A DNA stretch of 64,000 bases, from assembly GCF_001984155.1 (NCBI RefSeq), contig NZ_MTQO01000028.1, forward strand, positions 1 through 64,000. Reading direction: 5' to 3'. The notes under the pieces were generated by a model, which did no database searches, was not told the origin of the DNA, and worked only from the letters and a program-made list of their open reading frames with translations. Source of the stretch: Actinosynnema sp. ALI-1.44. GTDB taxonomy: Bacteria > Actinomycetota > Actinomycetes > Mycobacteriales > Pseudonocardiaceae. A program made the translations under genes and the position numbers. This document shows, in pieces, positions 1-64,000 of this stretch (position 1 is its first letter; each line of letters begins with the position of its first letter).

Positions 1-202
1 GGACTCTCGGCCAGCACACAACGGGCTGGTACGTAACCAACACAGTGCACCCAGCGCCGGAAACCGAACCCCCGGCCGGAAACCGCACTCCAACGCAACC
101 AACAGCGCTAAAGCAATCAGACATTATCCGTTAAACCCAGCCCCAGCGACAAGCAGGCCACAAGTAGGCAGACCGTAACTCAACCGTGGCCACCGCTGGA
201 AA
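1..202 (+). repeat. Left arm of long inverted repeat
   Basis: This stretch is the reverse complement of 1437-1637 with about four mismatches and one single-base indel over roughly 200 bp. It is cut by the window edge, so the arm may be longer. It ends about 30 bp before the HNH gene and should hold that gene's promoter and leader. A transcript covering both arms could fold into a ~200-bp stem with the gene as its loop. Confidence 0.9.
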
Positions 203-231
203 AAAAGCACTGTTTCCGATAAACTGGACCT

Positions 232-1428
232 ATGCCCGAACAGCTCGCTGTTCCATTCCGTCCAGTGGGTCAACCACCACACATCCCGCTCACCGACATG
301 ACACGGGATCAAGTTCTCGACTTTTTGGTGGATCGTCACCGGCGACGTAACCAGATCGACGGCGAAATCGTGCAAGCGTACGCCCGGTTCGCGGAACTGA
401 CCCCGCCACAACGCAGCGGAATCACCATCGGCGACGGCGCGGCAGAAGAGATCGCGGTGGAACTGGCGGTCAGCCCCCACACCACCGCCAAACATTTGCA
501 CGAGGCCCAGGAGTTGGTGACTCGTCTGCCCGGGACGGTGTCAGCGCTGACGGCGGGCGAGATCGACGTCATGCGAGCCAAGGCCGTGCGGGAGTACACC
601 GCCGAATTGGACGACGACCAGGCCGCACAGGTGGAGAAGCGGGTGTTGGCGGGCGGGAAGCAAGAGAACCTGACCCGGTTCAAGCACGTCCTGCGGCGCG
701 AAGTCATCCGGGCGGATCCGCAGGGTGCCGAACAGCGTCGGTTGGCGGTGAAAGCCCAGCGGGATGTGACCCGGTGGCATCGGGCCGACGGGACCTCGAG
801 TCTTACTGTCCATTTGCAGCCGCATGAGGCGGAGTTGGCGTATCAGCACATTAACCTGCTCGCCGGACACGCCACAGGCGCAGGCCGGAATCTCGCGACG
901 GCGCGGGCGGATGTGTTCATGGACTTGATCGGCGGCAAACAGGTCGACCGGCCGCCGGTGAGTGTGAACGTGGTCGTGCCGATGACCACGTTGATGGGAT
1001 TGAACCAGGAACCCGGAGAGATCAGTGGGGTCGGGCCGATCACCGCTGAGTACGCGCGGGAGTTGGCGCGGAACGCGACCTGGCGGCGGGTGATCACCGA
1101 CCCCACCGGGCAGGTGCTGGAAGTGTCTCGGCGACGGTTCGCCTCACCCGGGTTGACCCGGTTCGTCCAGGCCCGCGACCGGGTGTGTCGGCAGCCTGGG
1201 TGCGCGGTGGTGGCACAGCGGTGCGAGGTCGATCATTCGGTCCCCTACGCCGAGGGTGGCGTGACCGGGGTGGGGAATGTCGCGATGTTGTGTAAGCGCC
1301 ACAACTTGATGCGGCAGCGCACTACCTGGCGGATGGATCAGGTGATGCCCGGGGTGCTGGCTTTTACCACTCCAGGCCGTAGGACTGTGCTTACCACGCC
1401 CGTTGGGTATGACGTTCCGCCGTTTTAG
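232..1428 (+). CDS. DUF222 / HNH endonuclease domain protein (13E12 repeat family)
   Basis: 398 aa, ATG start. The N-terminal two thirds are the helical DUF222 domain. The C-terminal part is an HNH nuclease: a CxxxxC pair near residues 315-320 (CRQPGC), the VDHSVPYAEGG core near 332 and CKRHN near 353, the usual zinc-binding betabeta-alpha layout. The family includes the mycobacterial 13E12 repeat proteins; these are predicted DNA nucleases and their biological role is unsettled. The gene lies exactly between the two arms of a long inverted repeat and has no operon partner. The last ~20 codons are richer in T-ending codons than the body. The domain call is firm and the cellular role is unknown. 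Confidence 0.9.
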   Translation: MPEQLAVPFRPVGQPPHIPLTDMTRDQVLDFLVDRHRRRNQIDGEIVQAYARFAELTPPQRSGITIGDGAAEEIAVELAVSPHTTAKHLHEAQELVTRLPGTVSALTAGEIDVMRAKAVREYTAELDDDQAAQVEKRVLAGGKQENLTRFKHVLRREVIRADPQGAEQRRLAVKAQRDVTRWHRADGTSSLTVHLQPHEAELAYQHINLLAGHATGAGRNLATARADVFMDLIGGKQVDRPPVSVNVVVPMTTLMGLNQEPGEISGVGPITAEYARELARNATWRRVITDPTGQVLEVSRRRFASPGLTRFVQARDRVCRQPGCAVVAQRCEVDHSVPYAEGGVTGVGNVAMLCKRHNLMRQRTTWRMDQVMPGVLAFTTPGRRTVLTTPVGYDVPPF

Positions 1429-1436
1429 CTGCCTGC

Positions 1437-1637
1437 TTTCCAGCGGTGGCCACGGTTGAGTTACGGTCTGCCTACTTGTGGCCTGCTTGTCGCCGGGGCT
1501 GGGTTTAACGGATAATGTCTGATTGCTTTGCGCTGTTGGTTGCGTTGGAGTGCGGTTTCCAGCCCGGGGTTCGGTTTCCGGCGCTGGGTGCACTGTGTTG
1601 GTTACGTACCAGCCCGTTGTTTGCTGGCCGAGAGTCC
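1437..1637 (-). repeat. Right arm of long inverted repeat
   Basis: Reverse complement of 1-202 at about 97% identity, starting 8 bp after the HNH stop codon. The frames open across it are mirrored copies of frames in the left arm and look non-coding. Similarity can be traced only to 1637 because the left arm meets the window edge. Confidence 0.9.
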
Positions 1638-1741
1638 CTGACAGAAGATTTTGACGTGTCGGTAGCCGAGGAACGCCTCGTGGGTGTCGGCTCGGCGATC
1701 ACGTGGTGCTTGATCCTGGCCGGGTGCGATCGACTGGACTC

Positions 1742-1759
1742 GGCTCACGATCATGAGCC
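1742..1759. terminator. Small hairpin after the ferredoxin gene, possible terminator
   Basis: GGCTCA-cgatca-TGAGCC forms a 6-bp stem 37 bp past the stop of the minus-strand redox operon. There is no T tract. Nothing else recognisable lies between the right arm and the ferredoxin gene. Confidence 0.3.
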
Positions 1760-1795
1760 TTCAGGCACCGCAAGTGATTAGCTTGTTAGCAACTC

Positions 1796-1996
1796 TTAGC
1801 GGTTGCTCAGGCTCAGGGCGAGTTTGGGGCACAGCGTGACCGCTTTGCGCGCGTGCTTGCGCAGTTCCCGCGGCACCGGGGCGTTGGCGAGCACGGGATA
1901 GCCCCACTCGTCCAGGCCGATCAGCTCGGGCACCAGTTCGGCGCACACGCCGTGGCCGTCACAGGCGATCATGTCGACTTTCAGCTGCTCGGTCAT
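1796..1996 (-). CDS. Small [3Fe-4S] ferredoxin
   Basis: 66 aa from the ATG that overlaps the stop of the upstream NuoF-like gene (ATGA). The motif C-D-G-H-G-V-C (C-x5-C) near residues 10-16 plus a late C-P gives three cysteine ligands, the pattern of actinobacterial [3Fe-4S] ferredoxins such as those serving cytochromes P450. No P450 is nearby. As the last gene of the redox operon, translationally coupled to the NuoF-like protein, it most likely exchanges electrons with that protein in the cytoplasm. A longer upstream reading exists but lies inside the preceding gene. Confidence 0.85.
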   Translation of the reverse strand: MTEQLKVDMIACDGHGVCAELVPELIGLDEWGYPVLANAPVPRELRKHARKAVTLCPKLALSLSNR

Positions 1997-3249
1997 CGCC
2001 AGTCCTCGCTTTCCGCTGGCAACTCGGGAATGGGCAGGACACGGGGGCCGCCGGGGCACGGCTGGCCGGACAGGTGCCGTCGGATGTCCAGCGCGAACGT
2101 CTTCAGCGCCGAGTCGACGAACTTCACCACGCCGTCGGGATGCGCGCACGCTCCCCTGCCGTTGACCACACCGAGCCGGAAGCGCAGCCGCTCGTAGGCC
2201 GCGCGGGAACAGTCACGGGCGATCATCGCGAAGTCGTCGGCGATCGCGGGCAAGCCCTTGAAACACGGGCCGCACTGGTTGGCTGTCTGCGCCGCCATCC
2301 ACGAGGCGACCCGGACAGTCTCGAACAGCCCGCACGTCCGCGCGGGCAGCGCCACCACGATCCCCGCGCCGAGCGAGGCACCCAGTGGCGCCAGGCCCTC
2401 CGGGGAGAACGGGCGGTGCAGCTGGGTCGGCGGGATCCACGCGCCGCCGTAACCACCGACCAGCAGCGCGGAGATCGGTTCACGGCACCCGTTGGCCACC
2501 CGCAGGATCGTCTCGCCGCTGACACCCACCGGCAGTTCGTACACGCCCGGGTTGCGCACCGCGCCGCTGACGGTGAACAGGGCGGTGCCGGGCGCGTCCG
2601 CGGTTCCGGCCTGGCGGAACCAGTTCGGGCCGTAGCGGGCGATCAACGCGATGTGCGCAAACGTTTCCACATTGGATACGAGGGTCGGCCGCCCGTCGAC
2701 CCCGGACACCCTGGCCGAGTCCGCCTTCGGCCGCGCCTCACCGCCGCCGACGAAACCGGCTACGGCGGTCGACTCGCTGGAGACGTACCGGCTCGGCGGC
2801 TCGGACACGTCGATCTCGACCTCACCCCACCCGGCCGCGACCCGGTCGGCGATCGCGCTCAGCACGTGACCGGCGAGCCCGGTGCCGCGGTGGACGGCGA
2901 CCGTGATCCGGTCGGCGCCGACGGCGAGCGCGGCGAGTTCCGCGCCGTCGAGCACCAGGTGCGGAGCCAGGCGCAGCAGCAACTTGTCCTTGCCGGAGGC
3001 CGGTTCGCCCTCCATCCCGTTCACCACGACGTACCGGTTGTCCCGGCCGAAGACGGACGCCATCTTGCGCCCGCTGGGAAACCACCCGCCGCCGCGGCCG
3101 CGCAGGCCGGACGCGGTGACCAGGTCGATCAGCTGCGGCACGACACTCTTGGGCAGCGGTCCGACAGCACGCATGTGTTCGGCGATGGACGCGGCCTGTC
3201 TGCTCAGCAGGCGTGGCCGTCCGTCGTACCGTTGTTGGGGTGCGCTCAC
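1993..3249 (-). CDS. NuoF-like NADH-binding / Fe-S protein
   Basis: 418 aa from a GTG that overlaps the previous stop (GTGA). It resembles the 51-kDa complex I subunit: the FMN/NADH motif GRGGGWFPSG near 47-57, VVNGMEGEPASGKDK after it, a central SLBB-like segment, and a C-terminal Fe-S region with NQCGPC near 325 and GACAHPDG near 368. Aligned by eye with the NuoF motif SCGxCxPCRxG, the first cluster cysteine is Ala, so the cluster may be 3Fe-4S or absent. It probably passes electrons between NAD(P)H, the downstream ferredoxin and the membrane protein encoded upstream. It is a stand-alone paralogue, with no other nuo genes nearby. Confidence 0.8.
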   Translation of the reverse strand: MSAPQQRYDGRPRLLSRQAASIAEHMRAVGPLPKSVVPQLIDLVTASGLRGRGGGWFPSGRKMASVFGRDNRYVVVNGMEGEPASGKDKLLLRLAPHLVLDGAELAALAVGADRITVAVHRGTGLAGHVLSAIADRVAAGWGEVEIDVSEPPSRYVSSESTAVAGFVGGGEARPKADSARVSGVDGRPTLVSNVETFAHIALIARYGPNWFRQAGTADAPGTALFTVSGAVRNPGVYELPVGVSGETILRVANGCREPISALLVGGYGGAWIPPTQLHRPFSPEGLAPLGASLGAGIVVALPARTCGLFETVRVASWMAAQTANQCGPCFKGLPAIADDFAMIARDCSRAAYERLRFRLGVVNGRGACAHPDGVVKFVDSALKTFALDIRRHLSGQPCPGGPRVLPIPELPAESEDWR

Positions 3250-3785
3250 AGCGATCGCCGCCGTACCGACACGACGCGCAAGCTGCCGCACCCGAGCACC
3301 ACCGCGACGCTGGCACCGATGGTGATCAACGCCCAGAGTTGATCCGTGCCGATCCCGATGGTGTGCACGACGGCCACCGGCCAGCTGACGTACGCCGCCC
3401 AGTGGATGAACCGCCAGACGCGGTACGGCATCCTCGTGCGCAGGACACCGGTCAGCACCAGGACCAGGATCAGGTCGAGTGCGATCGCGCCGAGCCCGAG
3501 GTAGAGCGGCGAGTAGCCGCCGATGAACGGCACGAACACCTCGACGAGGCCGATGGACACGTAGGTGTCGAGCACAACCGAGCCGACGTGGATGGCCAGG
3601 AAGATCAGCGAGGCCATGGAGATGTTGCGGTGCAACGACTCGGTCACGAACCGGGGCCACTGCCGCGAGCTCACGCGCCCGGCCGTCAGCAGTCCGAGCG
3701 AGACCGCGACGGTGAACAGCACGAGCGAGACGATCCCGCTCCCCCTCGCCAGGTACCAGTAGGTGCTCTCGCCAAGGAACGTCAT
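3246..3785 (-). CDS. Ferric-reductase-like transmembrane protein
   Basis: 179 aa with about five or six hydrophobic segments. Histidines in SLHRN...AIH and FIHW...VVHT match the paired heme-b ligands of ferric-reductase-like / MsrQ-type membrane domains. No FAD/NAD domain is attached, so the electron donor must be separate, probably the NuoF-like protein and ferredoxin of the same operon. The ATG at 3785 overlaps the apbE stop (TGATG), with a GGAGG just upstream; a GTG one codon earlier is the alternative. It sits in the cytoplasmic membrane and could move electrons across it. The final acceptor is not known. Confidence 0.8.
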   Translation of the reverse strand: MTFLGESTYWYLARGSGIVSLVLFTVAVSLGLLTAGRVSSRQWPRFVTESLHRNISMASLIFLAIHVGSVVLDTYVSIGLVEVFVPFIGGYSPLYLGLGAIALDLILVLVLTGVLRTRMPYRVWRFIHWAAYVSWPVAVVHTIGIGTDQLWALITIGASVAVVLGCGSLRVVSVRRRSL

Positions 3786-4696
3786 CACTCCTCCTCAGGC
3801 CATTCGGCCACAGTGGTGACGGCACCACCCGTCGCCACGAGGCGCGCGGGGAGCCTGCGCGCGGCAAGCCAGTTCGGTGCGCGGTCGCCGAGCACGAGCG
3901 CGGCGGTCGATGCAGTGTTGGCCGCGACGCACGAGGCCGCGGAAACGCTTGCGTACTGCCAGAACCGGGCGGCCGGAAATCCGGTCGCCGGGTCGAGGAC
4001 GTGGTGCAGCCGCCGGTCACCCCGCTGCCAGGAGCGCACGCTCACGCTCGACGTGGCCAGGCCGCCGGAGTCGATCGCCACCACCTGGCCGCCTTGGTCG
4101 CTGGCGTGGTCGGCGGTGACCCGCACGCTCCAGCCGCCGTCCGGCGCTGCACCGGCGACCGCGACGTCGCCGCCGAGGTTCACCAGCACACCGGCACCGG
4201 TCTCACCGGCGATCCGCCGGGCGGCGACGTCGGCGGCCCACGCCTTCGCGGTGGCCCCGAGGTCCACTTTGACTCCGCGAGGGACAGTCACAGTGTCGCC
4301 GGTGACCGTGATGTCCCGCCACACCTGCCGGGCGGGCGGCGCGTCGATGTCCACAGTGGTCGGTCCGCGTCTCGGGACCTCGGCGAAAGTGCGGTCGTAG
4401 CCGAGAGTGATCATGTACGACCCCAGCGCGGGATCGACGAGCCCGCCGGTGTCCTCGGCCGCGCGCAGCGCCACGCCGACCGCCTGGGCCAGCAGCGGAT
4501 GCGTCGCCGACCCCGTGCGGTTCAACAGGCTCAACGCCGAGTCGGCGCGAAACCGGCTGCACGCCAGGTCGAGTTCGTCGAGCACCCAGCGCGACATCGT
4601 TTCCGCGACCGGCAGCGTGTCCGGTCTGGTGACCAGCACGTGCGCGGTGGTGCCGATGGCGTCGAACCGCACCCCGCTGATCATGGCGGTGGTCAT
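3785..4696 (-). CDS. apbE: FAD:protein FMN transferase
   Basis: 303 aa. ApbE-family enzymes attach FMN from FAD to a threonine of target proteins, usually extracytoplasmic redox proteins. Seen here are the SRFRADSALSLLN segment, VDLGATAKAWAAD, LVNLGGDVAVAG, and the C-terminal HHVLDPATGFPA near residue 232, all family hallmarks around the Mg and FAD sites. No clear lipobox or signal peptide is visible, unlike many ApbE proteins. It is the second gene of the redox operon. No FMN-binding (PF04205) partner is found next to it, so its substrate is unknown. Confidence 0.9.
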   Translation of the reverse strand: MTTAMISGVRFDAIGTTAHVLVTRPDTLPVAETMSRWVLDELDLACSRFRADSALSLLNRTGSATHPLLAQAVGVALRAAEDTGGLVDPALGSYMITLGYDRTFAEVPRRGPTTVDIDAPPARQVWRDITVTGDTVTVPRGVKVDLGATAKAWAADVAARRIAGETGAGVLVNLGGDVAVAGAAPDGGWSVRVTADHASDQGGQVVAIDSGGLATSSVSVRSWQRGDRRLHHVLDPATGFPAARFWQYASVSAASCVAANTASTAALVLGDRAPNWLAARRLPARLVATGGAVTTVAEWPEEE

Positions 4697-4797
4697 GGCA
4701 GTTCCGCCTCTCCGAGATTTCGACGCTTGGTCACCTTGGGCTGGCGCCGTTCAGTTCGGTGCGTACCGGTTGGGCCTGGGGGTTGACACAAAGGGGG

Positions 4798-5136
4798 TCA
4801 TGACCCACCTGACGACGTGACCGGTGGTTTGGTGGTCGGCTTCGGCTTCGGTTTGGGTGTCTGCTTGCCCTGGGTTCCCGGGTACGACGGCTGGCCGGTC
4901 TGCTTCGGCGGCACCTGCCCTTGGGGGACCGTGCCCTGCTGCGATCCGGTGTCCTGCTGCGGATCCGGGGCCTCCGCCGCCTGTTGCGCCTTCGCCTTCT
5001 CGGCCTTGACCATGTCGGCGATGCCGTAGCCGAGGCCGATCGTCCCGGCGAGGCTGAGCGAGACGACGCCGGTCGTGATGAGCGTGACCCGGCTGGCCGC
5101 CGCGTCCCGTGCGGCCGCGTTCAGTCGCTGCGCCAT
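4798..5136 (-). CDS. Small membrane protein with Pro/Lys/Gln-rich tail, first gene of the redox operon
   Basis: 112 aa from ATG 5136, preceded by GGGGAGG; an upstream TTG is less likely. Residues ~15-37 form one transmembrane helix (ITTGVVSLSLAGTIGLGYG). A short charged stretch (KAEKAKAQQAAEA) follows, then a low-complexity Gln/Pro/Lys tail ending PKPKPKPTTKPPVTSSGGS. No known domain was recognised. It precedes apbE by 101 bp on the same strand and is probably co-transcribed. The tail, likely extracytoplasmic, could span the wall or tether partners; a threonine there might be the flavinylation target, but no canonical motif is seen. Confidence 0.65.
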   Translation of the reverse strand: MAQRLNAAARDAAASRVTLITTGVVSLSLAGTIGLGYGIADMVKAEKAKAQQAAEAPDPQQDTGSQQGTVPQGQVPPKQTGQPSYPGTQGKQTPKPKPKPTTKPPVTSSGGS

Positions 5137-5243
5137 CGTGTGTCCGCCTCCCCGGTGATCCAACTCGTGTCAGGAGCCCAACTCGCTCCTCACACGTAAC
5201 CGGGTGGCGCCGGGTTCAAAATTCCTTCGAACAGGTGCCTTGA

Positions 5244-6377
5244 TCAGGGGTCGAGCGGTCCGGTGGCGTAATAGGTCTTGCACACCCCCCGGTCGTAGTC
5301 GGTGGTCACCTCCAGCACCGACTTGCCGTCGGTGGACGGCAGCAGTCCGGGACTGAAGTTGCGGCAGCCCTCGTTGTCGACGCCCGCGACGTGGATCGGC
5401 GCCGGGATCTCGTACCAGGGCCCCGCACCGGCGTTGTCGTTGGCCAGGATCGTGCCTCCGTTGCCCTCGGCGAGCGCGCCGCCGTTGTGCACCAGCATCT
5501 CGGTGATCAGCAGGACCGTGCCCCTCGGGCCGGGGCCGGGACTCCACGCGGGCACCGGGGTGTGCCGTCCCTGTTTGCCGTCGGCCGTCTTCACCAGCGT
5601 GCCGAGGTCGCGGGGATCGCCGTAGTCCCAGCCGTCGGACGAGCGGCGGAAGTACGCGCTGCACAGGTGGAGCTTGTCGTTGTTGCAGACCTCGTAGGTC
5701 ATGAAGTACGTGCCGTCGGGCAGCCGGATCGTGTTGATCATGCCGGGGCGGACGTTCCACTCGTCGCTGACCACGGTCTCCTTGTAGTGCGTCCAGGTGA
5801 CCCCGTCGACCGACCTGACCTGGACCAGTTTCTGGTCGTGGTTGACCTTGTCGGTCTCGTCGGAGAAGAACGCGACGAGTGCGCCGTCCCCAGCCACCGA
5901 CAGGCTGGGTTCCCACGTGTTGTGCTCGTTGGGCGCGACCGCGATGTCGGAGAGGAACCGCCAGGTGCGGCCACGGTCGGCGCTGGCCCACAGCCGCTGC
6001 TTGGCCCGCTTGGTCTCCCGCGGCGCGGCGTACTCGGCGGTGTTGGCCCACAGCACGGTTCCCTTGGCCAACGAGCCGAGCGGCGACGGCATCTCGAACA
6101 GGGTCGAGCAGCAGATCCCACGGCCTGCCGCGGCGGCGGGATCCCGAATGGCGGCGATCTGCGTGAACGAATGCCCGCCGTCGTCGCTCGCCATGATGAC
6201 GCCCACGCCCTGTGCGCCGTCATTGGTGGTGACACTGGCCAGGATCCGGCCGTTGTCCAGGCGGATGACTCGGGGGTAACTGCTGCCACCGTCGTACAGC
6301 ACGTGTCTTTGCTGGTCAGCCGTTCCGGGGAGTGCCATCAGCACCAGGGTGATCATCAGGACGGCCAGGCGGCGCAC
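5244..6377 (-). CDS. Secreted sialidase-like (BNR-repeat) glycosyl hydrolase
   Basis: 377 aa. The N-terminus (RRLAVLMITLVLMALPGTA) is a signal peptide, so the protein is exported. Asp-box/BNR motifs SDDGGHSF and SADRGRTW mark a six-bladed sialidase-type propeller. Several cysteines suit an extracellular fold. The family covers exo-alpha-sialidases and related carbohydrate hydrolases; the full set of catalytic Arg residues was not established, so the substrate is open. It stands alone, 107 bp upstream of the redox operon on the same strand and divergent from the DUF3800-like gene. Confidence 0.75.
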   Translation of the reverse strand: MRRLAVLMITLVLMALPGTADQQRHVLYDGGSSYPRVIRLDNGRILASVTTNDGAQGVGVIMASDDGGHSFTQIAAIRDPAAAAGRGICCSTLFEMPSPLGSLAKGTVLWANTAEYAAPRETKRAKQRLWASADRGRTWRFLSDIAVAPNEHNTWEPSLSVAGDGALVAFFSDETDKVNHDQKLVQVRSVDGVTWTHYKETVVSDEWNVRPGMINTIRLPDGTYFMTYEVCNNDKLHLCSAYFRRSSDGWDYGDPRDLGTLVKTADGKQGRHTPVPAWSPGPGPRGTVLLITEMLVHNGGALAEGNGGTILANDNAGAGPWYEIPAPIHVAGVDNEGCRNFSPGLLPSTDGKSVLEVTTDYDRGVCKTYYATGPLDP

Positions 6378-6452
6378 GGCATCCTCCGATCACACCGGGT
6401 AACGGCGGAATCGTAGCCCGGCTCAGGCGTCCCGCATCTAGTGTGAACCACA

Positions 6453-7196
6453 ATGCGCACGAACGGGTTATCCCCAGAGGTCGCCTGCGATGAGTCCGGC
6501 TCGGAAGGCAGCAATCTCATCGACGGGATAACTGACGTGTTCGCCCACGCGAGCGTGTTGCTCCCGACCGAGGCGGCTGAGGCGTGCGTTCTCGAACTGC
6601 GGGCGCGAATTCGTTCACCGGCACTCGAGTACAAAGCCAATCACCTGCTGCGGGAAAAACACCGCGCGGTGCTGCTGTGGCTGCTCGGCCCGGCCGGTCC
6701 GATGCTCGGGCACGCCGCGGTGCACCTGACCGAGAAGGCGTTCTTCGTCGCGGGCAAGATCGTCGAGTTGCTGACACCGGGCGAAGAGGTGCTGTCGATC
6801 TACCACGCCGACCGTTCGGTGCTGCGTACTTACACCGATGTACTTCGCGCCGGGCACCGGGATCAACTGGATCTGCTCATCCCGGCCATTGTGCGCGCGG
6901 TGGACAGGTGGGGCGGCGGCGAGCCGGTCAGCGTCGTGCACGACCGGCAGAACCTGTTGACCGACGACCGGATCGCGCAGTTGCGGCGGATCCTGGGTGC
7001 CCGGCTGGCCGGGCTGCGGTTCGTGGATTCCCGCGACGACGCCCGTGTGCAGATCGCCGACTTCCTCGCGGGCGTCGCCCGGCGGATCGCGTCCGACGAA
7101 CTCAACGGCCACGGCGACGGCGAACTCGTGGACGCGCTGCGGCCCTATGTGGATCCGTTGTCGATCTGGGGAGACACGCGCGGTCGACTGCTATGA
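6453..7196 (+). CDS. DUF3800-like protein
   Basis: 247 aa, ATG start. The early ACDESGSEG segment and the late RDDARVQIADFLAGVARR segment match the conserved acidic D-E-S-G and Q-x-AD-x-x-AG pattern of DUF3800 proteins. These are suggested to have an RNase H-like fold and are often found with mobile or defence genes. No such neighbours are present here. Its last 6 bp overlap the convergent TPR gene. The family call is by eye and moderate; no function is proven. Confidence 0.55.
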   Translation: MRTNGLSPEVACDESGSEGSNLIDGITDVFAHASVLLPTEAAEACVLELRARIRSPALEYKANHLLREKHRAVLLWLLGPAGPMLGHAAVHLTEKAFFVAGKIVELLTPGEEVLSIYHADRSVLRTYTDVLRAGHRDQLDLLIPAIVRAVDRWGGGEPVSVVHDRQNLLTDDRIAQLRRILGARLAGLRFVDSRDDARVQIADFLAGVARRIASDELNGHGDGELVDALRPYVDPLSIWGDTRGRLL

Positions 7197-8138
7197 GGCT
7201 GCCGGGAGCATCATCCGGATGCCCTCGGTCAACTCGTCCGCGCCGCCCCACCGCCGGGCCTCGTTCTCCAAGGGGCGCAGGCGATCCCGCACTCGCACGG
7301 ACTTGATCGACCGGCTGTGCCGCAGGGCCTCGCGGCCGACGTCCACCGCTCTGTCGACGTCGTGCAGCAGCAGCCGGCCGATCGCCAGGGAGATCAGGCA
7401 GAACGTGCGGCTGCGCGCCATCCCGTCACCGTATGAGCCGACAGCGGCTTCGAGCGCGGGCACGGCGTGCTTGGCGTAGCGGTGATCGACGAACCGGGCG
7501 AGATCGATGTGGACGGACCCGATCATGGCGACCACGTCGGTCTCGGTGAAGAACGCCGCCCAGCCGGGGACGTGGAACCCGTTCGCGGCCTCGAACTCGG
7601 TGCGGGAGGTCGCCAGCCCCTCGATCGCCTCCTCGGCCCGCCCGAGTCTGGCGTAGGCCCATGCCTGGTTGGCCGCCAGGATGGCGGCCGCGATCGTGCA
7701 GTTGGACGCCATCGCGGCGGCCCGGCCCCGGTCGAACTCCGCGAGCGCGCGTCCTGCGGCGTTGTAGTGCAGGTGCACCCGGCCCATCCGGTAACGGATG
7801 TTGGCGATCATCGCCTTGTCCCCGGCCCGGGTGGCGAGGTCCAGCGCGGCGGTGAAGTGGTGCAGCGCCGCCGTGGCGTCGCCGTTGTCGAACAACGTCC
7901 AACCGGCCACGTTGTGCATGTCCGCGACCGCCGCGTCGAGCCTGCGTGTCAGCCGCACGGGGACTGTGCCGGCGAGCATGGCTCGCGTGTTGGGCAGTTT
8001 CGACAGCACGGTGCCGTGACAGCTGCCGCCGCCGTACTGGTAGTCCAACGCTCGCAGATCCCGCACGGCCTGCTCGACCCGCTCGACGTCCGCGATCCCG
8101 ATCCGCGCCGGTGCGCCAGCTGGACGGCTCCGGTACAT
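7191..8138 (-). CDS. TPR-type regulator lacking its helix-turn-helix domain
   Basis: 315 aa. It matches the C-terminal TPR part of the large actinomycete XRE-family regulators (VERVEQAVRDLRALDYQYGG at the start, then repeated helical pairs with an A-x-x-F signature). The usual ~80-residue N-terminal HTH is missing. The ATG at 8138 has a good ribosome site (TTGGAGG, 5-nt spacing) and no HTH-coding sequence lies upstream, so the short form seems genuine. It may act through protein contacts or be a remnant of a regulator. Confidence 0.7.
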   Translation of the reverse strand: MYRSRPAGAPARIGIADVERVEQAVRDLRALDYQYGGGSCHGTVLSKLPNTRAMLAGTVPVRLTRRLDAAVADMHNVAGWTLFDNGDATAALHHFTAALDLATRAGDKAMIANIRYRMGRVHLHYNAAGRALAEFDRGRAAAMASNCTIAAAILAANQAWAYARLGRAEEAIEGLATSRTEFEAANGFHVPGWAAFFTETDVVAMIGSVHIDLARFVDHRYAKHAVPALEAAVGSYGDGMARSRTFCLISLAIGRLLLHDVDRAVDVGREALRHSRSIKSVRVRDRLRPLENEARRWGGADELTEGIRMMLPAAS

Positions 8139-8305
8139 GGCACCTCCAAGGGTCGTCCCCCTATCGGGTTGCCACGGCGCGGGGGTCTAAACGGCGGGCG
8201 AAAGCCACCGGTAAAGTCCATGGTGGACGGTGACACGCCGAGGAGAAACGCATCTGGGCCTATCGCTGTCATTGCGACAGGGCTACCGTGGATCGCGGCA
8301 GTTCC

Positions 8306-8323
8306 GGCCACCGTTCGGTGGCC
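8306..8323 (+). promoter_or_regulatory. Leader hairpin before the universal stress gene
   Basis: GGCCACCG-TT-CGGTGGCC is a perfect 8-bp stem just ahead of the GGGAGG ribosome site of the downstream gene. It could tune translation or mRNA stability. This is seen in sequence only; no switch function is shown. Confidence 0.35.
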
Positions 8324-8340
8324 ATGTTCGGGAGGCTCTC

Positions 8341-9153
8341 TTGACAGCTACCTCGGCCACAAGGCGCGCGGTGGCCGTTCCGGCGCAGCAGTCGTCGCCC
8401 GTGCGGCACCGGCCCCGTGTCACGATCGGAACAGACGGCTCCACTTGGGGTGACGCGGCGCTGGAGTGGGCGCTGCGACACGCATGGCTGGTGAACGCGG
8501 GGTTGAAGGTCTATTCGGCGAAGACCAGCGACGACCAGGCGATAGCCAAACGACTGGACGTCTACCGGTGGCTGCACGCCTCGGTGACGACCTCGGAGGA
8601 AACCCCGGAGCACACCCTGCTGACCGCGAGCGCGGACACGGACCTGCTGGTGTTGGGGCACCACGGGCACAGCCACCACAATCTGGGAATCGGGCACCTG
8701 GTGCTGCCGGTGGTGACCGGAAGCCGATGCGACACCGTGGTCGTGCGCGGAGAGCCACGAGCAGTCAGAGCAGAACACGGATGGGTGACAGCGGCGGTCG
8801 GCGGACGCCACGATGAGTCAATCATCCGGCGGGCAACGGAAATCGCGACGCGATACCGGGACGGCCTGCGGATCGTGCACGCTTGGCCGCTTCCCGGGCC
8901 GCGGGCGGTGGCCGCGGACGGCCAGCCGAACGAGGTCCTGGATTGGGCTCGGCGGTTGGTGACGAAGGTGTCCCCTACGCTCACGCCCAGTTTGCACCTG
9001 GTCAGGAGTCGGCCTCATGAGGCCGTGGAGACGTGTGCGCGGAGCGATTTGCTGGTGATGGGGCCGGGTAGTCATCCCGGTCGGCTTTCTCCTGTCACCC
9101 GGACCGCTCTGCACCTTTCTCCTTGTCCGGTTCTGGTTGTCCGTCCCACCTGA
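8341..9153 (+). CDS. Tandem universal stress protein (UspA family)
   Basis: 270 aa from a TTG at 8341 preceded by GGGAGG (5-nt spacing); an in-frame ATG at 8230 has no good ribosome site. There are two Usp domains: residues ~25-135 with DLLVLGHHGHSHHNLG and ~140-268 with LLVMGPGSHPGRLSPVTRT, each ending in the family's VVVR strand. The first copy only loosely matches the ATP-binding G-x2-G-x9-G(S/T) loop. Tandem Usp proteins are typical of actinobacterial dormancy and stress responses. The last ~60 codons shift to T-ending codons, unlike the rest of the gene. Confidence 0.85.
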   Translation: MTATSATRRAVAVPAQQSSPVRHRPRVTIGTDGSTWGDAALEWALRHAWLVNAGLKVYSAKTSDDQAIAKRLDVYRWLHASVTTSEETPEHTLLTASADTDLLVLGHHGHSHHNLGIGHLVLPVVTGSRCDTVVVRGEPRAVRAEHGWVTAAVGGRHDESIIRRATEIATRYRDGLRIVHAWPLPGPRAVAADGQPNEVLDWARRLVTKVSPTLTPSLHLVRSRPHEAVETCARSDLLVMGPGSHPGRLSPVTRTALHLSPCPVLVVRPT

Positions 9154-9161
9154 GTTGGGTT

Positions 9162-9215
9162 GCAACCAATGTGGCCTTTGTTGCGTTTTTCGCACCGAAT
9201 GCCACATTGGTTGCC
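9162..9215. repeat. Intergenic repeat, two ~24-bp units forming a hairpin
   Basis: GCAACCAATGTGGC at 9162-9175 and GCCACATTGGTTGC at 9201-9214 are exact reverse complements (14 bp) with a 25-bp loop. Read as 24-mers they are two units of a motif that recurs at 24584-24650. It lies between convergent genes, where it could also terminate transcription. Confidence 0.75.
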
Positions 9216-9221
9216 AAGCAG

Positions 9222-9836
9222 CTACCGAACCCCGGCGGGCCGGAACTGAACGCTGATCCGAGGCCCGACAACGCGACTGCTCTTGGGCACGGCATGCTCC
9301 CACGTCCGCTGACAGGATCCACCCATCACCAGCAGATCCCCATGCCCCACCGAGAATCGCAGAGTCTCGCCACCCCCACGAGGCCGCAGCCACAGACCCC
9401 GGGCAGCGCCGACGGAAAGGATCGCGACCATCGTGTCCTCTGTGGCGCCCCGACCGATGCGATCACCGTGCCAAGCGACGCTGTCGTTGGCATCGCGGTA
9501 GTAGCACAGGCCCGCCGTACGGAACGGCTCTCGCAGTTCCGGCTCGTAGTGCGAAGTCAGCGCGGCACGAGCCTCGTTCAGCACCGGGTGCGGTAAGGCG
9601 TCGGTCTCCCGGTAGAAGCACAGCAGTCTGGGGACCGCCACCACTCGGTCGTACATCTGGCGTTTCTCCGCGTACCAAGGCACGTCCCGCGCCAGGTCCT
9701 CGTAGAGCTCGTCCGCTCCGCTGAGCCAGCCTGGCAGGAGATCGACCCATGCTCCGTGCGCCAGCGGGGTCCTCCGCAGGCCGGTCAGCGGGCGGAGGCT
9801 GACGGTGTCCGCCATGTCGAACAGTGATCCCTGCAC
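9222..9836 (-). CDS. alkB: AlkB-like 2-oxoglutarate/Fe(II) dioxygenase (alkylated DNA repair)
   Basis: 204 aa from GTG 9836, giving the MQGSLFD-type N-terminus seen in many AlkB homologues; ATG 9815 is the alternative. Iron ligands are visible as the H-x-D in WHGDRIG and the His in TWEHAVPK, and the 2-oxoglutarate-binding Arg pair as GPRISVQFR. The enzyme oxidatively removes alkyl groups from DNA or RNA bases. It is monocistronic, convergent with the Usp gene and downstream of the SMP-30 gene on the same strand. T-ending codons are common in its 3' half. Confidence 0.85.
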   Translation of the reverse strand: MQGSLFDMADTVSLRPLTGLRRTPLAHGAWVDLLPGWLSGADELYEDLARDVPWYAEKRQMYDRVVAVPRLLCFYRETDALPHPVLNEARAALTSHYEPELREPFRTAGLCYYRDANDSVAWHGDRIGRGATEDTMVAILSVGAARGLWLRPRGGGETLRFSVGHGDLLVMGGSCQRTWEHAVPKSSRVVGPRISVQFRPAGVR

Positions 9837-9874
9837 ACCCGTCAGCCTACACCCTCGTCGAACACCCGTTCGAG

Positions 9875-10693
9875 TCATTCGATCGGCAGGACCAGGACCT
9901 TTCCTGTTCGCGGGCCGTTCGTCAGCCGGTCCAGGTTCTCCGCGACGCCTTCGGCCATCCGCCATTCCGCGGTCAGGATGAACAGGTTTCCGCCGCCGAT
10001 CGCCATGGCGAACGGGGCACGGTCCTCGTCGAGCGTCACCCGGTCGAGGACTTCGCCTCCTTCCGCCACTCGGACCACCTCGTTGGCACCCGTCGACGTC
10101 CAGACCGCGCCTGCCCCGTCCAGGCATATCCCGTCGGGGCCCAGGCCGTCGGCGAAGACCCTCCGGTTCGACAGGCCGCCGTCCGGGTCGATGTCGAACG
10201 CGGTCAGCCGTCCGGCGAACGACTCGGCGATGATCAGCGTCCTGCCGTCGGGTGTGATGACCATGCCGTTGGGGAACTGGATGTCGTCGGCGACCTGGCG
10301 GATCTCCCCGTCCGGCCGGACCAGCCTGATCCACCCGGGCCGGGGTGCCTCGCCACCGGCGAAGTCGAAGTCCGCGCCGTTCAGGTAGATGGCGCCGCTG
10401 CCGCTGTGCACGACGATCTCGTTGGCGCCCTGGTCGGTCATCACCGCCGTCGACCCGTCCGGCTCGACGCGGCGGAGTTTGTCCCCTGTCGTGAGCAGCG
10501 TGCCGTCCGGCAGCCAGTCGATGGACCAGCCCATCAGGCGGTCCACCGGAGCCGGGACGACTTCCGTCGCCCCGGTCGGGTCCACGGCCACGATCCGTTG
10601 CGCGATCCAGTCGCAGAACCACAGCCTCCCGTCACGCCACCGGCCCGACTCGGGGATTCCCAGACCACTCAGCAGGACCTTCGGTTCGGACAT
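9875..10693 (-). CDS. SMP-30/gluconolactonase-like protein
   Basis: 272 aa from ATG 10693 with GAGGTG upstream. It is a six-bladed propeller: GIPESGRWRDGRLWFCDW at the start, FPNGMVITPDGRTL in the middle and GPDGICLDGAGAVW after it, typical of the SMP-30/gluconolactonase/LRE family. The N-terminal PES Glu and the later N and D are the usual divalent-metal ligands. It probably hydrolyses a sugar lactone or similar ester in the cytoplasm, as no signal peptide is seen. The neighbouring imine-reductase-like gene is on the same strand 58 bp upstream. Confidence 0.8.
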   Translation of the reverse strand: MSEPKVLLSGLGIPESGRWRDGRLWFCDWIAQRIVAVDPTGATEVVPAPVDRLMGWSIDWLPDGTLLTTGDKLRRVEPDGSTAVMTDQGANEIVVHSGSGAIYLNGADFDFAGGEAPRPGWIRLVRPDGEIRQVADDIQFPNGMVITPDGRTLIIAESFAGRLTAFDIDPDGGLSNRRVFADGLGPDGICLDGAGAVWTSTGANEVVRVAEGGEVLDRVTLDEDRAPFAMAIGGGNLFILTAEWRMAEGVAENLDRLTNGPRTGKVLVLPIE

Positions 10694-10751
10694 CAGGACA
10701 CCTCGTTCGTCGAAGTCGGCTCTTGGCACCTCCTACACGAACGAGGATCCG

Positions 10752-11621
10752 TCAGATCGACACCGGCGGCCTGCGGATCACCTCGATCAACGACGACACG
10801 CTGTCGTCCTTGTACCCGGCCGCCACCGCGCGCCGCAGCACCTCGTGCATCCCCTCCTGCCAGGAGGTGTCCAGGCCGAACTCCGCCGCCACGGACGCGT
10901 CGTGGTCGATTCCCGCCTCGAACAGGCCGACCGCGGACGCCGGGTCGCCGTACCGGCCCGAGTCGATCTCCTCCGCGAGGCTCGGCAGCACCGACGCGAT
11001 CATCTCCAGCCACTTCACCGTGAACCGCACCATGCTCGCGGCGGGCAACCCGCGCGCGGTGACCACGGCAGCGCCCTGGAAGAAACCGAGCAGTGCGGGC
11101 AACAGCGTCCCGCCGACCGCGTATTCGTACAAGGCGGCGAGGTCCGGTTCCGGCCCGAGATAGACCGTGTCGCCGCCCAGTACTCGCAGAACCGGGAAAT
11201 ACTGGTCGTACACGGCTCGGGAACCGCTGTAGTACAGCAGTGTGTCCGGTGCTCCCACCGCGGCGGGCACATTCTTCACCGCGCCGTCCAGGAAAGCCGC
11301 TCCTCGCTCCGCCGCCCAGGCAGCCATTTCCCGCGCACCGGCCGGGTCGCCGGAGTTCAGGGTGACCAGCGTACGGCCCGCCAGGTCCGCGGGGGCGAGG
11401 GCGGACATCGTGGCGTCATAGGTGGTCAGGCAGGCGATGACCAGCGGGCCGGCCGCGACGGCCGAGGAAACGTCGGCGGCCTCGTGGTCGCGCAGCCCGG
11501 GGACTTTGCCCGCCGTGCGATTCCACACCGTTGTGGGGTGTCCTGCTTTGATGTACGCCTCCGCCAGCGCCCTTCCCATTGAGCCGAGGCCGATCACCGT
11601 CACCGGTGTGTGTTGATCCAT
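10752..11621 (-). CDS. NADPH-dependent imine-reductase-like dehydrogenase
   Basis: 289 aa from ATG 11621. The N-terminal Rossmann fold carries VIGLGSMGRALAEAYIKAGH with the WNRT segment expected for NADPH. A long helical C-terminal dimerisation domain follows, as in imine reductases and beta-hydroxyacid dehydrogenase relatives. It is transcribed divergently from an HxlR regulator across an 81-bp region holding a clear palindrome, so it is the likely target of that regulator. The physiological substrate is unknown. Confidence 0.8.
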   Translation of the reverse strand: MDQHTPVTVIGLGSMGRALAEAYIKAGHPTTVWNRTAGKVPGLRDHEAADVSSAVAAGPLVIACLTTYDATMSALAPADLAGRTLVTLNSGDPAGAREMAAWAAERGAAFLDGAVKNVPAAVGAPDTLLYYSGSRAVYDQYFPVLRVLGGDTVYLGPEPDLAALYEYAVGGTLLPALLGFFQGAAVVTARGLPAASMVRFTVKWLEMIASVLPSLAEEIDSGRYGDPASAVGLFEAGIDHDASVAAEFGLDTSWQEGMHEVLRRAVAAGYKDDSVSSLIEVIRRPPVSI

Positions 11622-11655
11622 GCCGTGAATCTCCACCTTTACAGACATTCTCTCA

Positions 11656-11680
11656 AGTACCTACAATTTTGTTGGGTACT
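11656..11680. promoter_or_regulatory. Probable HxlR operator between divergent genes
   Basis: AGTACC and GGTACT are inverted around an AT-rich core (tacaattttgttg) in an otherwise GC-rich region, within the 81 bp between the imine-reductase-like gene and hxlR. The size and position suit a dimeric winged-helix repressor and overlap the likely promoters. Confidence 0.6.
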
Positions 11681-11702
11681 GACATTTTTGTAAGGGGGTC
11701 CG

Positions 11703-12044
11703 GTGCTGAAGAGGCGCACGTACACGTGCGGGCTGGATGCCGCGCTGGACGTGATGGGCGGCAAGTGGAAGGCGCTGATCCTGTGGGAGCTGACGGACGG
11801 CGCGCTGCGGTTCGGTGAGCTGCGCCGCCGGGTCGACGGCATCTCCGAGCGCGTGCTCATCCTGCAGCTGAAGGAACTCCAGGCGTGCGGGCTCGTGCAT
11901 CGCGAGCTGTACCACCAGGTTCCGCCGAAGGTCGAGTACACGCTCACCGGACTCGGCGAGTCGCTGATCACGGCGATGACGCCGCTCGGCGCGTGGGGTG
12001 AGCGGCACATGTCGACCATCGAGGCGCTGGATCGGGGCGACTGA
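11703..12044 (+). CDS. HxlR-family transcriptional regulator
   Basis: 113 aa from GTG 11703 with AAGGGGG upstream. The Cys-containing N-terminus (YTCGLDAALDVMGGKWKALI) and the winged helix FGELRRRVDGISERVLILQLKEL...G.V.RE are classical HxlR features; the single Cys may sense redox or electrophiles. Its stop overlaps the next start (TGATG), coupling it to the SARP-ATPase gene. It probably represses the divergent imine-reductase-like gene through the palindrome at 11656-11680. Confidence 0.9.
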   Translation: MLKRRTYTCGLDAALDVMGGKWKALILWELTDGALRFGELRRRVDGISERVLILQLKELQACGLVHRELYHQVPPKVEYTLTGLGESLITAMTPLGAWGERHMSTIEALDRGD

Positions 12045-15000
12045 TGCGGTTCGGCATCCTCGGCGGCGTCGAAATCCGCTCGGCCCAGGGGGAATCCCTG
12101 CCCGTCGGCGGGCCGAGGCAACGTGCCCTGCTCGCCATGCTGCTGCTCGACGCCGGGCGGGTCGTGCCCGTCGAGCGGTTGCTGGACGGCCTGTACGGCG
12201 ACCAGCCGCCGAACGGCGCGACAGCCGCGTTGCAGTCCCAGGTCTCGCGGCTGCGCCGGACCCTGCCGGACGGGCTGATCGAGTTCCACCCCGCCGGGTA
12301 CCGGATCGCCGTCGACAGGGAAACCGTTGACGTGCACCAGTTCGAGCGCCTGGCCGAAGACGGCGCACGAGCGCTGGCCCAGGGCGACCCGGCGACGGCC
12401 GCCAGCGTGCTCGGCGAAGCGCTGGCGTTGTGGCGCGGGCCGGTGGTCGCGGTGGGCGACGCGGTCGCGGCGCGGCTGGCCGAGCTGAAGCACGCCGCCA
12501 CCGAGGACCTGTTCGAAGCCCGGCTCGCGCTGGGACAGCACTCGGCTGTGATCCCCGAACTGCGGGCCCACATCGAGCGGCACCCGTTGCGTGAACGCCC
12601 ACGCGGCCAGCTCATGTTGGCGCTGCGAGCCGCGGGCCGCCCGGCCGAAGCGCTCGCCGAGTTCGACAACACGCGGCGCACACTGGCCGACGAGCTGGGC
12701 GCGGACCCGTCCGCCGAACTGGCGGGCATCCACTTGGCGGTGCTCAAGGGCGAACAACGGCCGGGCTCGACCATTCCGGCCCAGTTGACCAGTTTCGTCG
12801 GCCGGACAGCGGAACTCGACCGGATCGCCGAGCTGTTCACCGGCACGAGGCTGGTCACGGTCACCGGCCCCGGCGGCGCGGGCAAGACCCGGCTGGCCAT
12901 CGAGGTCGCCGCCCACCAGGCCGGGGAAACGTGCTTCATCGACCTCGCGGCGTTGACACACGGCGCCGACATCCCCCAGGCGGTGCTGACCGCGTTGGGC
13001 GCACGCGACACGGGCCTGCTGACCGCGGCGGGCCAGGACCCGGTGAACCGCGTGATCGCGGCGCTCGCGGACCGGCACGTGCTGCTGATCATGGACAACT
13101 GCGAGCACGTGATCGCCGACGCGGCCGCGTTCGTCCACCGGCTGCTCGGTGCCTGCCCGGACGCGCGCGTACTCGCCACCAGCAGGGAAGCGCTCGCCAT
13201 CACCGGCGAACACCTGTGCCCGCTGCCGTCACTGCCGGACCAGGCGGCCATGCAGCTGTTCGCCGAACGCGCGGTGGCGATCTCCCCCGGTTTCCACGTC
13301 ACGGACCAGAACGCCGACACGGTACGGCGGATCTGCGCCGCGCTGGACGGTATCCCGCTGGCGATCGAACTGGCCGCGGCCCGGCTGCGCGCGCTGGAGA
13401 TCACCGAGATCGCCGCCCGCCTGGACGACCGGTTCGCGTTGCTGTCACGGGGAGAGCGCACGGCCGCGCCGAGGCACCGCACGCTGCGGGCGGCCGTGGA
13501 GTGGAGCTGGGATCTGCTGGACCCGGCGGAGCGACTGCTGGCCGCGCGGCTCACGGTGTTCACCGGCGGTGCGACGCTGGCCGCCGCCGAACGGGTCTGC
13601 CAGGTCCCCGGCACCGCGGACCTCCTGGCCGGCCTGGTGGACAAGTCGTTGGTGGAGAACGCGGGCGGCCGCTACCGGATGCTGGACACGATCCACGCGT
13701 TCTGCGCCGAGCACCTCACCGAGCCCCTGGCAGCCGCGCACGCCCGGTACTTCCACGACCTGGCCGAGCAGGCCAACCCGCACCTGCGCCGCGGCGAGCA
13801 ACTGGAATGGCTCGACCGGCTGGACGCCGACCGCGGCAACCTCCACGCCGCGCTGCGCTGGGCCGTCGCCAACGACACGACGCTGGCCCTGCGCATGTTC
13901 GGCGCGTTCTCGTTGTACTGGTACCTGCGGGGGCTACGCGGCCTCGCCGCGCCGCTGGCCGTGGACCTGCTCGCCGTGATCGGCACGCACCCGCCCGCGG
14001 ACCTCGACGAGGAATACGTGCTGTGCGTGCTGCAGGCGGCGTGGGGCAGGCTCGACGCGGCCGAGTGGCAGGACCACCTCAAGCACGCCGAGGAGTTCAT
14101 GACGTCGCCGCGTGGCGCGCTCCGGCGGGCGCACAGCGCGTTCCTGTGGGCGGCGGCGACCGGGCCGCCGAAGGGCGCGCCGGCGAGGCCCCTGCTGGAC
14201 GACGACCTCTGGGCGGAGGCGTTCACCCGGCTCGGTGCCGCGATACTGCACTTCGTCGACGGCGAGGTCGACCACGCGGAGGCCAAGACGCGCCAGGCGC
14301 TGGCCGAGTTCCGGGAGCTCGGCGACCGGTTCGGCATGGTGCTGGCGTTGGACGCCCTGGCGAACGTGGCCGACAGCCGGGGCGACGGGCAGGCGTTCGT
14401 CGAGGTGCTGACCGAGGCCATGGACCTGGTCGGCCAGCTCGGGTCGATCGACGACGAGGTGTCGTTGTTGTGCAGTCGCGCGGAACACCTGGCGCGCGGC
14501 GGTGACCTGGATCTGGCGCGGGCCGACTACGAGCGGGCGCTGACACTGGCCCGGCGCAACGGCACGCTCGAGAACCTGGCGTTGGCGTACAGCGGGCTGG
14601 GGGAGATCGCGCGGTTCGAAGGCGATCTCACCACCGCGCGCCGCCTCCAGGAGCTCGCGCTGAGCAAATGCACGACCGGCCCGTTCGGTCTGCACGAGTA
14701 CCGGGCCCGTGCGCTGATCGCGCTGGCGCGGCTGGCGGAGCTGCGGGACGACGTCCCGGCGGCAAGGCGGCACTACGACGACGCGATCAGGGCCGCCATC
14801 GCCTGCCGGTCGCTGCCGTTCGTGGCCAGGGCGGCTGCCGGGTTCGCGGGGCTGGCGCTGCGCGACGGCGACGGCTGGCTGGCCGCGTTGCTGCTGGGTG
14901 CGGGCGTCGCGCTCAAGGGCATGCCGTTCGCCGGTGACCCGGAGATCGCCGCGCTGATCGCCGACGTCCGCGCGTTGGCAGGCGCTGAGGCGTTCGACGA

Positions 15001-15100
15001 CGCGTTCGGCCGCGGCACACGGATGACGCAGGCCGAGGCACTGGACGTGGTCGGCGCACGCCGTCAGCGAGATCGCCAGGGGACCGTCAGCGTTCGGTGA
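12044..15100 (+). CDS. AfsR/SARP-type regulator with NB-ARC ATPase and TPR domains
   Basis: 1018 aa. Order: OmpR-like winged helix (1-90, starting MRFGILGGVEIRSAQG), BTAD helical domain (~97-240), NTPase (~255-520) with Walker A GPGGAGKTR near 275 and a Walker B LLIMDNCEH, then TPR-like repeats to the end. Large SARPs of this type activate secondary metabolism or respond to a ligand sensed by the ATPase/TPR part. No biosynthetic cluster is adjacent. It is translationally coupled to hxlR, an uncommon pairing. The target genes are unknown. Confidence 0.9.
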   Translation: MRFGILGGVEIRSAQGESLPVGGPRQRALLAMLLLDAGRVVPVERLLDGLYGDQPPNGATAALQSQVSRLRRTLPDGLIEFHPAGYRIAVDRETVDVHQFERLAEDGARALAQGDPATAASVLGEALALWRGPVVAVGDAVAARLAELKHAATEDLFEARLALGQHSAVIPELRAHIERHPLRERPRGQLMLALRAAGRPAEALAEFDNTRRTLADELGADPSAELAGIHLAVLKGEQRPGSTIPAQLTSFVGRTAELDRIAELFTGTRLVTVTGPGGAGKTRLAIEVAAHQAGETCFIDLAALTHGADIPQAVLTALGARDTGLLTAAGQDPVNRVIAALADRHVLLIMDNCEHVIADAAAFVHRLLGACPDARVLATSREALAITGEHLCPLPSLPDQAAMQLFAERAVAISPGFHVTDQNADTVRRICAALDGIPLAIELAAARLRALEITEIAARLDDRFALLSRGERTAAPRHRTLRAAVEWSWDLLDPAERLLAARLTVFTGGATLAAAERVCQVPGTADLLAGLVDKSLVENAGGRYRMLDTIHAFCAEHLTEPLAAAHARYFHDLAEQANPHLRRGEQLEWLDRLDADRGNLHAALRWAVANDTTLALRMFGAFSLYWYLRGLRGLAAPLAVDLLAVIGTHPPADLDEEYVLCVLQAAWGRLDAAEWQDHLKHAEEFMTSPRGALRRAHSAFLWAAATGPPKGAPARPLLDDDLWAEAFTRLGAAILHFVDGEVDHAEAKTRQALAEFRELGDRFGMVLALDALANVADSRGDGQAFVEVLTEAMDLVGQLGSIDDEVSLLCSRAEHLARGGDLDLARADYERALTLARRNGTLENLALAYSGLGEIARFEGDLTTARRLQELALSKCTTGPFGLHEYRARALIALARLAELRDDVPAARRHYDDAIRAAIACRSLPFVARAAAGFAGLALRDGDGWLAALLLGAGVALKGMPFAGDPEIAALIADVRALAGAEAFDDAFGRGTRMTQAEALDVVGARRQRDRQGTVSVR

Positions 15101-15147
15101 GTGGACGGTAAGCGAGCGGCGTCACCCTCATGACCTGGAGGGAAGCC

Positions 15148-15864
15148 ATGACAAACGTGCTCGACGAGACCATCAGTCCCAGCCCGACGCCCGGCCGCAA
15201 GTGGTGGCGCAAGCCCTGGATCGTGCCACTGGGCTTCGTCGCGGTGGCGTTCATCGCGTTCTCGCTGCCGAGGTACCTGACCTTCGACCGCGCCCAGTCC
15301 CAGGTACAGCAGCCGGAGTTCGCCTGGCACTACCCGCTGCTGGTGATCCACGTGATCTTCGCGTCCATCGCCATGCTCACCTGCGTGCTGCAGGTGTGGC
15401 CGTGGTTGCGCGCCCGCTACCGGCACATCCACCGGCTCGCCGGGCGGGTCTACGTGTTCGCGGGCGTGCTGCCCGCCGGTGTGACCGCGCTCGCGATCGG
15501 TGCCATCACGCCGTTCGGCCCGGCCGCGTTGTCCAGTGGCCTGGTGATGGCCCCGCTGTGGCTGTTGTTCACCTACAAGGGTTACCGCACAGCGCGGGAA
15601 CGGCTGTTCGTCGATCACCGCAAGTGGATGATCCGCAGCTTCGCGCTGACCATGTCGATCATCACCAACCGGATCTGGGCCGCCGTGCTCGCGGTCTGGC
15701 TCGGGCCGCAGTTCGACACCACGTTCATGGGCAGCGAGAAGCTGTTCACGTATTCGCTCTCCGGGGCGACGACGTGGCTGGGCTGGGTGATCCCGCTGCT
15801 GATCGCCGAGTGGTGGCTGCAGCGCGACGAGGTGGCGCGGCGCAGGCGCAAAGCGCGAGTATAA
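15148..15864 (+). CDS. DUF2306 membrane protein
   Basis: 238 aa from ATG 15148, where GGAGGGAAGCC gives a good ribosome site; an ATG six codons earlier is less likely. Six or seven transmembrane segments are visible, with histidines in IHRLAGRVYVF and DHRKWMIRSFALT that recall heme-type ligands of DUF2306 proteins. The family function is unknown. It lies 47 bp after the SARP gene on the same strand and could be co-transcribed. Confidence 0.75.
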   Translation: MTNVLDETISPSPTPGRKWWRKPWIVPLGFVAVAFIAFSLPRYLTFDRAQSQVQQPEFAWHYPLLVIHVIFASIAMLTCVLQVWPWLRARYRHIHRLAGRVYVFAGVLPAGVTALAIGAITPFGPAALSSGLVMAPLWLLFTYKGYRTARERLFVDHRKWMIRSFALTMSIITNRIWAAVLAVWLGPQFDTTFMGSEKLFTYSLSGATTWLGWVIPLLIAEWWLQRDEVARRRRKARV

Positions 15865-15873
15865 ATAGTCGGC

Positions 15874-16620
15874 GTGAGCGGTAGAGATGTGTCAGCACCC
15901 GGCAGAGTCGCGGAAGCCACCGACGCGCTGGAGGACGTGGAACTGCTGTTGCCCGCGCTGGCCGCCGAGGAGCCGCTCGAGACGGCCTTGCAACGCCTGG
16001 TCGAGACAGCGCTGAAGGTGGTCGGCGGTGCCGACGCGGTGAGCGTGACCGCCCTTTCCGGAGCCGGACCGCGGACCGTGGCGTCGACGCACGAGTGGGC
16101 GGTCACAGTGGACGACAACCAGTACGCGGCCGGTGACGGCCCCTGCCTCGAGGCAGCACGGCAGCGGGAACCCGTTCTGGTGGCCGGTGCCGAGGCGTTC
16201 GAGCGGTGGCCGCGGTTCGCCGCGGACGCGGCCGAGTTCGGCGTGCTCGCCTACCTGTCCGCTCCGCTGGCGTTGGCGGGCACGGGCGACACGGATCTGA
16301 TCGGGGCGCTGAACGTCTACGGCTTCCGCCTCGACTCGTTCGACCGGTTGGACGAGGCGTTGCTGCGGCTGGTCGCCACGACCGCCACGATCACCATCAA
16401 CAACGCGCAGCGCTACACGAAGATGCGGGACCTGGCCGACAACATGCGGATCGCGATGGCGTCCCGCGCCGAGATCGAGCAGGCCAAAGGAGTCCTGATG
16501 GCCGTGCACGGGATCAGTGCGGAAGAGGCGTTCACCCGGCTGGTCGGCCAGTCGCAGCAGACCAACACCAAGCTCGCGGTCGTCGCCCGCGAGCTGCTGG
16601 CGTCGTTGCGTCAAACGTGA
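15874..16620 (+). CDS. GAF-ANTAR RNA-binding antiterminator
   Basis: 248 aa from GTG 15874. A GAF domain spans residues ~25-170 (AAGDGPCLEAARQ is typical of this group) and a C-terminal ANTAR domain ~175-240, with IEQAKGVLMAVHGISAEEAF and the downstream aromatic/hydrophobic pattern. ANTAR proteins bind paired hairpins in nascent RNA and prevent termination. The GAF domain probably senses a small ligand or redox state. It starts 9 bp after the DUF2306 gene and precedes an anti-sigma antagonist, in line with a signalling block. Confidence 0.88.
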   Translation: MSGRDVSAPGRVAEATDALEDVELLLPALAAEEPLETALQRLVETALKVVGGADAVSVTALSGAGPRTVASTHEWAVTVDDNQYAAGDGPCLEAARQREPVLVAGAEAFERWPRFAADAAEFGVLAYLSAPLALAGTGDTDLIGALNVYGFRLDSFDRLDEALLRLVATTATITINNAQRYTKMRDLADNMRIAMASRAEIEQAKGVLMAVHGISAEEAFTRLVGQSQQTNTKLAVVARELLASLRQT

Positions 16621-16791
16621 GCACGACCTGCGGATATACCCACCTCAGAGCGTGTGGATACCCCCAACCGACCAGTTCTAACCACTTCGTCTCCCCCAGT
16701 TGTGCCCAGGTCACGGCCTCCGTACGGTTGAAGGATCACCACGGTTGAACACACAGCCGCGCTGACGTGTTGCACAACCGGAAGGATCCCC

Positions 16792-17175
16792 GTGAGCACC
16801 TCAGACCCACGTCCCAGCATCGAGCCGGGCGCGTTGCTCACCGTCGACGTCCAGCCGCACCCCCGCGGGGTCCCGCTGATGCGGGTGCTCGGTGACGTGG
16901 ACCTCGCGACAGCGCCGGTGTTCCAGAAAGCAGTGCTGGACCAGCTGGCTCAGCGGCAGAAGTTCGTCGTGGACATGGACGGCGTCGACTTCCTGTCGTC
17001 AGCGGGCCTCGCCGTGCTCGTGGACCTGCGCCAGCAGATGGCCGACCAGAACCTCAAATGGGCCGTGGTGGCCGCTCGGCAGACAGTGACCAGACCGCTG
17101 GAGATCACCGGCCTGCTGACCATCCTGCCGATCTTCGAGACCGTGCCGGCCGCGGTCGACGCGATCGCGAGCTGA
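16792..17175 (+). CDS. STAS-domain anti-sigma factor antagonist
   Basis: 127 aa from GTG 16792. A single STAS domain with the conserved VDFLSSAGLAVLVDLR, where the central Ser is the usual phosphorylation site. Such proteins bind RsbW-type kinases in their dephosphorylated form and free a stress sigma factor. The 171-bp upstream region contains two direct ACGGTTGAA repeats near 16723 and 16742. The partner kinase is not adjacent; candidates are the RsbW-like protein at 23652 or others outside the window. Confidence 0.88.
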   Translation: MSTSDPRPSIEPGALLTVDVQPHPRGVPLMRVLGDVDLATAPVFQKAVLDQLAQRQKFVVDMDGVDFLSSAGLAVLVDLRQQMADQNLKWAVVAARQTVTRPLEITGLLTILPIFETVPAAVDAIAS

Positions 17176-17182
17176 TCGACCG

Positions 17183-17695
17183 CTAGTCGGGCCTGTCGGA
17201 CCCGCCTCGGTGTGCCGAGGCGAGGTCACCGAGCCAGCGCGGCCTCGGCACGTCGTGATCGTCACACCAGTCGATCATGCCGATCGTCCACAGCAGAACG
17301 TGCGCGAGCACCTCGATGGTCGCCTTCAGCTCGGTGTCCCGCAACGCGAGCTCCACCTGGAACCGCGCCTCGTCGGCGTGGGTGTTGAGCTTGGCGAGCA
17401 ACGCCCGCACAGCGGCGCGCACCGGCGGGCTTGTCTCGTCGATGTTCAACTGCGTGTCGTCGTCACCGGTCAGCTCAAGCCCGTAGGTGTTGTCCTCCTC
17501 GGACGAGCCGGACGCGGTGAGCATCATCGTGGCCAGTGCCGAGATCAGCTCGGTCACGATCACGTGTGATTCGCGGCCCCCGTTGGCCCGGTCGGCGGTG
17601 AGCCTGGCCATCTCCAGGACGAGGCTCTCGTCGTCGCCGACACGCATCACGCCGATCAGGTGCCTGATCCGTGATCGTGGTGTGCTGTCAGTCAT
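17183..17695 (-). CDS. Hypothetical helical protein
   Basis: 170 aa, ATG start, acidic and mostly helical by composition. No family was recognised. One half contains LTGDDDTQLNIDETSPPVRAA and the other a hydrophobic stretch (IEVLAHVLLWTIGMIDW) too polar around it to be a sure membrane helix. It is convergent with the STAS gene and lies 45 bp downstream of the DUF6292 gene on the same strand. Confidence 0.6.
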   Translation of the reverse strand: MTDSTPRSRIRHLIGVMRVGDDESLVLEMARLTADRANGGRESHVIVTELISALATMMLTASGSSEEDNTYGLELTGDDDTQLNIDETSPPVRAAVRALLAKLNTHADEARFQVELALRDTELKATIEVLAHVLLWTIGMIDWCDDHDVPRPRWLGDLASAHRGGSDRPD

Positions 17696-17740
17696 CGGTC
17701 TTGGCTCACCCCTGTGTTCGCAGCCCCAGCGTTGGTCAAC

Positions 17741-18097
17741 TCATGCGGCGGTGGTCGCCTCGGGACTCGACCCGGACCGCAGCGCGGCGACGAACTCGGC
17801 CACCGCTGCGGGTGGCGGCGTCGTCTCGCCGTCCAGCCTGGCCACCACGTCGAGGTCCCGGCCCATGTCCGGTTCCGTCGCGATCGACCAGCCGGTCGCG
17901 GCGTCCCATAACAACGCGACGTCACGCCCGGATAACCGCCAGTCCAGGGCCACATAGCCCCACGCGGGCGCCTCCGAGCCCCAGCAGCACGATTCCAGTC
18001 CGATACCGAGTTCCGCGCTGACCGCGGCGAGATAGTCCCTGAGCTCATCGATCACAGCTGCAGGATGGACAGTTCCATGGGTGGTCAAACCTCGCAT
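17741..18097 (-). CDS. DUF6292 family protein
   Basis: 118 aa from ATG 18097. The pattern LRDYLAAVSAELG, ALDWRLSGRDVALLWD, GWSIATE and PPPAAVAEFVAALR is the actinomycete DUF6292 signature. Members are small cytosolic proteins of unknown role, common in Pseudonocardiales. The start is the first Met after a run that reads poorly as protein; no strong ribosome site supports it. It is divergent from the DJ-1/PfpI gene. Confidence 0.65.
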   Translation of the reverse strand: MRGLTTHGTVHPAAVIDELRDYLAAVSAELGIGLESCCWGSEAPAWGYVALDWRLSGRDVALLWDAATGWSIATEPDMGRDLDVVARLDGETTPPPAAVAEFVAALRSGSSPEATTAA

Positions 18098-18134
18098 CCG
18101 TGTTACGTCAGGCTCACGCGGGTAGTCGGGAGGC

Positions 18135-18698
18135 ATGACCAACGCACTCACAGGGCGTCGGGTCGCCGTGCTCGCGGCGGACGGCGTCGAACAAGTCGAA
18201 CTCGTCGAACCCGTCAAGGCAGTACGCGCGGCAGGCGCGACGACGGAGCTGCTGTCCATCGACGACGGCTCGATCCAGGCGATGAACCACGACGTCGAGA
18301 AGGCGGACACGTTCCCGGTGGACAAGAAGGTCGCCGAGGCGGCCGTCGACGACTACGACGCGCTCATCCTGCCCGGCGGCACCACCAACCCCGACAAACT
18401 GCGCATGGACGCCGATGCCGTGGCCTTCGTGAGGGCGTTCGTGGAGTCGGGCAAGCCCGTCGGCGTGATCTGCCACGGCCCGTGGACCCTGGTCGAGGCC
18501 GACGTGGTCCGCGGCCGCACGCTCACCTCGTGGCCGAGCGTCCGCACCGACATCCGCAACGCTGGTGGCCGGGTGGTGGACAGGGAAGTGGTCGTGGACG
18601 GCAACCTCACGTCCAGCCGCAACCCGGACGACCTGCCCGCCTTCTGCCGCGAGGTGGTCACCCAGTTCGCCCAGGGCCGGCTGCACGCCGCGACCTGA
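18135..18698 (+). CDS. DJ-1/PfpI-family stress protein (class I glutamine amidotransferase-like)
   Basis: 187 aa, with GGGAGG before the ATG. The nucleophile elbow VICHGPW carries the reactive Cys, with LILPGGTTNPDKLR before it, as in YhbO/PfpI-type general stress proteins. Members deglycate proteins or act as chaperones or hydratases; the exact activity is open. It ends 7 bp before the phosphoketolase start, so it probably heads the DJ-1 - xfp - ackA operon, which argues for induction under stress. Confidence 0.88.
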   Translation: MTNALTGRRVAVLAADGVEQVELVEPVKAVRAAGATTELLSIDDGSIQAMNHDVEKADTFPVDKKVAEAAVDDYDALILPGGTTNPDKLRMDADAVAFVRAFVESGKPVGVICHGPWTLVEADVVRGRTLTSWPSVRTDIRNAGGRVVDREVVVDGNLTSSRNPDDLPAFCREVVTQFAQGRLHAAT

Positions 18699-18705
18699 CC
18701 CCGCC

Positions 18706-20991
18706 ATGACAGCCAACACCATGGCGACGCAGCGCTACCGGCGCGCCTGCGACTACCTCGCGGCGAGCATGATCTACCTGCGCGACAACGTCCTGCTGCG
18801 GGAACCCCTGAAACCCGAGCACATCAAGCCGCGTCTGCTCGGCCATTGGGGAACCTGTCCCGGCATCACGTACGTGTACGCCGGGTTGAACGGCATGATC
18901 ACGCGGACGAGCCAGCGGACGCTGCTGGTGACCGGACCAGGCCACGGCGCTCCGGCCGTGCACGCGAACCTGTGGATGGAAGGCACGCACGCGCTGCACG
19001 ACCCGTCGTTGTCGCTCGACGAAGCCGGAATGACGGAGTTGGTGAAGCGGTTCTCCTGGCCTGGCGGGTTTCCCAGCCACCTCTCGCCGCACGTTCCCGG
19101 CGTCATCCATGAGGGCGGCGAACTGGGGTACGCGCTGCCGACGGCGGTCGGAGCCGCTCTGGACGACCCTGATCTGCTGGTCGCCTGCGTGATCGGCGAC
19201 GGCGAGGCCGAGACGGGCGCCACCGCGGCGGCATGGCACGCCAACAAGTTCCTCAACCCACGTACCGACGGCCGGGTGCTGCCGATCCTGCACCTGAACG
19301 GGTACAAGATCTCCTCGCCGACCATCTACGGGTCGATGAGCGACGAGGAGCTGATCTCCTACTTCCTCGGCGCGGGCTGGTCACCGACCATTGTGGACGT
19401 CCGGCGGGACGCGGACCCCGATCTCGAACTGGCGGAGGCGTTCGACCTCGCGCTCGCGACGCCCCGGCCGATGCTGGTCGTGCGGTCGCCGAAGGGGTGG
19501 GGCCTGCCGAGCCAGGACGCGCACGGCACCCCGCTGGCGGGGACTTTCCACGCGCACCAGGTTCCGCTCGAAGACGTGGCCGACGACCCGGAGCAACTCG
19601 CGGTGCTGGAAAGGTGGCTGCGGTCCTACCGGCCGCAGGAGCTGTTCGACGACAACGGCCGCCCCCGCGACGACCTGCTCGGTGTGTTACCGCCGGAGAA
19701 GCTGCGGATGGGCCGGGTTCCGCAGGCCAACGGCGGCGCTGTGCGGCGTGACCTGCCGTTGCCGCCGTTGACCGGGCACCGTGTGGAGGTCCGCGAACCC
19801 GGCGGCGACGACGCGAGCGCGAACGCGGTGCTCGCGGGCTGGCTCGCGGAGCTGTTCGGCACCACCGAGGATCGCAGGGACTTCCGGATCGTCTGCCCGG
19901 ACGAGCTGGAATCCAACAAGCTCGGTGCCGTGCTCGACGTGACCGACCGCCAGTTCACCTGGCCGGTCAACGGGTACGCCGAGCACGTCAGCCCCGGCGG
20001 TCGCGTGATCGAGGTGCTCTCCGAGCACCTGTGCCAGGGTTTCCTGCAGGGCTATCTGCTCACCGGCAGGCACGGGCTGTTCCCGTGCTACGAGGCGTTC
20101 GCCTCCATTGTGGACTCGATGGTCAACCAGTACGCCAAGTTCCTCAAGATGTCGGCCGAGGTGCCGTGGCGCGCACCGGTCGCGAGCCTGAACTACCTGC
20201 TGACCAGCGAGGGCTGGCGGCAGGAGCACAACGGCTACAGCCACCAGGGTCCCGGCTTCATCAACAACATCCTGACCAGGAAGGCGTCGGTGGCGCGGGT
20301 CTACCTGCCGCCGGACGCGAACACGCTGCTGCACACCATGCGGCACTGCCTCGCCGGGACCGACCGGATCAACCTGGTCGTCGCGGGCAAGCAGGAGTAT
20401 CCGCAGTGGCTGGACTTCGACGCCGCCGGGGCGCACTGCCGTGCGGGCACCGGGGTCTGGGAATGGGCCGCCGACGACGACCAGCCCGAGGTCGTGCTGG
20501 CGTCCGCGGGAACCGTGCCGACAGTCGAGGCACTGGCTGCGGTGTCGTTGCTCCGGCAGCACGCGCCGGATCTGCGGATCCGGATGGTCAACATCGTCGA
20601 CCTGCTGTCGCTGGCGCCGCCCGACCGGCACCCGCACGGACTGGGCAGCGACGCGTTCACCCGCTGTTTCGGCACTGACATCCCGGTCGTGGTGGCGTTC
20701 CACGGTTACCCGTCGGCGGTGCACGAAACTCTGCACGGCCGCCGCACACCGCAGCGGTTCCACGTGCACGGGTACCACGAGGAAGGCACGACGACGACTC
20801 CGTTCGACTTGCTGGTGGCCAATGGGATGAGCCGGTACGACCTCGCGGCGGACGCCCTTCGGCGTGCGTGGCACAGCAGCGGTGAGCCGCTTGCCACCAA
20901 GCTGATCGGTCAACGGGACACCCTGCTGCGGGCGGCGCGGCGCGACAGCGTCGACCCGCCCGAGATCACCGAATGGCGTTGGACGCCATGA
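18706..20991 (+). CDS. xfp: Xylulose-5-phosphate/fructose-6-phosphate phosphoketolase
   Basis: 761 aa from ATG 18706. Phosphoketolases split xylulose-5-P or fructose-6-P with phosphate into acetyl-P and a shorter sugar phosphate, using thiamine diphosphate. Family signatures seen are GHWGTCPGITYVYAGLN, TGPGHGAPA, the TPP-Mg motif GDGEAETGATAAAWHANKF, EGWRQEHNGYSHQGPGFI and the C-terminal HGYPSAVH. The length is slightly below the usual ~790 aa because of a short N-terminus. Its stop overlaps the acetate kinase start (ATGA), so acetyl-P made here is used at once for ATP. Confidence 0.95.
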   Translation: MTANTMATQRYRRACDYLAASMIYLRDNVLLREPLKPEHIKPRLLGHWGTCPGITYVYAGLNGMITRTSQRTLLVTGPGHGAPAVHANLWMEGTHALHDPSLSLDEAGMTELVKRFSWPGGFPSHLSPHVPGVIHEGGELGYALPTAVGAALDDPDLLVACVIGDGEAETGATAAAWHANKFLNPRTDGRVLPILHLNGYKISSPTIYGSMSDEELISYFLGAGWSPTIVDVRRDADPDLELAEAFDLALATPRPMLVVRSPKGWGLPSQDAHGTPLAGTFHAHQVPLEDVADDPEQLAVLERWLRSYRPQELFDDNGRPRDDLLGVLPPEKLRMGRVPQANGGAVRRDLPLPPLTGHRVEVREPGGDDASANAVLAGWLAELFGTTEDRRDFRIVCPDELESNKLGAVLDVTDRQFTWPVNGYAEHVSPGGRVIEVLSEHLCQGFLQGYLLTGRHGLFPCYEAFASIVDSMVNQYAKFLKMSAEVPWRAPVASLNYLLTSEGWRQEHNGYSHQGPGFINNILTRKASVARVYLPPDANTLLHTMRHCLAGTDRINLVVAGKQEYPQWLDFDAAGAHCRAGTGVWEWAADDDQPEVVLASAGTVPTVEALAAVSLLRQHAPDLRIRMVNIVDLLSLAPPDRHPHGLGSDAFTRCFGTDIPVVVAFHGYPSAVHETLHGRRTPQRFHVHGYHEEGTTTTPFDLLVANGMSRYDLAADALRRAWHSSGEPLATKLIGQRDTLLRAARRDSVDPPEITEWRWTP

Positions 20992-22088
20992 CCACCGTCC
21001 TCACCGTCAACCCCGGTTCGCACAGCTTGCGGCTGCACGTGATCGATTCCGACACTGACGAAGTCCTCGCCGCGACGACCAGCACGGACAAGCCGGACGC
21101 CCAATCCGCGGCCAAGGCGTTGCGCGAGTTGCTCGACGACTTCGACAAACCCGTCGCCGCGGTCGGCCACCGGCTCGTCCACGGTGGACCACACCTGCGC
21201 TCCCCCACCGTGGTCGACGACTCCGCCGTCGAGCAGGCGCGGACAGCCGCCGAACTGGCGCCCTCGCACGTCCCGATCACCCTGGACATCCTGTCCGTCG
21301 CGTGCGAACAACTCCCGGACACACCGCACGTGCTGTGCCCGGACACCGCGTTCCACGCCGGCCTGCCGGATGTGGCGACGACGTACGCGATCCCGGAGCA
21401 ATGGCGACAGGACTACGGCATCCGCCGGTACGGGTTCCACGGGTTGTCCTACGCCTGGGCGACAGCACGCGCGGCGGAACTGCTCAACCGCCCGGCGGAC
21501 TCGGTGAACCTCCTGCTCGCGCACCTCGGCGGCGGCTGCTCGGTCTGCGCGGTCCGTGACGGGTCCAGTGTGGACACGTCGATGGGGTTCACGCCGTTGG
21601 ACGGTGTGCCGATGAGCACACGCTCCGGCGGCGTCGATCCCGGCATGCTGTTGTGGCTACTCGACCGGCTGCCCGCCGGGGAGGTCGCCGACGGCCTGTA
21701 CCACCGGTCCGGCCTGCTCGGCCTGTCCGGGAGTTCGAGTGACACGAGGGATCTCGTACGAGCCGCGACAGACGGCGACGACCGTGCCCGGCTCGCCATG
21801 GACGTGTTCACACGGCGGGTCAGCCAGGCGCTCGCCGCGATGGCGGTGACGTTGCCGCGACTGGACGCGCTGGTGTTCACCGGCGAGATCGGCTGGGACC
21901 AACCGGAAGTGCGCCAGGCGGTCTGCCAGGACCTGGCCAGGATCGGTGTGCCCACCACCCTCCCCGTCGGCAACCCGACGGTCGACCGCGTGCTGTCGTC
22001 CCCGTTCGCCCCGGTCCTGGTGCTGGCGGTGGAGCCCCGCGAGGAGCTCCAGATCGCGCGGGAAACGTCACGCGCGCTGGTGGTGTGA
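20988..22088 (+). CDS. ackA: Acetate kinase (short form)
   Basis: 366 aa from the ATG overlapping the xfp stop. It converts acetyl-P and ADP to acetate and ATP. The N-terminal phosphate motif is NPGSHSLRL instead of N-x-GSSSLK; later motifs RRYGFHGLSYAWA, HLGGGCSVCAV and STRSGGVDPG are recognisable. It is some 30 residues shorter than typical enzymes. Operon pairing with phosphoketolase supports a bifid-shunt-like ATP route. The altered motifs may lower activity, but they are seen in other phosphoketolase-linked kinases of actinomycetes. Confidence 0.88.
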   Translation: MTTVLTVNPGSHSLRLHVIDSDTDEVLAATTSTDKPDAQSAAKALRELLDDFDKPVAAVGHRLVHGGPHLRSPTVVDDSAVEQARTAAELAPSHVPITLDILSVACEQLPDTPHVLCPDTAFHAGLPDVATTYAIPEQWRQDYGIRRYGFHGLSYAWATARAAELLNRPADSVNLLLAHLGGGCSVCAVRDGSSVDTSMGFTPLDGVPMSTRSGGVDPGMLLWLLDRLPAGEVADGLYHRSGLLGLSGSSSDTRDLVRAATDGDDRARLAMDVFTRRVSQALAAMAVTLPRLDALVFTGEIGWDQPEVRQAVCQDLARIGVPTTLPVGNPTVDRVLSSPFAPVLVLAVEPREELQIARETSRALVV

Positions 22089-22148
22089 GCGGGCCACAGC
22101 AGGGTAGCCGATGCAAGAAGGGATAACACGAACACTGGAGGCACTCGA

Positions 22149-22619
22149 GTGACGACCATTCAGGAATCGATCGACGTGCGCGTCCCCGTTTCCACGGCCT
22201 ACAACCAGTGGACGCAGTTCGAGTCGTTCCCGTACTTCATGGACGGCGTCGAGCGCGTAGTCCAGGTGACCGACACGATGACGCACTGGGAGACCAACAT
22301 CGGTGGTGTCCACAGGGAGTTCGACGCGGAGATCACCGAGCAGCACCCGGAGGAGCGCGTCGCGTGGCACGCGGTCGACGGGCAGAAGCAGGGCGGTGTG
22401 GTGACGTTCCACCGCATCGACGCCGACAACACCCGGGTGAACGTGCAGATGGAGTACGACCCCGACTCGTTCACCGAGAAGGTGGGCGCCGGACTCGGCG
22501 TGATCGACCGCAAGGTCAAGGGCGACCTGAAACGGTTCAAGGAGTTCATCGAGAACCGCGGTCAGGAAACAGGAGCATGGCGCGGCGACGTCAACCGCGC
22601 ACCCCAACACGGCGAATGA
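22149..22619 (+). CDS. SRPBCC / polyketide cyclase-like small protein
   Basis: 156 aa from GTG 22149 with CTGGAGG upstream. The START-like fold pattern is clear: SIDVRVPVSTAYNQWTQFES at the start, then a beta sheet with THWETNIGG and a C-terminal helix DLKRFKEFIENR. This YndB/cyclase-dehydrase subgroup is common among stress-induced actinobacterial genes. It follows ackA by 60 bp and a strong hairpin ends the unit, so it is probably the last gene of the DJ-1 - xfp - ackA operon. The ligand is unknown. Confidence 0.8.
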   Translation: MTTIQESIDVRVPVSTAYNQWTQFESFPYFMDGVERVVQVTDTMTHWETNIGGVHREFDAEITEQHPEERVAWHAVDGQKQGGVVTFHRIDADNTRVNVQMEYDPDSFTEKVGAGLGVIDRKVKGDLKRFKEFIENRGQETGAWRGDVNRAPQHGE

Positions 22620-22631
22620 CCCCAGCCCGAA

Positions 22632-22677
22632 CCTCGTGAGTGTTTGGCCGGTTCCCACCGGCCGAACACTCACGAGG
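22632..22677. terminator. Bidirectional terminator hairpin
   Basis: A 21-bp stem with one G-U wobble (CCTCGTGAGTGTTTGGCCGGT paired to its partner) and a TCCC loop lies between the convergent SRPBCC and NAD-kinase genes. It is the longest stem of its kind in the window. A short T run (TGTTT) follows on the plus strand. Confidence 0.85.
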
Positions 22678-22688
22678 TGTTTCCAAGC

Positions 22689-23558
22689 TCAGCAAGTGAA
22701 GTCCTCACTGGTCGCCGAGCCGATCAGGCGGAACTTGCGCTGGGTGCGTTGGTAGAACGTGGTCCGCCCGAGCCGGACCACCCGCGCCGCGCCCGGCAAC
22801 GCGGTCAGGTCGATCATCGTCCCGGGCTGGACCCGGCCGATCAGCCGCCCGTCGGCCTCCAGCGCCACCTCGCTGCTGCCCGCCGCCACCTCCAGCGCGA
22901 GCTTCTCGGTCGTCGAGAGGAACAACGCGCGGTTGAACGCCGAGTGCGGGGCCGCGGGCGTCACCAGGAGACCTTCGGCGCGCGGGGACACGATCGGTCC
23001 CCCCGCCGCGAAGTTGTACGCCGTCGAGCCCGTGGGGGTGGCGACGACGACCGCGTCCGCCGCGTACTCCACGAACGGGTGACCTTCGACGTGCAGCATC
23101 ACTTCCGTCATGCCGAAGCCGGGCACCCTGACCAGCGCGATGTCGTTGAACGCGACGATGTTCCGCTCCCCCATGGTCGCGCAGAGGGCTGATCTCGTCT
23201 CGACCGTGTAGCGGTGGTCGTCGATCGCGTTCAGCGCGCTGCCCAGCTCCGGGACGTCGACTTCGGCCAGGAAGCCGAGCCTGCCGAGGTTCACCCCGAG
23301 CACCGGGATCCGGTTGCCGATGCGGAACGCGCGGAGCATGGTGCCGTCGCCGCCGAGGCTGACGATAAGATCCGCCCGCTCGGGGAGTTCGTCCTCGGTC
23401 ACCGGCTTCACCAAGCCGTTGGCTCTGACGACCTCCTCGGTCAGACCGAACACATCGGTCTGCCGGGCCTGTGCCCAAGCCGTGATTGTCTCGATGACCG
23501 GGACGCAGTCCCGGCGAGGGTGAAGGACCAGACCTATGGCGCGGATCAAACGGATCAC
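22689..23558 (-). CDS. nadK: NAD kinase (second copy type)
   Basis: 289 aa from GTG 23558. It phosphorylates NAD to NADP. Motifs: GGDGT at 69-73, GVNLGRLGFLAEV, NDIALVR and TPTGSTAYNFAAGGPIV with the catalytic region. It is not next to recN or a hemolysin-type gene, where the main actinobacterial NAD kinase lies, so it may be an extra copy. It is convergent with the phosphoketolase operon and divergent from the RsbW-like gene, suggesting a role in NADPH supply under stress. Confidence 0.9.
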   Translation of the reverse strand: MIRLIRAIGLVLHPRRDCVPVIETITAWAQARQTDVFGLTEEVVRANGLVKPVTEDELPERADLIVSLGGDGTMLRAFRIGNRIPVLGVNLGRLGFLAEVDVPELGSALNAIDDHRYTVETRSALCATMGERNIVAFNDIALVRVPGFGMTEVMLHVEGHPFVEYAADAVVVATPTGSTAYNFAAGGPIVSPRAEGLLVTPAAPHSAFNRALFLSTTEKLALEVAAGSSEVALEADGRLIGRVQPGTMIDLTALPGAARVVRLGRTTFYQRTQRKFRLIGSATSEDFTC

Positions 23559-23651
23559 CTCGGCAAGAATTGGATAACCCTGGCTACCGCAACGCGAGTT
23601 GTAATTGGCAAGATACGGCCGTTCGGGTGACGCGCGCGAGGAGGCAGCAGG

Positions 23652-24191
23652 GTGAACCCGCAGACGACGCAGGTCGATGACCTGCGATTGGTCGCGTTAC
23701 CAACCGCCGTGAACTGCGCGGACATGTTCGTGAGGTTCGCGCTGACGGAGTGGTCGCTGCGGCAGATGCAGGACGAGGCCAGCGGCGTGGCGTGCGAGCT
23801 GGTGCGCGCGGTGGTGCGCGCGAGCGACACGAAAGTGCCAGGTTTCATCACATTGCGGTTACGACTGCACGGTGACGTCCTCGTGATCGAGGTCGAGGAC
23901 GCCGCCTCGCAGCCGCCTGTGGTGCCGGAGACCCTGGCCGGCCGGAAAAGCGGGGTGATGTCGCTGCAGGGCGGCGGAAACCTGATCTGGTGCGAGGTGG
24001 GCCTCCCGGTCGGGATGAACGCCTCAGCGGTGCCGCTACCCCGCCGGGAGCGCCGCAAGCCGCCGCAGAGCGCGGCGTCCGCCGAACCGGAGCCCGCGGA
24101 CGTGGACGACGAGTTCTTCGAGCGCCTGTTGTCGAAGCTCAACCGCCCTGGAGAGCCACCCAGGGACAACGGCCCGCACGGGCTGCGGTAG
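23652..24191 (+). CDS. RsbW-like histidine-kinase-type ATPase (anti-sigma factor)
   Basis: 179 aa from GTG 23652. Residues ~1-115 form a HATPase_c fold: helix with CELVRAVVRAS in place of the N box, strand LVIEVEDA and the G-box-like GRKSGVMSLQGGGN. The usual N-box Asn is not evident, so ATP binding may be weak. A charged, Pro-rich tail follows (PPQSAASAEPEPADVDDEFF) and is not part of the fold. It is followed 9 bp later by a STAS antagonist, the standard partner-switch pair. Confidence 0.75.
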   Translation: MNPQTTQVDDLRLVALPTAVNCADMFVRFALTEWSLRQMQDEASGVACELVRAVVRASDTKVPGFITLRLRLHGDVLVIEVEDAASQPPVVPETLAGRKSGVMSLQGGGNLIWCEVGLPVGMNASAVPLPRRERRKPPQSAASAEPEPADVDDEFFERLLSKLNRPGEPPRDNGPHGLR

Positions 24192-24200
24192 AACACCCGT

Positions 24201-24557
24201 GTGACCAAAGGTTCGACGTCCGACGACCCGTTGCGAGTGGACCGGCGGGTGCTAGGCCCTGCGGTCGTGCTGCACGTGGCCGGCGAGATCGACATGAGCA
24301 CCGCGCCGATCCTGGCCGAAGCGTGCGACCAGGTGATCGACTCGTCGGCCGACCGGCTGGTCGTCGACCTGACCGACGTGACGTTCTTCGGATCGGCCGG
24401 GCTCGCCGTGCTGCTGGACGCCCGCAGGCGCGGCGAGCAGGCAGGCGTCCAGGTCAGGCTGGTCGCGGGCAACCGCCCGGTGCTGCGCTCGATCGAGATC
24501 GCGGGTGTGCAGGAGATGCTGCCGGTCTATCCGGACGTGGACGGCGCGTTGGCCTGA
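24201..24557 (+). CDS. STAS-domain anti-sigma factor antagonist
   Basis: 118 aa from GTG 24201. A complete STAS domain with LHVAGEIDMSTAPIL and the phospho-site segment TFFGSAGLAVLLDARR. Phosphorylation of the Ser by the neighbouring RsbW-like protein would free it from, or lock it to, an anti-sigma complex. Spacing of 9 bp from the upstream gene indicates one transcript. The sigma factor controlled is not in the window. Confidence 0.9.
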   Translation: MTKGSTSDDPLRVDRRVLGPAVVLHVAGEIDMSTAPILAEACDQVIDSSADRLVVDLTDVTFFGSAGLAVLLDARRRGEQAGVQVRLVAGNRPVLRSIEIAGVQEMLPVYPDVDGALA

Positions 24558-24583
24558 CCCCCGCCCAGCCACCCCCGTTCTGT

Positions 24584-24650
24584 GCAACCAATGTGGCCTT
24601 CGTTGCGGTTTCCGCTACCAATGTGGCATTGGTAGCCATATTCGTTGCGC
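24584..24650. repeat. Intergenic repeat with a perfect short palindrome
   Basis: Two ~24-bp units like those at 9162-9215 lie head to tail: GCAACCAATGTGGCC... and GCTACCAATGTGGCATTGG.... The second contains CTACCAATG-TGG-CATTGGTAG, a perfect 9-bp stem at 24615-24635. A partial third unit (ATATTCGTTGCG) follows. It lies between the convergent STAS and GNAT genes. Confidence 0.75.
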
Positions 24651-25184
24651 TCAGCGCGGATCGGTGGACAGCAGGCCGAACAACAGGTCGTCGGTCCACT
24701 CGCCCTTGATCCACGTGTTGCGGCGCAGCAGCCCCTCCCGCTGAAACCCGACTTTCCGGAGCAATCGGGCGGACGCCTCGTTGCGGGCGTCGCATTCGGC
24801 GGAGATCCGGTGCAGGCCCCGGTCGGCGAACAGGTGCTCCACGACGCGCCGAACGGCCTCGGTGCCGTAGCCCTTGCCCTGGTGCCCGGCGTCGAGGGTG
24901 AAGCCGATCTCGCCCTGCATCAGGTTGTCGTGCACGTTCACGCCGATGTCACCGATGAGCAGGCCGCCGAGGTCGACCGCCCACTGGTACCACCCGCTCG
25001 CCACCGGGTCGCCCGCGCCGTACGCCACGACCGTCTCGGCAGCCTGCTCAGGCGTGAGCGGGGTGTCCCACGACTGGTACCTGGCCACCACGGGATCCGA
25101 GCGGTACGCGGCGAAAGCCGCCGCGTCCTCCGCCCGGAACGCCCGAATGGCCAGGCGCCCAGTCGTCAGCACAGTCGTCGGCAC
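24651..25184 (-). CDS. GNAT N-acetyltransferase (RimJ/RimL type)
   Basis: 177 aa from GTG 25184, one base after the stop of the LCP gene. RimL-type layout: LTTGRLAIRAFRAEDAAAFA at the N-terminus, GEIGFTLDAGHQGKGYGTEAVR as the acetyl-CoA loop (Q-G-K-G-Y-G) and RISAECDARNEASARLLRKVGF after it. It could acetylate a protein N-terminus or a small molecule. Tight coupling to the LCP cell-wall gene is notable but not a proof of shared function. Confidence 0.85.
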   Translation of the reverse strand: MPTTVLTTGRLAIRAFRAEDAAAFAAYRSDPVVARYQSWDTPLTPEQAAETVVAYGAGDPVASGWYQWAVDLGGLLIGDIGVNVHDNLMQGEIGFTLDAGHQGKGYGTEAVRRVVEHLFADRGLHRISAECDARNEASARLLRKVGFQREGLLRRNTWIKGEWTDDLLFGLLSTDPR

Positions 25185-25185
25185 G

Positions 25186-26388
25186 TCAGCCGCCCGGCAT
25201 CACGATCACGTTGGACGGCACCGTGGTGTCGTTGCGCAGCGCCTCGAACAGGGCCTTGGACTTGGCCTCGTCCCACAGGATCACCGACCCGATCTTCGAC
25301 ACGGTCTTGGTACCGCTGAACGGCACGCTCGTGCTCACGGTGGACCCGCTGCTGGCGCCCGCGATGGCGAACCCGAGGCTGGGCAGGTTGTGCAGGTGGT
25401 CGCCCTCGCCGAGGGTGATCGCGTCCGGCGCGTCGGCCAGCAGCGGCACCAGCCGGAACGGGTTGAGCACCGTGCCGGGACTGGCGACCTTGTCCATCAG
25501 CGCCGAGATGAACTGGCGTTGCCGGATGACGCGGTCGAGATCGGCGCGCGGCCCGACTCGCGTCCGGACGTAGCCCAGCGCGTTGGCCCCGTCGAGCTCC
25601 TGGCACCCGGCTGGCAGGTCGATCCCGGCCAGCGGGTCCTTGAGCGGCTTGTCCAGGCACATCTCCACGCCGCCGACCGCGTCGACGACGCTGGCGAACC
25701 CGCCGAAGCCGATCTCGATGTAGTGGTCCAGCCGCAGGTTGGTGTTCTTCTCCACGGTCTGCGCCAACAGCTTCGGGCCGCCGAACGCGTACGCGGCGTT
25801 CAGCTTGTTCTTGCCCTTGCCCGGGATGTCCACATAGGAGTCCCGCAGCAGGCTGACCATCGTCGGCTTCTCGTTGTTGTCCGGCATGTGCAGCAGCAGC
25901 ATCGTGTCGGTGCGCTGGCCCTTGGCGTCCCCTGTGGCCAGTCGCTCCTGTTCCTCGACGTCGAGGCCCTGCCTGCTGTCCGAGCCGACGATCAGCCAGT
26001 TCGTGCCCTTGCCCGCGGCCGGGCGGCCGGGGTAGTCCTCCAGCGCGTTGACCCGGTTGAAGGACGATTCGAGGTAGATCCACGTCGCCGCGATCAGCAC
26101 GACGATCGCGAGCAGGATGATCAGCAGGATCCGGCCGACCCGGCGCTTGCGCCGCGGTGGCCGCCCGCTCGACCCGTACTGGGGTACCTGCTGGCCAGGG
26201 TCCTGCGGTGGTGGCGGCGGCTGGCGGTAGCCGCCTTGCGGCCGCCGGTCATAGCCCTGGTCCTGCCGACCGTAGCCCTGGTTGTGGCGGTTGTGGTCCT
26301 GGCCGCGCTGCGGAGCACCTCCCGGTATGCGGAAGGTTCCTGCCTGGCCGTCCCTCGGACCGTGCGGCTGACTCATCCTCGTCCTCAT
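25186..26388 (-). CDS. LytR-CpsA-Psr (LCP) family wall-glycopolymer ligase
   Basis: 400 aa from ATG 26388 with GGGGGA upstream; a Met four codons later is possible. A Gln/Gly/Pro-rich cytosolic N-tail (~80 residues) ends in PRRKRR, followed by one transmembrane helix near 86-106 and the extracellular LCP domain: TNWLIVGSDSRQ, RTDTMLLLHMP, SLLRDSYVDIPG and VGGVEMCLDKPL, with the conserved Asp/Arg pyrophosphate residues. LCP enzymes attach arabinogalactan or teichoic-type polymers to peptidoglycan. It is followed at once by a GNAT gene. Confidence 0.92.
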   Translation of the reverse strand: MRTRMSQPHGPRDGQAGTFRIPGGAPQRGQDHNRHNQGYGRQDQGYDRRPQGGYRQPPPPPQDPGQQVPQYGSSGRPPRRKRRVGRILLIILLAIVVLIAATWIYLESSFNRVNALEDYPGRPAAGKGTNWLIVGSDSRQGLDVEEQERLATGDAKGQRTDTMLLLHMPDNNEKPTMVSLLRDSYVDIPGKGKNKLNAAYAFGGPKLLAQTVEKNTNLRLDHYIEIGFGGFASVVDAVGGVEMCLDKPLKDPLAGIDLPAGCQELDGANALGYVRTRVGPRADLDRVIRQRQFISALMDKVASPGTVLNPFRLVPLLADAPDAITLGEGDHLHNLPSLGFAIAGASSGSTVSTSVPFSGTKTVSKIGSVILWDEAKSKALFEALRNDTTVPSNVIVMPGG

Positions 26389-26474
26389 GTGTGTCCCCCG
26401 ACTTTTCAAGGATGTTCACAGGACGTGACACCACATGCCGAGGTTGCGTGCACACACCCTACGGAGTCACCTCA

Positions 26475-27095
26475 TCACGCCTCGCGTGAGTGCGCGAGCT
26501 GACCCGTGACGAACTCCCGTACCAGGTCACGCCACACCCGGGGCTTGCGCAGCAGGGCGTGCGTCTCGCCGTCGACCCACCGCAGATCCACCCGATCGGT
26601 CACCCCTTCGGCCCGCCGCGCGTAATCCCGCGTCTTGCGAGGATCGGTGACCCGGTCGAGCGTGCCGTGTGCGACGAACACAGCCCGCCCGGCCAGCTGC
26701 TGAACCGGATCGCTGGGCTCACACCACGGGGCCAACGCGCACACACCGGTGACAGCGGGGTGGTCGGCGACCCGGAAGGCGACCCGCCCGCCCATCGAGT
26801 GACCGATGACGACCACGGGAACCCCGGGGAACCTGCCCTGGACCTCGTCGAGGGCCCACCGCGCGTCCACAACGGGGTCGAGCCGCGGCGCGTTCCACCC
26901 ACGGAGCCGGTTGACCAGCTGGAACACAGCGACGCCGTCGATCCGCGCGAGATCACGGCCGAACAGCGCCATACGCAGGTAGGCCAGCCCGTAGCGGGGC
27001 ATCGGCTGTTCTCCGTGCTCACGACCGCCGTGCAGCAGGAGGGTGACCACCCGTGGGTCGTTGGAACCGAGCTGGTGCAGATGAGGGCCGGACAT
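26475..27095 (-). CDS. Alpha/beta hydrolase (dienelactone-hydrolase-like)
   Basis: 206 aa from ATG 27095. The nucleophile elbow VVIGHSMGGRVAF, the HGGREHGEQP oxyanion region and the late His in DGETHALLR give a Ser-Asp-His hydrolase. ALAPWCEPSDPVQ and FVAHGTLDRVTDP fit small esterase members. The substrate is unknown. It is divergent from the epoxide-hydrolase-like gene, with starts only 71 bp apart. Confidence 0.8.
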   Translation of the reverse strand: MSGPHLHQLGSNDPRVVTLLLHGGREHGEQPMPRYGLAYLRMALFGRDLARIDGVAVFQLVNRLRGWNAPRLDPVVDARWALDEVQGRFPGVPVVVIGHSMGGRVAFRVADHPAVTGVCALAPWCEPSDPVQQLAGRAVFVAHGTLDRVTDPRKTRDYARRAEGVTDRVDLRWVDGETHALLRKPRVWRDLVREFVTGQLAHSREA

Positions 27096-27165
27096 ATTAG
27101 CCACCCTAACCATTCGGCGCCCGGCCCCAGCCGGATTGCGGCGATCCCGGGGGGATACTCGACGA

Positions 27166-28002
27166 GTGATCGAGCACATCGGGATCAGCACAGACCAGGG
27201 CCGCTTCGACGCGTTGGCGGCGGGCCCGGACGACGGACGGGGCGTGCTCCTGCTGCACGGGTTCCCCCAGGCGTCGACGGAATGGGAGCACCAGCTGGCG
27301 ACCCTGTCGGCGGCGGGCCACCGGGCGATCGCACCGGACCAACGCGGCTACTCCCCCGACGTCCGCCCGGAGCGGCCGGAGGACTACAGCATCGAGGACC
27401 TGGCCGCGGACGTGATCAGCATGGCCGACGAACTGGGCTGGACGAAGTTCGACCTGGTCGGCCACGACTGGGGCGGACACGTCGCATGGCACACGGCGGC
27501 CGGGCACCCGGACCGGATCCGAACACTGACGGCGGTCTCGATCCCCCACCCGGGTGCCTACGCCCACGCGCTGAAGACCGACGAGGACCAGCGTCAACGC
27601 TCCTCCTACATCCCGACACTGCAGAACGTCCGAGGAGCGGAGAAACAACTGCTGGCCAACAACGCGGCGGCACTGAAACAGCTCTACGAAGGCGCAGTCC
27701 CCCGCGACCACGTCAGGGAGTACGTCGAACGCCTCTCGGAACCAGGAGCACTGGCAGCGGCCCTGAACTGGTACCGAGGCATCAAGTACAGCGGGAAAAC
27801 CGACAAGGTGAAGGTCCCGACCCTCTACGTGTGGGGAACGGAGGACGTCGCCTTCGGATCGACGGCGGCACTGGCGACCGAGGACTGGGTGGAAGGCCCC
27901 TACCGCTTCGAGATGTTCCAGGACATCGGCCACTGGCTGCCGGAACAGGCGGACGAAGGCCTGAGCCGACTCCTGCTGGAACACCTGTCCCAGCATGGCT
28001 GA
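27166..28002 (+). CDS. Alpha/beta hydrolase, epoxide-hydrolase-like
   Basis: 278 aa from GTG 27166. The HGFPQAS motif, the nucleophile segment LVGHDWGGHVAW (Asp nucleophile as in soluble epoxide hydrolases), WGTEDVAFG with the acid and the late DIGHWLPEQ with the catalytic His are all present. Cap-domain Tyr residues were not assigned, so a haloalkane dehalogenase is possible. Its last 8 bp overlap the MobA-like gene. A-ending codons (GGA, ACA, AAA) are frequent towards the 3' end. Confidence 0.82.
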   Translation: MIEHIGISTDQGRFDALAAGPDDGRGVLLLHGFPQASTEWEHQLATLSAAGHRAIAPDQRGYSPDVRPERPEDYSIEDLAADVISMADELGWTKFDLVGHDWGGHVAWHTAAGHPDRIRTLTAVSIPHPGAYAHALKTDEDQRQRSSYIPTLQNVRGAEKQLLANNAAALKQLYEGAVPRDHVREYVERLSEPGALAAALNWYRGIKYSGKTDKVKVPTLYVWGTEDVAFGSTAALATEDWVEGPYRFEMFQDIGHWLPEQADEGLSRLLLEHLSQHG

Positions 28003-28585
28003 AACACGGGTGGCGGGCCTGGTCCTGGCGGCCGGAGCGGGCAGTAGATACGGAATGCCCAAGGCAAGAGTCCACTTCCAGGGCGAACTCCTCGTCCAAC
28101 GAGCGGTCCGAGTGCTGACGGGGGGTGGCTGCTGCCCCGTCCTCGCGGTACTGGGCGCGGACAGCGAGGTGGTCCGCGAAGAAGCACCAGACCTCAACGC
28201 CGTCGACAATCCCGACTGGCAACAGGGAATGGGATCGTCACTGAGAGTCGGCTTGAAAACCCTGGGAGAAGCGGACGCGGTGATCATCCTCCCGGTGGAC
28301 ACCCCGGGAATCAGCGCGGAGGCGATCACCCGGCTGCAAAAGCTGGCGAGCCCCGACGCCTTGCTGCGAGCCAGCTACCACGGCGAACCGGGCCACCCGG
28401 TCCTGATCGGAAGACAACACTGGGAAGGCGTGTACGAACTGGCAACGGGAGACGCGGGAGCGCGAGAGTACCTGCGCAGGCACAAGCCGGACCTGATCCC
28501 CTGCGAGGACGTGGCAGAGGGCTCCGATGTGGACACCCCAGACCAGCTGCCGATGACTCTTGACGCCCACCCCCGAGTGGTATAG
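27995..28585 (+). CDS. MobA-like nucleotidyltransferase (MocA/CoxI-associated type)
   Basis: 196 aa. The N-terminal LVLAAGAGSRYGMPKARV is the nucleotide-binding loop of MobA/MocA proteins; QGMGSSLRVGLKTL and ILPVDTPGISAEAI carry the metal-binding Asp. Relatives make molybdenum-cofactor dinucleotides or activate other small molecules with CTP or GTP. No molybdoenzyme gene is nearby, so the role is open. It overlaps the upstream hydrolase gene by 8 bp and is probably co-translated. A-ending codons are unusually common. Confidence 0.8.
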   Translation: MAETRVAGLVLAAGAGSRYGMPKARVHFQGELLVQRAVRVLTGGGCCPVLAVLGADSEVVREEAPDLNAVDNPDWQQGMGSSLRVGLKTLGEADAVIILPVDTPGISAEAITRLQKLASPDALLRASYHGEPGHPVLIGRQHWEGVYELATGDAGAREYLRRHKPDLIPCEDVAEGSDVDTPDQLPMTLDAHPRVV

Positions 28586-28619
28586 ACCATTGCGAGGTCG
28601 ACCGAGGAGGAACCCGAGC

Positions 28620-29336
28620 ATGGCCGTATTCGGCAACCTGGTCAGAGATCACCTGACCCAGGTCGAAAAGCACAACGCCGACGCGTTGAACAACGTCGCC
28701 GAACTGTTCCTCGGCAGCATCAGGGCCGGCGGTCTGGTGCTGACCGGCGGTGCCGGTCACTCGCTGGCGGTCGTCGCCGAGACGTTCTACCGCGCGGGCG
28801 GCCTGGCCTGCGTGTACCCGCTGTACCACCCCCAGATCCAACCGCTGCACGGCGCCCGCGCGTCCACCAGCGCGGAGCGGATCAGCGGCCTCGCCGACGA
28901 CGTTTTCGGCAAGGTCGGGCTCAGCGGCCACGACGTGCTGGTGGTCTTCTCCACCTCCGGCGTGAACCCGTACCCGGTCGAACTGGCGATCGCCGCGCAG
29001 AACGCGGGCATGCCGGTCGTCGCGGTCACGTCCTCGCATGCCAACGCGGCGGCGCCGCGCCGGGCGGACACCACGCTCGCCGAGAACGCCTCCATCGTGC
29101 TGGACACGCTCGTGGCGCCCGGCGACTCCAGCTACCCGCCGGAGGCACCGGTCACCTCGGCGCTGTCCACTGTGGCCAACGCCTTCCTGTGGGGCGAGAT
29201 CCTCGCCCGCCTGGTCGACAAGGCCACGGCCGCCGGTGTGGAGATCCCGCTGTGGCGCAGCTCCAACGTGCCCGGCGGCGACGAGGCCAACCAGCGCTAC
29301 CTCGACCTGTACGGGCCCCGCGTCCCGCAGCTCTGA
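28620..29336 (+). CDS. SIS-domain sugar-phosphate-binding protein
   Basis: 238 aa from ATG 28620, preceded by GGAGGA. SIS fold: GGLVLTGGAGHSLAVVAETF binds the phosphate, and VLVVFSTSGVNPYPVELA is the second sugar-phosphate loop with its S-T-S-G. It is closest to the UPF0309-type group of small SIS proteins that may isomerise or sense N-acetyl-hexosamine phosphates. It starts 34 bp after the nucleotidyltransferase gene and returns to normal G/C-ending codons. It is convergent with the ABC exporter. Confidence 0.82.
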   Translation: MAVFGNLVRDHLTQVEKHNADALNNVAELFLGSIRAGGLVLTGGAGHSLAVVAETFYRAGGLACVYPLYHPQIQPLHGARASTSAERISGLADDVFGKVGLSGHDVLVVFSTSGVNPYPVELAIAAQNAGMPVVAVTSSHANAAAPRRADTTLAENASIVLDTLVAPGDSSYPPEAPVTSALSTVANAFLWGEILARLVDKATAAGVEIPLWRSSNVPGGDEANQRYLDLYGPRVPQL

Positions 29337-29358
29337 CCAGGACGGACATCGGGGTCCC

Positions 29359-31242
29359 TCATCGAGCAGGGGCCTCGATGCCCGCCCTGGGCCGGGCGAA
29401 CTGCGTGGTGTGCAGTTCGGCGTACCGGCCGTCGCGGTCGAGCAGTTCGGCGTGGGTGCCGCGCTCGACGATCCGGCCGCCTTCCACCACCAGGATCTGG
29501 TCGGCCGCGCGGATGGTGGACAGCCGGTGCGCGATCACGATCGCCGTCCGGCCGTCCAGCGCGTGCACGAGCGCCTCCTGCACCGCCGCCTCCGATTCGG
29601 AGTCCAGGTGCGCGGTGGCCTCGTCGAGGATCACCACGCGCTGGTCGGCCAGCAGCAGCCGGGCGATCGTCAGGCGTTGCCTTTCCCCGCCGGACAGCCG
29701 GTACCCGCGTTCGCCGACGACCGTGTCCAGGCCGTCCGGCAGTGCGGCGATCAACTCGGTGAGCCTGGCGCGGTCGAGCGCCGAGGCGATCTCCTCGTCG
29801 GTGGCTCCCGGGCGGGCGTAGGCCACGTTGGCGCGGATGGTGTCGTGGAACAGGTGCCCGTCCTGGGTCACCACGCCGACGGTGTCCCGCAGCGAGTCGA
29901 ACGAGAGGTCTCTGACGTCCACACCGGACAGACGAACCGCTCCGCTGTCCACATCGTACAATCGGGGCACCAGCGACGCGATCGTCGACTTGCCTGCGCC
30001 CGATGATCCGACGAGTGCGACCATCTGACCGGGCTCGGCGCGGAAGTCGATGCCGTGCAACACTTCCCTGCCACCGCGGGTGTCGAGCGCCGCGACCTCC
30101 TCCAGCGACGCCAGCGAGACCTTCTCGGCCGCCGGGTAGGCGAACCGCACAACGTCGAACTCGACCGCGACGCCGCCACCGGCGGGCACCGCGCGGGCGT
30201 CCGGCTTCTCGGCGATCATCGGTTCCAGGTCGAGCACCTCGAAGACCCGTTCGAACGACACGAGCGCGGTCATAACGTCGACCCGCACGTTGGCCAGCGC
30301 CGTCAACGGCGAGTACAGCCGCGTCAGCAGCAATGCCAGCGCGACGACGGTGCCGGGCGCGAGTTCGCCGCGGATCGCCAGCCACCCCCCGAGGCCGTAG
30401 ACCAACGCCTGCGCCAATGCGGAAACCAGTGTCAGGCTGGTCATGAACCAGCGGGTCGCCATCGCGTTCTTGATGCCGATGTCCCGGACCCTGCCCGCTT
30501 TCGACCCGAATTCCTCCGCCTCCGCCTTCGGGTGGCCGAAAAGCTTGACCAATGTCGCGCCCGGCGCGGAAAAACGTTCGGTCATCTGCGTTGTCATCGA
30601 CGCGTTCAACCCGGACGCCTCGCGCTGCAGATCGGCGAGCCTGCGCCCGACGCGCTTCGCGGGCAGTACGAACACCGGCAGCAGGACCAGCGCCAAGGCC
30701 GTCACCTGCCAGGACAGCGTGAGCATCACGGCGAGGGAGAGCGCGAGCTGGATCACGTTGGCGACAAGCCCCGACAGGGTGGACGTGAACGCGCGTTGCG
30801 CACCCATCACGTCGTTGTTGAGCCGCGACACCAGCGCGCCCGTCCTCGTCCTGGTGAAGAACGCGACCGGCATCCGCTGCACGTGTCCGAAAACCGAACG
30901 GCGCAGATCGAAGATCACTCCTTCGCCGATTCGCGCGGACTGCCAGCGCTCGACCAATCCGAGTCCCGCGTCGAGTACCGCGAGTGCCGCAATCAGCACG
31001 GCGAGCCAAATCACCAAAGACGCGTCACGACCACCGACAATCGCGTCGACGACCCGTCCGGCAAGCAATGGTGTCGTCACTGCCAGCACCGCCGACGCGA
31101 CCGTGAGTATCAGAAACGCAATCAGCATCTTCCGATGGGGTTTGGCAAAACGCAGTACCCGCCGAACTGTGCCTTTCCGAACGCCCTTTGGGGCGTCGGC
31201 ACCGCGCGCCGCCCCCATCAACAGACTCCAGGTTCCGTCCAC
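29359..31242 (-). CDS. ABC exporter, fused permease and ATPase
   Basis: 627 aa from GTG 31242 with AGGGAG upstream. Six transmembrane helices span ~40-310, with the coupling-helix segment FGHVQRMPVAFFTRTRTG. The ATPase follows: Walker A VGSSGAGKST near 414, signature LSGGERQRL near 514, Walker B VVILDEATAHLD near 535 and H-loop IAHRLST. It is a half-transporter of the MsbA/lipid-drug exporter type and should work as a homodimer. The substrate is unknown. It is divergent from the GT87-like gene, with starts 75 bp apart. Confidence 0.92.
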   Translation of the reverse strand: MDGTWSLLMGAARGADAPKGVRKGTVRRVLRFAKPHRKMLIAFLILTVASAVLAVTTPLLAGRVVDAIVGGRDASLVIWLAVLIAALAVLDAGLGLVERWQSARIGEGVIFDLRRSVFGHVQRMPVAFFTRTRTGALVSRLNNDVMGAQRAFTSTLSGLVANVIQLALSLAVMLTLSWQVTALALVLLPVFVLPAKRVGRRLADLQREASGLNASMTTQMTERFSAPGATLVKLFGHPKAEAEEFGSKAGRVRDIGIKNAMATRWFMTSLTLVSALAQALVYGLGGWLAIRGELAPGTVVALALLLTRLYSPLTALANVRVDVMTALVSFERVFEVLDLEPMIAEKPDARAVPAGGGVAVEFDVVRFAYPAAEKVSLASLEEVAALDTRGGREVLHGIDFRAEPGQMVALVGSSGAGKSTIASLVPRLYDVDSGAVRLSGVDVRDLSFDSLRDTVGVVTQDGHLFHDTIRANVAYARPGATDEEIASALDRARLTELIAALPDGLDTVVGERGYRLSGGERQRLTIARLLLADQRVVILDEATAHLDSESEAAVQEALVHALDGRTAIVIAHRLSTIRAADQILVVEGGRIVERGTHAELLDRDGRYAELHTTQFARPRAGIEAPAR

Positions 31243-31316
31243 CCCAGCACTCCCTCTCTCCGCTGGAGACAACACCCCTGAACTGCTGTCCCTTCCCCAT
31301 CGGTACAGTTTTCGCT

Positions 31317-32573
31317 GTGGGCGATCGGCGCAGGGCTCTGGGGTTGGACATCGCCATCTACGCGGCGTGCGCTGTGTTCGCCATCGTCACCGCGCTGTGG
31401 TCGGAGTTCTACGGCTACCGGATCTGGGGCAACTTCGCGTCGTTCGCGTACGTGTTCGGCGCGCTGCACGCGGTCTGGCTGCTGACCACGACCGGCACCG
31501 GGTGGCTGCGGTCACGCTGGATCCCGGTCGGGCTGGTCGGCGGCGTCGGCATGCTCGCCCCGCTGCTCGTGCTGATCTTCCGCAGGCTGACCGGCTCGGA
31601 CTGGGTGATCAAACCGTTCCAGTGGTCCGCCCAGCCGGAGGTCTGGGTGATCGAGCGCTCGGCGAGCCTGCTGTTCGACACCGGGACGCCCTACGTGGAC
31701 ATCGCCGCGCTGCCGCGCCCGCCGGAGGTCAACGACTACACCCCCTACGGCCCGGCGATGACGATCTTCGGCATGCCGCGGGCGTTGCTGGGCGGCGCGA
31801 TCACCGACGCGCGGATCGTGTTCGCGCTCACCGCGATCGCCACCGTGCTGCTCAGCCTGAAACTCCTCGGCTGGCCGAAGCCGCCGGTCCGTGCCGCGCA
31901 CCTGGCGCTGGTGAGCCCGCTGACCGCGCTGACGTTCGCCGTCGCCGGTCCGGACCTGGCCATCATCGGCCTGATCATCCTCGCGGGCGCGCTCGCCGCG
32001 CGGCGCAAGGTGGTGTGGTGCGCGCTCGTGCTGGCCCTGGTGGTCAGCATGAAGCTGAGCGCGCTCCCAGCCGTGGTGGTGATCGTGTTCCACGTCGTCA
32101 CCACCAGGGCCGGTCGCGCGTCACTGCTCAGGTTCGCCACCGCGGTCATCGGGGTCACCGCGCTGCTGAACATCCCGGTGTTGATCGTCCACCCGGGAGC
32201 CTTCATCGAACACGTGATCAAGTTCCCGTCCGGGACGGGCCTGATCACCTCACCAGCGGCAAGCCCACTGCCTGGTCATTTGATCTCGAGTGCCGGCCAG
32301 GTGGGGCATGCAGTCGCACTCGTTCTGCTCGGGCTCACCGCTCTGGCGCTGACCGTCTGGCTGTTCGTCCGCCCACCGGCGACCGGCTCGGACACGATGC
32401 TCAAGGCCGCGATCGGACTCGGCGCCGCGATCCTGATGGTGCCCGCCAGCCGATACGGCTACCTCGTGTACCCACTCGTGCTGTGGGGGGCCGCGATGAC
32501 GTTCGCGGTGGCCGAGCGGGCCGCTCCCCGGCCGGCCGAACCGCAAGATCTGTCGGTGTCACAGGCCCGGTAG
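31317..32573 (+). CDS. Polytopic membrane protein, GT87-like glycosyltransferase
   Basis: 418 aa from GTG 31317. About ten transmembrane helices are visible. An extracytosolic loop with PEVNDYTPYGPAMTIFG resembles the acceptor loop of GT-C enzymes such as actinobacterial GT87 mannosyltransferases. Those use polyprenyl-phosphate sugars for lipoglycan or wall synthesis. The catalytic Asp was not assigned with confidence, so the call is tentative. It is convergent with the small HTH gene, 36 bp apart. Confidence 0.6.
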   Translation: MGDRRRALGLDIAIYAACAVFAIVTALWSEFYGYRIWGNFASFAYVFGALHAVWLLTTTGTGWLRSRWIPVGLVGGVGMLAPLLVLIFRRLTGSDWVIKPFQWSAQPEVWVIERSASLLFDTGTPYVDIAALPRPPEVNDYTPYGPAMTIFGMPRALLGGAITDARIVFALTAIATVLLSLKLLGWPKPPVRAAHLALVSPLTALTFAVAGPDLAIIGLIILAGALAARRKVVWCALVLALVVSMKLSALPAVVVIVFHVVTTRAGRASLLRFATAVIGVTALLNIPVLIVHPGAFIEHVIKFPSGTGLITSPAASPLPGHLISSAGQVGHAVALVLLGLTALALTVWLFVRPPATGSDTMLKAAIGLGAAILMVPASRYGYLVYPLVLWGAAMTFAVAERAAPRPAEPQDLSVSQAR

Positions 32574-32609
32574 AACACGGGTATGCAGCGAGAACAGCCC
32601 AGACAGCCG

Positions 32610-32819
32610 CTACTTCTTCTTGGTACGCGTGGCACCGCCACGGCCACGCAGCTGCACCCCGGACTCCGACAGAACCCGGTGCACGAAACCGTACGACCGG
32701 CCCGTCGACTCAGCCAAAGCGCGGATGCTGGCACCCTTTTCGTACTTCTTCTTCAGATCAGCGGCTAGCTTGTCGCGCGTACTTCCAGTAATGCGCGCGC
32801 CTTTCTTGAGGTCAGCCAC
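32610..32819 (-). CDS. Conserved small actinobacterial HTH protein
   Basis: 69 aa, Lys/Arg-rich. ITGSTRDKLAADLKKKYEKG leads into a resolvase-type helix-turn-helix (SIRALAESTGRSYGFVHRVL) and a basic tail RGRGGATRTKKK. This short protein is highly conserved across actinobacteria and is probably a DNA-binding regulator or nucleoid-associated protein. The 172 bp upstream hold its promoter; no palindrome stands out there. It precedes no co-directional gene nearby. Confidence 0.85.
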   Translation of the reverse strand: MADLKKGARITGSTRDKLAADLKKKYEKGASIRALAESTGRSYGFVHRVLSESGVQLRGRGGATRTKKK

Positions 32820-32991
32820 GTCTCCGCCTTCCGTAGCGAGTAACTAGGGTCACATGCGACCCCTGCGCCCGCAATGATCGAACACGGAAGCGCGGAACGC
32901 CAGGCGAGTTGCAAAAATCATCATGAAGTCGCCCACTCGCACTACTCCATCCGAGTGGATCACCGATGATCGAGGCGCATCCGTGCGGGAT

Positions 32992-34620
32992 TCAGGCCAA
33001 CTGGACCAACTCAAGATAGTCTGGGGACCAATGATCCTCTGTGCCGTCCGGCAGCAGGATCACGCGCTCCGGCTCCAGCGCCTCGACCGCACCGGGGTCG
33101 TGGGTGACGAGCACGACCGCGCCCGTGTAGCGGCGCAACGCGTCCAGAACCTGTTCGCGGCTGGCCGGGTCGAGGTTGTTGGTCGGCTCGTCGAGCAGCA
33201 ACACGTTGGCCGCACTGGAGACCAGGCCGGCCAGCGCGAGCCGGGTCTTCTCGCCGCCGGACAGCGTTCCCGCGGGCTGGTCCAACTGCTCCCCGGTGAA
33301 CAGGAACGTGCCGAGCAGCGTGCGAAGTTGCTGCTCAGGCGTGTCCGGGGCGGCGTGCCGGATGTTCTGCCACACGCTGGCCGCGTGGTCGAGCGTCTCG
33401 TGTTCCTGCGCGTAGTAGCCCAGCCGCATGCCATGTCCGGGTAGGACAGTGCCGGCGTCGGCGGGCTCCATCCCGCCGAGCAGCCGCAGCAACGTGGTCT
33501 TGCCCGCGCCGTTGAGGCCGAGCACGACGACCTTGGAGCCGCGGTCGATGGCCAGGTCGACCCCGGTGAACACCTCGAGCGAGCCGTAGACCTTGGTCAG
33601 GCCCTCCGCGGTCAACGGGGTACGGCCGCACGGCGCCGGATCGGGGAACTTGATCCTGGCGACCTTGTCGGACTGGCGCTCCGCCTCGAGTCCGGACAGC
33701 AGCTTCTGCGCGCGCTTGGCCATGTTCTGCGCGGCAACGGCCTTCGTGGCCTTGGCGCGCATCTTGTCGGCCTGCGCCATCAGCGCGCCTGCCTTCTTCT
33801 CCGCGTTCGCGCGTTCGCGGCGGCGGCGCTTCTCGTCGGTGGCACGGGCTTCGAGGTACTTCTTCCAGCCCATGTTGTACAGATCGAGTTCGCCGCGGTT
33901 GGCGTCGAGGAACCAGACCTTGTTCACGACCGCGTCGAGCAGTTCGACGTCGTGGCTGATCACGACCAGTCCGCCGTCGTGCGACTTGAGGAAGGTGCGC
34001 AGCCAGTTGATCGAGTCCGCGTCCAGGTGGTTGGTCGGCTCGTCGAGCAGCAGGATCGTGCTGGACTTGCCGCCGGCGCCCGCGTCGGACGCGGCGAACA
34101 GGATCCGGGAGAGCTCGACCCGGCGGCGCTGGCCACCGGAGAGCGTGCCCATCGGCTGGGCGAGCACCCGGTCGGCCAGACCGAGGTTGCTGCAGATCCG
34201 CGCGGCCTCGCTTTCCGCGGCGTAGCCGCCGAGCGCGGCGAAGCGCTCCTCCAGCTTGCCGTACTTCTCGACCGCCTTCTCCCTGGCGCGCTCGTCGACC
34301 AGCTCGGCCATGGCCGTCTGCGCCTTCTCCATCTCGCGCAGCAGATGGTCGAGACCACGCGCGGACAGCACGCGGTCCTTGGCCGTGACCGACAGGTCGC
34401 CTTCGCGCGGGTCCTGCGGGAGGTAGCCGACCTCGCTGGTGCGCCGCACGGCGCCCGCGTACGGCTGACCCTCGCCTGCGAGCACCTTCAGCGAGGTGGT
34501 CTTGCCCGCGCCGTTGCGGCCGACCAGGCCGATGCGGTCGCCCGGCTGGACACGCAGTGTCGTTTCCGAGAGCAGGATGCGCGAGCCAGCGCGCAGCTCC
34601 AGATCGATAGCAGTGATCAC
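32992..34620 (-). CDS. ABC-F ATPase (ribosome-associated)
   Basis: 542 aa from GTG 34620. Two ATPase domains in one chain with no membrane segment: Walker A GRNGAGKTT and GLNGAGKTT, signatures LSGGQRRRVELSR and LSGGEKTRLALAG, Walker B LLLDEPTNHLD and LLLDEPTNNLD. The Lys/Arg-rich linker (KRRRRERANAEKK, then repeated AKRAQKLL) is the P-site tRNA-interaction motif region. ABC-F proteins act at the ribosomal E site; some confer antibiotic resistance, others are housekeeping. The stretch fits a broadly conserved member, so resistance is not assumed. Confidence 0.93.
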   Translation of the reverse strand: MITAIDLELRAGSRILLSETTLRVQPGDRIGLVGRNGAGKTTSLKVLAGEGQPYAGAVRRTSEVGYLPQDPREGDLSVTAKDRVLSARGLDHLLREMEKAQTAMAELVDERAREKAVEKYGKLEERFAALGGYAAESEAARICSNLGLADRVLAQPMGTLSGGQRRRVELSRILFAASDAGAGGKSSTILLLDEPTNHLDADSINWLRTFLKSHDGGLVVISHDVELLDAVVNKVWFLDANRGELDLYNMGWKKYLEARATDEKRRRRERANAEKKAGALMAQADKMRAKATKAVAAQNMAKRAQKLLSGLEAERQSDKVARIKFPDPAPCGRTPLTAEGLTKVYGSLEVFTGVDLAIDRGSKVVVLGLNGAGKTTLLRLLGGMEPADAGTVLPGHGMRLGYYAQEHETLDHAASVWQNIRHAAPDTPEQQLRTLLGTFLFTGEQLDQPAGTLSGGEKTRLALAGLVSSAANVLLLDEPTNNLDPASREQVLDALRRYTGAVVLVTHDPGAVEALEPERVILLPDGTEDHWSPDYLELVQLA

Positions 34621-34785
34621 CAGTAGGGCTCCGTAGACAAGTGGCACGCGGTGGCGACCACGGTTCTCTAGTTTACAGGCCCCCGGCGAACGGTTTTTGC
34701 CGCGCCGGGCGACTCAGTGTCCACAATAGACGGGACGGGCCGGGCACTTCGCGCGTTCCGCCGGGTGCGTGTCACCATCTTGACC

Positions 34786-36009
34786 ATGAGCAAGCCGCCC
34801 CCGAGCAAGTCCCGCGGCTCCCGGATGGAGCGGATCGCCGAGAGTTCCAGCGCGACCAACCTGGAACTGTTCTTCGACCTGGTCTTCGTGTTCGCGTTGA
34901 CGCAGGTCACAGCCCTGATGGCGGAGAAGCCGGACGCTGAGGGGCTGCTGCGCGGAGCGCTGCTGCTCAGCGTGATCTGGTGGTCGTGGATCGGGTACTC
35001 CTGGTTGTCCAATTTGGTCAAGGCGGACGAGGGGCCTGCCCGCACCGCGATGCTCGCCGCGATGGGTGCGATGTTCCTGCTCGCGCTGGCCATCCCCGAG
35101 GCGTTCGACGACCTGCCAGGTGGCCTGGACGGGCCGCTGGTGCTGGCGTTCTGCTACCTGCTGGTGCGGGTGGTGCACGTCTGGCTGTTCTGGATCGCCG
35201 CCGAGGACGACGCCGGGCTGCGTGCCCAGATCCTCCGGTTCGTGCCGTCCATGGTCGGCGGGACGGCCCTGCTGGCGATCGCGTCGCAGCTCACGGGCAC
35301 GGCGCAGACGTTGCTGTGGGCGGCCGCGGTGCTGGCCGACTACGGCGGCACGTACCTGATCGGCACGTCGGGCTGGCGGCTGAACTCGGCGAGGCACTTC
35401 GCCGAGCGCTACGGACTGATCATCATGATCGCGCTGGGCGAGTCGATCGTCGCGATCGGCGTCGGCGTCACCCACCTGGCGATCTCCTGGCCTATCGTGC
35501 TGGCGGCCGTGCTCGGCCTGGCCATCGCCGCGGCGCTGTGGTGGTCGTACTTCGACACGCACGTGATCATCTGTGAGCGCGCGCTGAGCGAGGCCAAGGG
35601 CGACGAACGGGTCAGCATGGGCCGGACGGCGTTCACCTACCTGCACCTGCCGCTGCTGATCGGCATCGTCCTGCTCGCTCTCGGCCTGAAGAAGGTCCTC
35701 GGCTACGTCGGCGGCGAGCACGGCCACACCCTGTCCGACCCGCTCTACGGCGCGCCGCTGTGGGCGATGTACGGCGGGGTGGCGCTGTTCATGTTCGGTT
35801 ACGCCGCGGTGGCGTGGCGCTGCATCCGGAGCCTGAAGGTGCAGCGGGTGATCCTCGGCGCCGTCCTGCTCGGCCTGGTGCCGCTGGTGGCGAACCTGCC
35901 CGCGATGGCCAGCCTCGGCGTGCTGACCGCGCTGCTGATCGGCCTGGTCGTCTTCGAGTGGTTCAAGTACCACGACCTGCGGCACGAGATCCGGCACGCG
36001 GAGCACTGA
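34786..36009 (+). CDS. Low-temperature-requirement A (LtrA) family membrane protein
   Basis: 407 aa from ATG 34786. The hallmark N-terminal segment LELFFDLVFVFALTQVT is followed by about ten to twelve transmembrane helices; YGLIIMIALGESIVAIG and LWWSYFDTH are also typical of LtrA. The biochemical function of the family is unsettled. A short hydrophilic N-tail precedes the first helix. It is monocistronic and divergent from the ABC-F gene, and ends at a strong hairpin shared with the convergent protease gene. Confidence 0.9.
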   Translation: MSKPPPSKSRGSRMERIAESSSATNLELFFDLVFVFALTQVTALMAEKPDAEGLLRGALLLSVIWWSWIGYSWLSNLVKADEGPARTAMLAAMGAMFLLALAIPEAFDDLPGGLDGPLVLAFCYLLVRVVHVWLFWIAAEDDAGLRAQILRFVPSMVGGTALLAIASQLTGTAQTLLWAAAVLADYGGTYLIGTSGWRLNSARHFAERYGLIIMIALGESIVAIGVGVTHLAISWPIVLAAVLGLAIAAALWWSYFDTHVIICERALSEAKGDERVSMGRTAFTYLHLPLLIGIVLLALGLKKVLGYVGGEHGHTLSDPLYGAPLWAMYGGVALFMFGYAAVAWRCIRSLKVQRVILGAVLLGLVPLVANLPAMASLGVLTALLIGLVVFEWFKYHDLRHEIRHAEH

Positions 36010-36011
36010 GC

Positions 36012-36040
36012 GTGGGGCCGGGCACGTGGCCCGGCCCCAC
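36012..36040. terminator. Bidirectional terminator hairpin
   Basis: GTGGGGCCGGGC and its exact complement form a 12-bp stem with a 5-nt loop, 3 bp after the LtrA stop and 8 bp from the end of the convergent protease gene. It has no T tract, as is usual in high-GC genomes. Confidence 0.75.
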
Positions 36041-36047
36041 CTCACGA

Positions 36048-38882
36048 TCAACTACCCGGGGTGACGAAACCCGACACGTGCAGTGAGAACGCGCGCAACG
36101 TGCCGGTGTCCCGGTTGGCGGTGTCCCGCACATGGAAGGTCCACGTGCCGTCCGCGGCACCGAGCGCACCTTCAAGCGGCTGGTACGGCCGCCAGGAGCC
36201 GGTGTACGGCGCGTTGTCGGACGTGGCACTGCTGATCGCCTGCGCGGCGGTGTCGTCGAAGACCGCCTTGCAGATGTTGTGCCCGTTGGCACCGTTGCCG
36301 GAGAACACCGTGACCGTGGCACCGGTCGGCGAGCGCAACGTGCCGACGAGGTCGCTCACGAACGTGTGGTCGATGCCGACAGTGGTGGCGCCCGTGTCCG
36401 TGGTGCATTGCGTGCCGTCGATCGAGAACGTCACGCGGCTGGCCGGGCCGATCCCGCTGACCTGGACCGGCACGGTCACGCCGGTCGGGTCGTTGTCCGG
36501 GATCGCCAGCGGTGCCCCGGTGTACGCGAAGTCGTGCACCACGGTCGACGGCTGGCCGACCTTGACGGGGAACCTGGCCGTGGTGGGCGACTGCGAACCG
36601 GCGAAGGTCACCTTGGCGTCCAGCAGGACCGGTGTGCCCAGCGGGTGGGTGGCCGGGACGGTGATCGTGTAGTTGTTGACCGCCGTCTGGCCCTTGTCGA
36701 TCGAGCCGTAGGACTTCGAGCGCGGCGAGATCGTCACACCCGCGGTCGGCGACGTGAGCACGACGCTCGTGGACGCCGCCAAGCCGTCACCGCGGTTGGT
36801 CACAGGCAGGGTGACAGTCGCGGTGTCGCCCGGGTCGACGAAGGCTCCGCCGTCGTTGGCGCGCACGGTCGGCGCCTGCGCCTCGGCCAGCGGTTGCGGG
36901 CTCGCGCCCGTGTAGCCGAGAACCTTGTCGGCCAACAGGATTCCGGCGCCCGACCGGTTGTCGAACCCGGACTGTTCGATGTCGACGCTCGAGTTGACGA
37001 GCGCCTCGCGGACGTCCGCGGGCGAGATCCCCGGGTTGCCCGACAGCACGAGGCCCGCGATGGCCGCGGCGTGCGGCGCGGCGGCCGAGGTGCCGTAGAA
37101 CGTCTCGAAGCCCGGTGCGGTCGTGCTCACGCCGTCGGCCGCGGTGATCTCGGGCTTCTGCCTGACCACGCCACCGGTCGACGAGACGTTGCCCGGCGTG
37201 ACCGGGCTGCCGTCGGCGTTGTAGATGATCCGGCGCGGGCCGTCGGAGGTGAACCGCTCGACCTGGGACGCCGGCCCGAACGAGCCGGGGAACGGCCCCT
37301 TCGGGTTGGGCGGGTCACCCGGTTCGAGGTCGAACGGCAGCGGCGTCGCCGCCGGGGCGGCACCGACAGCGAAGGCGTCCTTGGCCGCCGCGTGCCCGAA
37401 GATCTGCCCCGGGGTGTTGTAGGCGGTCAGCACACCGGCGGTGTCCTTGAACCGCCCGCGCAGCGCGGACAACGACAGGTAACGGTTCTCGCCCTTGAAC
37501 TTCACGATCGCCAGCCGCAGGCCCTGTCCACCGAAGCGGGGCGTCTGCACGCGCTCGTACGGATCCTGCGCGCCCTCCTGGACGTTCTGGCTCGCCGAGA
37601 CGACGTTGCCGTTGCGGTCCACCAGGAACAGGTCGTAGTCGTTGCGCGACGCGCCGATCGGGTCCGACCAGTTCAGCAGGACGGGGACGTCCGCGGAGGA
37701 CGCGTCGGAGATCGGCTGGTAGATCTGGACCCCGTTGGCACCGGCGAAGTTGTGCGCGGTACCCGCCCACTTGCCGATCGGCAGACCGGAGTCGACGAAG
37801 TCGCCTTCCCAGTGCGCGGCGGTGCCGTCGGTGACGTTGCCCTCGTTGCCCGCGGAGGAGAAGTACAACGCGCCCGCGGCGGTCACGTCGTTCACGGCCT
37901 GGGCGATGATCCAGTCCTGGAACACCGATTCCTTGAAGTACACGACGTCGTCGACGATGATGTCGCACTTGGCGTCGAAACGCAGTTTCCGGATGTTGTC
38001 GGCGAAACTGGCGTCGGACCGGAACGCGGTGGCGAAGCCGAGCCGGGCGTTGGGGATCAGGTCGTGGATGATCTCGAGCATCGCGGTGCCCTCGTCACCG
38101 GAGCCGCCCTCGCCCGGCAGCACGTCCACAGCGGGCAGTTCCCCGGCCGCCTGCGAAGCGCGCAGCGAGTCGATGCCGTCGGACAGTGCGCAGATCTTGA
38201 CACCGACCCCGGTGACGCCGAACTGCTGACGGGCCTTGTCGGCGTTGTGCGCGCGGTCGCCCTCACTGACCACGGGCTCGGCCTTGACCGACAACGCGGT
38301 CGCCGCCCGGGCGGCGACCTCCTTGGCCTTGGCTTCCTTGCTGGGCTTGTCCTTGGCACCCTTCTGCCCGTTGGGTGCGGCCATCTGCCGCGCGGTCATC
38401 GCACCGACAGCGGGCTCGACGAACCTCACGTCCTTGCGCGCGGCGACACTCTCGACCGCGTCGACGGGGATCTCCGCCCGGACCGAGCCGTAACGCTCGG
38501 ACACCGACCGGATGCCCGCGCCGACCTTGCGCAGGTGGTCGAGCAGATCGGCGGACGCCGTGCCCCGGATGTCCACAGTGACCCGGTCGGCGGCCACACC
38601 GGTCTGCAGTGCGGGCAGGGCGGCCCGCAGGCCGCGGCCCGCGGCCTCGGCGCCCCGCTTGGCGATGACCAGCGAGGTGTCCAGCTTGGATTCGGTCGGC
38701 GTCTGCGAGCGCTTGAGCTCCTGCAGCGCGGAAATCTGCTTGGCGGCGTTGGCGGTGGCGTCGGCAGGTGCCTTGCCCGCCGGATCAGGCCCGGCGTAAG
38801 CGGGTGTGACGATGCTGAGCGAAAGCAGAACTCCCAGTGACGCGGCTAAGAATCTTCGATTCAGCCGAATGGCTGCACGCAC
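36048..38882 (-). CDS. Secreted S8-family peptidase with C-terminal P-domain
   Basis: 944 aa from GTG 38882 with GGGAGGGG upstream. A signal peptide ends at AYA (~33). A long Lys/Ala-rich propeptide follows, then the subtilisin-like domain: ALSDGID with the catalytic Asp near 234, SSAGNEG with the oxyanion Asn, and GTSAAAPHAAAIAG with the Ser near 599. The position expected for the HGTxVAG His instead reads GSGDEGTAMLEIIHDL (~266). A CARDB/Ig-like segment follows, then a proprotein-convertase P-domain (~790-944). It is an extracellular protease or a protease-like binding protein. Confidence 0.85.
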   Translation of the reverse strand: MRAAIRLNRRFLAASLGVLLSLSIVTPAYAGPDPAGKAPADATANAAKQISALQELKRSQTPTESKLDTSLVIAKRGAEAAGRGLRAALPALQTGVAADRVTVDIRGTASADLLDHLRKVGAGIRSVSERYGSVRAEIPVDAVESVAARKDVRFVEPAVGAMTARQMAAPNGQKGAKDKPSKEAKAKEVAARAATALSVKAEPVVSEGDRAHNADKARQQFGVTGVGVKICALSDGIDSLRASQAAGELPAVDVLPGEGGSGDEGTAMLEIIHDLIPNARLGFATAFRSDASFADNIRKLRFDAKCDIIVDDVVYFKESVFQDWIIAQAVNDVTAAGALYFSSAGNEGNVTDGTAAHWEGDFVDSGLPIGKWAGTAHNFAGANGVQIYQPISDASSADVPVLLNWSDPIGASRNDYDLFLVDRNGNVVSASQNVQEGAQDPYERVQTPRFGGQGLRLAIVKFKGENRYLSLSALRGRFKDTAGVLTAYNTPGQIFGHAAAKDAFAVGAAPAATPLPFDLEPGDPPNPKGPFPGSFGPASQVERFTSDGPRRIIYNADGSPVTPGNVSSTGGVVRQKPEITAADGVSTTAPGFETFYGTSAAAPHAAAIAGLVLSGNPGISPADVREALVNSSVDIEQSGFDNRSGAGILLADKVLGYTGASPQPLAEAQAPTVRANDGGAFVDPGDTATVTLPVTNRGDGLAASTSVVLTSPTAGVTISPRSKSYGSIDKGQTAVNNYTITVPATHPLGTPVLLDAKVTFAGSQSPTTARFPVKVGQPSTVVHDFAYTGAPLAIPDNDPTGVTVPVQVSGIGPASRVTFSIDGTQCTTDTGATTVGIDHTFVSDLVGTLRSPTGATVTVFSGNGANGHNICKAVFDDTAAQAISSATSDNAPYTGSWRPYQPLEGALGAADGTWTFHVRDTANRDTGTLRAFSLHVSGFVTPGS

Positions 38883-39100
38883 TAGTCCCCTCCCAGTACT
38901 CCGACGCGTGCCCCGACACACGCGGACGATCCCGGATGAACCCCGGATCGCGCAGACGTTATGTCGCGGGAACACTCAGGGAATAGCAGCCGTATGAGTG
39001 ACACACGTGCCACCGGCGGTCACGCACCGAAACCTACTCAGGAGAACCACCGAACCTTCGGCGGGTACAGCACACACCCGACCAGGACTACGTTTCCGAC

Positions 39101-40093
39101 ATGGCAGCACAAAGGTGGCATTCGGTCACGCTGGCACTGATCGCGGCAGGCACCATCCCGCTCCCCGCGGCACAGACAGCGCAAGCGGCGCGACGGCCAC
39201 CCTGTGCGGAGCTGGTGACGGGCACGGGAGACGAACTGCACCCCGAGGGGATCGCCTACGACCCCAACGAAAACCGGTTCCTGATCGGCTCGGTGACCCG
39301 CGGAACGGTCTCGACAGTACGACCGGACGGCTCAGCCCGAACGGTGGTGAAGGACCCGAAGCTGATCACCACCATGGGCCTCACAGTGGACGCGAGAAGA
39401 GGACGCCTCCTCGCGGTGAACGGCGACATAGGCATAGCCGACGGCTCGACACCGGAAACGAACGGAAAGACAGCAGGCCTGGGAATCTACGACCTGAGAA
39501 CAGGCAGGCAAATCCGATACGTGGACCTCGGCGCCCTGGACCCCCAGCGCCCCCACTTCGGAAACGACGTGGCACTGGCCCCAGACGGAACAGCGTACGT
39601 GACGGACTCCAGAAGCGGAGCGATCTACCGCGTACCGGTCCACGGAAACCCGACAGTCCTGGTACGCGACGACAGGCTGATGCCAGCAGGAGCAGGAAAC
39701 GGAGCGAACGGAATAGTCCTGCACCCCAAGGAATTCCTGCTCGTAGCCCACTCTTCCGGCCGCACCCTGTGGCGAATCCCGCTGCACAAGCCAGAAACCC
39801 TGGCCCAGGTGACGACGAACGAGTCTCCGGGAGCCCTGGACGGCCTCCTGCTGTCCAACCACAACACACTGGACGGCATAGACAACACCCGAACCAACAC
39901 CCGCCTACTCCGCCTGACCACAACGGACGACTGGAAGACGGCAACGGTCAAAACCCAGATACCGTGGCCGGACCCAGCCCCGACAACCATGGCGCGAGGA
40001 CGGTGCGGAACGTACGTACTGACCGGAAGACTGGACCTACTGCTCAGCGGAACAAGATCAAAAGAGTTCCGCCTACGAGCACTGCGGTTCTGA
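39101..40093 (+). CDS. Secreted SMP-30-like beta-propeller protein
   Basis: 330 aa from ATG 39101. A signal peptide (VTLALIAAGTIPLPAAQTAQA) is followed by propeller blades: GIAYDPNENRFLIGSV, GLTVDARRGRLLAVN, NDVALAPDGTAYVTDS and NGIVLHPKEFLLVAHS. Two Cys residues could form a disulfide. It probably acts outside the cell as a lactonase or sugar-binding protein; no catalytic set was proven. From about residue 120 it uses many A-ending codons (GGA, ACA, CGA, CTA), unlike most genes here. Confidence 0.75.
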   Translation: MAAQRWHSVTLALIAAGTIPLPAAQTAQAARRPPCAELVTGTGDELHPEGIAYDPNENRFLIGSVTRGTVSTVRPDGSARTVVKDPKLITTMGLTVDARRGRLLAVNGDIGIADGSTPETNGKTAGLGIYDLRTGRQIRYVDLGALDPQRPHFGNDVALAPDGTAYVTDSRSGAIYRVPVHGNPTVLVRDDRLMPAGAGNGANGIVLHPKEFLLVAHSSGRTLWRIPLHKPETLAQVTTNESPGALDGLLLSNHNTLDGIDNTRTNTRLLRLTTTDDWKTATVKTQIPWPDPAPTTMARGRCGTYVLTGRLDLLLSGTRSKEFRLRALRF

Positions 40094-40123
40094 CCAGAAC
40101 CCCTAAGAGCCCAAACCCAAGAA

Positions 40124-40227
40124 CGGCGCCGATTTTACATGGGTGGGGGTGGCCATAAGCTTTCCGGCGCGGAGAGCCCCGTCAGTGTGGCAAGGTCCGC
40201 GCCTTGACCTATGTCAAATCGGCGCCG
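40124..40227. repeat. MITE-like nested inverted repeat
   Basis: Outer arms CGGCGCCGATTTTACAT (40124-40140) and its near-exact complement (40211-40227, one mismatch) enclose an inner pair, GGCGCGG and CCGCGCC, with a 30-bp loop. No reading frame of note lies in it. It sits between convergent genes and looks like a small non-autonomous element or a structured RNA; no target-site duplication was found by eye. Confidence 0.65.
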
Positions 40228-40256
40228 CCCCGGCCCCGGACAGACCTGAAGAAGCC

Positions 40257-41810
40257 TCAAAGAACGAAAGCATCAGACCAAGGCTGAGCACTCCGACCAG
40301 ACAGAGCATCCATAAGAGACACAGCCTGCTTGTCGGTCAAAGAAGAAACGAAATCCACAACAGCCCGCCCCCGAGCCAAACCGTGCACAGCATCAGGCCC
40401 CTGAGGAGCCTCCCCAGTAGCCCCAACCAGAACAGCGGGCTCCGACCGAGCCAGAGCCTCATATTCCGAAGTGGCCAACTCGACGAGATCATGCAGCCGA
40501 CGAGGCAGCCGCCCAGCCTCGAACCGATCCCCCAACCACTGATCGAGAGCCTCGACGAGCTTGGTGATCAACCGAGCCTGCCCCCGCTGGTGCAAAGCCA
40601 GATCCGGCCGCAGCAACACGAACCGCCGGTGCAGGAACTTCAAAACCTGAACCTCGTGCCACTGCTCCCCACCGAGCATCACGTGCCCCGACCGCGTCGG
40701 CGGATCCGCGACAACGGACATCTCGTCGACCAACCGAGAAGTCCACCTCAGAGAGAACTGCGTAACAGCCTGCTCAGCCTCGACCGACCCGTCAAAAGGC
40801 GTCGACAGCAACTCGTCGACCAACTCGGACCGAACCCGAGCGACAGCAGCGTGAAAAGCCTCATCGCTGACGATCCACGAGTCCTTCTCGTGCATCCGCC
40901 GCCGCACCAGCTCCAACGACCGCCCAGGCATCCGGGCCTGCCGCCGGACCTCCTCATCGGACAGCCACGCCAGCGTCGCGGCATCGGCCTGCCACTGCCC
41001 CAGTTCGGCCGCGACGGGAGCGTGTTGCAGCACACCGATCCGGTGGAAGTCCGTGATGTCGTGGATGGCGTAGGCGATGTCGTCGGCCGTGTCCATCACG
41101 GACGCCTCGATGGTCTGCTGCCAGTCGGCCAGCCTGCCGTCGAAAGCCGACCGCGCCTGCTCGAGGTCATCGAGTTCGGTCACGTAGGCCGAGAACTTCG
41201 CGGACCCGGTCCCCGGGGCGTCCGACGGCTCGGATGCGCCGCGGGGCGGCTCGTCCATGAACCGGGGGTGCGGCTCGGGGTGGTGCAGCCGCGTCCACGG
41301 ATACTTCAGCATCGCGGCACGCACGGCGGCGGTCAGATCCAGCCCCACCGCCGACGGTCCGCCGACATCCGTCGTCGTCACGATCCGGAACGTCTGCGCG
41401 TTGCCCTCGAATCCGTCGGCCAACGCGAAGCGATGCCTGGCCAGCCGGTCGAGCACCTGCTCACCCAGATGCCCGAACGGCGGATGCCCGAGGTCGTGGG
41501 CGAGCGCGGCGGCCTCGACGACGTCCGGGTCGCAGCCGCCGAGCGCGTCGATCAGCGCCGCGTACTCCGGCGCGGCGCGCAGTCGTTCCGCGATCGCCCG
41601 CGCCACCTGTGCGACCTTGACGCTGTGGGTCAGCCGGTTGTGCAGCAGGCCGGAGCCGCTCGCGCTGACCACCTGGGTGACACCGCCGAGACGCGCGAAG
41701 AACGGCGATCCCGCCACCCGGTCCCTGTCCACCCGGAACGGGCTGGCCGCCAGGTCGAACGCTGCCGCGGGCGCTGCGTGTGAGCGCCGCTCCTCTCTCG
41801 GATCACTCAT
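40257..41810 (-). CDS. dgt: dGTP triphosphohydrolase (HD-domain dNTPase)
   Basis: 517 aa. HD metal-site residues: HNRLTHSVKVAQVAR (~57-71), then the HD pair in ALAHDLGHPPFGHLGE (~105-120), with the later catalytic Asp in SVMDTADDIAYAIHDI. Dgt enzymes hydrolyse dGTP or other dNTPs to nucleoside and triphosphate, controlling dNTP pools and sometimes phage defence. It lies divergent from the lycopene cyclase gene. The first half has normal G/C-ending codons and the last ~200 codons are rich in T-ending codons. Confidence 0.92.
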   Translation of the reverse strand: MSDPREERRSHAAPAAAFDLAASPFRVDRDRVAGSPFFARLGGVTQVVSASGSGLLHNRLTHSVKVAQVARAIAERLRAAPEYAALIDALGGCDPDVVEAAALAHDLGHPPFGHLGEQVLDRLARHRFALADGFEGNAQTFRIVTTTDVGGPSAVGLDLTAAVRAAMLKYPWTRLHHPEPHPRFMDEPPRGASEPSDAPGTGSAKFSAYVTELDDLEQARSAFDGRLADWQQTIEASVMDTADDIAYAIHDITDFHRIGVLQHAPVAAELGQWQADAATLAWLSDEEVRRQARMPGRSLELVRRRMHEKDSWIVSDEAFHAAVARVRSELVDELLSTPFDGSVEAEQAVTQFSLRWTSRLVDEMSVVADPPTRSGHVMLGGEQWHEVQVLKFLHRRFVLLRPDLALHQRGQARLITKLVEALDQWLGDRFEAGRLPRRLHDLVELATSEYEALARSEPAVLVGATGEAPQGPDAVHGLARGRAVVDFVSSLTDKQAVSLMDALSGRSAQPWSDAFVL

Positions 41811-41884
41811 GGCAGCACGGTACTAGGACCAGCTCACTGGACCTCCCGCGACGACGCTCCGACACGGCGTGGTCCAATCGGGAT

Positions 41885-42979
41885 ATGCCCGACGTCTTGA
41901 TCGCGGGCGCCGGGCCGTCGGGGTGGGCGCTCGCCGCGCACTGTGCCCGGCTCGGGCTGGAGACCACGATCGTGGCGCCGCAGCCGCTGCGCAGGTGGCC
42001 CGCGACCTACGGCCTGTGGGGTGATGAGCTGGCGTTGCTGCCGCCGGACGTCACCGCGGCCGAGCCGAAGGTCGTCAAGGCGTACACCAGCAGGGAGCAC
42101 GTGATTCCCCGGCGCTACGCCATCCTGGACAACGAGCGGCTGATGGCCGCGCTGAGCAAGAACGTCTCGGTGGTCAGCGGCCGCGTCGTCGACGCGGCAG
42201 ACGGAACGCTCCAACTCGCGGACGGCAGGGTCCTCACCGCGAGAACCGTCGTGAACGCGATGGGTTCACGCGGCGGCACGGCCGAGCAGACCGCGTACGG
42301 GATCACCGTCCCCGAGGAGGTCGCCGCGCCCGTCGTCGCGCCGGGCGAGGCGATCTTCATGGACTGGCGGTCGGAACACAACACGTTCCTCTACGCGATG
42401 CCACTCGGCGGCGGCAAAGTGCTGCTCGAGGAGACGGCATTGGCCCGTCGCCCGGCAATGGATTTCCGAACGCTGCGACTCGCACTGGCCGAACGCCTCG
42501 CGTCGTACGGGATAAAGATCGACATGGCCGATGTCGAACGCGTGCGTTTCCCACTCGATGTGCCGAAGCCGAAACGCGAGCGAGTGCTCCCATTCGGCGC
42601 GGCCGCCGGATTCGTCCACCCCGCCGCCGGATACAGCGTGGGCGAGGCATTCCGGCTGGCGCCGATGATCGCCGCGGCGATCGCGGCAGGCGAAGACCCC
42701 TGGCCATCACTGTGGTCGCCCCGCGCGCGACTGGTGCATTTCCTCAGGCACTGCGGCCTCGAAACACTGTTGTCACTCTCCGCAGCCGAGACGCTACGTT
42801 TCTTCGAGTTATTTTTTGACCTACCACCCGATGCTCAGCGTGGCTATCTTTCCGGCCGGGACGACCCGGGCGCGACGATCGCCGCAATGCTGCGCATCTT
42901 CCGGAAAGCATCCGGTCGGACACGCATGGTGTGCGCCAAATCGGTGATTGTCCGAGTCAGGCACGTGAACACTCGGTGA
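41885..42979 (+). CDS. crtY: Lycopene cyclase (FAD-dependent)
   Basis: 364 aa from ATG 41885. The FAD Rossmann motif DVLIAGAGPSGWALAAHCAR is at the N-terminus; WPATYGLWGDEL, MDWRSE and FGAAAGFVHPAAGYSVGEA are lycopene beta-cyclase signatures. It closes the ends of lycopene to beta-ionone rings, probably at the membrane. No other carotenoid gene is nearby, so the pathway must be encoded elsewhere. The basic C-terminal ~20 residues (VIVRVRHVNTR) look less conserved. Confidence 0.85.
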   Translation: MPDVLIAGAGPSGWALAAHCARLGLETTIVAPQPLRRWPATYGLWGDELALLPPDVTAAEPKVVKAYTSREHVIPRRYAILDNERLMAALSKNVSVVSGRVVDAADGTLQLADGRVLTARTVVNAMGSRGGTAEQTAYGITVPEEVAAPVVAPGEAIFMDWRSEHNTFLYAMPLGGGKVLLEETALARRPAMDFRTLRLALAERLASYGIKIDMADVERVRFPLDVPKPKRERVLPFGAAAGFVHPAAGYSVGEAFRLAPMIAAAIAAGEDPWPSLWSPRARLVHFLRHCGLETLLSLSAAETLRFFELFFDLPPDAQRGYLSGRDDPGATIAAMLRIFRKASGRTRMVCAKSVIVRVRHVNTR

Positions 42980-43012
42980 CGAATTCGTCGAAACGGGCAC
43001 TCGTTCGGCAGT

Positions 43013-44695
43013 ATGTGTTCCGTGTCCGCGACGCAAGAAGTGAACTTCGCGTTCCAGCCGTTGCTCAGCACACGTACTGGCCGCGTCATCGCCATCGAGG
43101 CGCTCCCCGTGCCGTCGTCCGGCAACATCCACGGCCTGCTCAAGGCCGCGGGCCGGGCGGGACAGCTGACAAAAACCGACATCGCCCTCGCCGGGCACGC
43201 GCTGCTCGCCGCCGATGGCCAGGACCCGGCGATTCCGCTGCACGTCAACATCCTGGCGTCGACGGCGGCCCGCACCGACGAGCTGCTGCACCAGCTGCTG
43301 CCGGTGCTGCGGCACACCAAGCGGCACAGCAGGGACGTCGTCTTCGAGATCGGCACACCGTTCTGCCAGGCGCGCCGGGCCGACCTGCTCGCGGGCATCG
43401 TGAAGCTGCGAGCCGAGGGCTTCCGGATCGCGCTGGACGGCATCGGCGACGGTGACGTACCGCTGGCGCTGCTCGCCGAGGCCGCGCCGGACATGGTCAA
43501 GATCCAGTCGAAGCTGCTGGCCAACCCCGACGACGCGGCCACCATGGCGATGCTCGACGCGCTCGTGCGCCTCGCGGCGCGCACCGAATCACGCCTCGCC
43601 GCGGTCAACGTGACCAACGACAGCCAGCTGGCCACGTTGAGCAGGCTCGGCGTGCGGGTGGCGCAAGGCGAGTACCTCGCCGACTCGATCGACGACCCGA
43701 AACGCACCCAGGCGCTCGCCGAGGCCGCGGAGCGGCGGGTCACCGCCGTGCAGCCGCCGAAGGTCACCGACTTCCTGCACCCCGCGCTGATGTTGCCGGT
43801 GACCGCGACCGCCGAGGAGGTCCGCGCCACGCTCGCCGAGCGCCCGGACGTCAACGGCATCGTCCTGGTCGACGAGGCGTGGCGGCCGCAGTGGTCCATC
43901 GACCGCAGCCGGTTCCTGCTGATCGTCGCCGGACCGTACGGACACGCGCTGCACGCCAAGCGCGCCGCGGCCAGGCACGCGGACCGGCCGCTGCTGATCG
44001 ACCGCGAGGCGACCGGCATGGAGTTGCTCGAACTGGTCGGCGACACCGACTGGGAACGCACCGGCGACGACGTCGTGGTCACCGACGAGGGCGGCCGGTG
44101 CGTCGGCATCGTCCGGGCGAGCGACGTCATCCGCGGTGTCGCGGACATGAAGGTGGAGCAGGCCGTCTCGCTCAACCCGCTGACCAGGCTGCCGGGCACG
44201 GACGCGATCGCGCGCGAGGTCGACCGGCGGATCTCCGACGGCGAGATGTTCGTCATCGCGTGGCTGGACGTGGACGCGTTCAAGACCGTCAACGACTCGC
44301 TCGGCTTCGCCGCCGGTGACGACCTGATCAGGATGTTCGGCCGCACAGTCACCGACGCGTCGTCGACCATGCCCAACGTGCTCGTCGGCCACGTCGGCGG
44401 TGACGACTTCCTGCTGGTCACCGACCTCGACGAGATCTCCACGCTCGCCGGGGTGCTGCTGGACAACGAGTGGTCAGCCGAGGGCATGCCGGTCACGGTG
44501 TCGATCGCGTCCCTGTTGTGCGCCGTGAACAGCGTTACCTCCTACCGTGAGGCGTCGGCACTGCTCGCGCCGCTGAAGAAGCAGGCGAAGTCCGTCCCCG
44601 GGGCGAGCTGGGTGCTGGGACGGCCGGGATCCGACCGGGTGGACGTGCTGCGCGGCCGTGCCGCACGGGGGCAGGTGGCGCAGCCCGTGGCGTAG
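43013..44695 (+). CDS. Degenerate EAL - CBS - GGDEF-type protein
   Basis: 560 aa from ATG 43013; GTG 43022 is an alternative. Residues ~1-235 are EAL-like, ~250-385 a pair of CBS-like repeats, ~395-550 a GGDEF domain. The EAL motif reads IEALPVP (no Arg), the ExTE motif is VFEIG and DxVKID is DMVKIQ, so phosphodiesterase activity is unlikely. The cyclase motif is GHVGGDDF (near 462), with Asp for Glu and no clear RxxD inhibitory site. It may be a c-di-GMP or nucleotide sensor. It stands alone with no partner gene nearby. Confidence 0.75.
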   Translation: MCSVSATQEVNFAFQPLLSTRTGRVIAIEALPVPSSGNIHGLLKAAGRAGQLTKTDIALAGHALLAADGQDPAIPLHVNILASTAARTDELLHQLLPVLRHTKRHSRDVVFEIGTPFCQARRADLLAGIVKLRAEGFRIALDGIGDGDVPLALLAEAAPDMVKIQSKLLANPDDAATMAMLDALVRLAARTESRLAAVNVTNDSQLATLSRLGVRVAQGEYLADSIDDPKRTQALAEAAERRVTAVQPPKVTDFLHPALMLPVTATAEEVRATLAERPDVNGIVLVDEAWRPQWSIDRSRFLLIVAGPYGHALHAKRAAARHADRPLLIDREATGMELLELVGDTDWERTGDDVVVTDEGGRCVGIVRASDVIRGVADMKVEQAVSLNPLTRLPGTDAIAREVDRRISDGEMFVIAWLDVDAFKTVNDSLGFAAGDDLIRMFGRTVTDASSTMPNVLVGHVGGDDFLLVTDLDEISTLAGVLLDNEWSAEGMPVTVSIASLLCAVNSVTSYREASALLAPLKKQAKSVPGASWVLGRPGSDRVDVLRGRAARGQVAQPVA

Positions 44696-44833
44696 CGATC
44701 TTCGGCGCGACCACAACTTTCGAAACTTCCCGTCAGGTGCTAACGAACCCACCAGAAAACCGATCAGTGTGGAAAAGGTTGGCACGAGCAGAGGGAGTTG
44801 TGGCCCTGGATCGCGGGCCATTCAGGGGGAGCA

Positions 44834-46276
44834 ATGGACCGTTTGACCGACGGCTCCGATCTCGTCGAGGTTCTCGGCGACTGGACGAGCACGTCTGCCG
44901 GGCGGGCGCCGCTGTACCGGAGGTTGGCCGAGGCTGTGCGCCGGGCCATCCACGCAGGTGATCTGCATGCCGGTGAACGGTTGCCGTCCGAGCGTGATCT
45001 GGCGCGAGCTCTTGCGGTGAGCCGCGCGACCGTGGTGTCTGCGTACGACGAGCTGCGCTCCATCGGCCTGGTCGACAGCAGACGTGGCAGTGGGACGCGG
45101 GTGGTCAGACCGCCCGGGTTCCGGCCGAGTGTGGAGGGGCGGGTCCTCGGCCGGGCGACACCGATCATCAACCGCGCCACCGAAGGGCCAGGCGAGATCA
45201 TCTCGCTGGCCAGAGCCTACGACCCCGGCGCGCCGCACCTGCGCGGAGCGCTGCTCGACCTGGTGCACGCGGATCTGCCCGCGCTGCTCAACGGGTCGGG
45301 CTACCACCCCGCCGGGCTGCCGGAGCTGCGTTCGGCCGTCGCGGCCCACCTGACCAGCACCGGGCTGGCCACCGAACCCAAACAGGTGGTCGTCACCACC
45401 GGCGCCCAGCAGGCGATCGGCCTGATCACCCAGATGTACCTGCGGCGCGGCTGGACGGCTGTGGTGGAGACACCGAGCTGGCCCGGCTGTCTGGACGTGC
45501 TCAGGGCGACCGGTGTCCGCCTGGTCGGCGTGGACCTGGACAGCGAGGGCATCCGCGCGGACGTGCTGAGCCGTGTGATGGCCGAGCACCAGCCGGACCT
45601 GTTGTACGTCATGCCGACGTACCACAACCCGACCGGTGTGCTGATGTCCACGAGCAGGCGCAGGCGGATCGTGGAACTGGCCGCGCGGTACGCCGTACCG
45701 GTCGTGGAGGACCACGCGTACACCATCGGCGCCGCCGAGGGCGCTCCACCGCCGATCGCCGCTTTCGCGGGAACCAACGCGGAAGTGCTCACGATCGGGT
45801 CGCTGGCCAAGTCGGTGTGGGCGGGTCTGCGGGTCGGCTGGGTGCGGTCGTCCATCGAGACCGCTGAGCGACTGGCCCGGCACAAGGCGCTGGCCGACCT
45901 CGGCAGCCCGGTGCTCGACCAGGCACTGGCGGCGCGGCTGTTGCCGCAACTGCCCGACCTGGCCAGCGCCAGGATCAGCCAGCTGCGCGAACGGCTCGGC
46001 CGGGTGCGTGAGCTGTTGACCCACAACCTGCCCGAATGGCGGTGGCGCACACCGGACGGCGGATCCGCGCTGTGGATCGAACTGCCCGGCACCGACGCCC
46101 GGATCTTCGCGCAGACCGCGCTGCGGCACGGGGTCGAAGTGGTGCCCGGCGCGGCCACGGACCCGTCCGGCGCGCACGACAACTTCATCCGTTTCCCGTT
46201 CGCGTTCCCCGACGACGTGCTCACCGAACTGGTCAACCGCCTCAGCAAGGCGTGGGCGGAGGGCAGACGCGGCTAG
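44834..46276 (+). CDS. MocR-type GntR regulator with aminotransferase domain
   Basis: 480 aa from ATG 44834 behind GGGGGAG. A GntR winged helix (~25-100, LPSERDLARALAVSRATVVSAYDEL) joins a fold-type I aminotransferase domain (~130-480) with PLP-binding lysine in SLAKSVWAG (~324). MocR proteins sense PLP or amino compounds and control, for example, PLP synthesis or GABA use. No pdxS/T or gab gene is adjacent. It ends at a hairpin with the convergent response regulator. Confidence 0.9.
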   Translation: MDRLTDGSDLVEVLGDWTSTSAGRAPLYRRLAEAVRRAIHAGDLHAGERLPSERDLARALAVSRATVVSAYDELRSIGLVDSRRGSGTRVVRPPGFRPSVEGRVLGRATPIINRATEGPGEIISLARAYDPGAPHLRGALLDLVHADLPALLNGSGYHPAGLPELRSAVAAHLTSTGLATEPKQVVVTTGAQQAIGLITQMYLRRGWTAVVETPSWPGCLDVLRATGVRLVGVDLDSEGIRADVLSRVMAEHQPDLLYVMPTYHNPTGVLMSTSRRRRIVELAARYAVPVVEDHAYTIGAAEGAPPPIAAFAGTNAEVLTIGSLAKSVWAGLRVGWVRSSIETAERLARHKALADLGSPVLDQALAARLLPQLPDLASARISQLRERLGRVRELLTHNLPEWRWRTPDGGSALWIELPGTDARIFAQTALRHGVEVVPGAATDPSGAHDNFIRFPFAFPDDVLTELVNRLSKAWAEGRRG

Positions 46277-46282
46277 GTCGTG

Positions 46283-46309
46283 TCCCAGCTACCCGAGTTC
46301 TAGCTGGGA
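46283..46309. terminator. Hairpin between the MocR and response-regulator genes
   Basis: TCCCAGCTA and TAGCTGGGA pair over 9 bp with a 9-nt loop. The right arm includes the stop codon of the convergent response-regulator gene. Confidence 0.65.
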
Positions 46310-46950
46310 GTCACGAACCCCGATTCGTAGGCGGTGATCACGGCCTGGGTCCGGTCGCGGGCGTGCAGCTTCGACAGCACGTTGCCCACATGCGTTTTCA
46401 CCGTCTGCACACTGACGAACAACCGGTCCGATATCTCCACATTGGACAACCCGGTGGCCATCAGCCTGAGCACCTCGGCCTCCCGGTCGGTCAGACCTGC
46501 CTCCCGCAGGCCTGACCGACCGGGTTCCAGTCCGCGCTGCCCGGCCAGCAGCCGGATCTTGTCGGGGAACAGCAGCGAATCACCGGCCACGACCACCCTG
46601 ACCGCCCGCACGATCTCCGCCGGACGGGCCCGTTTGAGCAGGAAACCGTTGGCTCCGGCGCGAAGGGCGTCGTAGACGTAGTCGTCGTTCTCGAACGTCG
46701 TCACGACGATGATCTTCGGCGGCTCGGCCACCCGGTCGATGAGGTGCCGGGTCGCCTGGATCCCGTCCACCGCGGGCATCCGCACGTCCATCAGCACCAC
46801 GTCCGGCGCGAGCCTGGTGACCAGCGGCAGCACGTCGGCACCGTCGTCGGCCTCACCGACGACCTCGAGGTCCGGCTCGGCGTCGATGATCGCCCGCAGG
46901 CCCGCCCTGATCAGCTCCTCGTCGTCGACGAGCAGCACCTTGACGCTCAC
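46300..46950 (-). CDS. NarL/LuxR-type response regulator
   Basis: 216 aa. The receiver domain has the phospho-acceptor Asp near 55 (VVLMDVRMP), an acidic pair VDDEE at the N-terminus and Lys in FLLKRARP. The LuxR HTH near the C-terminus contains LTDREAEVLRLMATGLSNVEI and VQTVKTHVGNVLSKL. It lies 36 bp after the cognate sensor kinase on the same strand. Targets are unknown. Confidence 0.95.
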   Translation of the reverse strand: MSVKVLLVDDEELIRAGLRAIIDAEPDLEVVGEADDGADVLPLVTRLAPDVVLMDVRMPAVDGIQATRHLIDRVAEPPKIIVVTTFENDDYVYDALRAGANGFLLKRARPAEIVRAVRVVVAGDSLLFPDKIRLLAGQRGLEPGRSGLREAGLTDREAEVLRLMATGLSNVEISDRLFVSVQTVKTHVGNVLSKLHARDRTQAVITAYESGFVTPS

Positions 46951-46986
46951 AGTACCTTCCTCACAGCCCCGTCCTCACAGCAACGA

Positions 46987-48246
46987 TCACAGGGGAATCC
47001 TCGCTCTCACCCGCCACGTCCCGTCGTCGGGACCGGCCTCGATCTGTCCACGTAGGACGGCAACGCGCTCGCGCATGCCCGGGATGCCCCGCCCGCCCCG
47101 GCCCGTGGGCGGCCGTCCGGTCAGCGGGTTGGCCGCCTCCACCCGCAACGCTTCCGGACTCGCTGCCAGGCTCAGCGTCACGGTGACGGCACCCTCGACC
47201 CTTCCCGCGTGCTTCAACGCGTTCGTCAGGCACTCCTGCACGATCCGGTACGCCTCGGTCGACACCGCGAAGGGCACCCCGGCCAGGTCACCGGTGATCC
47301 TCGTCTCGACCGCCACCCCGGACAACCGCATTGTCTCAAGCAGCTGCTCCAGATCCGCCAGCGTGTGCTGCGGCTGCGTGCCCGGCTGGTCCTCCCTGAG
47401 CAGGCCGAGCACGTGGTCGAGATCGGCGAGCGCGCCGCGGGCGGACTCCTCGATCGCCGACAGCGCGCGCTTGGCGAACCGCGGATCGGCGTCCAGCACC
47501 CGGCCCGCGGCGCTGGCCTGGATGGTGACCACGCTCAGCGCGTGCCCGACCGAGTCGTGCAGTTCCCTGGCCAGGCGGTTGCGTTCGGCGAGTTGTTCGG
47601 CGCGCCGGGTCAGCTCGGCGAGGTGGTCGGCGGGCGTCGGGCCGAGCAGCACCTGCGAGAGCTTGGTCATCCCCACTCCGGCCAGGTTCACCAGGTGCAC
47701 CAGCAGGACCGTCACGACCACGGAGACGGCCGGGATCCACGCCGACTGCCACCCGACCGGCACCCGGACCGGCGTGTTCTGCACGATCAGCCATTCCCCG
47801 GTGAACGGCGCGAGGAACGACTGCAGCATGCCGATCGGGACGAACAGCGTGCAGCCGCCGACGACCGCGCCGACGACGATGTGCACCAGGAACCACTGGC
47901 ACGTCTTCCACCGGGCCTCCAGGTTGGTGGCACGCAGGGACGCCTGCGCCGGAACCCCCGGGCCGAGCAGTTCACGCGCGGCGGTTCCCTCGACGACCCG
48001 CACGGCGGGGATGAACGACGTACCGGCCGCCCACACGACGATGGCGAGCGCCATGGTCACGGCGACGACCAGTGGTTGCTCCGCGGTGTCGGTGGGCAGC
48101 AGCATGCCGAGCACCGGCGGCACGATCGCGAAGCCCGCGAGCGCGAACGGGACGATGAGGGTCGCGCCCAGCACGAAATAGGTCCAGCGCCGATACGTCA
48201 GCCGCCTGCCGACCGGCCCGAAGACCGCCCTGATCACTCCCGCCAC
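46987..48246 (-). CDS. NarL-family sensor histidine kinase
   Basis: 419 aa from GTG 48246; GTG 48237 is possible. Four or more transmembrane helices span ~15-215. The HisKA_3 segment RLARELHDSVGHALSVVTIQ (His near 230) and the HATPase segment VQECLTNALKHAGRV mark a two-component kinase of the actinobacterial LuxR-associated type. The catalytic G-box GRGGRGIPGMRERV is intact. The sensed signal is unknown, but the membrane part suggests an envelope cue. It is co-transcribed with the response regulator and divergent from the UbiB-like gene. Confidence 0.92.
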   Translation of the reverse strand: MAGVIRAVFGPVGRRLTYRRWTYFVLGATLIVPFALAGFAIVPPVLGMLLPTDTAEQPLVVAVTMALAIVVWAAGTSFIPAVRVVEGTAARELLGPGVPAQASLRATNLEARWKTCQWFLVHIVVGAVVGGCTLFVPIGMLQSFLAPFTGEWLIVQNTPVRVPVGWQSAWIPAVSVVVTVLLVHLVNLAGVGMTKLSQVLLGPTPADHLAELTRRAEQLAERNRLARELHDSVGHALSVVTIQASAAGRVLDADPRFAKRALSAIEESARGALADLDHVLGLLREDQPGTQPQHTLADLEQLLETMRLSGVAVETRITGDLAGVPFAVSTEAYRIVQECLTNALKHAGRVEGAVTVTLSLAASPEALRVEAANPLTGRPPTGRGGRGIPGMRERVAVLRGQIEAGPDDGTWRVRARIPL

Positions 48247-48332
48247 GACCAGATCCTCACATGCCCGCGGACGAGGCGACTCACTCCCAGGCGTGAACCG
48301 GGTCCACCCCGGGATGTGATTGGGTCTGCGGC

Positions 48333-50270
48333 ATGCAGGTCGTGTTCTACTTGATCGCGGGCGCCACGACACTGGTGCTGTCCGCGTGGATCCTGGTCGC
48401 CGGGGCCCGCAAGGTCCTCGGTGTCCGCGTCGGCACGATCCGGGCGGTGATCGCGGCCTTCGCGGCGTGGAGCGTCGCCGGGTTCGTCGCCGCGCGGGTA
48501 CCGAAGTACTACTCGGAAGGCAACGAGGAAGCCTTCCTGCTGTTCATCATCCCGCTGTTCGGCGGCACGCTCCTCATCGCGGTCGCGATCCTGTTCGTGC
48601 TCGAGGTGATGAAGCCGAGTGGTACCGGGATGTGGTTCGTCGGCGGGCTGCGCGCCATCCCCGGCCGGATCAGCCGGGCCAGGCGGTACTCCAGGATCAC
48701 CCGCGTCGCGATCAAGCACGGCCTCGGCCCGGCGCTGCGCGGCAGGCTGCGCACCAACGACCCGGTGAAACGCGCCCAGGTCGCCCGGTCGTTGCGCAAG
48801 GCGCTCGAGGAAGCGGGCGTCACGTTCGTCAAGCTCGGCCAGGTCCTGTCCACCAGGGCCGACCTGCTGCCCGCCGAGTTCGTCGAGGAGCTGAGCAGGC
48901 TGCAGGACCAGGTCTCCCCCGCCCCGCGCGAGCAGATCGACGCCGTGCTGCGCGAGGAACTCGGCGACCCGGATCAGGTGTTCCGCGAGATCGGCACCGC
49001 TCCCCTGGCCAGCGCGTCGGTGGCGCAGGTCTACAAGGCGACGCTGGCTGACGGCACGGACGCGGTGGTGAAGGTGCAGCGGCCGGGCATCCGCTCGATC
49101 GTGGAACGCGACCTCGACATCATGTACCGCCTGGCGAACACGCTGGAGGAGCGCACGCAGTGGGCGCGCAGGCTCGGCGTGCTCGCCCTCGCCGACGGGT
49201 TCGCCAAGGCGCTGCTGGAGGAACTCGACTTCCGGGGCGAGGCCAAGAACATCCAGGCCGTCGCGGCCGACACCACAGTCCGCGTGCCCGTCGTGCACCG
49301 CGCGACGACCCGCGTGCTGATCATGGACAGGCTGGCGGGCACGCCGTTGGGTTCGGCGGGCGCGCAGATCGACGCGCGCGGGCTCGACCGCGACGAACTG
49401 GCCCGGTCGCTGCTGCACTGCTTGCTGCGCCAGGTGATGCGCAACGGCGTGTTCCACGCGGACCCGCACCCCGGCAACGTGATGCTGCTGGACAACGGGC
49501 AACTCGGCCTGCTGGACTTCGGCTCGGTCGGCAGGCTGGACGGTTCGCTGCGCACCGGCCTGCAGAACCTGCTGGTCGCCATCGACCGCGGCGACCCGGC
49601 CGCGCTGCGCGACGGGCTGCTCGAAGTGGTGTCCCGGCCGGACGACATCGACGAGCTGAAGCTGGAACGGGCACTGGGCCAGTTCATCGCCCGGCACTTC
49701 ACCGGCGGCGCCGCCCCGGACGTGGAGATGTTCACCGACCTGTTCCGCCTGGTGACGGCGTACGGCCTGAGCGTGCCGCCGGAGATCGCCGCGGTGTTCC
49801 GCGCACTGGCCACAATGGAGGGAACGCTCGCCGGGCTCGCGCCGGGGTTCAACATCGTCGTCGAGTCCCGCTCGTACGCCTCGATCCGGCTGACCGAGCA
49901 GATGGACCCGGCGTCGCTGCGCAAGACCGCGACCGAGGAACTGCTGACGCTGCTGCCGGTGCTGCGGCGGTTGCCGCGCAGGATCGACCGGATCGGTGGC
50001 GCGCTGGAGGAAGGCAGGCTGTCGGTCAACGTGCGGCTGTTCGCCGACGAACGGGACCGCAAGATGATCACCAGCATCGTGCACCAGGTGCTGCTGGCTT
50101 TCATCGGCGCGACAACGGGAATCATGGCAGTCCTGCTGCTGGGCACGACCGGCGGGCCACGGCTGGCCAACGACATCACGTTGTACCAGGTGTTCGGCTA
50201 CAACCTCCTGGTGATCAGCATCCTCATCGGACTCCGCCTCCTCTTCACCGTCTTCCGCAACCAGCGCTGA
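48333..50270 (+). CDS. ABC1/UbiB-like atypical kinase, membrane-anchored
   Basis: 645 aa, ATG start. Two or three transmembrane helices lie in residues 1-95 and two at the C-terminus (~580-640). The kinase-like core has the KxGQ motif FVKLGQVLSTRADLLP, ATP-binding AVVKVQRPG, the catalytic HADPHPGNVML and metal LLDFGSVGRL. UbiB/ADCK proteins have ATPase activity and support lipid or quinone synthesis; in actinomycetes the target may be menaquinone or isoprenoids. It is divergent from the sensor kinase. Confidence 0.9.
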   Translation: MQVVFYLIAGATTLVLSAWILVAGARKVLGVRVGTIRAVIAAFAAWSVAGFVAARVPKYYSEGNEEAFLLFIIPLFGGTLLIAVAILFVLEVMKPSGTGMWFVGGLRAIPGRISRARRYSRITRVAIKHGLGPALRGRLRTNDPVKRAQVARSLRKALEEAGVTFVKLGQVLSTRADLLPAEFVEELSRLQDQVSPAPREQIDAVLREELGDPDQVFREIGTAPLASASVAQVYKATLADGTDAVVKVQRPGIRSIVERDLDIMYRLANTLEERTQWARRLGVLALADGFAKALLEELDFRGEAKNIQAVAADTTVRVPVVHRATTRVLIMDRLAGTPLGSAGAQIDARGLDRDELARSLLHCLLRQVMRNGVFHADPHPGNVMLLDNGQLGLLDFGSVGRLDGSLRTGLQNLLVAIDRGDPAALRDGLLEVVSRPDDIDELKLERALGQFIARHFTGGAAPDVEMFTDLFRLVTAYGLSVPPEIAAVFRALATMEGTLAGLAPGFNIVVESRSYASIRLTEQMDPASLRKTATEELLTLLPVLRRLPRRIDRIGGALEEGRLSVNVRLFADERDRKMITSIVHQVLLAFIGATTGIMAVLLLGTTGGPRLANDITLYQVFGYNLLVISILIGLRLLFTVFRNQR

Positions 50271-50499
50271 AAGGGTCGTGAGTGGTTGGCCGTGTTAGCT
50301 TGTCGATGATCTACATAAGTCGGATAAGAACGGCGACGTGTGCTGGACCATCCCTTTCGGACGTTCCCCCCGTTACCGACCGTGCGGAACGTTTCATCCG
50401 GCCGTGCGTCCACGCCATGCTCGCGGTGGGTGTCGCGTCCGTCGGCCAGTGCCCGACGATGGATGTTGTTGGCCCACATCCGAACAGGGAGTTGTCCTC

Positions 50500-50937
50500 A
50501 TGCGTCGATTCATCCTGACGGTCATGCTCGTGCTGGGCGTGGCGGTCAGCGCACCCGGTTTCGCGGCGGCCAGCCCACCGCCCGCTGTCTCGCCGTCGCA
50601 CGGCGGTCATGTCCGCGACGATGGGCAGGTTCAGGGCTGGATCCAGGCACCGATCTTCTTCGACACGGAAGCGGAATGCGCGGCGCATGGCAAGCGGGGC
50701 GTCCCGCAGTCGTGGGAGAACTACGACTGCCGCTACCGGAACGGCGAATGGGAGTTGTGGGTCTACAACTCCAGCGGGGTCACCGACGGCGGGTGGAGGT
50801 TCCTCGCCGCGTACCACACATACACACGCTGCCTGCGCGAGGGATTCGTTCTCGTGAACACCGGTGCCATGGAGTTCAAGTGCACGCGCGAGCACGGCAC
50901 GCACCGGTGGCACTTGTGGGGCTTGTACCCGCGCTGA
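50500..50937 (+). CDS. Small secreted protein with four cysteines
   Basis: 145 aa from ATG 50500 with GGGAG upstream. A signal peptide (RRFILTVMLVLGVAVSAPGFAA) is followed by a ~115-residue mature part with four Cys, likely two disulfides, and many aromatic residues (WENYDCRYRNGEWELWVY). No family is recognised. The 229 bp upstream, after the UbiB-like gene, hold no gene. It may bind a ligand or the wall. Confidence 0.75.
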   Translation: MRRFILTVMLVLGVAVSAPGFAAASPPPAVSPSHGGHVRDDGQVQGWIQAPIFFDTEAECAAHGKRGVPQSWENYDCRYRNGEWELWVYNSSGVTDGGWRFLAAYHTYTRCLREGFVLVNTGAMEFKCTREHGTHRWHLWGLYPR

Positions 50938-51073
50938 CCGAAACCCAAGAAGGATGCCGGGCATGACGCAGGGTCAGATGAAGATCACGAAGGTTACGTG
51001 GCGGACCTGAGCTTGTCCTTCAAGGCCCAGCAGGGGTTTCAAGCACCGCATTTGATCATGAACGGTCCGGCAC

Positions 51074-51706
51074 TCACGAGGTTGACCAGCGCTGGGTGAA
51101 CAGGTCCATTGTGGGCTCTTCACCGGGTAGGGGCTGGTCGCCGGGGCGCAGGCCCGCGACCGCGATGGCGACCACTCGCCTCTGTGCGTTGCGGGCCGCG
51201 TCCAACATGTCCGCACGGCCCTGTTGCTGCAGGTGTTCGATCAGCGGGGACTTGCTGAGCTGTTCGACCAGCAGCAGCACGTCGACCGCGGTGACGTCCC
51301 GGCGCAGCACACCGGCTCGGTGCGCGCGGTCGATCAGTGCCTCGAACGCCTTGTCGGATCGGGTGTTCTTCTCGGTCATCTCATCGGTGAACGTCACCAT
51401 CCCGGCCAGCGGCGCCAGTGACCCGGTCCGGACCGAGGTGCTGATGTAGTGCACGAGCCCGTTCCACGGATCCTCGTCGGCGAGGCCCTGTTCGGCGATC
51501 TCGGTCCACTCGTCCAGCGCGAGTTCGACCAGGTGCTGGAACAGCGCGGTTTTCGAGCTGTAGCGCCGGTACAGGCTGCCGATGCCGACGCCTGCCCTGG
51601 CCGCGATCGACGCGACGGACGTGTGCGCGCCGTCGACGGCGATGACTTCCCGCGCCGCTTCGAGCAGGGCGCGGTCGTTGCGTTCGGCTTCTGCGCGTCT
51701 GGCCAT
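51074..51706 (-). CDS. TetR-family transcriptional regulator
   Basis: 210 aa from ATG 51706. The N-terminal HTH reads LLEAAREVIAVDGAHTSVASIAARAGVGIGSLYRRY, a standard TetR fold, with a ligand domain to the C-terminus (TetR_C-like, EALIDRAHRAGVLRRDVT). It is divergent from the NTF2-like gene across an 84-bp region with two strong palindromes, so it almost certainly represses that gene and itself. Ligand unknown. Confidence 0.92.
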   Translation of the reverse strand: MARRAEAERNDRALLEAAREVIAVDGAHTSVASIAARAGVGIGSLYRRYSSKTALFQHLVELALDEWTEIAEQGLADEDPWNGLVHYISTSVRTGSLAPLAGMVTFTDEMTEKNTRSDKAFEALIDRAHRAGVLRRDVTAVDVLLLVEQLSKSPLIEHLQQQGRADMLDAARNAQRRVVAIAVAGLRPGDQPLPGEEPTMDLFTQRWSTS

Positions 51707-51727
51707 GGGTGTGATCGTAGTCGCTTG

Positions 51728-51744
51728 CGGAGCGATACGCTCCG
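51728..51744. promoter_or_regulatory. TetR operator 1
   Basis: CGGAGCG-ATA-CGCTCCG, a perfect palindrome with 7-bp arms, 21 bp upstream of the TetR start. It shares the CGGAG half-site with operator 2, which makes it a likely binding site of this regulator. Confidence 0.75.
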
Positions 51745-51754
51745 GTCGTAACCT

Positions 51755-51775
51755 AACGGAGCGAAACACTCCGTT
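51755..51775. promoter_or_regulatory. TetR operator 2
   Basis: AACGGAG-cgaaaca-CTCCGTT, 7-bp arms, centred 15 bp before the NTF2-like start. It is 27-28 bp centre to centre from operator 1, a spacing that allows two dimers on the shared promoter region. Confidence 0.7.
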
Positions 51776-51790
51776 TGAAAGGGAACGATC

Positions 51791-52165
51791 ATGGAAGACG
51801 TGAAGCAGGTCGTGCGGGACAGCGACAGGCACCAGGACAACCCGGACGGCTTCGCCGACCTCCTCGCCGATGACGCGAACCTGGTCAACATCGCCGGACG
51901 CAGGCTGCGCGGCCGGGAAGTCATCCGCGCCACCTACCGCAAGGCGATGGCCACGCCGCTCGGCCAGGTCCGGACCAGAATCGAGATCCATGACGCGTGG
52001 CTGGTGCTCCCCGACACCGCTGTCGTCGTGGCGACCAAACACGTCTCGGACGAGCGCGACGGCACGAACGTCCCGCTCCCCGAGCAGGGTGCCGTCACGT
52101 TCGTGCTGACCAAGCAGAACGGCACGTGGCTGATCGCCTCGATTCAGACGACGCCCATCAAGTAG
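51791..52165 (+). CDS. SgcJ/EcaC-type NTF2-like protein
   Basis: 124 aa from ATG 51791. The cone-shaped NTF2 fold is indicated by NPDGFADLLADDANLVNIAG at the start, the DAWLVLPDTAVVVATKHV strand and the final GTWLIASIQTTPIK. Family members are small-molecule-binding or cyclase-like proteins, often near secondary metabolism. It is controlled by the divergent TetR. Its 3' end overlaps the convergent LLM oxidoreductase by 22 bp. Confidence 0.82.
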   Translation: MEDVKQVVRDSDRHQDNPDGFADLLADDANLVNIAGRRLRGREVIRATYRKAMATPLGQVRTRIEIHDAWLVLPDTAVVVATKHVSDERDGTNVPLPEQGAVTFVLTKQNGTWLIASIQTTPIK

Positions 52166-53112
52166 CCGATCCGTTCGATGGTGCGGCGCGTGACCTGAGG
52201 GTCGCCGCACCCGTCCACCATCAGGATGTAGTGACCGATGCCGGACGCTCCTTCACGCAGGCGGTCAAGGCACTGCTCGGCCGTGCCGATCGGGCTGATC
52301 CGGATCAGGTGCTCGGTGTACTCGACCGGGTCGTGCGGCTTGCGCGGCCGATCATCCACCGCCACATAACCTTTCAGTCCCGGCTCCAGCCAGGTCGGCA
52401 TGGCGGCCCGTAGTTCCGCCTCCGCCTGCTCACGACTGTCTGCGACGTGCGCGAGCACGGCGCCGATGTGGTTGTCCGCGCGGCCGCCCGCCCGCTCGTA
52501 GGCCTCGATCATCGCGGCCTTACCGGCTTCGTCGAGATCCATGCCCAGCAGCATCGGCAGGTCGCGGTCGGCGGCGATCCCGATCGTGCCCGGTGAGGTG
52601 CAAGCGACCGTCACCCGTGGCCGCCGCTCAGGCCTCGGCACCATCGGGACCGCGCGGAAGTCGAACCGGCCAGTACCCGCCACGGTCGGTTCGGACAAGC
52701 ATTCGAGCAACAGGTCGAGGCTTTCGGCGAAGCCGTTCTCCCAGCGGTCCACGCCGGTGCCGAACACTTCGAGGTCACGCCACGGCCCGCCGCGGCCGAC
52801 CCCGAGATGCAGCCTGCCACCGGACATCTGGTCCAGCATCGTCACCTGCTCGGCCAGCATGACCGGGTGCGTCGTGGACAACACGCTGACGGCCGTACCG
52901 ACCGTGATCCTTTCCGTACGCCCCAACGCGTGCGCCGTGAAGGTGATCGCGGACGGGCACACGCCGTACGACATGAAGTGGTGCTCGGCGATCCACACGT
53001 CGTCGAACCCGGCCCGCTCGGCCCACACGACCGCGTCGCTCGCCCGGCCGAGCGCGTCGCGGTCGTCTTGTCCAGGGAACCGGCCAGCGAGGAGGAACAC
53101 GCCCAGTCTCAT
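52144..53112 (-). CDS. LLM-class flavin-dependent oxidoreductase
   Basis: 322 aa from ATG 53112. The luciferase-like TIM barrel is marked by RLGVFLLAGRF, DDVWIAEHHF, TVGTAVSVLSTTHPVMLAEQ and GRLHLGVGRGG. These enzymes use reduced FMN or F420 to oxidise or reduce small molecules. It is divergent from a FadR-type regulator with a palindrome between the genes and is the likely target of that regulator. Substrate unknown. Confidence 0.88.
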   Translation of the reverse strand: MRLGVFLLAGRFPGQDDRDALGRASDAVVWAERAGFDDVWIAEHHFMSYGVCPSAITFTAHALGRTERITVGTAVSVLSTTHPVMLAEQVTMLDQMSGGRLHLGVGRGGPWRDLEVFGTGVDRWENGFAESLDLLLECLSEPTVAGTGRFDFRAVPMVPRPERRPRVTVACTSPGTIGIAADRDLPMLLGMDLDEAGKAAMIEAYERAGGRADNHIGAVLAHVADSREQAEAELRAAMPTWLEPGLKGYVAVDDRPRKPHDPVEYTEHLIRISPIGTAEQCLDRLREGASGIGHYILMVDGCGDPQVTRRTIERIGYLMGVV

Positions 53113-53133
53113 GATGAGGCATACTGTCCCCCA

Positions 53134-53148
53134 AGACATCCGATGTCT
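53134..53148. promoter_or_regulatory. FadR/GntR operator
   Basis: AGACATC-C-GATGTCT, a perfect 7-bp-arm palindrome in the 47-bp gap between the LLM oxidoreductase and the divergent GntR gene. Its length suits a FadR-type winged-helix dimer. Confidence 0.75.
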
Positions 53149-53159
53149 CATGAGGGGTA

Positions 53160-53837
53160 ATGGTGGCGGTAACCGACGACGCGATCCTGCGGGTCCGGGA
53201 AATGATCATGTCCGGCGAGCTGAAGCCGGGCGACCGGCTGCCGCGGGAAGCCGACCTCGCCGATCGCCTCGGCCTGTCGAGGAACTCGCTGCGTGAGGCC
53301 GTGCGGGCGTTGTCGCTGGTCAGGGTGCTCGACGTGCGCCAGGGCGACGGCACGTACGTCTCCAGCCTGCGCGCGGGCGAACTGCTCGGCGCGCTGTCGT
53401 TCGTGCTGGACCTGCACCGCAGCGAGGAGTCGGTGCTGGAGATGCTGGAGGTCCGCCGGATCCTCGAACCGGCCGCCACCGCGAGCGCCGCGCTGTCGGT
53501 GAGCCAGGAGGACATCGAGGAACTGCGCAAGCTCTGCGACGCCACCGAGCAGGCCGCGTCGGTCGAAGAACTCGTCGAGCACGACCTGCAGTTCCACCGT
53601 CGGATCGTGACCGCCGCGGGCAACAACTACCTCGCGCAACTGATGGACACCCTCGCCGGGCCGACGGTCCGCGTCCGGATCTGGCGCGGGATCTCACAGG
53701 GCGGCGCGGTCGACCGCACGGTCGCCGAGCACCGCGCGATCGTCGCCGCGCTGGAGGCGCGTCAGCCCGATCTTGCCCGCTCGTGGGCCACCGTGCACGT
53801 CGCCGGGGTCGAGCAGTGGCTGCGCGACTTGGGTTAA
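53160..53837 (+). CDS. FadR-family GntR regulator
   Basis: 225 aa from ATG 53160; GTG 53163 is possible. GntR winged helix (MSGELKPGDRLPREADLADRLGLSRNSLREAVRAL) and an FCD ligand domain (HDLQFHRRIVTAAGN, then TVAEHRAIVAALEA with its metal/ligand His residues). It probably represses the divergent LLM oxidoreductase through the palindrome at 53134-53148. The ligand is likely a carboxylate, as for other FCD proteins. Confidence 0.92.
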   Translation: MVAVTDDAILRVREMIMSGELKPGDRLPREADLADRLGLSRNSLREAVRALSLVRVLDVRQGDGTYVSSLRAGELLGALSFVLDLHRSEESVLEMLEVRRILEPAATASAALSVSQEDIEELRKLCDATEQAASVEELVEHDLQFHRRIVTAAGNNYLAQLMDTLAGPTVRVRIWRGISQGGAVDRTVAEHRAIVAALEARQPDLARSWATVHVAGVEQWLRDLG

Positions 53838-53933
53838 TGGTCTGTCCGGTGGACTGAACCGTTCCAGGCTGGTTTCCCGGGGAATCGCGAGTTACTTTCG
53901 GGTAACCCTGCTCCCGACCGGAAAGAGCTGGCG

Positions 53934-54872
53934 ATGAGGAAATTAGTCGTCTTAGCCATCACCGGATTCACAGTGGCCGCGCTCAGCACCCCCGCCGCAC
54001 AGGCGAAGAGCGTGGCCACTACGCATTTCGCGGCAACGACAACCGAAGCAGCGAGGACCGTGACGGCGTTCTGGACGCCCGAGCGGATGCGTTCGGCCAA
54101 GCCGCTCGACCTGCTCGACGTCGCGCCCGGCGCGATCAAGGACGTGGCCCGCGGACTGCCGACCGTGGTCCCCGGCGCGGCGATCCAGTCCTTCCCGAAC
54201 GGCGGCGCCGCGTGGACCAGCGGCGGCGCGGTCGTCAAGACAGCCGGCCGCGTGTTCTTCACTTACCAGAACAGGACCGCGTCGTGTAGCGGCGACGCCG
54301 TCACCAGCGCCAACAAGAGCACGGTGATGACCGCGGGCCACTGCGTGAAGCTCGGCGGCGCGTTCCACACCAACTGGGCGTTCGTCCCCGGTTACGACAA
54401 CGGCAGCACGCCCTACGGCACGTGGACCGCGAAGAGCACACACGCCACTCCACAGTGGGTGGCCAGTGAGGACATCAACTACGACATCGGCGCGGCCGTG
54501 GTGAACCAGCTCAACGGCCAGAACCTGACGGACGTCGTCGGCGCCCAGGGCATCGCGTTCAACCAGGCCCGCGGGCAGAACATGTACGCGTTCGGCTACC
54601 CGGCCGCGGCGCCGTACGACGGGACGAAGCTGATCTACTGCAGCGGCAAGGTGTTCAACGACTTCCTGCTGTCACAGGGCATCGGCATGACATGCGACCA
54701 GACCGGCGGCGCCAGCGGCGGCCCCTGGTTCCTGTCGTTCGACGAAGGCGCCGGTACCGGCATCCAGAACTCGGTGAACAGCTTCAAGTACAACTTCTTC
54801 CCGAACTGGATGTTCGGCCCGTACTTCGGCGCCGACGCGCAGAACCTGTACAACACGGCCCAGGCCGGTTAA
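53934..54872 (+). CDS. Secreted trypsin-like serine protease
   Basis: 312 aa from ATG 53934. A signal peptide (KLVVLAITGFTVAALSTPAAQA) and a ~80-residue propeptide precede the protease. Triad: His in TAGHC (~134), Asp in NYDIGAAV (~182), Ser in GGASGGPW (~260); Cys near the His and further Cys in YCSG and MTCD suggest disulfides. It belongs to the V8-like/trypsin secreted proteases of actinomycetes. It ends at a 14-bp hairpin shared with the convergent ThuA gene. Confidence 0.88.
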   Translation: MRKLVVLAITGFTVAALSTPAAQAKSVATTHFAATTTEAARTVTAFWTPERMRSAKPLDLLDVAPGAIKDVARGLPTVVPGAAIQSFPNGGAAWTSGGAVVKTAGRVFFTYQNRTASCSGDAVTSANKSTVMTAGHCVKLGGAFHTNWAFVPGYDNGSTPYGTWTAKSTHATPQWVASEDINYDIGAAVVNQLNGQNLTDVVGAQGIAFNQARGQNMYAFGYPAAAPYDGTKLIYCSGKVFNDFLLSQGIGMTCDQTGGASGGPWFLSFDEGAGTGIQNSVNSFKYNFFPNWMFGPYFGADAQNLYNTAQAG

Positions 54873-54904
54873 GTCCCAGCCCGGGCCAGTCGCGAAAGAG
54901 AGCC

Positions 54905-54939
54905 CTGCCAGCCCTCGTCCCTGCCACGAGGGCTGGCAG
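54905..54939. terminator. Bidirectional terminator hairpin
   Basis: CTGCCAGCCCTCGT and its exact complement form a 14-bp stem with a 7-nt loop, between the convergent trypsin-like and ThuA genes. Confidence 0.8.
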
Positions 54940-55010
54940 AGGCCACCAACCTACCGCGTGCCTCCGCCAGCCCGCATGGGGCCCACCTCAACAGTGACGG
55001 GCGCCATAAC

Positions 55011-56183
55011 TCACGTGCCGTACACCTCGAACTCCCACAGCGAATAACCCCATGCCGTGGCTCTCGCGGTGCCGTGGACACGCACGTACCTGGCGTTCGT
55101 CGCGGTGAAGGCGATGTCGTCGGTGCCGCCGTCACTCGCTGACTGGGTGTTCACGGTGGACCAGGTGGCGTTGTCGGCCGAGGTCTCGATCCGGTACGCC
55201 CGGCCGTACGCGGCCTCCCACTGCAACCGGACCCGCGACACCGAGCGGGTCTGGCCGAGGTCGACCGAGATCCACTGCGGGTCGGCGAACTGCGACGACC
55301 ACCGGGTGCCTGCGTTGCCGTCGACCGCGTTGACCGCGCTGTAGGTCGCGTTCTCGACCGAGGACGCGGTTGCCGGACGGCCACGGGACACCAGTGTCGG
55401 CCCCGGTTGCGTGTCCGGTGCGCAGTCGCCGGGGACCATGCCCGCCACCCACCGGATCCCGCCGAGCAGCATGGTCCGGAAGTTCGCCTCGCCGTAGGAA
55501 GCCTGTGTGTGGCCAAGACCCGAGTACCACGAGCGGCCGCCGCGGTAGTTCTGACACCACACGATCGGGTGATCCGCGCCCATGTTGCCGCCGCTGTAGG
55601 TCGATTCGTCGAGCCGAGCCAGGACCTTCGCCGCACCGCGCGGGTTGGTGCGGTAGTTGTACAGCTCGTCCGTACGGACCCACGCCGCGGGCAGGTGCGC
55701 GGTCGACGGGTGCACATGGTCGTCCACGCGCACAGTCACCTGCTGGATCGCCGGGTGCGAGTGGAAGTACGCACCGACGAGTCCACCGTAGAACGGCCAG
55801 TCGTACTCCGTGTCCGCCGCGGCGTGCACGCCGACGTACCCGCCACCACCGGCGATGTACTGCTCGAAGGCGGTCTGCTGGGCCGCGTTCAACACGTCAC
55901 CGGTCGTGTTCAGGAAGACGACCACTTTGTACTGCGCCAGGTTCGCTGTGCTGAACCGGGTCGAGTCCTCTGTGGCGTCGACGGTGAAGGTGTTGGCACT
56001 GCCCAGATCGCGCAGTGCCTGAATACCGGCGGGGATGGCGTCGTGCCGGAAGCCCGCGGTCTTGGAGAAGACCATGATCCGGTACGGCGGGTCGACCGCC
56101 TGGCTGGTACCCGTCACGAGTGAGACCATCAGTGTCAGCGCCAGAACTATGGCAAGACTGACCTTGCGCACTGTGCTACGCAC
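55011..56183 (-). CDS. Secreted ThuA-domain protein with F5/8C domain
   Basis: 390 aa from GTG 56183, overlapping the upstream stop by 8 bp. A signal peptide is followed by a ThuA-like domain (~33-245: MVFSKTAGFRHDAIPAGI, GGGGYVGVHAAADTEYDWPFYGGLVG), a glutamine-amidotransferase-like fold linked to trehalose and other sugar use, then an F5/8 type C carbohydrate-binding domain (~265-390). The same F5/8C domain ends the upstream gene with near-identical sequence. The operon suggests a role in extracellular sugar handling; catalysis by ThuA is unproven. Confidence 0.88.
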   Translation of the reverse strand: MRSTVRKVSLAIVLALTLMVSLVTGTSQAVDPPYRIMVFSKTAGFRHDAIPAGIQALRDLGSANTFTVDATEDSTRFSTANLAQYKVVVFLNTTGDVLNAAQQTAFEQYIAGGGGYVGVHAAADTEYDWPFYGGLVGAYFHSHPAIQQVTVRVDDHVHPSTAHLPAAWVRTDELYNYRTNPRGAAKVLARLDESTYSGGNMGADHPIVWCQNYRGGRSWYSGLGHTQASYGEANFRTMLLGGIRWVAGMVPGDCAPDTQPGPTLVSRGRPATASSVENATYSAVNAVDGNAGTRWSSQFADPQWISVDLGQTRSVSRVRLQWEAAYGRAYRIETSADNATWSTVNTQSASDGGTDDIAFTATNARYVRVHGTARATAWGYSLWEFEVYGT

Positions 56184-59040
56184 CGTAGACCTCCATCTCC
56201 CACAACGAGTAGCCCCATGCCGTGGCGCGGGTGGTTCCGTGGACCCGGACGTGTCTTGCGTTCGTGGCGGTGAAGCTGACGTCGTCGACCCCGCCGTCGC
56301 CGGTTGTCGTGGAGTACACGCTGTTCCACGTGTTGCCGTCGGCCGACGTCTCGATCCGGTACGCCCGGCCGTACGCGGCCTCCCAGTTCAACCGGACCCG
56401 GGACACCGACCGGGACTGGCCGAGGTCGACCGAGATCCACTGTGGATCGGCGAACTGCGAAGACCACCGCGTGGCCGCGCTGCCGTCGGTCACGTTGCCC
56501 GGCCCGTACGTGGCGTTCTCCGACGAGGACGCCGTGGCGGGTTTACCCGCCGAGAGCAGACCCGGCTGCGGCTGACCGGGTCCGCCGAGCGTGAACTGGT
56601 CCACATCGAACAGTGCGCCCGTGCCGCCGGTGAACACCAGGAACAGTTTGGTCGTCCCGGCCGGAGCGCCGGTCAGGTTCGCCGTCACGGTGACGAAGTT
56701 CTCCCAGCCGCCGGTGTTCGCCACGGTCGCCGTGCCGAGCAGCGGGCCGGTCTGCGCTCCCGCCCGCACCTGCAACTGGCCACCGCCTCCGCCGGAGGAA
56801 ACCCGGGCGGTGAAGTTCGGGATCCCTTGCAGCACATACGGGTCGAACGACACCCAGTCACCGTTCTCGATGTTGCCGATGGTCTTGCCGCCGTACGCGG
56901 CAGGCTTGTCGATCAGGCCGACACCCTGCATCGCCTTGAAGTGCTCGGCCTGCCGGGTGCCCGGCTGGGTCACCGACTGCGCGTGGGTGGTGATCGGCGG
57001 CTGGCCACCCGCGCCGTTGTCGGTGTACTCCGCGTCCCAGACACCGAAGAGGTTCGCGGACGTGTCGTGCTCGCCGTCCAGCGGTGTCGCGATGCTGCCG
57101 GTGCAGCCGTTCTTCGACGTGATCGCGTGCCCGTGGCTGTCGTGGCCGAGGACGTAGGTCATCTTCACGCGGGCGCAGTCGATCGTGCCGTCCTCGGGAT
57201 CGGTGACGGTCACCCGGTATGGAACGGTGTCGCCGAAGTTGAACACCTGGCCGTTGGCGGGCAACTCGACCGTGACCGTGGGCGCGGTGTTGCCGACGTT
57301 GATGATCACGCTGGCGTTGGCCGTCAGGCTCTGGTTGTCCGTGACAGTGACTTGTGCGGTGTAGGTCCCGTTGGCGGTGTACGTGTGCGACGGGTTGGCC
57401 GCGGTGGAGGTGGCGCCGTCACCGAACGTCCAGCGGTAGGTCAACGGGCCACCGTCAGGATCAGACGACCCCGCGGCGGAGAAGTTCACCGCGAGCGGCG
57501 CCGCACCGGATGTCCTGTCGGCACTGGCGGCCGCGACTGGCGGCCGGTTGCCCGACGGGCGGTACTCGATGCGGTACACCGCCGAGTTCGCGTCACCGGC
57601 GAACCAGCCGGTCCCGTAGTCCAAAATGTACAGTGCGCCGTCCGGGCCGAACTGGGCGTCCATGATCTGCGTGCCCGACCACGGGAACGGCTGGATCGTG
57701 CCGCGGGCGCCGCCGGAGAGGACCTCGACGTCCTTGATCCAGCGGCGGCCGAACTCGGTGGCGAACACGTGGCCGTCGAGCGCTTGCGGGAACTTCACCG
57801 ACGACTGCAGGTTCGGGTCGAAGCGGTAGACCGGCGCACCCATCGGCGACTCGGAGCCGCCGCCGAACTCGGGCGGTGAACCGCTGTCACCGGCGTACTT
57901 GATCCACGCGGGCTGCGCGGGCGGCAGGTTCTTGATGCCGGTGTTGTTGCGCGAGTTGTTCACCGCGCCACCAGCACAGTTGTACTTCGCACCCACCGCG
58001 CTCGTGTCGTAGTTGTACTGGGCGTACGACTCGGTGGCGGTGTTGCTGCCGGTGCAGTACGGCCAGCCGAAGAAGCCGGGACCGGTGATCCGGTTGAACT
58101 CGACCTGCCCGCTGGGGCCGCGGCTGGTGGTCGTCCCGGCGTCCGGGCCGTAGTCACCGAGGTAGACCGCGCCGGTGGCCTTGTCCACGTTCATCCGGAA
58201 CGGGTTGCGGAACCCCATCGCGTAGATCTCCGGGCGGGTGTTCGCCGTGCCGGGCGCGAACATGTTGCCCGCGGGGATGCCGTAGCTGCCGTCGGCGTTG
58301 ACCTTGATGCGCAACAGCTTTCCCCGCAGGTCGTTGGAGTTCGCGGCGCTGCGCTGCGCGTCGACCGCCGGGTTGCGAGTCGGCCGGTCGTCCAGCGGCG
58401 CGTAACCGTCGACGAACGGGTTCGAGTCGTCGCCCGTGGTCAGGTAGAGGTTCCCGGCCGCGTCGAAGTCGATGTCCCCGCCGACGTGGCAGCACAGACC
58501 CCGACTGGTCGGGACCTCGATGACGGTGCGCGCACTGCCCGCGTTGAGGGTCAGGTCCGCGTTGAGGGTGTAGCGCGCGAGCCGGTTGACGCCGTTGAAC
58601 CGGGCGAAGTCCGCGGCTGTCCCGCCCAGCGGCGCGTCACCGGCGGGCGTGGTCAGCGGCGGGGCGTAGAAGAGGTAGACGAACCGGTTGGTGGCGAAAC
58701 CGGGATCGGCGGCGATCCCCTGCAGGCCTTCCTCGTCGTGGCTGTACACCGGAATCGTGCCGATGACCTTGGTGTTGCCCGCCGCGTCGGTGGCGCGAAC
58801 CGTGCCGTTGCGCGCGGTGTGCAGGACGGTTCGGTCGGGCAGCACCGTCATCGACATCGGCTCGCCCATCTCCGGCTCGCCCTTGGCCAGCGTGATCTGC
58901 TGGAAGTCGGCGGGGTTGACCGGCGGTGCCGCCTGGCTGACGGCGGCCGCGGGCCCGGCCGTGACAGCGGCCGCGATGAGCAAACCGGCCGCCAGCAGGC
59001 GTTGGGGGCGCGCGGAACTGACAGAGTAACCGGAAGTCAC
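56176..59040 (-). CDS. Secreted PQQ-type sugar dehydrogenase with PKD, CBM6-like and F5/8C domains
   Basis: 954 aa from GTG 59040 behind GGAAGGAGAACC. Order: signal peptide, glucose/sorbosone-dehydrogenase propeller (~40-450, GLQGIAADPGFATNRFVYLFY, LCCHVGGDIDFDAAGNLYLTTGDDSN), PKD domain (~475-550, SSDPDGGPLTYRWTFGDG), a CBM6-like region (~660-810) and a C-terminal F5/8C domain (~825-954). It should bind a polymer and oxidise a sugar with a quinone cofactor, if PQQ is available. It is first in a two-gene operon with the ThuA gene. Confidence 0.88.
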   Translation of the reverse strand: MTSGYSVSSARPQRLLAAGLLIAAAVTAGPAAAVSQAAPPVNPADFQQITLAKGEPEMGEPMSMTVLPDRTVLHTARNGTVRATDAAGNTKVIGTIPVYSHDEEGLQGIAADPGFATNRFVYLFYAPPLTTPAGDAPLGGTAADFARFNGVNRLARYTLNADLTLNAGSARTVIEVPTSRGLCCHVGGDIDFDAAGNLYLTTGDDSNPFVDGYAPLDDRPTRNPAVDAQRSAANSNDLRGKLLRIKVNADGSYGIPAGNMFAPGTANTRPEIYAMGFRNPFRMNVDKATGAVYLGDYGPDAGTTTSRGPSGQVEFNRITGPGFFGWPYCTGSNTATESYAQYNYDTSAVGAKYNCAGGAVNNSRNNTGIKNLPPAQPAWIKYAGDSGSPPEFGGGSESPMGAPVYRFDPNLQSSVKFPQALDGHVFATEFGRRWIKDVEVLSGGARGTIQPFPWSGTQIMDAQFGPDGALYILDYGTGWFAGDANSAVYRIEYRPSGNRPPVAAASADRTSGAAPLAVNFSAAGSSDPDGGPLTYRWTFGDGATSTAANPSHTYTANGTYTAQVTVTDNQSLTANASVIINVGNTAPTVTVELPANGQVFNFGDTVPYRVTVTDPEDGTIDCARVKMTYVLGHDSHGHAITSKNGCTGSIATPLDGEHDTSANLFGVWDAEYTDNGAGGQPPITTHAQSVTQPGTRQAEHFKAMQGVGLIDKPAAYGGKTIGNIENGDWVSFDPYVLQGIPNFTARVSSGGGGGQLQVRAGAQTGPLLGTATVANTGGWENFVTVTANLTGAPAGTTKLFLVFTGGTGALFDVDQFTLGGPGQPQPGLLSAGKPATASSSENATYGPGNVTDGSAATRWSSQFADPQWISVDLGQSRSVSRVRLNWEAAYGRAYRIETSADGNTWNSVYSTTTGDGGVDDVSFTATNARHVRVHGTTRATAWGYSLWEMEVYGA

Positions 59041-59129
59041 GGTTCTCCTTCCGAGATCGGCCCGTGCGAGCAGGGTGCACGGGCGGATCCGGCCATCGCT
59101 GGCGGCGGGGCGTGGTCCGGTATCCATGC

Positions 59130-59143
59130 GGGAGCGCTCTCCC
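59130..59143. promoter_or_regulatory. LacI-family-type operator
   Basis: GGGAGCGCTCTCCC sits 90 bp upstream of the sugar-dehydrogenase operon. It closely resembles the GGGAGCGCTCCC boxes of CebR-like LacI repressors, with one inserted base that breaks perfect symmetry. No LacI gene is in the window. Confidence 0.55.
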
Positions 59144-59328
59144 GGGCCTGAGTGTGACGCCGGTTACTCTCCCCTGTCAACGACCGGTTTCCATTGCGAG
59201 CACAGGACTTTGAATAGTTCAAGAACTAAACGAATAAGGGGGTCAGATCCGGTTGGCCCGGTACCGGGTTGTTCGGAGAGTGGCTAGCTCGATACGCTGT
59301 GGTGATATCCACGCTCAGGGGAGGGCAA

Positions 59329-60582
59329 GTGGATACATCACGAGATTGCAGGGGTGCCCGGCTACGCACCGCACCGCGCGGTGTCATGCCGTACTACCTG
59401 ACGCTCGAACTCGCCGCGGTCGTCCTGCCTTGGCTGCTGCCAGGACGTGCTTCGACAGCACAGGACTGGACATGGTTCGCGGTGCTGCTGGCCACGGCCG
59501 TGGCACAGGCCGAGCTGTCCGCCCAGGTCGAACGGATGCGGCGGTTCTTCGCCAGCTACCCGCACGTGAACATGACGTCGGTCTGGCTGTTCGCCGCGGC
59601 GTTGTTGCTCCCGGTGCACCTGGCTTGCGTGTTGGCCGTGCTGCTGTACGCGCACCTGTGGTTCCGGGTATGGCGAACGGTGCCGCGCGTCCACCTCTAC
59701 CGGGTGGTGTGCTCGGCCGCCACCGTGGTCCTGACCGTCATCGCCACTGCCCACGCCGCGTTGTCGCTGCCGTTCGGGCTGCTGTCGATCGTCGTCGGCG
59801 GTTTGACGTTCATGGTCGTCAACACCGGGTTGGTCGCGATCGGTTTCCGGCTGCACCACCCATCCAGAACAGTCGTCCAGCTGACCGGGGCGTGGGCCGA
59901 GAACGTCCTCGACGCCACGACGCTGTGCCTCGGCGGGATCACCGCCGTGCTGCTCATCGAGCACCCGGCCATGATCGCCCTGATGCTGCTGCCCGTGGTG
60001 CTGCTGCCACGCGGTGAACTCGGGCGGGAACTGCAACTGGTCTCCGAGCACGACCACAAAACCGGTGTGCTGACTGTCGGCGAATGGCACAAGCGCGCGG
60101 AAACCGAACTCGCGCGGGCCGAGAACCCCTGCGGTGTCCTGATGATCGACGTGGACCACTTCAAGCGGATCAACGACACGTACGGCCACCTCACCGGGGA
60201 CGCCGTGCTGTCCGCCGTCGCCGGTACCGTCACCAGAGAGGTGCGCAGCTACGACCTTGTCGGCCGGTTCGGCGGCGAGGAGTTCGTGGTGCTGATGCCC
60301 CTGGCCTCGCCGAGGCACTCCACCGACGTGGCCGAACGCGTCCGGCACGCGGTGGAACAGCTGGAGGTCGCGCACTCCGGCACGGTCGTGAAAGGCATCA
60401 CCGTGTCCATCGGCGTCGCCGTGCACCCGCACGCGGGCTCGAGCCTCGAACACGTCCTCGCCGTGGCGGACAAGGCCATGTACCGCGCGAAGAACCGGGG
60501 ACGCAACCAGGTCTGCACCGCGCTCAGAGAGCCAGGCGATCAGGGTCCCAGCCGAGGGTGGGCGGCAGCGCCCCCTCCATGA
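59329..60582 (+). CDS. Membrane diguanylate cyclase
   Basis: 417 aa from GTG 59329 behind GGGAGGGCAA. About six transmembrane helices (~20-235) form a MASE-like sensor, followed by a complete GGDEF domain: [32 protein letters not shown] near 314 and an RSYD inhibitory site five residues before it. It should make c-di-GMP with product inhibition. The last 59 bp overlap the C-terminal part of the ogt pseudogene on the other strand. Confidence 0.9.
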
Positions 60583-61047
60583 TCAGCAGCCATTGCTTGA
60601 CCGCGAGGCCGTCCCCGCCCGTGCCACCGCTGTAGCCGCCGAGACCGCCGGAGGCCACCACCCGGTGGCACGGCACGACGATCGGGACCGGATTCGAGCC
60701 CATGATCGAGCCGATCCCCGTGCCGGTACCCGATCGCCGCTTCGGGAGGCGAGTTCGCCGTAGGTGACGGACTCGCCGTAGTCCACTGTGGAGTAGAGGG
60801 TGTCCAGCACGTCCCGCTGCGCCGGACCCGTCCGCCGCCAGTCGATCGGCACGTCGAAACTCCTGCGGGCGCCGCGGAAGTACTCGGCCAGCTGGGCGAG
60901 CACCGGTGCGACCCGGCCGGGGTCGTCGACGGCGGGCAACGCGATTCTCGTGCGCCCCCAGCTCACATCGGCGAGCCCCACGTCGGTCACCGCGATGTGC
61001 AGCGCGCCGACAGGTGTTTCGAGCCACCCCACGGCGACGTCGGTCAA
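60524..61047 (-). pseudogene. ogt: Frameshifted methylated-DNA-protein cysteine methyltransferase
   Basis: The N-terminal part reads from TTG 61047 ([19 protein letters not shown] to [13 protein letters not shown]). The catalytic part continues in another frame ([14 protein letters not shown], then [21 protein letters not shown]) to a stop at 60524. Around 60734-60741 an extra 8 nt (AGCGGCGA on the coding strand) separates the frames; removing it gives 516 nt, a 171-aa Ogt of normal length. The active-site Cys survives only in the shifted frame, so repair activity should be lost. A sequencing error is the alternative. Confidence 0.85.
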
Positions 61048-61072
61048 GTCCGGTCCCCCTCGATCGTCCGTG

Positions 61073-61250
61073 TCACGCGGAATCGCGTGGCACCAGGCAG
61101 AAGACGTGGCCCTCCGGGTCGCGCAGCACGGTCCAGTCCGCGCCGCCCGGCTGGAAGTCCGGCTTCGTCACCCCGCGTCCACGAGCTCCTGCACCGCCGT
61201 GCCGCCGGTGTCGCGCTGTCGATCACGACCGTTGTCAACGTCCTGCTCAT
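61073..61250 (-). pseudogene. Remnant of a VOC-family (glyoxalase-like) gene
   Basis: Starts as MSRTLTTVVIDSATP from an ATG overlapping the AraC stop (ATGA), then loses frame. The C-terminal hallmark PGGADWTVLRDPEGHVFCLVP is readable in another frame before a stop at 61073. The middle ~60 or more residues of a normal VOC protein are missing. AraC-VOC coupling is a common actinomycete arrangement, so this was probably once a two-gene operon. Confidence 0.75.
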
Positions 61251-62047
61251 ACCGTGCAGTCTTGGGCAGTGGCCTTCGCCGGTCTTGAAGATCCTTGCAG
61301 CAACGCCCGCAGCGCACCCGGTGTCCGGCCGACCTGCGTTCTGACCACGCGGGACAGGTGCGCCTGGTCGGCGTAGCCCAGTTCGACCGCGAGAGCGGCG
61401 AGATCCCTTTCCCCACCGGCGATCCTGTCGATCGCCTTGCCGACTCTGACCCGGTTGCGGTACTGCGTCACCGTGACGCCGAGCTCACGCGGGAACGCCC
61501 GGCTCAGCCGGTACGGCGAGACGCCGAGCCGATCGGCCAACGGCAGCAACCCACCGGGGTCCTCGGCCAGGATCGCCGCGCGGGCGGCCGCGAGCATCGC
61601 CCCGTCCCGTGCCCCGGCCAGTACCGGCGCGCGACTCGCCGCCACGAGCAACCCGAGCAACTCGTCCGCTACCGCGTAGCCGACATCCCCGCCACGGACC
61701 GCTGCCAGCAAACGACTGTGCGCCAGGTCCACTCGCGCGTCGACGTACAACGCCGGGCCCGCCGCGCCGCGCCACAACTCCGGGGCGACCTCGACCGACG
61801 TGCACACGTCGCCGCCCGCCGGGTGGGAGAACCGTTCCTCCACACCGGGAGCGCTGACATACCCGACCGTCGCGTCCACGTCGACCACACGCCCGTCCGC
61901 CGACCAGCGGAACCGGCCGCGCCGGGCCAGCACGAAGCCGAACCCGTCCCTGGGCTCGGGCCCGGACCAGCCGGTGTGGTCATCCCGGCAGGTCACGGCG
62001 AGGATCCTGAACCCACCGTGCCGCGCCAGCACTGTCGTCGTCCGCAC
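61247..62047 (-). CDS. AraC-family transcriptional regulator
   Basis: 266 aa. The N-terminal AraC_N-like cupin region (~1-120) precedes two HTHs: GGLLPLADRLGVSPYRLSRAF and LAALAVELGYADQAHLSRVVR with the family's GRTPGALR end. It overlaps the start of the decayed VOC gene, the usual partner in this arrangement, so it may have lost its main target. The gene itself looks intact. Confidence 0.92.
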   Translation of the reverse strand: MRTTTVLARHGGFRILAVTCRDDHTGWSGPEPRDGFGFVLARRGRFRWSADGRVVDVDATVGYVSAPGVEERFSHPAGGDVCTSVEVAPELWRGAAGPALYVDARVDLAHSRLLAAVRGGDVGYAVADELLGLLVAASRAPVLAGARDGAMLAAARAAILAEDPGGLLPLADRLGVSPYRLSRAFPRELGVTVTQYRNRVRVGKAIDRIAGGERDLAALAVELGYADQAHLSRVVRTQVGRTPGALRALLQGSSRPAKATAQDCTV

Positions 62048-62096
62048 ACGGGCAACGCTAGACCGGGGGTCTGACAGTTTCCCCGGTTGCCGGACC

Positions 62097-62288
62097 TCAA
62101 CTGCCGGACTGGGCCCGTTTCTTGGCGGCGTCGCTGACGCTGCCCGCGACCACGACCACCGCGCCGACCGGGAGGAACACCCACCACATGCCGAGGAAGA
62201 TCGTCAGCAGGATCGCGCCGGGGATGCCGAGGATGAACGCGACCCCGGCGATGGCGTCCATCGCCGCGGTCGTCGGGGTCTCCGCCAC
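62097..62288 (-). CDS. Small membrane protein
   Basis: 63 aa from GTG 62288. Two transmembrane segments (AGVAFILGIPGAILLTIFLG and VFLPVGAVVVVAG) with a basic C-terminus (AAKKRAQSGS). No family is recognised. It lies 49 bp upstream of the AraC gene on the opposite side of its promoter, in the same orientation. A real gene is likely from the sharp hydrophobic pattern and base composition, but not proven. Confidence 0.5.
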   Translation of the reverse strand: MAETPTTAAMDAIAGVAFILGIPGAILLTIFLGMWWVFLPVGAVVVVAGSVSDAAKKRAQSGS

Positions 62289-62607
62289 GCCCTTGCCGGT
62301 CGGCCTGCTGACCAGTTGGCCGATCAGACGCGGATCAGGCAGCGCGCGGGTGGCTTGGCACGTCAGGGCGGCCGCACCGCACAGTCCTTTGTGGATGAAG
62401 GATTGTCGCGTCCCGGAACCACTAGGTGTTCCGCGCCATACCTAGGTCTTATTCGTCATGGCCGCGATGCGGGCGTGGACATACCTTGATCACAGCCGAT
62501 GCAAACGTGTGCGAAGAGGGGGACCCGAGTGGCCGGGCTGAAGGCGACCGCCACGCCCGCCTTCAGCCCGACCTCCTACGGTCGGCGAGCCGAATCCCGG
62601 CCCACCG
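62289..62607. other. Intergenic region without a recognised gene
   Basis: 319 bp between the small membrane protein and the HesB-like gene. It contains CTAGGT...ACCTAG inverted over 24 bp and the hairpin at 62534-62570. Open frames here match no known pattern and lack ribosome sites. Confidence 0.6.
62534..62570. terminator. Hairpin downstream of the HesB-like gene
   Basis: CGGGCTGAAGGCG and its exact complement form a 13-bp stem with an 11-nt loop, 38 bp past the stop of the minus-strand HesB-like gene. No T tract. Confidence 0.5.
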
Positions 62608-62907
62608 TCAGACCCCTTGCGGGGCCAGGGCGAACGCGATCTCGCCCTCGTTGTTCTGCTGCACGTCGAGCACCTTGTCGTCAAGGAACTCGGCGGCCGC
62701 GTGCTCCAGGTACACGCTGGCGCCGTTGTCGGCGGTGACGACCTTGTCGCCCTGTTCGGGCTGCTTGGTCACCGCGAGCGCCAGCTGCGCGCCGGCGTCG
62801 TCGCTGGACCGCAGGCTGAACCGGAGCCCGCCTTCGGCTTCCTGCTGGCCGTTCTGGCTGGTCAGCGCTCCGATCGCCTGCGCGGCGGCATCTGTGACAG
62901 CGAGCAT
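62608..62907 (-). CDS. HesB/IscA-like protein without cysteines
   Basis: 99 aa from ATG 62907 behind GGAG. The fold pattern fits HesB/IscA: LAVTDAAAQAIGALT, GLRFSLR, then VYLEHAAAEFLDDKVLDV. All three cysteines that bind Fe-S in true IscA proteins are absent. Actinomycetes carry such short variants, sometimes annotated as adhesins; the function is unknown. It lies 79 bp downstream of the PP2C-HATPase-STAS gene on the same strand. Confidence 0.75.
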   Translation of the reverse strand: MLAVTDAAAQAIGALTSQNGQQEAEGGLRFSLRSSDDAGAQLALAVTKQPEQGDKVVTADNGASVYLEHAAAEFLDDKVLDVQQNNEGEIAFALAPQGV

Positions 62908-62986
62908 TTCCGCTCCTCCCGGTTTGGTGTGTCTCGCGTGCCCCAACCTATGGGCTGTGGCCGAGCTCCGCAGATCAGTACCGGGA

Positions 62987-64000
62987 TCAGGCGTGTGACC
63001 GCACGTCCAGCAGCATGTCGACGCCGCTGATGGACAGCACGTTGCCCGCCGGACTGCTCGGCGCGGCGACCACGCGCAACAGACGGCCCGCGTCCCCGAG
63101 CCGTCTGCCCTGCTCGGTGAGGACGCGCAGGCCCGCGCTGCCGAGCGCGGTCACGTCGTCCAGCACGAGCGTGATCGGCAAACGACTGCCACCCCGCGCG
63201 GCCTCGAGCAGCGCGCTGCGCAACCGGGCCGCCGAACTGCCGTCGAGCGCGCCGGACACCGTCAGCCACAACGAGTCCGGCAACGACATGCGATCGATGT
63301 GCAGATCGTCGGCTTCCTCGTCACGAGCGGGCGCCACCCGGGTCGCGCCGGTCCGCACCGGGCGGCGCACCAGCTTGGACATCTCCACCACGGTCCCCTT
63401 CGACGTGGTGGACAGCCGCATCTGGTCCATGGACTCGCGCATCATCAGCATGCCCCGGCCGCGGAAACCCGGTTCGGCGTCCGGCTTCTTCCACGCGCCG
63501 GTGTCGGCCACCCGGACGTGCAGTCTGCCGACCTCGTCGAGCGAGGCCTCGATGTGCACCAACCCACCGGGGTCGGTGTACGCGTGCTCGATGCTGTTGG
63601 TCACGGCCTCGATCACGCTCAGCTCGACCGCGACCAGGTCGTCCTCCATCAGCCGCAGGTCACCCAGCCACCCGCCGAGGCCCCGGCGGACCTCGGTGAG
63701 CTTCTGCGGCAACGCGGGCACCGCCATCATCAGCGGCTCCACGACCGGCAGCAGCACGGTCACCGCGAGCAGGCTCGCGTCGTCGTGCGGCGCGTGGCCT
63801 TCCTCGATCAGACGCATGCCGCCCTGGCAGATCCGGTCGGCGAGCGACCGCTGGCCGGTCCCGTTGACCCGCACGACCTGCGCGGAGCACGCGGCGAGCT
63901 CACCGATGCCTTCCACGATCGTGCGGCCGGGGCGTTCCACCGCGCCGTCGGAGTACAGCACGATCGTCTCCCCCGGCCACATCATGTCCTCGGCGAACAT
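62987..64000 (-). CDS. PP2C phosphatase - HATPase - STAS fusion (partial, 5' end outside)
   Basis: At least 337 aa; the start lies beyond the right edge. Visible part: the C-terminal half of a SpoIIE-type PP2C domain (IVLYSDGAVERPG, then HDDASLLAV with metal Asp residues), an RsbW-like HATPase (N box IEAVTNSIEHAY, G-box FRGRGMLMM) and a STAS domain (LVLDDVTALGSAGLRVL). The three usual partner-switch activities, phosphatase, kinase and antagonist, are in one chain. It probably governs a stress sigma factor without separate Rsb proteins. Confidence 0.9.
   Translation of the reverse strand: MFAEDMMWPGETIVLYSDGAVERPGRTIVEGIGELAACSAQVVRVNGTGQRSLADRICQGGMRLIEEGHAPHDDASLLAVTVLLPVVEPLMMAVPALPQKLTEVRRGLGGWLGDLRLMEDDLVAVELSVIEAVTNSIEHAYTDPGGLVHIEASLDEVGRLHVRVADTGAWKKPDAEPGFRGRGMLMMRESMDQMRLSTTSKGTVVEMSKLVRRPVRTGATRVAPARDEEADDLHIDRMSLPDSLWLTVSGALDGSSAARLRSALLEAARGGSRLPITLVLDDVTALGSAGLRVLTEQGRRLGDAGRLLRVVAAPSSPAGNVLSISGVDMLLDVRSHA

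Follow-up and report, generated by a model that had tools for sequence, protein, structure and literature searches.

A dispersed DUF222-HNH gene unit with long inverted arms suggests a mobile element of a kind that has received little study

The stretch of DNA analyzed here, referred to as the window, comprises 64,000 nucleotides of genome G000 (G000:C23:1-64000), position 1 being the first base of contig C23. At its left end, one intact DUF222-HNH gene of 398 aa (232-1428, forward strand), described by its open reading frame, Pfam matches, dN/dS and invariant residues, lies between two arms that are 97.5% identical in inverted orientation. The left arm (1-202, reverse strand) ends 29 bp before the start codon and the right arm (1437-1637, forward strand) begins 8 bp after the stop codon, so that the tight bracketing described in an earlier note on this DNA holds; a repeat search on the window recovered the arm pair in two ungapped blocks at 96% identity. 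The left arm also matches the arms of other copies at 91-97%, and it is complete up to an IS terminus, where the contig begins. The spacer between left arm and gene (203-231, forward strand) contains TAAACT at 220-225, six bases ahead of the ATG; judged by eye and by the leaderless rule, it is a candidate -10 box for a leaderless promoter. Beside the right arm is an internally deleted copy of an 898-bp element (1631-1799, reverse strand; IS positions 895-805, 492-438 and 53-1), assigned to the IS4/5 family by Pfam, and at its outer tip each arm has a few bases that already look like an IS terminus. The arms are not an assembly artefact, a possibility that the earlier note had raised: in three other copies (C37:208604-210226, C48:237180-238806 and C13:48622-50675), neither arm touches a contig end, and G002, a relative assembled as a single contig, has five paired-arm units. 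Thirteen contig ends of the 54-contig G000 assembly fall within a unit or an arm, which shows that the repeat breaks the assembly.

Pfam identified DUF222 (E=1.1e-17) and HNH (E=0.0029) in the encoded protein and, beyond these, just a weak HTH_10 match. The HNH match scores 18.2 bits, under the curated cut-off of 21.4, yet the conserved D-H...N...H-N residues are present, with D334, H335, N349, H357 and N358 invariant in nine aligned proteins. An AlphaFold model based on six sequences had a mean pLDDT of 59.9 and was good mainly at residues ~20-170, all helical; compared with the PDB by Foldseek, it had 322 matches at E<=10, none of which reached E<=0.001. A sequence search of the PDB gave two weak matches, to Pumilio (E=0.01) and to the HNH part of Cas9 (8d2k, E=0.028). 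A defence gene and carriage by phages or plasmids were both rejected. The best PADLOC match, which would indicate a defence gene, had E=0.028, and for plasmid and phage carriage, matches at 27-38% identity were found in 4 of 72,556 plasmid records and 7 of 50,697 phage records. Viral contigs searched with patterns from alignment A2 yielded no relatives.

The earlier note had anticipated further copies in the same genome, and G000 contains at least 10, counted by their 5' ends (the window copy in C23, C37, C48:237180, C27, C15, C21, C13:2, C49:1, C24 and C13:48622). Three 3' pieces at contig ends (C48:1, C25 and C33) may belong to the truncated copies among these. The C13:48622 copy (L026:3060-4400) is interrupted by an element with one ORF that encodes rve integrase and HTH_21 domains, as in IS3-type elements. 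The gene is under strong purifying selection in G000: across the 36 pairs formed by nine copies (five complete genes and four cut by contig ends), dN/dS is 0.07-0.18 and dS is 0.115-0.370 (mean 0.25), and the genes have no internal gaps and no stops inside. Purifying selection on copies this old fits a protein that is needed for the persistence of its own copy, as well as any other role in which the protein is needed. The left and right arms are interchangeable and act as one pool; when seven partial arms are left out, they differ by 0.066 between left arms (28 pairs), 0.054 between right arms (36 pairs), 0.063 between left and right arms of different copies (68 pairs) and 0.069 between the two arms of one copy (4 pairs, 0.021-0.103). 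Change in the non-coding arms amounts to about a quarter of that at synonymous sites, as judged from uncorrected distances for the arms against corrected distances for the genes. Gene conversion among copies could be an alternative cause of the similarity of the arms.

Paired-arm units were found in five of the eight genomes searched from the genus (Kibdelosporangium group): G000, G001 (L082-L084, L094 and L095; arms of 213-256 bp, 88-93% identical), G002 (L069-L073; 154-210 bp in four units, with separate blocks of 101 bp and 46 bp in the fifth, L071; 81-87%), G003 (L052; 380 bp, 84%) and G007 (L085-L087, L089 and L090; 116-182 bp, 92-96%). The prospect that the unit would prove to be single-copy in all relatives, which the earlier note had named as grounds for doubt, was not borne out, as it is multi-copy in G001, G002 and G007. 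The armed G003 unit is apparently single-copy. Single left arms lie next to DUF222 genes in L075 (G004) and L078 (G006), and next to a gene remnant in L081 (G001). At L089 (G007:C9), a 43-bp inverted match continues beyond the arms (L089:1105-1148 and 2675-2718), as though the insertion had hit the centre of a host palindrome; we rejected such locus-specific extensions as a general feature, this being one unit of 16. Slow change of the arms relative to synonymous sites was observed in several genomes. Mean dS between copies compared with mean arm difference was 0.46 versus 0.10-0.17 in G002 (four copies), 0.52 versus 0.05-0.06 in G007 (five copies), 0.29 versus 0.035-0.07 in G001 (three copies) and 0.70 versus 0.13-0.18 in G013 (three copies), with dN of 0.026-0.054 across these copies. 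G035 runs contrary to this pattern, with a low dS between two loci and a difference of 0.29 between left and right arms, averages that count one locus twice, so that the real differences between the two loci are about 1.5 times these values.

A search for PF02720 covered 30 genomes from the family and another 30 from the class. Our survey covered 139 loci, 40 of them from the genus, including 12 without a DUF222 ORF and several that were entered twice (L130 lies inside L194). Paired arms flank 22 of the 127 loci with a DUF222 ORF, a proportion that does not represent a frequency because multi-copy groups were deliberately sampled and some loci appear twice. L083, positive for an inverted repeat in the analysis of the genus, was missed in the survey scan, where two matches merge. 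Outside the genus, armed loci occur in G013 (a group with proteins of 382 aa; L166-L169), in G035 and at one locus of G014, where the arms lie ~300 bp from the matched gene and the copies share much longer stretches. The copies in G015, G022, G026, G029 and another G013 group have no paired arms, and the sequence that such armless copies have in common stops at most 31 bp short of, and at most 63 bp past, the point where the matched protein region ends, with pairs of a locus with itself set aside. Among the armless copies of G015 (L107, L124 and L176-L181; tens in the genome), the C-terminal end varies from copy to copy. Because both armed and armless multi-copy groups were found, the DUF222-HNH family spreads in two forms. 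On a tree of 69 hand-picked rows, the armed label requires 7 changes, at least 6 of them forced by starred branches, compared to a mean of 17.6 for shuffled labels (0 of 500 shuffles as low). In the part of the tree that covers the genus, all four multi-copy lineages are armed and nine rows without a close paralogue are unarmed. A rule that arms occur only in multi-copy lineages was nevertheless rejected, since it is contradicted by L052, which lies outside the tree.

The arms have a conserved core of ~77 bp, with the consensus TGGTnACnTTGGAGT - TTCCAGC - CCRGCGCTGG - TGGTTnCnTTCCAGC over 35 aligned arms from seven genomes (G000, G001, G002 and G004-G007), chosen by similarity to the window arm. 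The core occupies 25-101 in the left arm (reverse strand; motifs at 25-39, 51-60, 74-82 and 87-101) and 1537-1613 in the right arm (forward strand; motifs at 1537-1551, 1556-1564, 1578-1587 and 1599-1613). Pairs of TTCCAGC are spaced 49-50 bp apart in all eight arms of L069, L073, L085 and L089. From its motif pattern, the core looks like a putative multi-site protein-binding array. In G007, the core is reversed relative to the gene, which argues against a promoter; indifference to orientation fits a binding array better. Arm sequences in G001, G013 and G035 are unlike those of the window. The G001 arms contain a different module of ~147 bp, bounded by inverted GGCTCGATTTkAC. In L081, this module is found next to a core arm, and L078 has one of its boundary motifs, suggesting that arms are modular. 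Just outside the left arm of L069 (G002) is a 55-bp self-palindrome (L069:1346-1400), half of which resembles the G001 boundary motif. By eye, the G013 arms have no motif in common with the core arms.

The earlier note had also proposed an RNA with a 200-bp stem. The two arms of the window copy could indeed pair almost perfectly, and they might act as RNA in this way or as an antisense RNA controlling the gene. The comparison of arms disfavors this proposal. Single arms fold no better than shuffled sequences (z of 0.13 and -1.57), and a structured RNA was rejected after Rfam gave no match for window positions 1-1850 or nine solo-arm loci. Moreover, a G002 unit's own two arms are 17% different, compared to 10-11% between same-side arms of different copies, so it is not their complementarity that is maintained. 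The left-right difference is larger still in G035 (29%), and the core also occurs reversed. An RNA function of the arms therefore seems very improbable to us.

IS sequence is a frequent neighbor of the unit in G000. The 898-bp element is intact in G004, where it is found at four places and carries IS4/5-family and DDE_Tnp_1 domains in two overlapping frames (Pfam). Sequence matching it adjoins the arms at 14 of 17 G000 loci, in most cases as pieces with internal deletions, and C48:1, C25 and C49:372140 have no match to it. An IS terminus is often at the arm end; in four arms, however, the junction is at IS position 181, and in one arm at position 802. Both copies compared with G005, the nearest relative by flank identity, have an empty site there, as the earlier note had envisaged: the C37 copy is in a 2,038-bp insertion after CGCTTAG, where G005 has 24 bp, and the C48 copy is in a 2,361-bp insertion where G005 has 54 bp. 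Target duplications, sought on the same grounds, were found for no unit. Empty sites were also sought for L089 (G007) and L069 (G002), whose flanks are not syntenic in the relatives. IS remnants lie at the edges of both tested insertions, which the IS transposase may therefore have moved. IS copies are present at both block ends in C48 and C13b, and C37a has remnants on both sides with an IS terminus at the left edge only.

One interpretation of these findings is that the unit is passive cargo, caught between IS4/5-family copies and spread in G000 as a composite transposon by the IS transposase, with the HNH protein uninvolved. The prevalence of IS sequence at the G000 loci speaks for it, as do the position of C37a directly after CGCTTAG with an IS end at its left edge, the IS remnant-unit-IS remnant structure of C48 and the recurrence of some flank structures between copies. 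However, none of 40 loci in the seven other genomes (L057-L096) matches the 898-bp IS or has the IS-flanked arrangement of a composite transposon, yet the units are multi-copy in three of these genomes. In addition, flank structures differ between copies, suggesting that many copies were not made as one block, and selection on the HNH gene is left unexplained. We regard passive carriage as a genuine but tentative possibility, and the association with the IS as probably a matter of nesting and partial hitch-hiking special to G000. The earlier suggestion of a mobile or self-copying unit is supported for mobility, given at least 10 copies, the same layout in relatives and empty sites in two of two comparisons, and not for self-copying, given the IS remnants at both tested insertions.

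Arms also occur without the gene. In G005, arm-like repeats lacking a gene were detected at L060-L068 (no DUF222 found in the nine loci), L215 and L216. L058 contains two gene-less inverted arms ~190 bp apart; some 890 bp at this place are missing from G000, and either G005 may have gained them or G000 may have lost them; in other relatives the L058 flanks are separated by 3-9 kb. The solo arm L066 is absent from G000, with just one flank syntenic. One gene, TetR-like by eye, has on its 3' side the solo arm L062 in G005 and the unit L069 in G002, both in the same direction; no arm was found in the stretches matching L062 in G000, G001, G003, G004, G006 and G007. Solo arms, the gene-less pair in L058 and the coincidence of L062 with L069 could be explained if the HNH protein cut a site inside scattered arm-like repeats and gene conversion copied the unit in, the arms being target and homology instead of transposon ends. 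REP13E12 loci are reported as gene-conversion hotspots (PMC13061034), which would suit such homing. Insertion into one arm would split that arm, yet a whole inverted arm is present on each side, and the two empty sites in G005 show no arm sequence; we consider homing unlikely. Alternatively, the copies could be a host gene family that arose by ordinary duplication, each copy serving the host and the arms acting as a common regulatory sequence. Low dN/dS in old, diverged copies would be expected in this case, but the copies lie in unrelated surroundings, gene-less arms exist and two of the sites are recent insertions relative to G005, leaving this explanation with very little probability.

The interpretation that we favor, with moderate confidence, is that the window unit belongs to a dispersed, REP13E12-like set of mobile units, each composed of a DUF222-HNH endonuclease gene and two inverted arms that serve as cis-acting, protein-binding ends, and that in G000 it is also entangled with, and probably partly carried by, the IS. 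It draws on the dispersal in many copies, the slow change of the arms, the selection on the gene, the arms without a gene, the two empty sites and the lack of the IS at the 40 loci of the other genomes. Each arm, with its phased motif array, would most likely be bound by the unit's own DUF222-HNH protein, which would bring the two arms together and cut or nick at the ends or at the target. Host repair would then copy the unit elsewhere, so that cutting by the encoded protein would drive copying. Gene-less arms could be scattered by the same route. For the IS remnant-unit-IS remnant blocks inserted at two sites in G000, part of the spread is probably hitch-hiking. Against a mobile unit with protein-bound ends stand the many multi-copy DUF222 groups that spread without arms, the armed yet seemingly single-copy L052, the IS remnants at both empty sites and the lack of a target duplication at any unit. 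A broader and rather doubtful proposal is that these units represent a class of bacterial transposable elements driven only by an HNH (His-Me finger) nuclease, with long inverted ends bearing iterated binding sites and non-autonomous single-arm derivatives, gained or lost several times within the DUF222 family. Should the arms be the ends that the protein acts on, this actinobacterial family could be tested on a defined DNA substrate, and the unit could be a case of HNH-driven transposition.

Among known systems, the REP13E12 (13E12) family of mycobacteria, a repeat of ~1.4 kb reportedly described in 1999, is a dispersed repeat with a DUF222 and HNH gene, and the window unit likewise combines such a gene with at least 10 dispersed copies. 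REP13E12 is listed among repetitive elements in the accessible part of PMC10589994, and the kinship asserted in the earlier note agrees with its naming there and with the DUF222 and HNH domains, the two being compared by description; unlike in the window unit, paired arms are not mentioned in that part of the text. According to PMC13061034, REP13E12 repeats have no defined biological function, yet are among the most recombined loci of their genomes. The armless DUF222-HNH units in G015, G022, G026, G029 and one G013 group are also dispersed single-gene units of the same protein family, but they differ in having no paired arms and in that their common sequence ends near the gene end. RAYT/REPIN systems similarly pair a single nuclease gene with inverted repeats, and the genomes that carry them also have repeats without the gene (PMC3116915). 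The window unit differs in having an HNH protein in place of the tyrosine (HUH) transposase of RAYTs, and 200-bp arms in place of the short REP hairpins; Pfam found no Y1 HUH transposase in the window protein, and a single arm forms no unusually stable hairpin by the z-scores above. KolobokP elements place an internal His-Me finger endonuclease region between long terminal repeats and also occur as solo repeats (PMC9587614), but they are found in animals and have direct terminal repeats and their own DDE transposase. Searches of the literature, with subscription journals mostly outside their coverage, found no description of an armed DUF222 element or an HNH-only bacterial element. The copies of the armed unit in G000 and its versions in relatives suggest a kind of mobile element that has seen little study.

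The IS4/5-family element whose remnants flank the G000 loci is distinct from the unit, which has no DDE transposase and whose arms are not IS sequence. One of its four copies in G004 (L204; G004:C2:1151700-1153400) is flanked on both sides by inverted repeats of 400 bp with 99.75% identity. A further repeat, starting TACTGCAACGACAGG, adjoins the IS remnants beside two G000 units (L019 at ~2616-4000 and L026 from 4865), and inside C27 it seems by eye to cut an arm.
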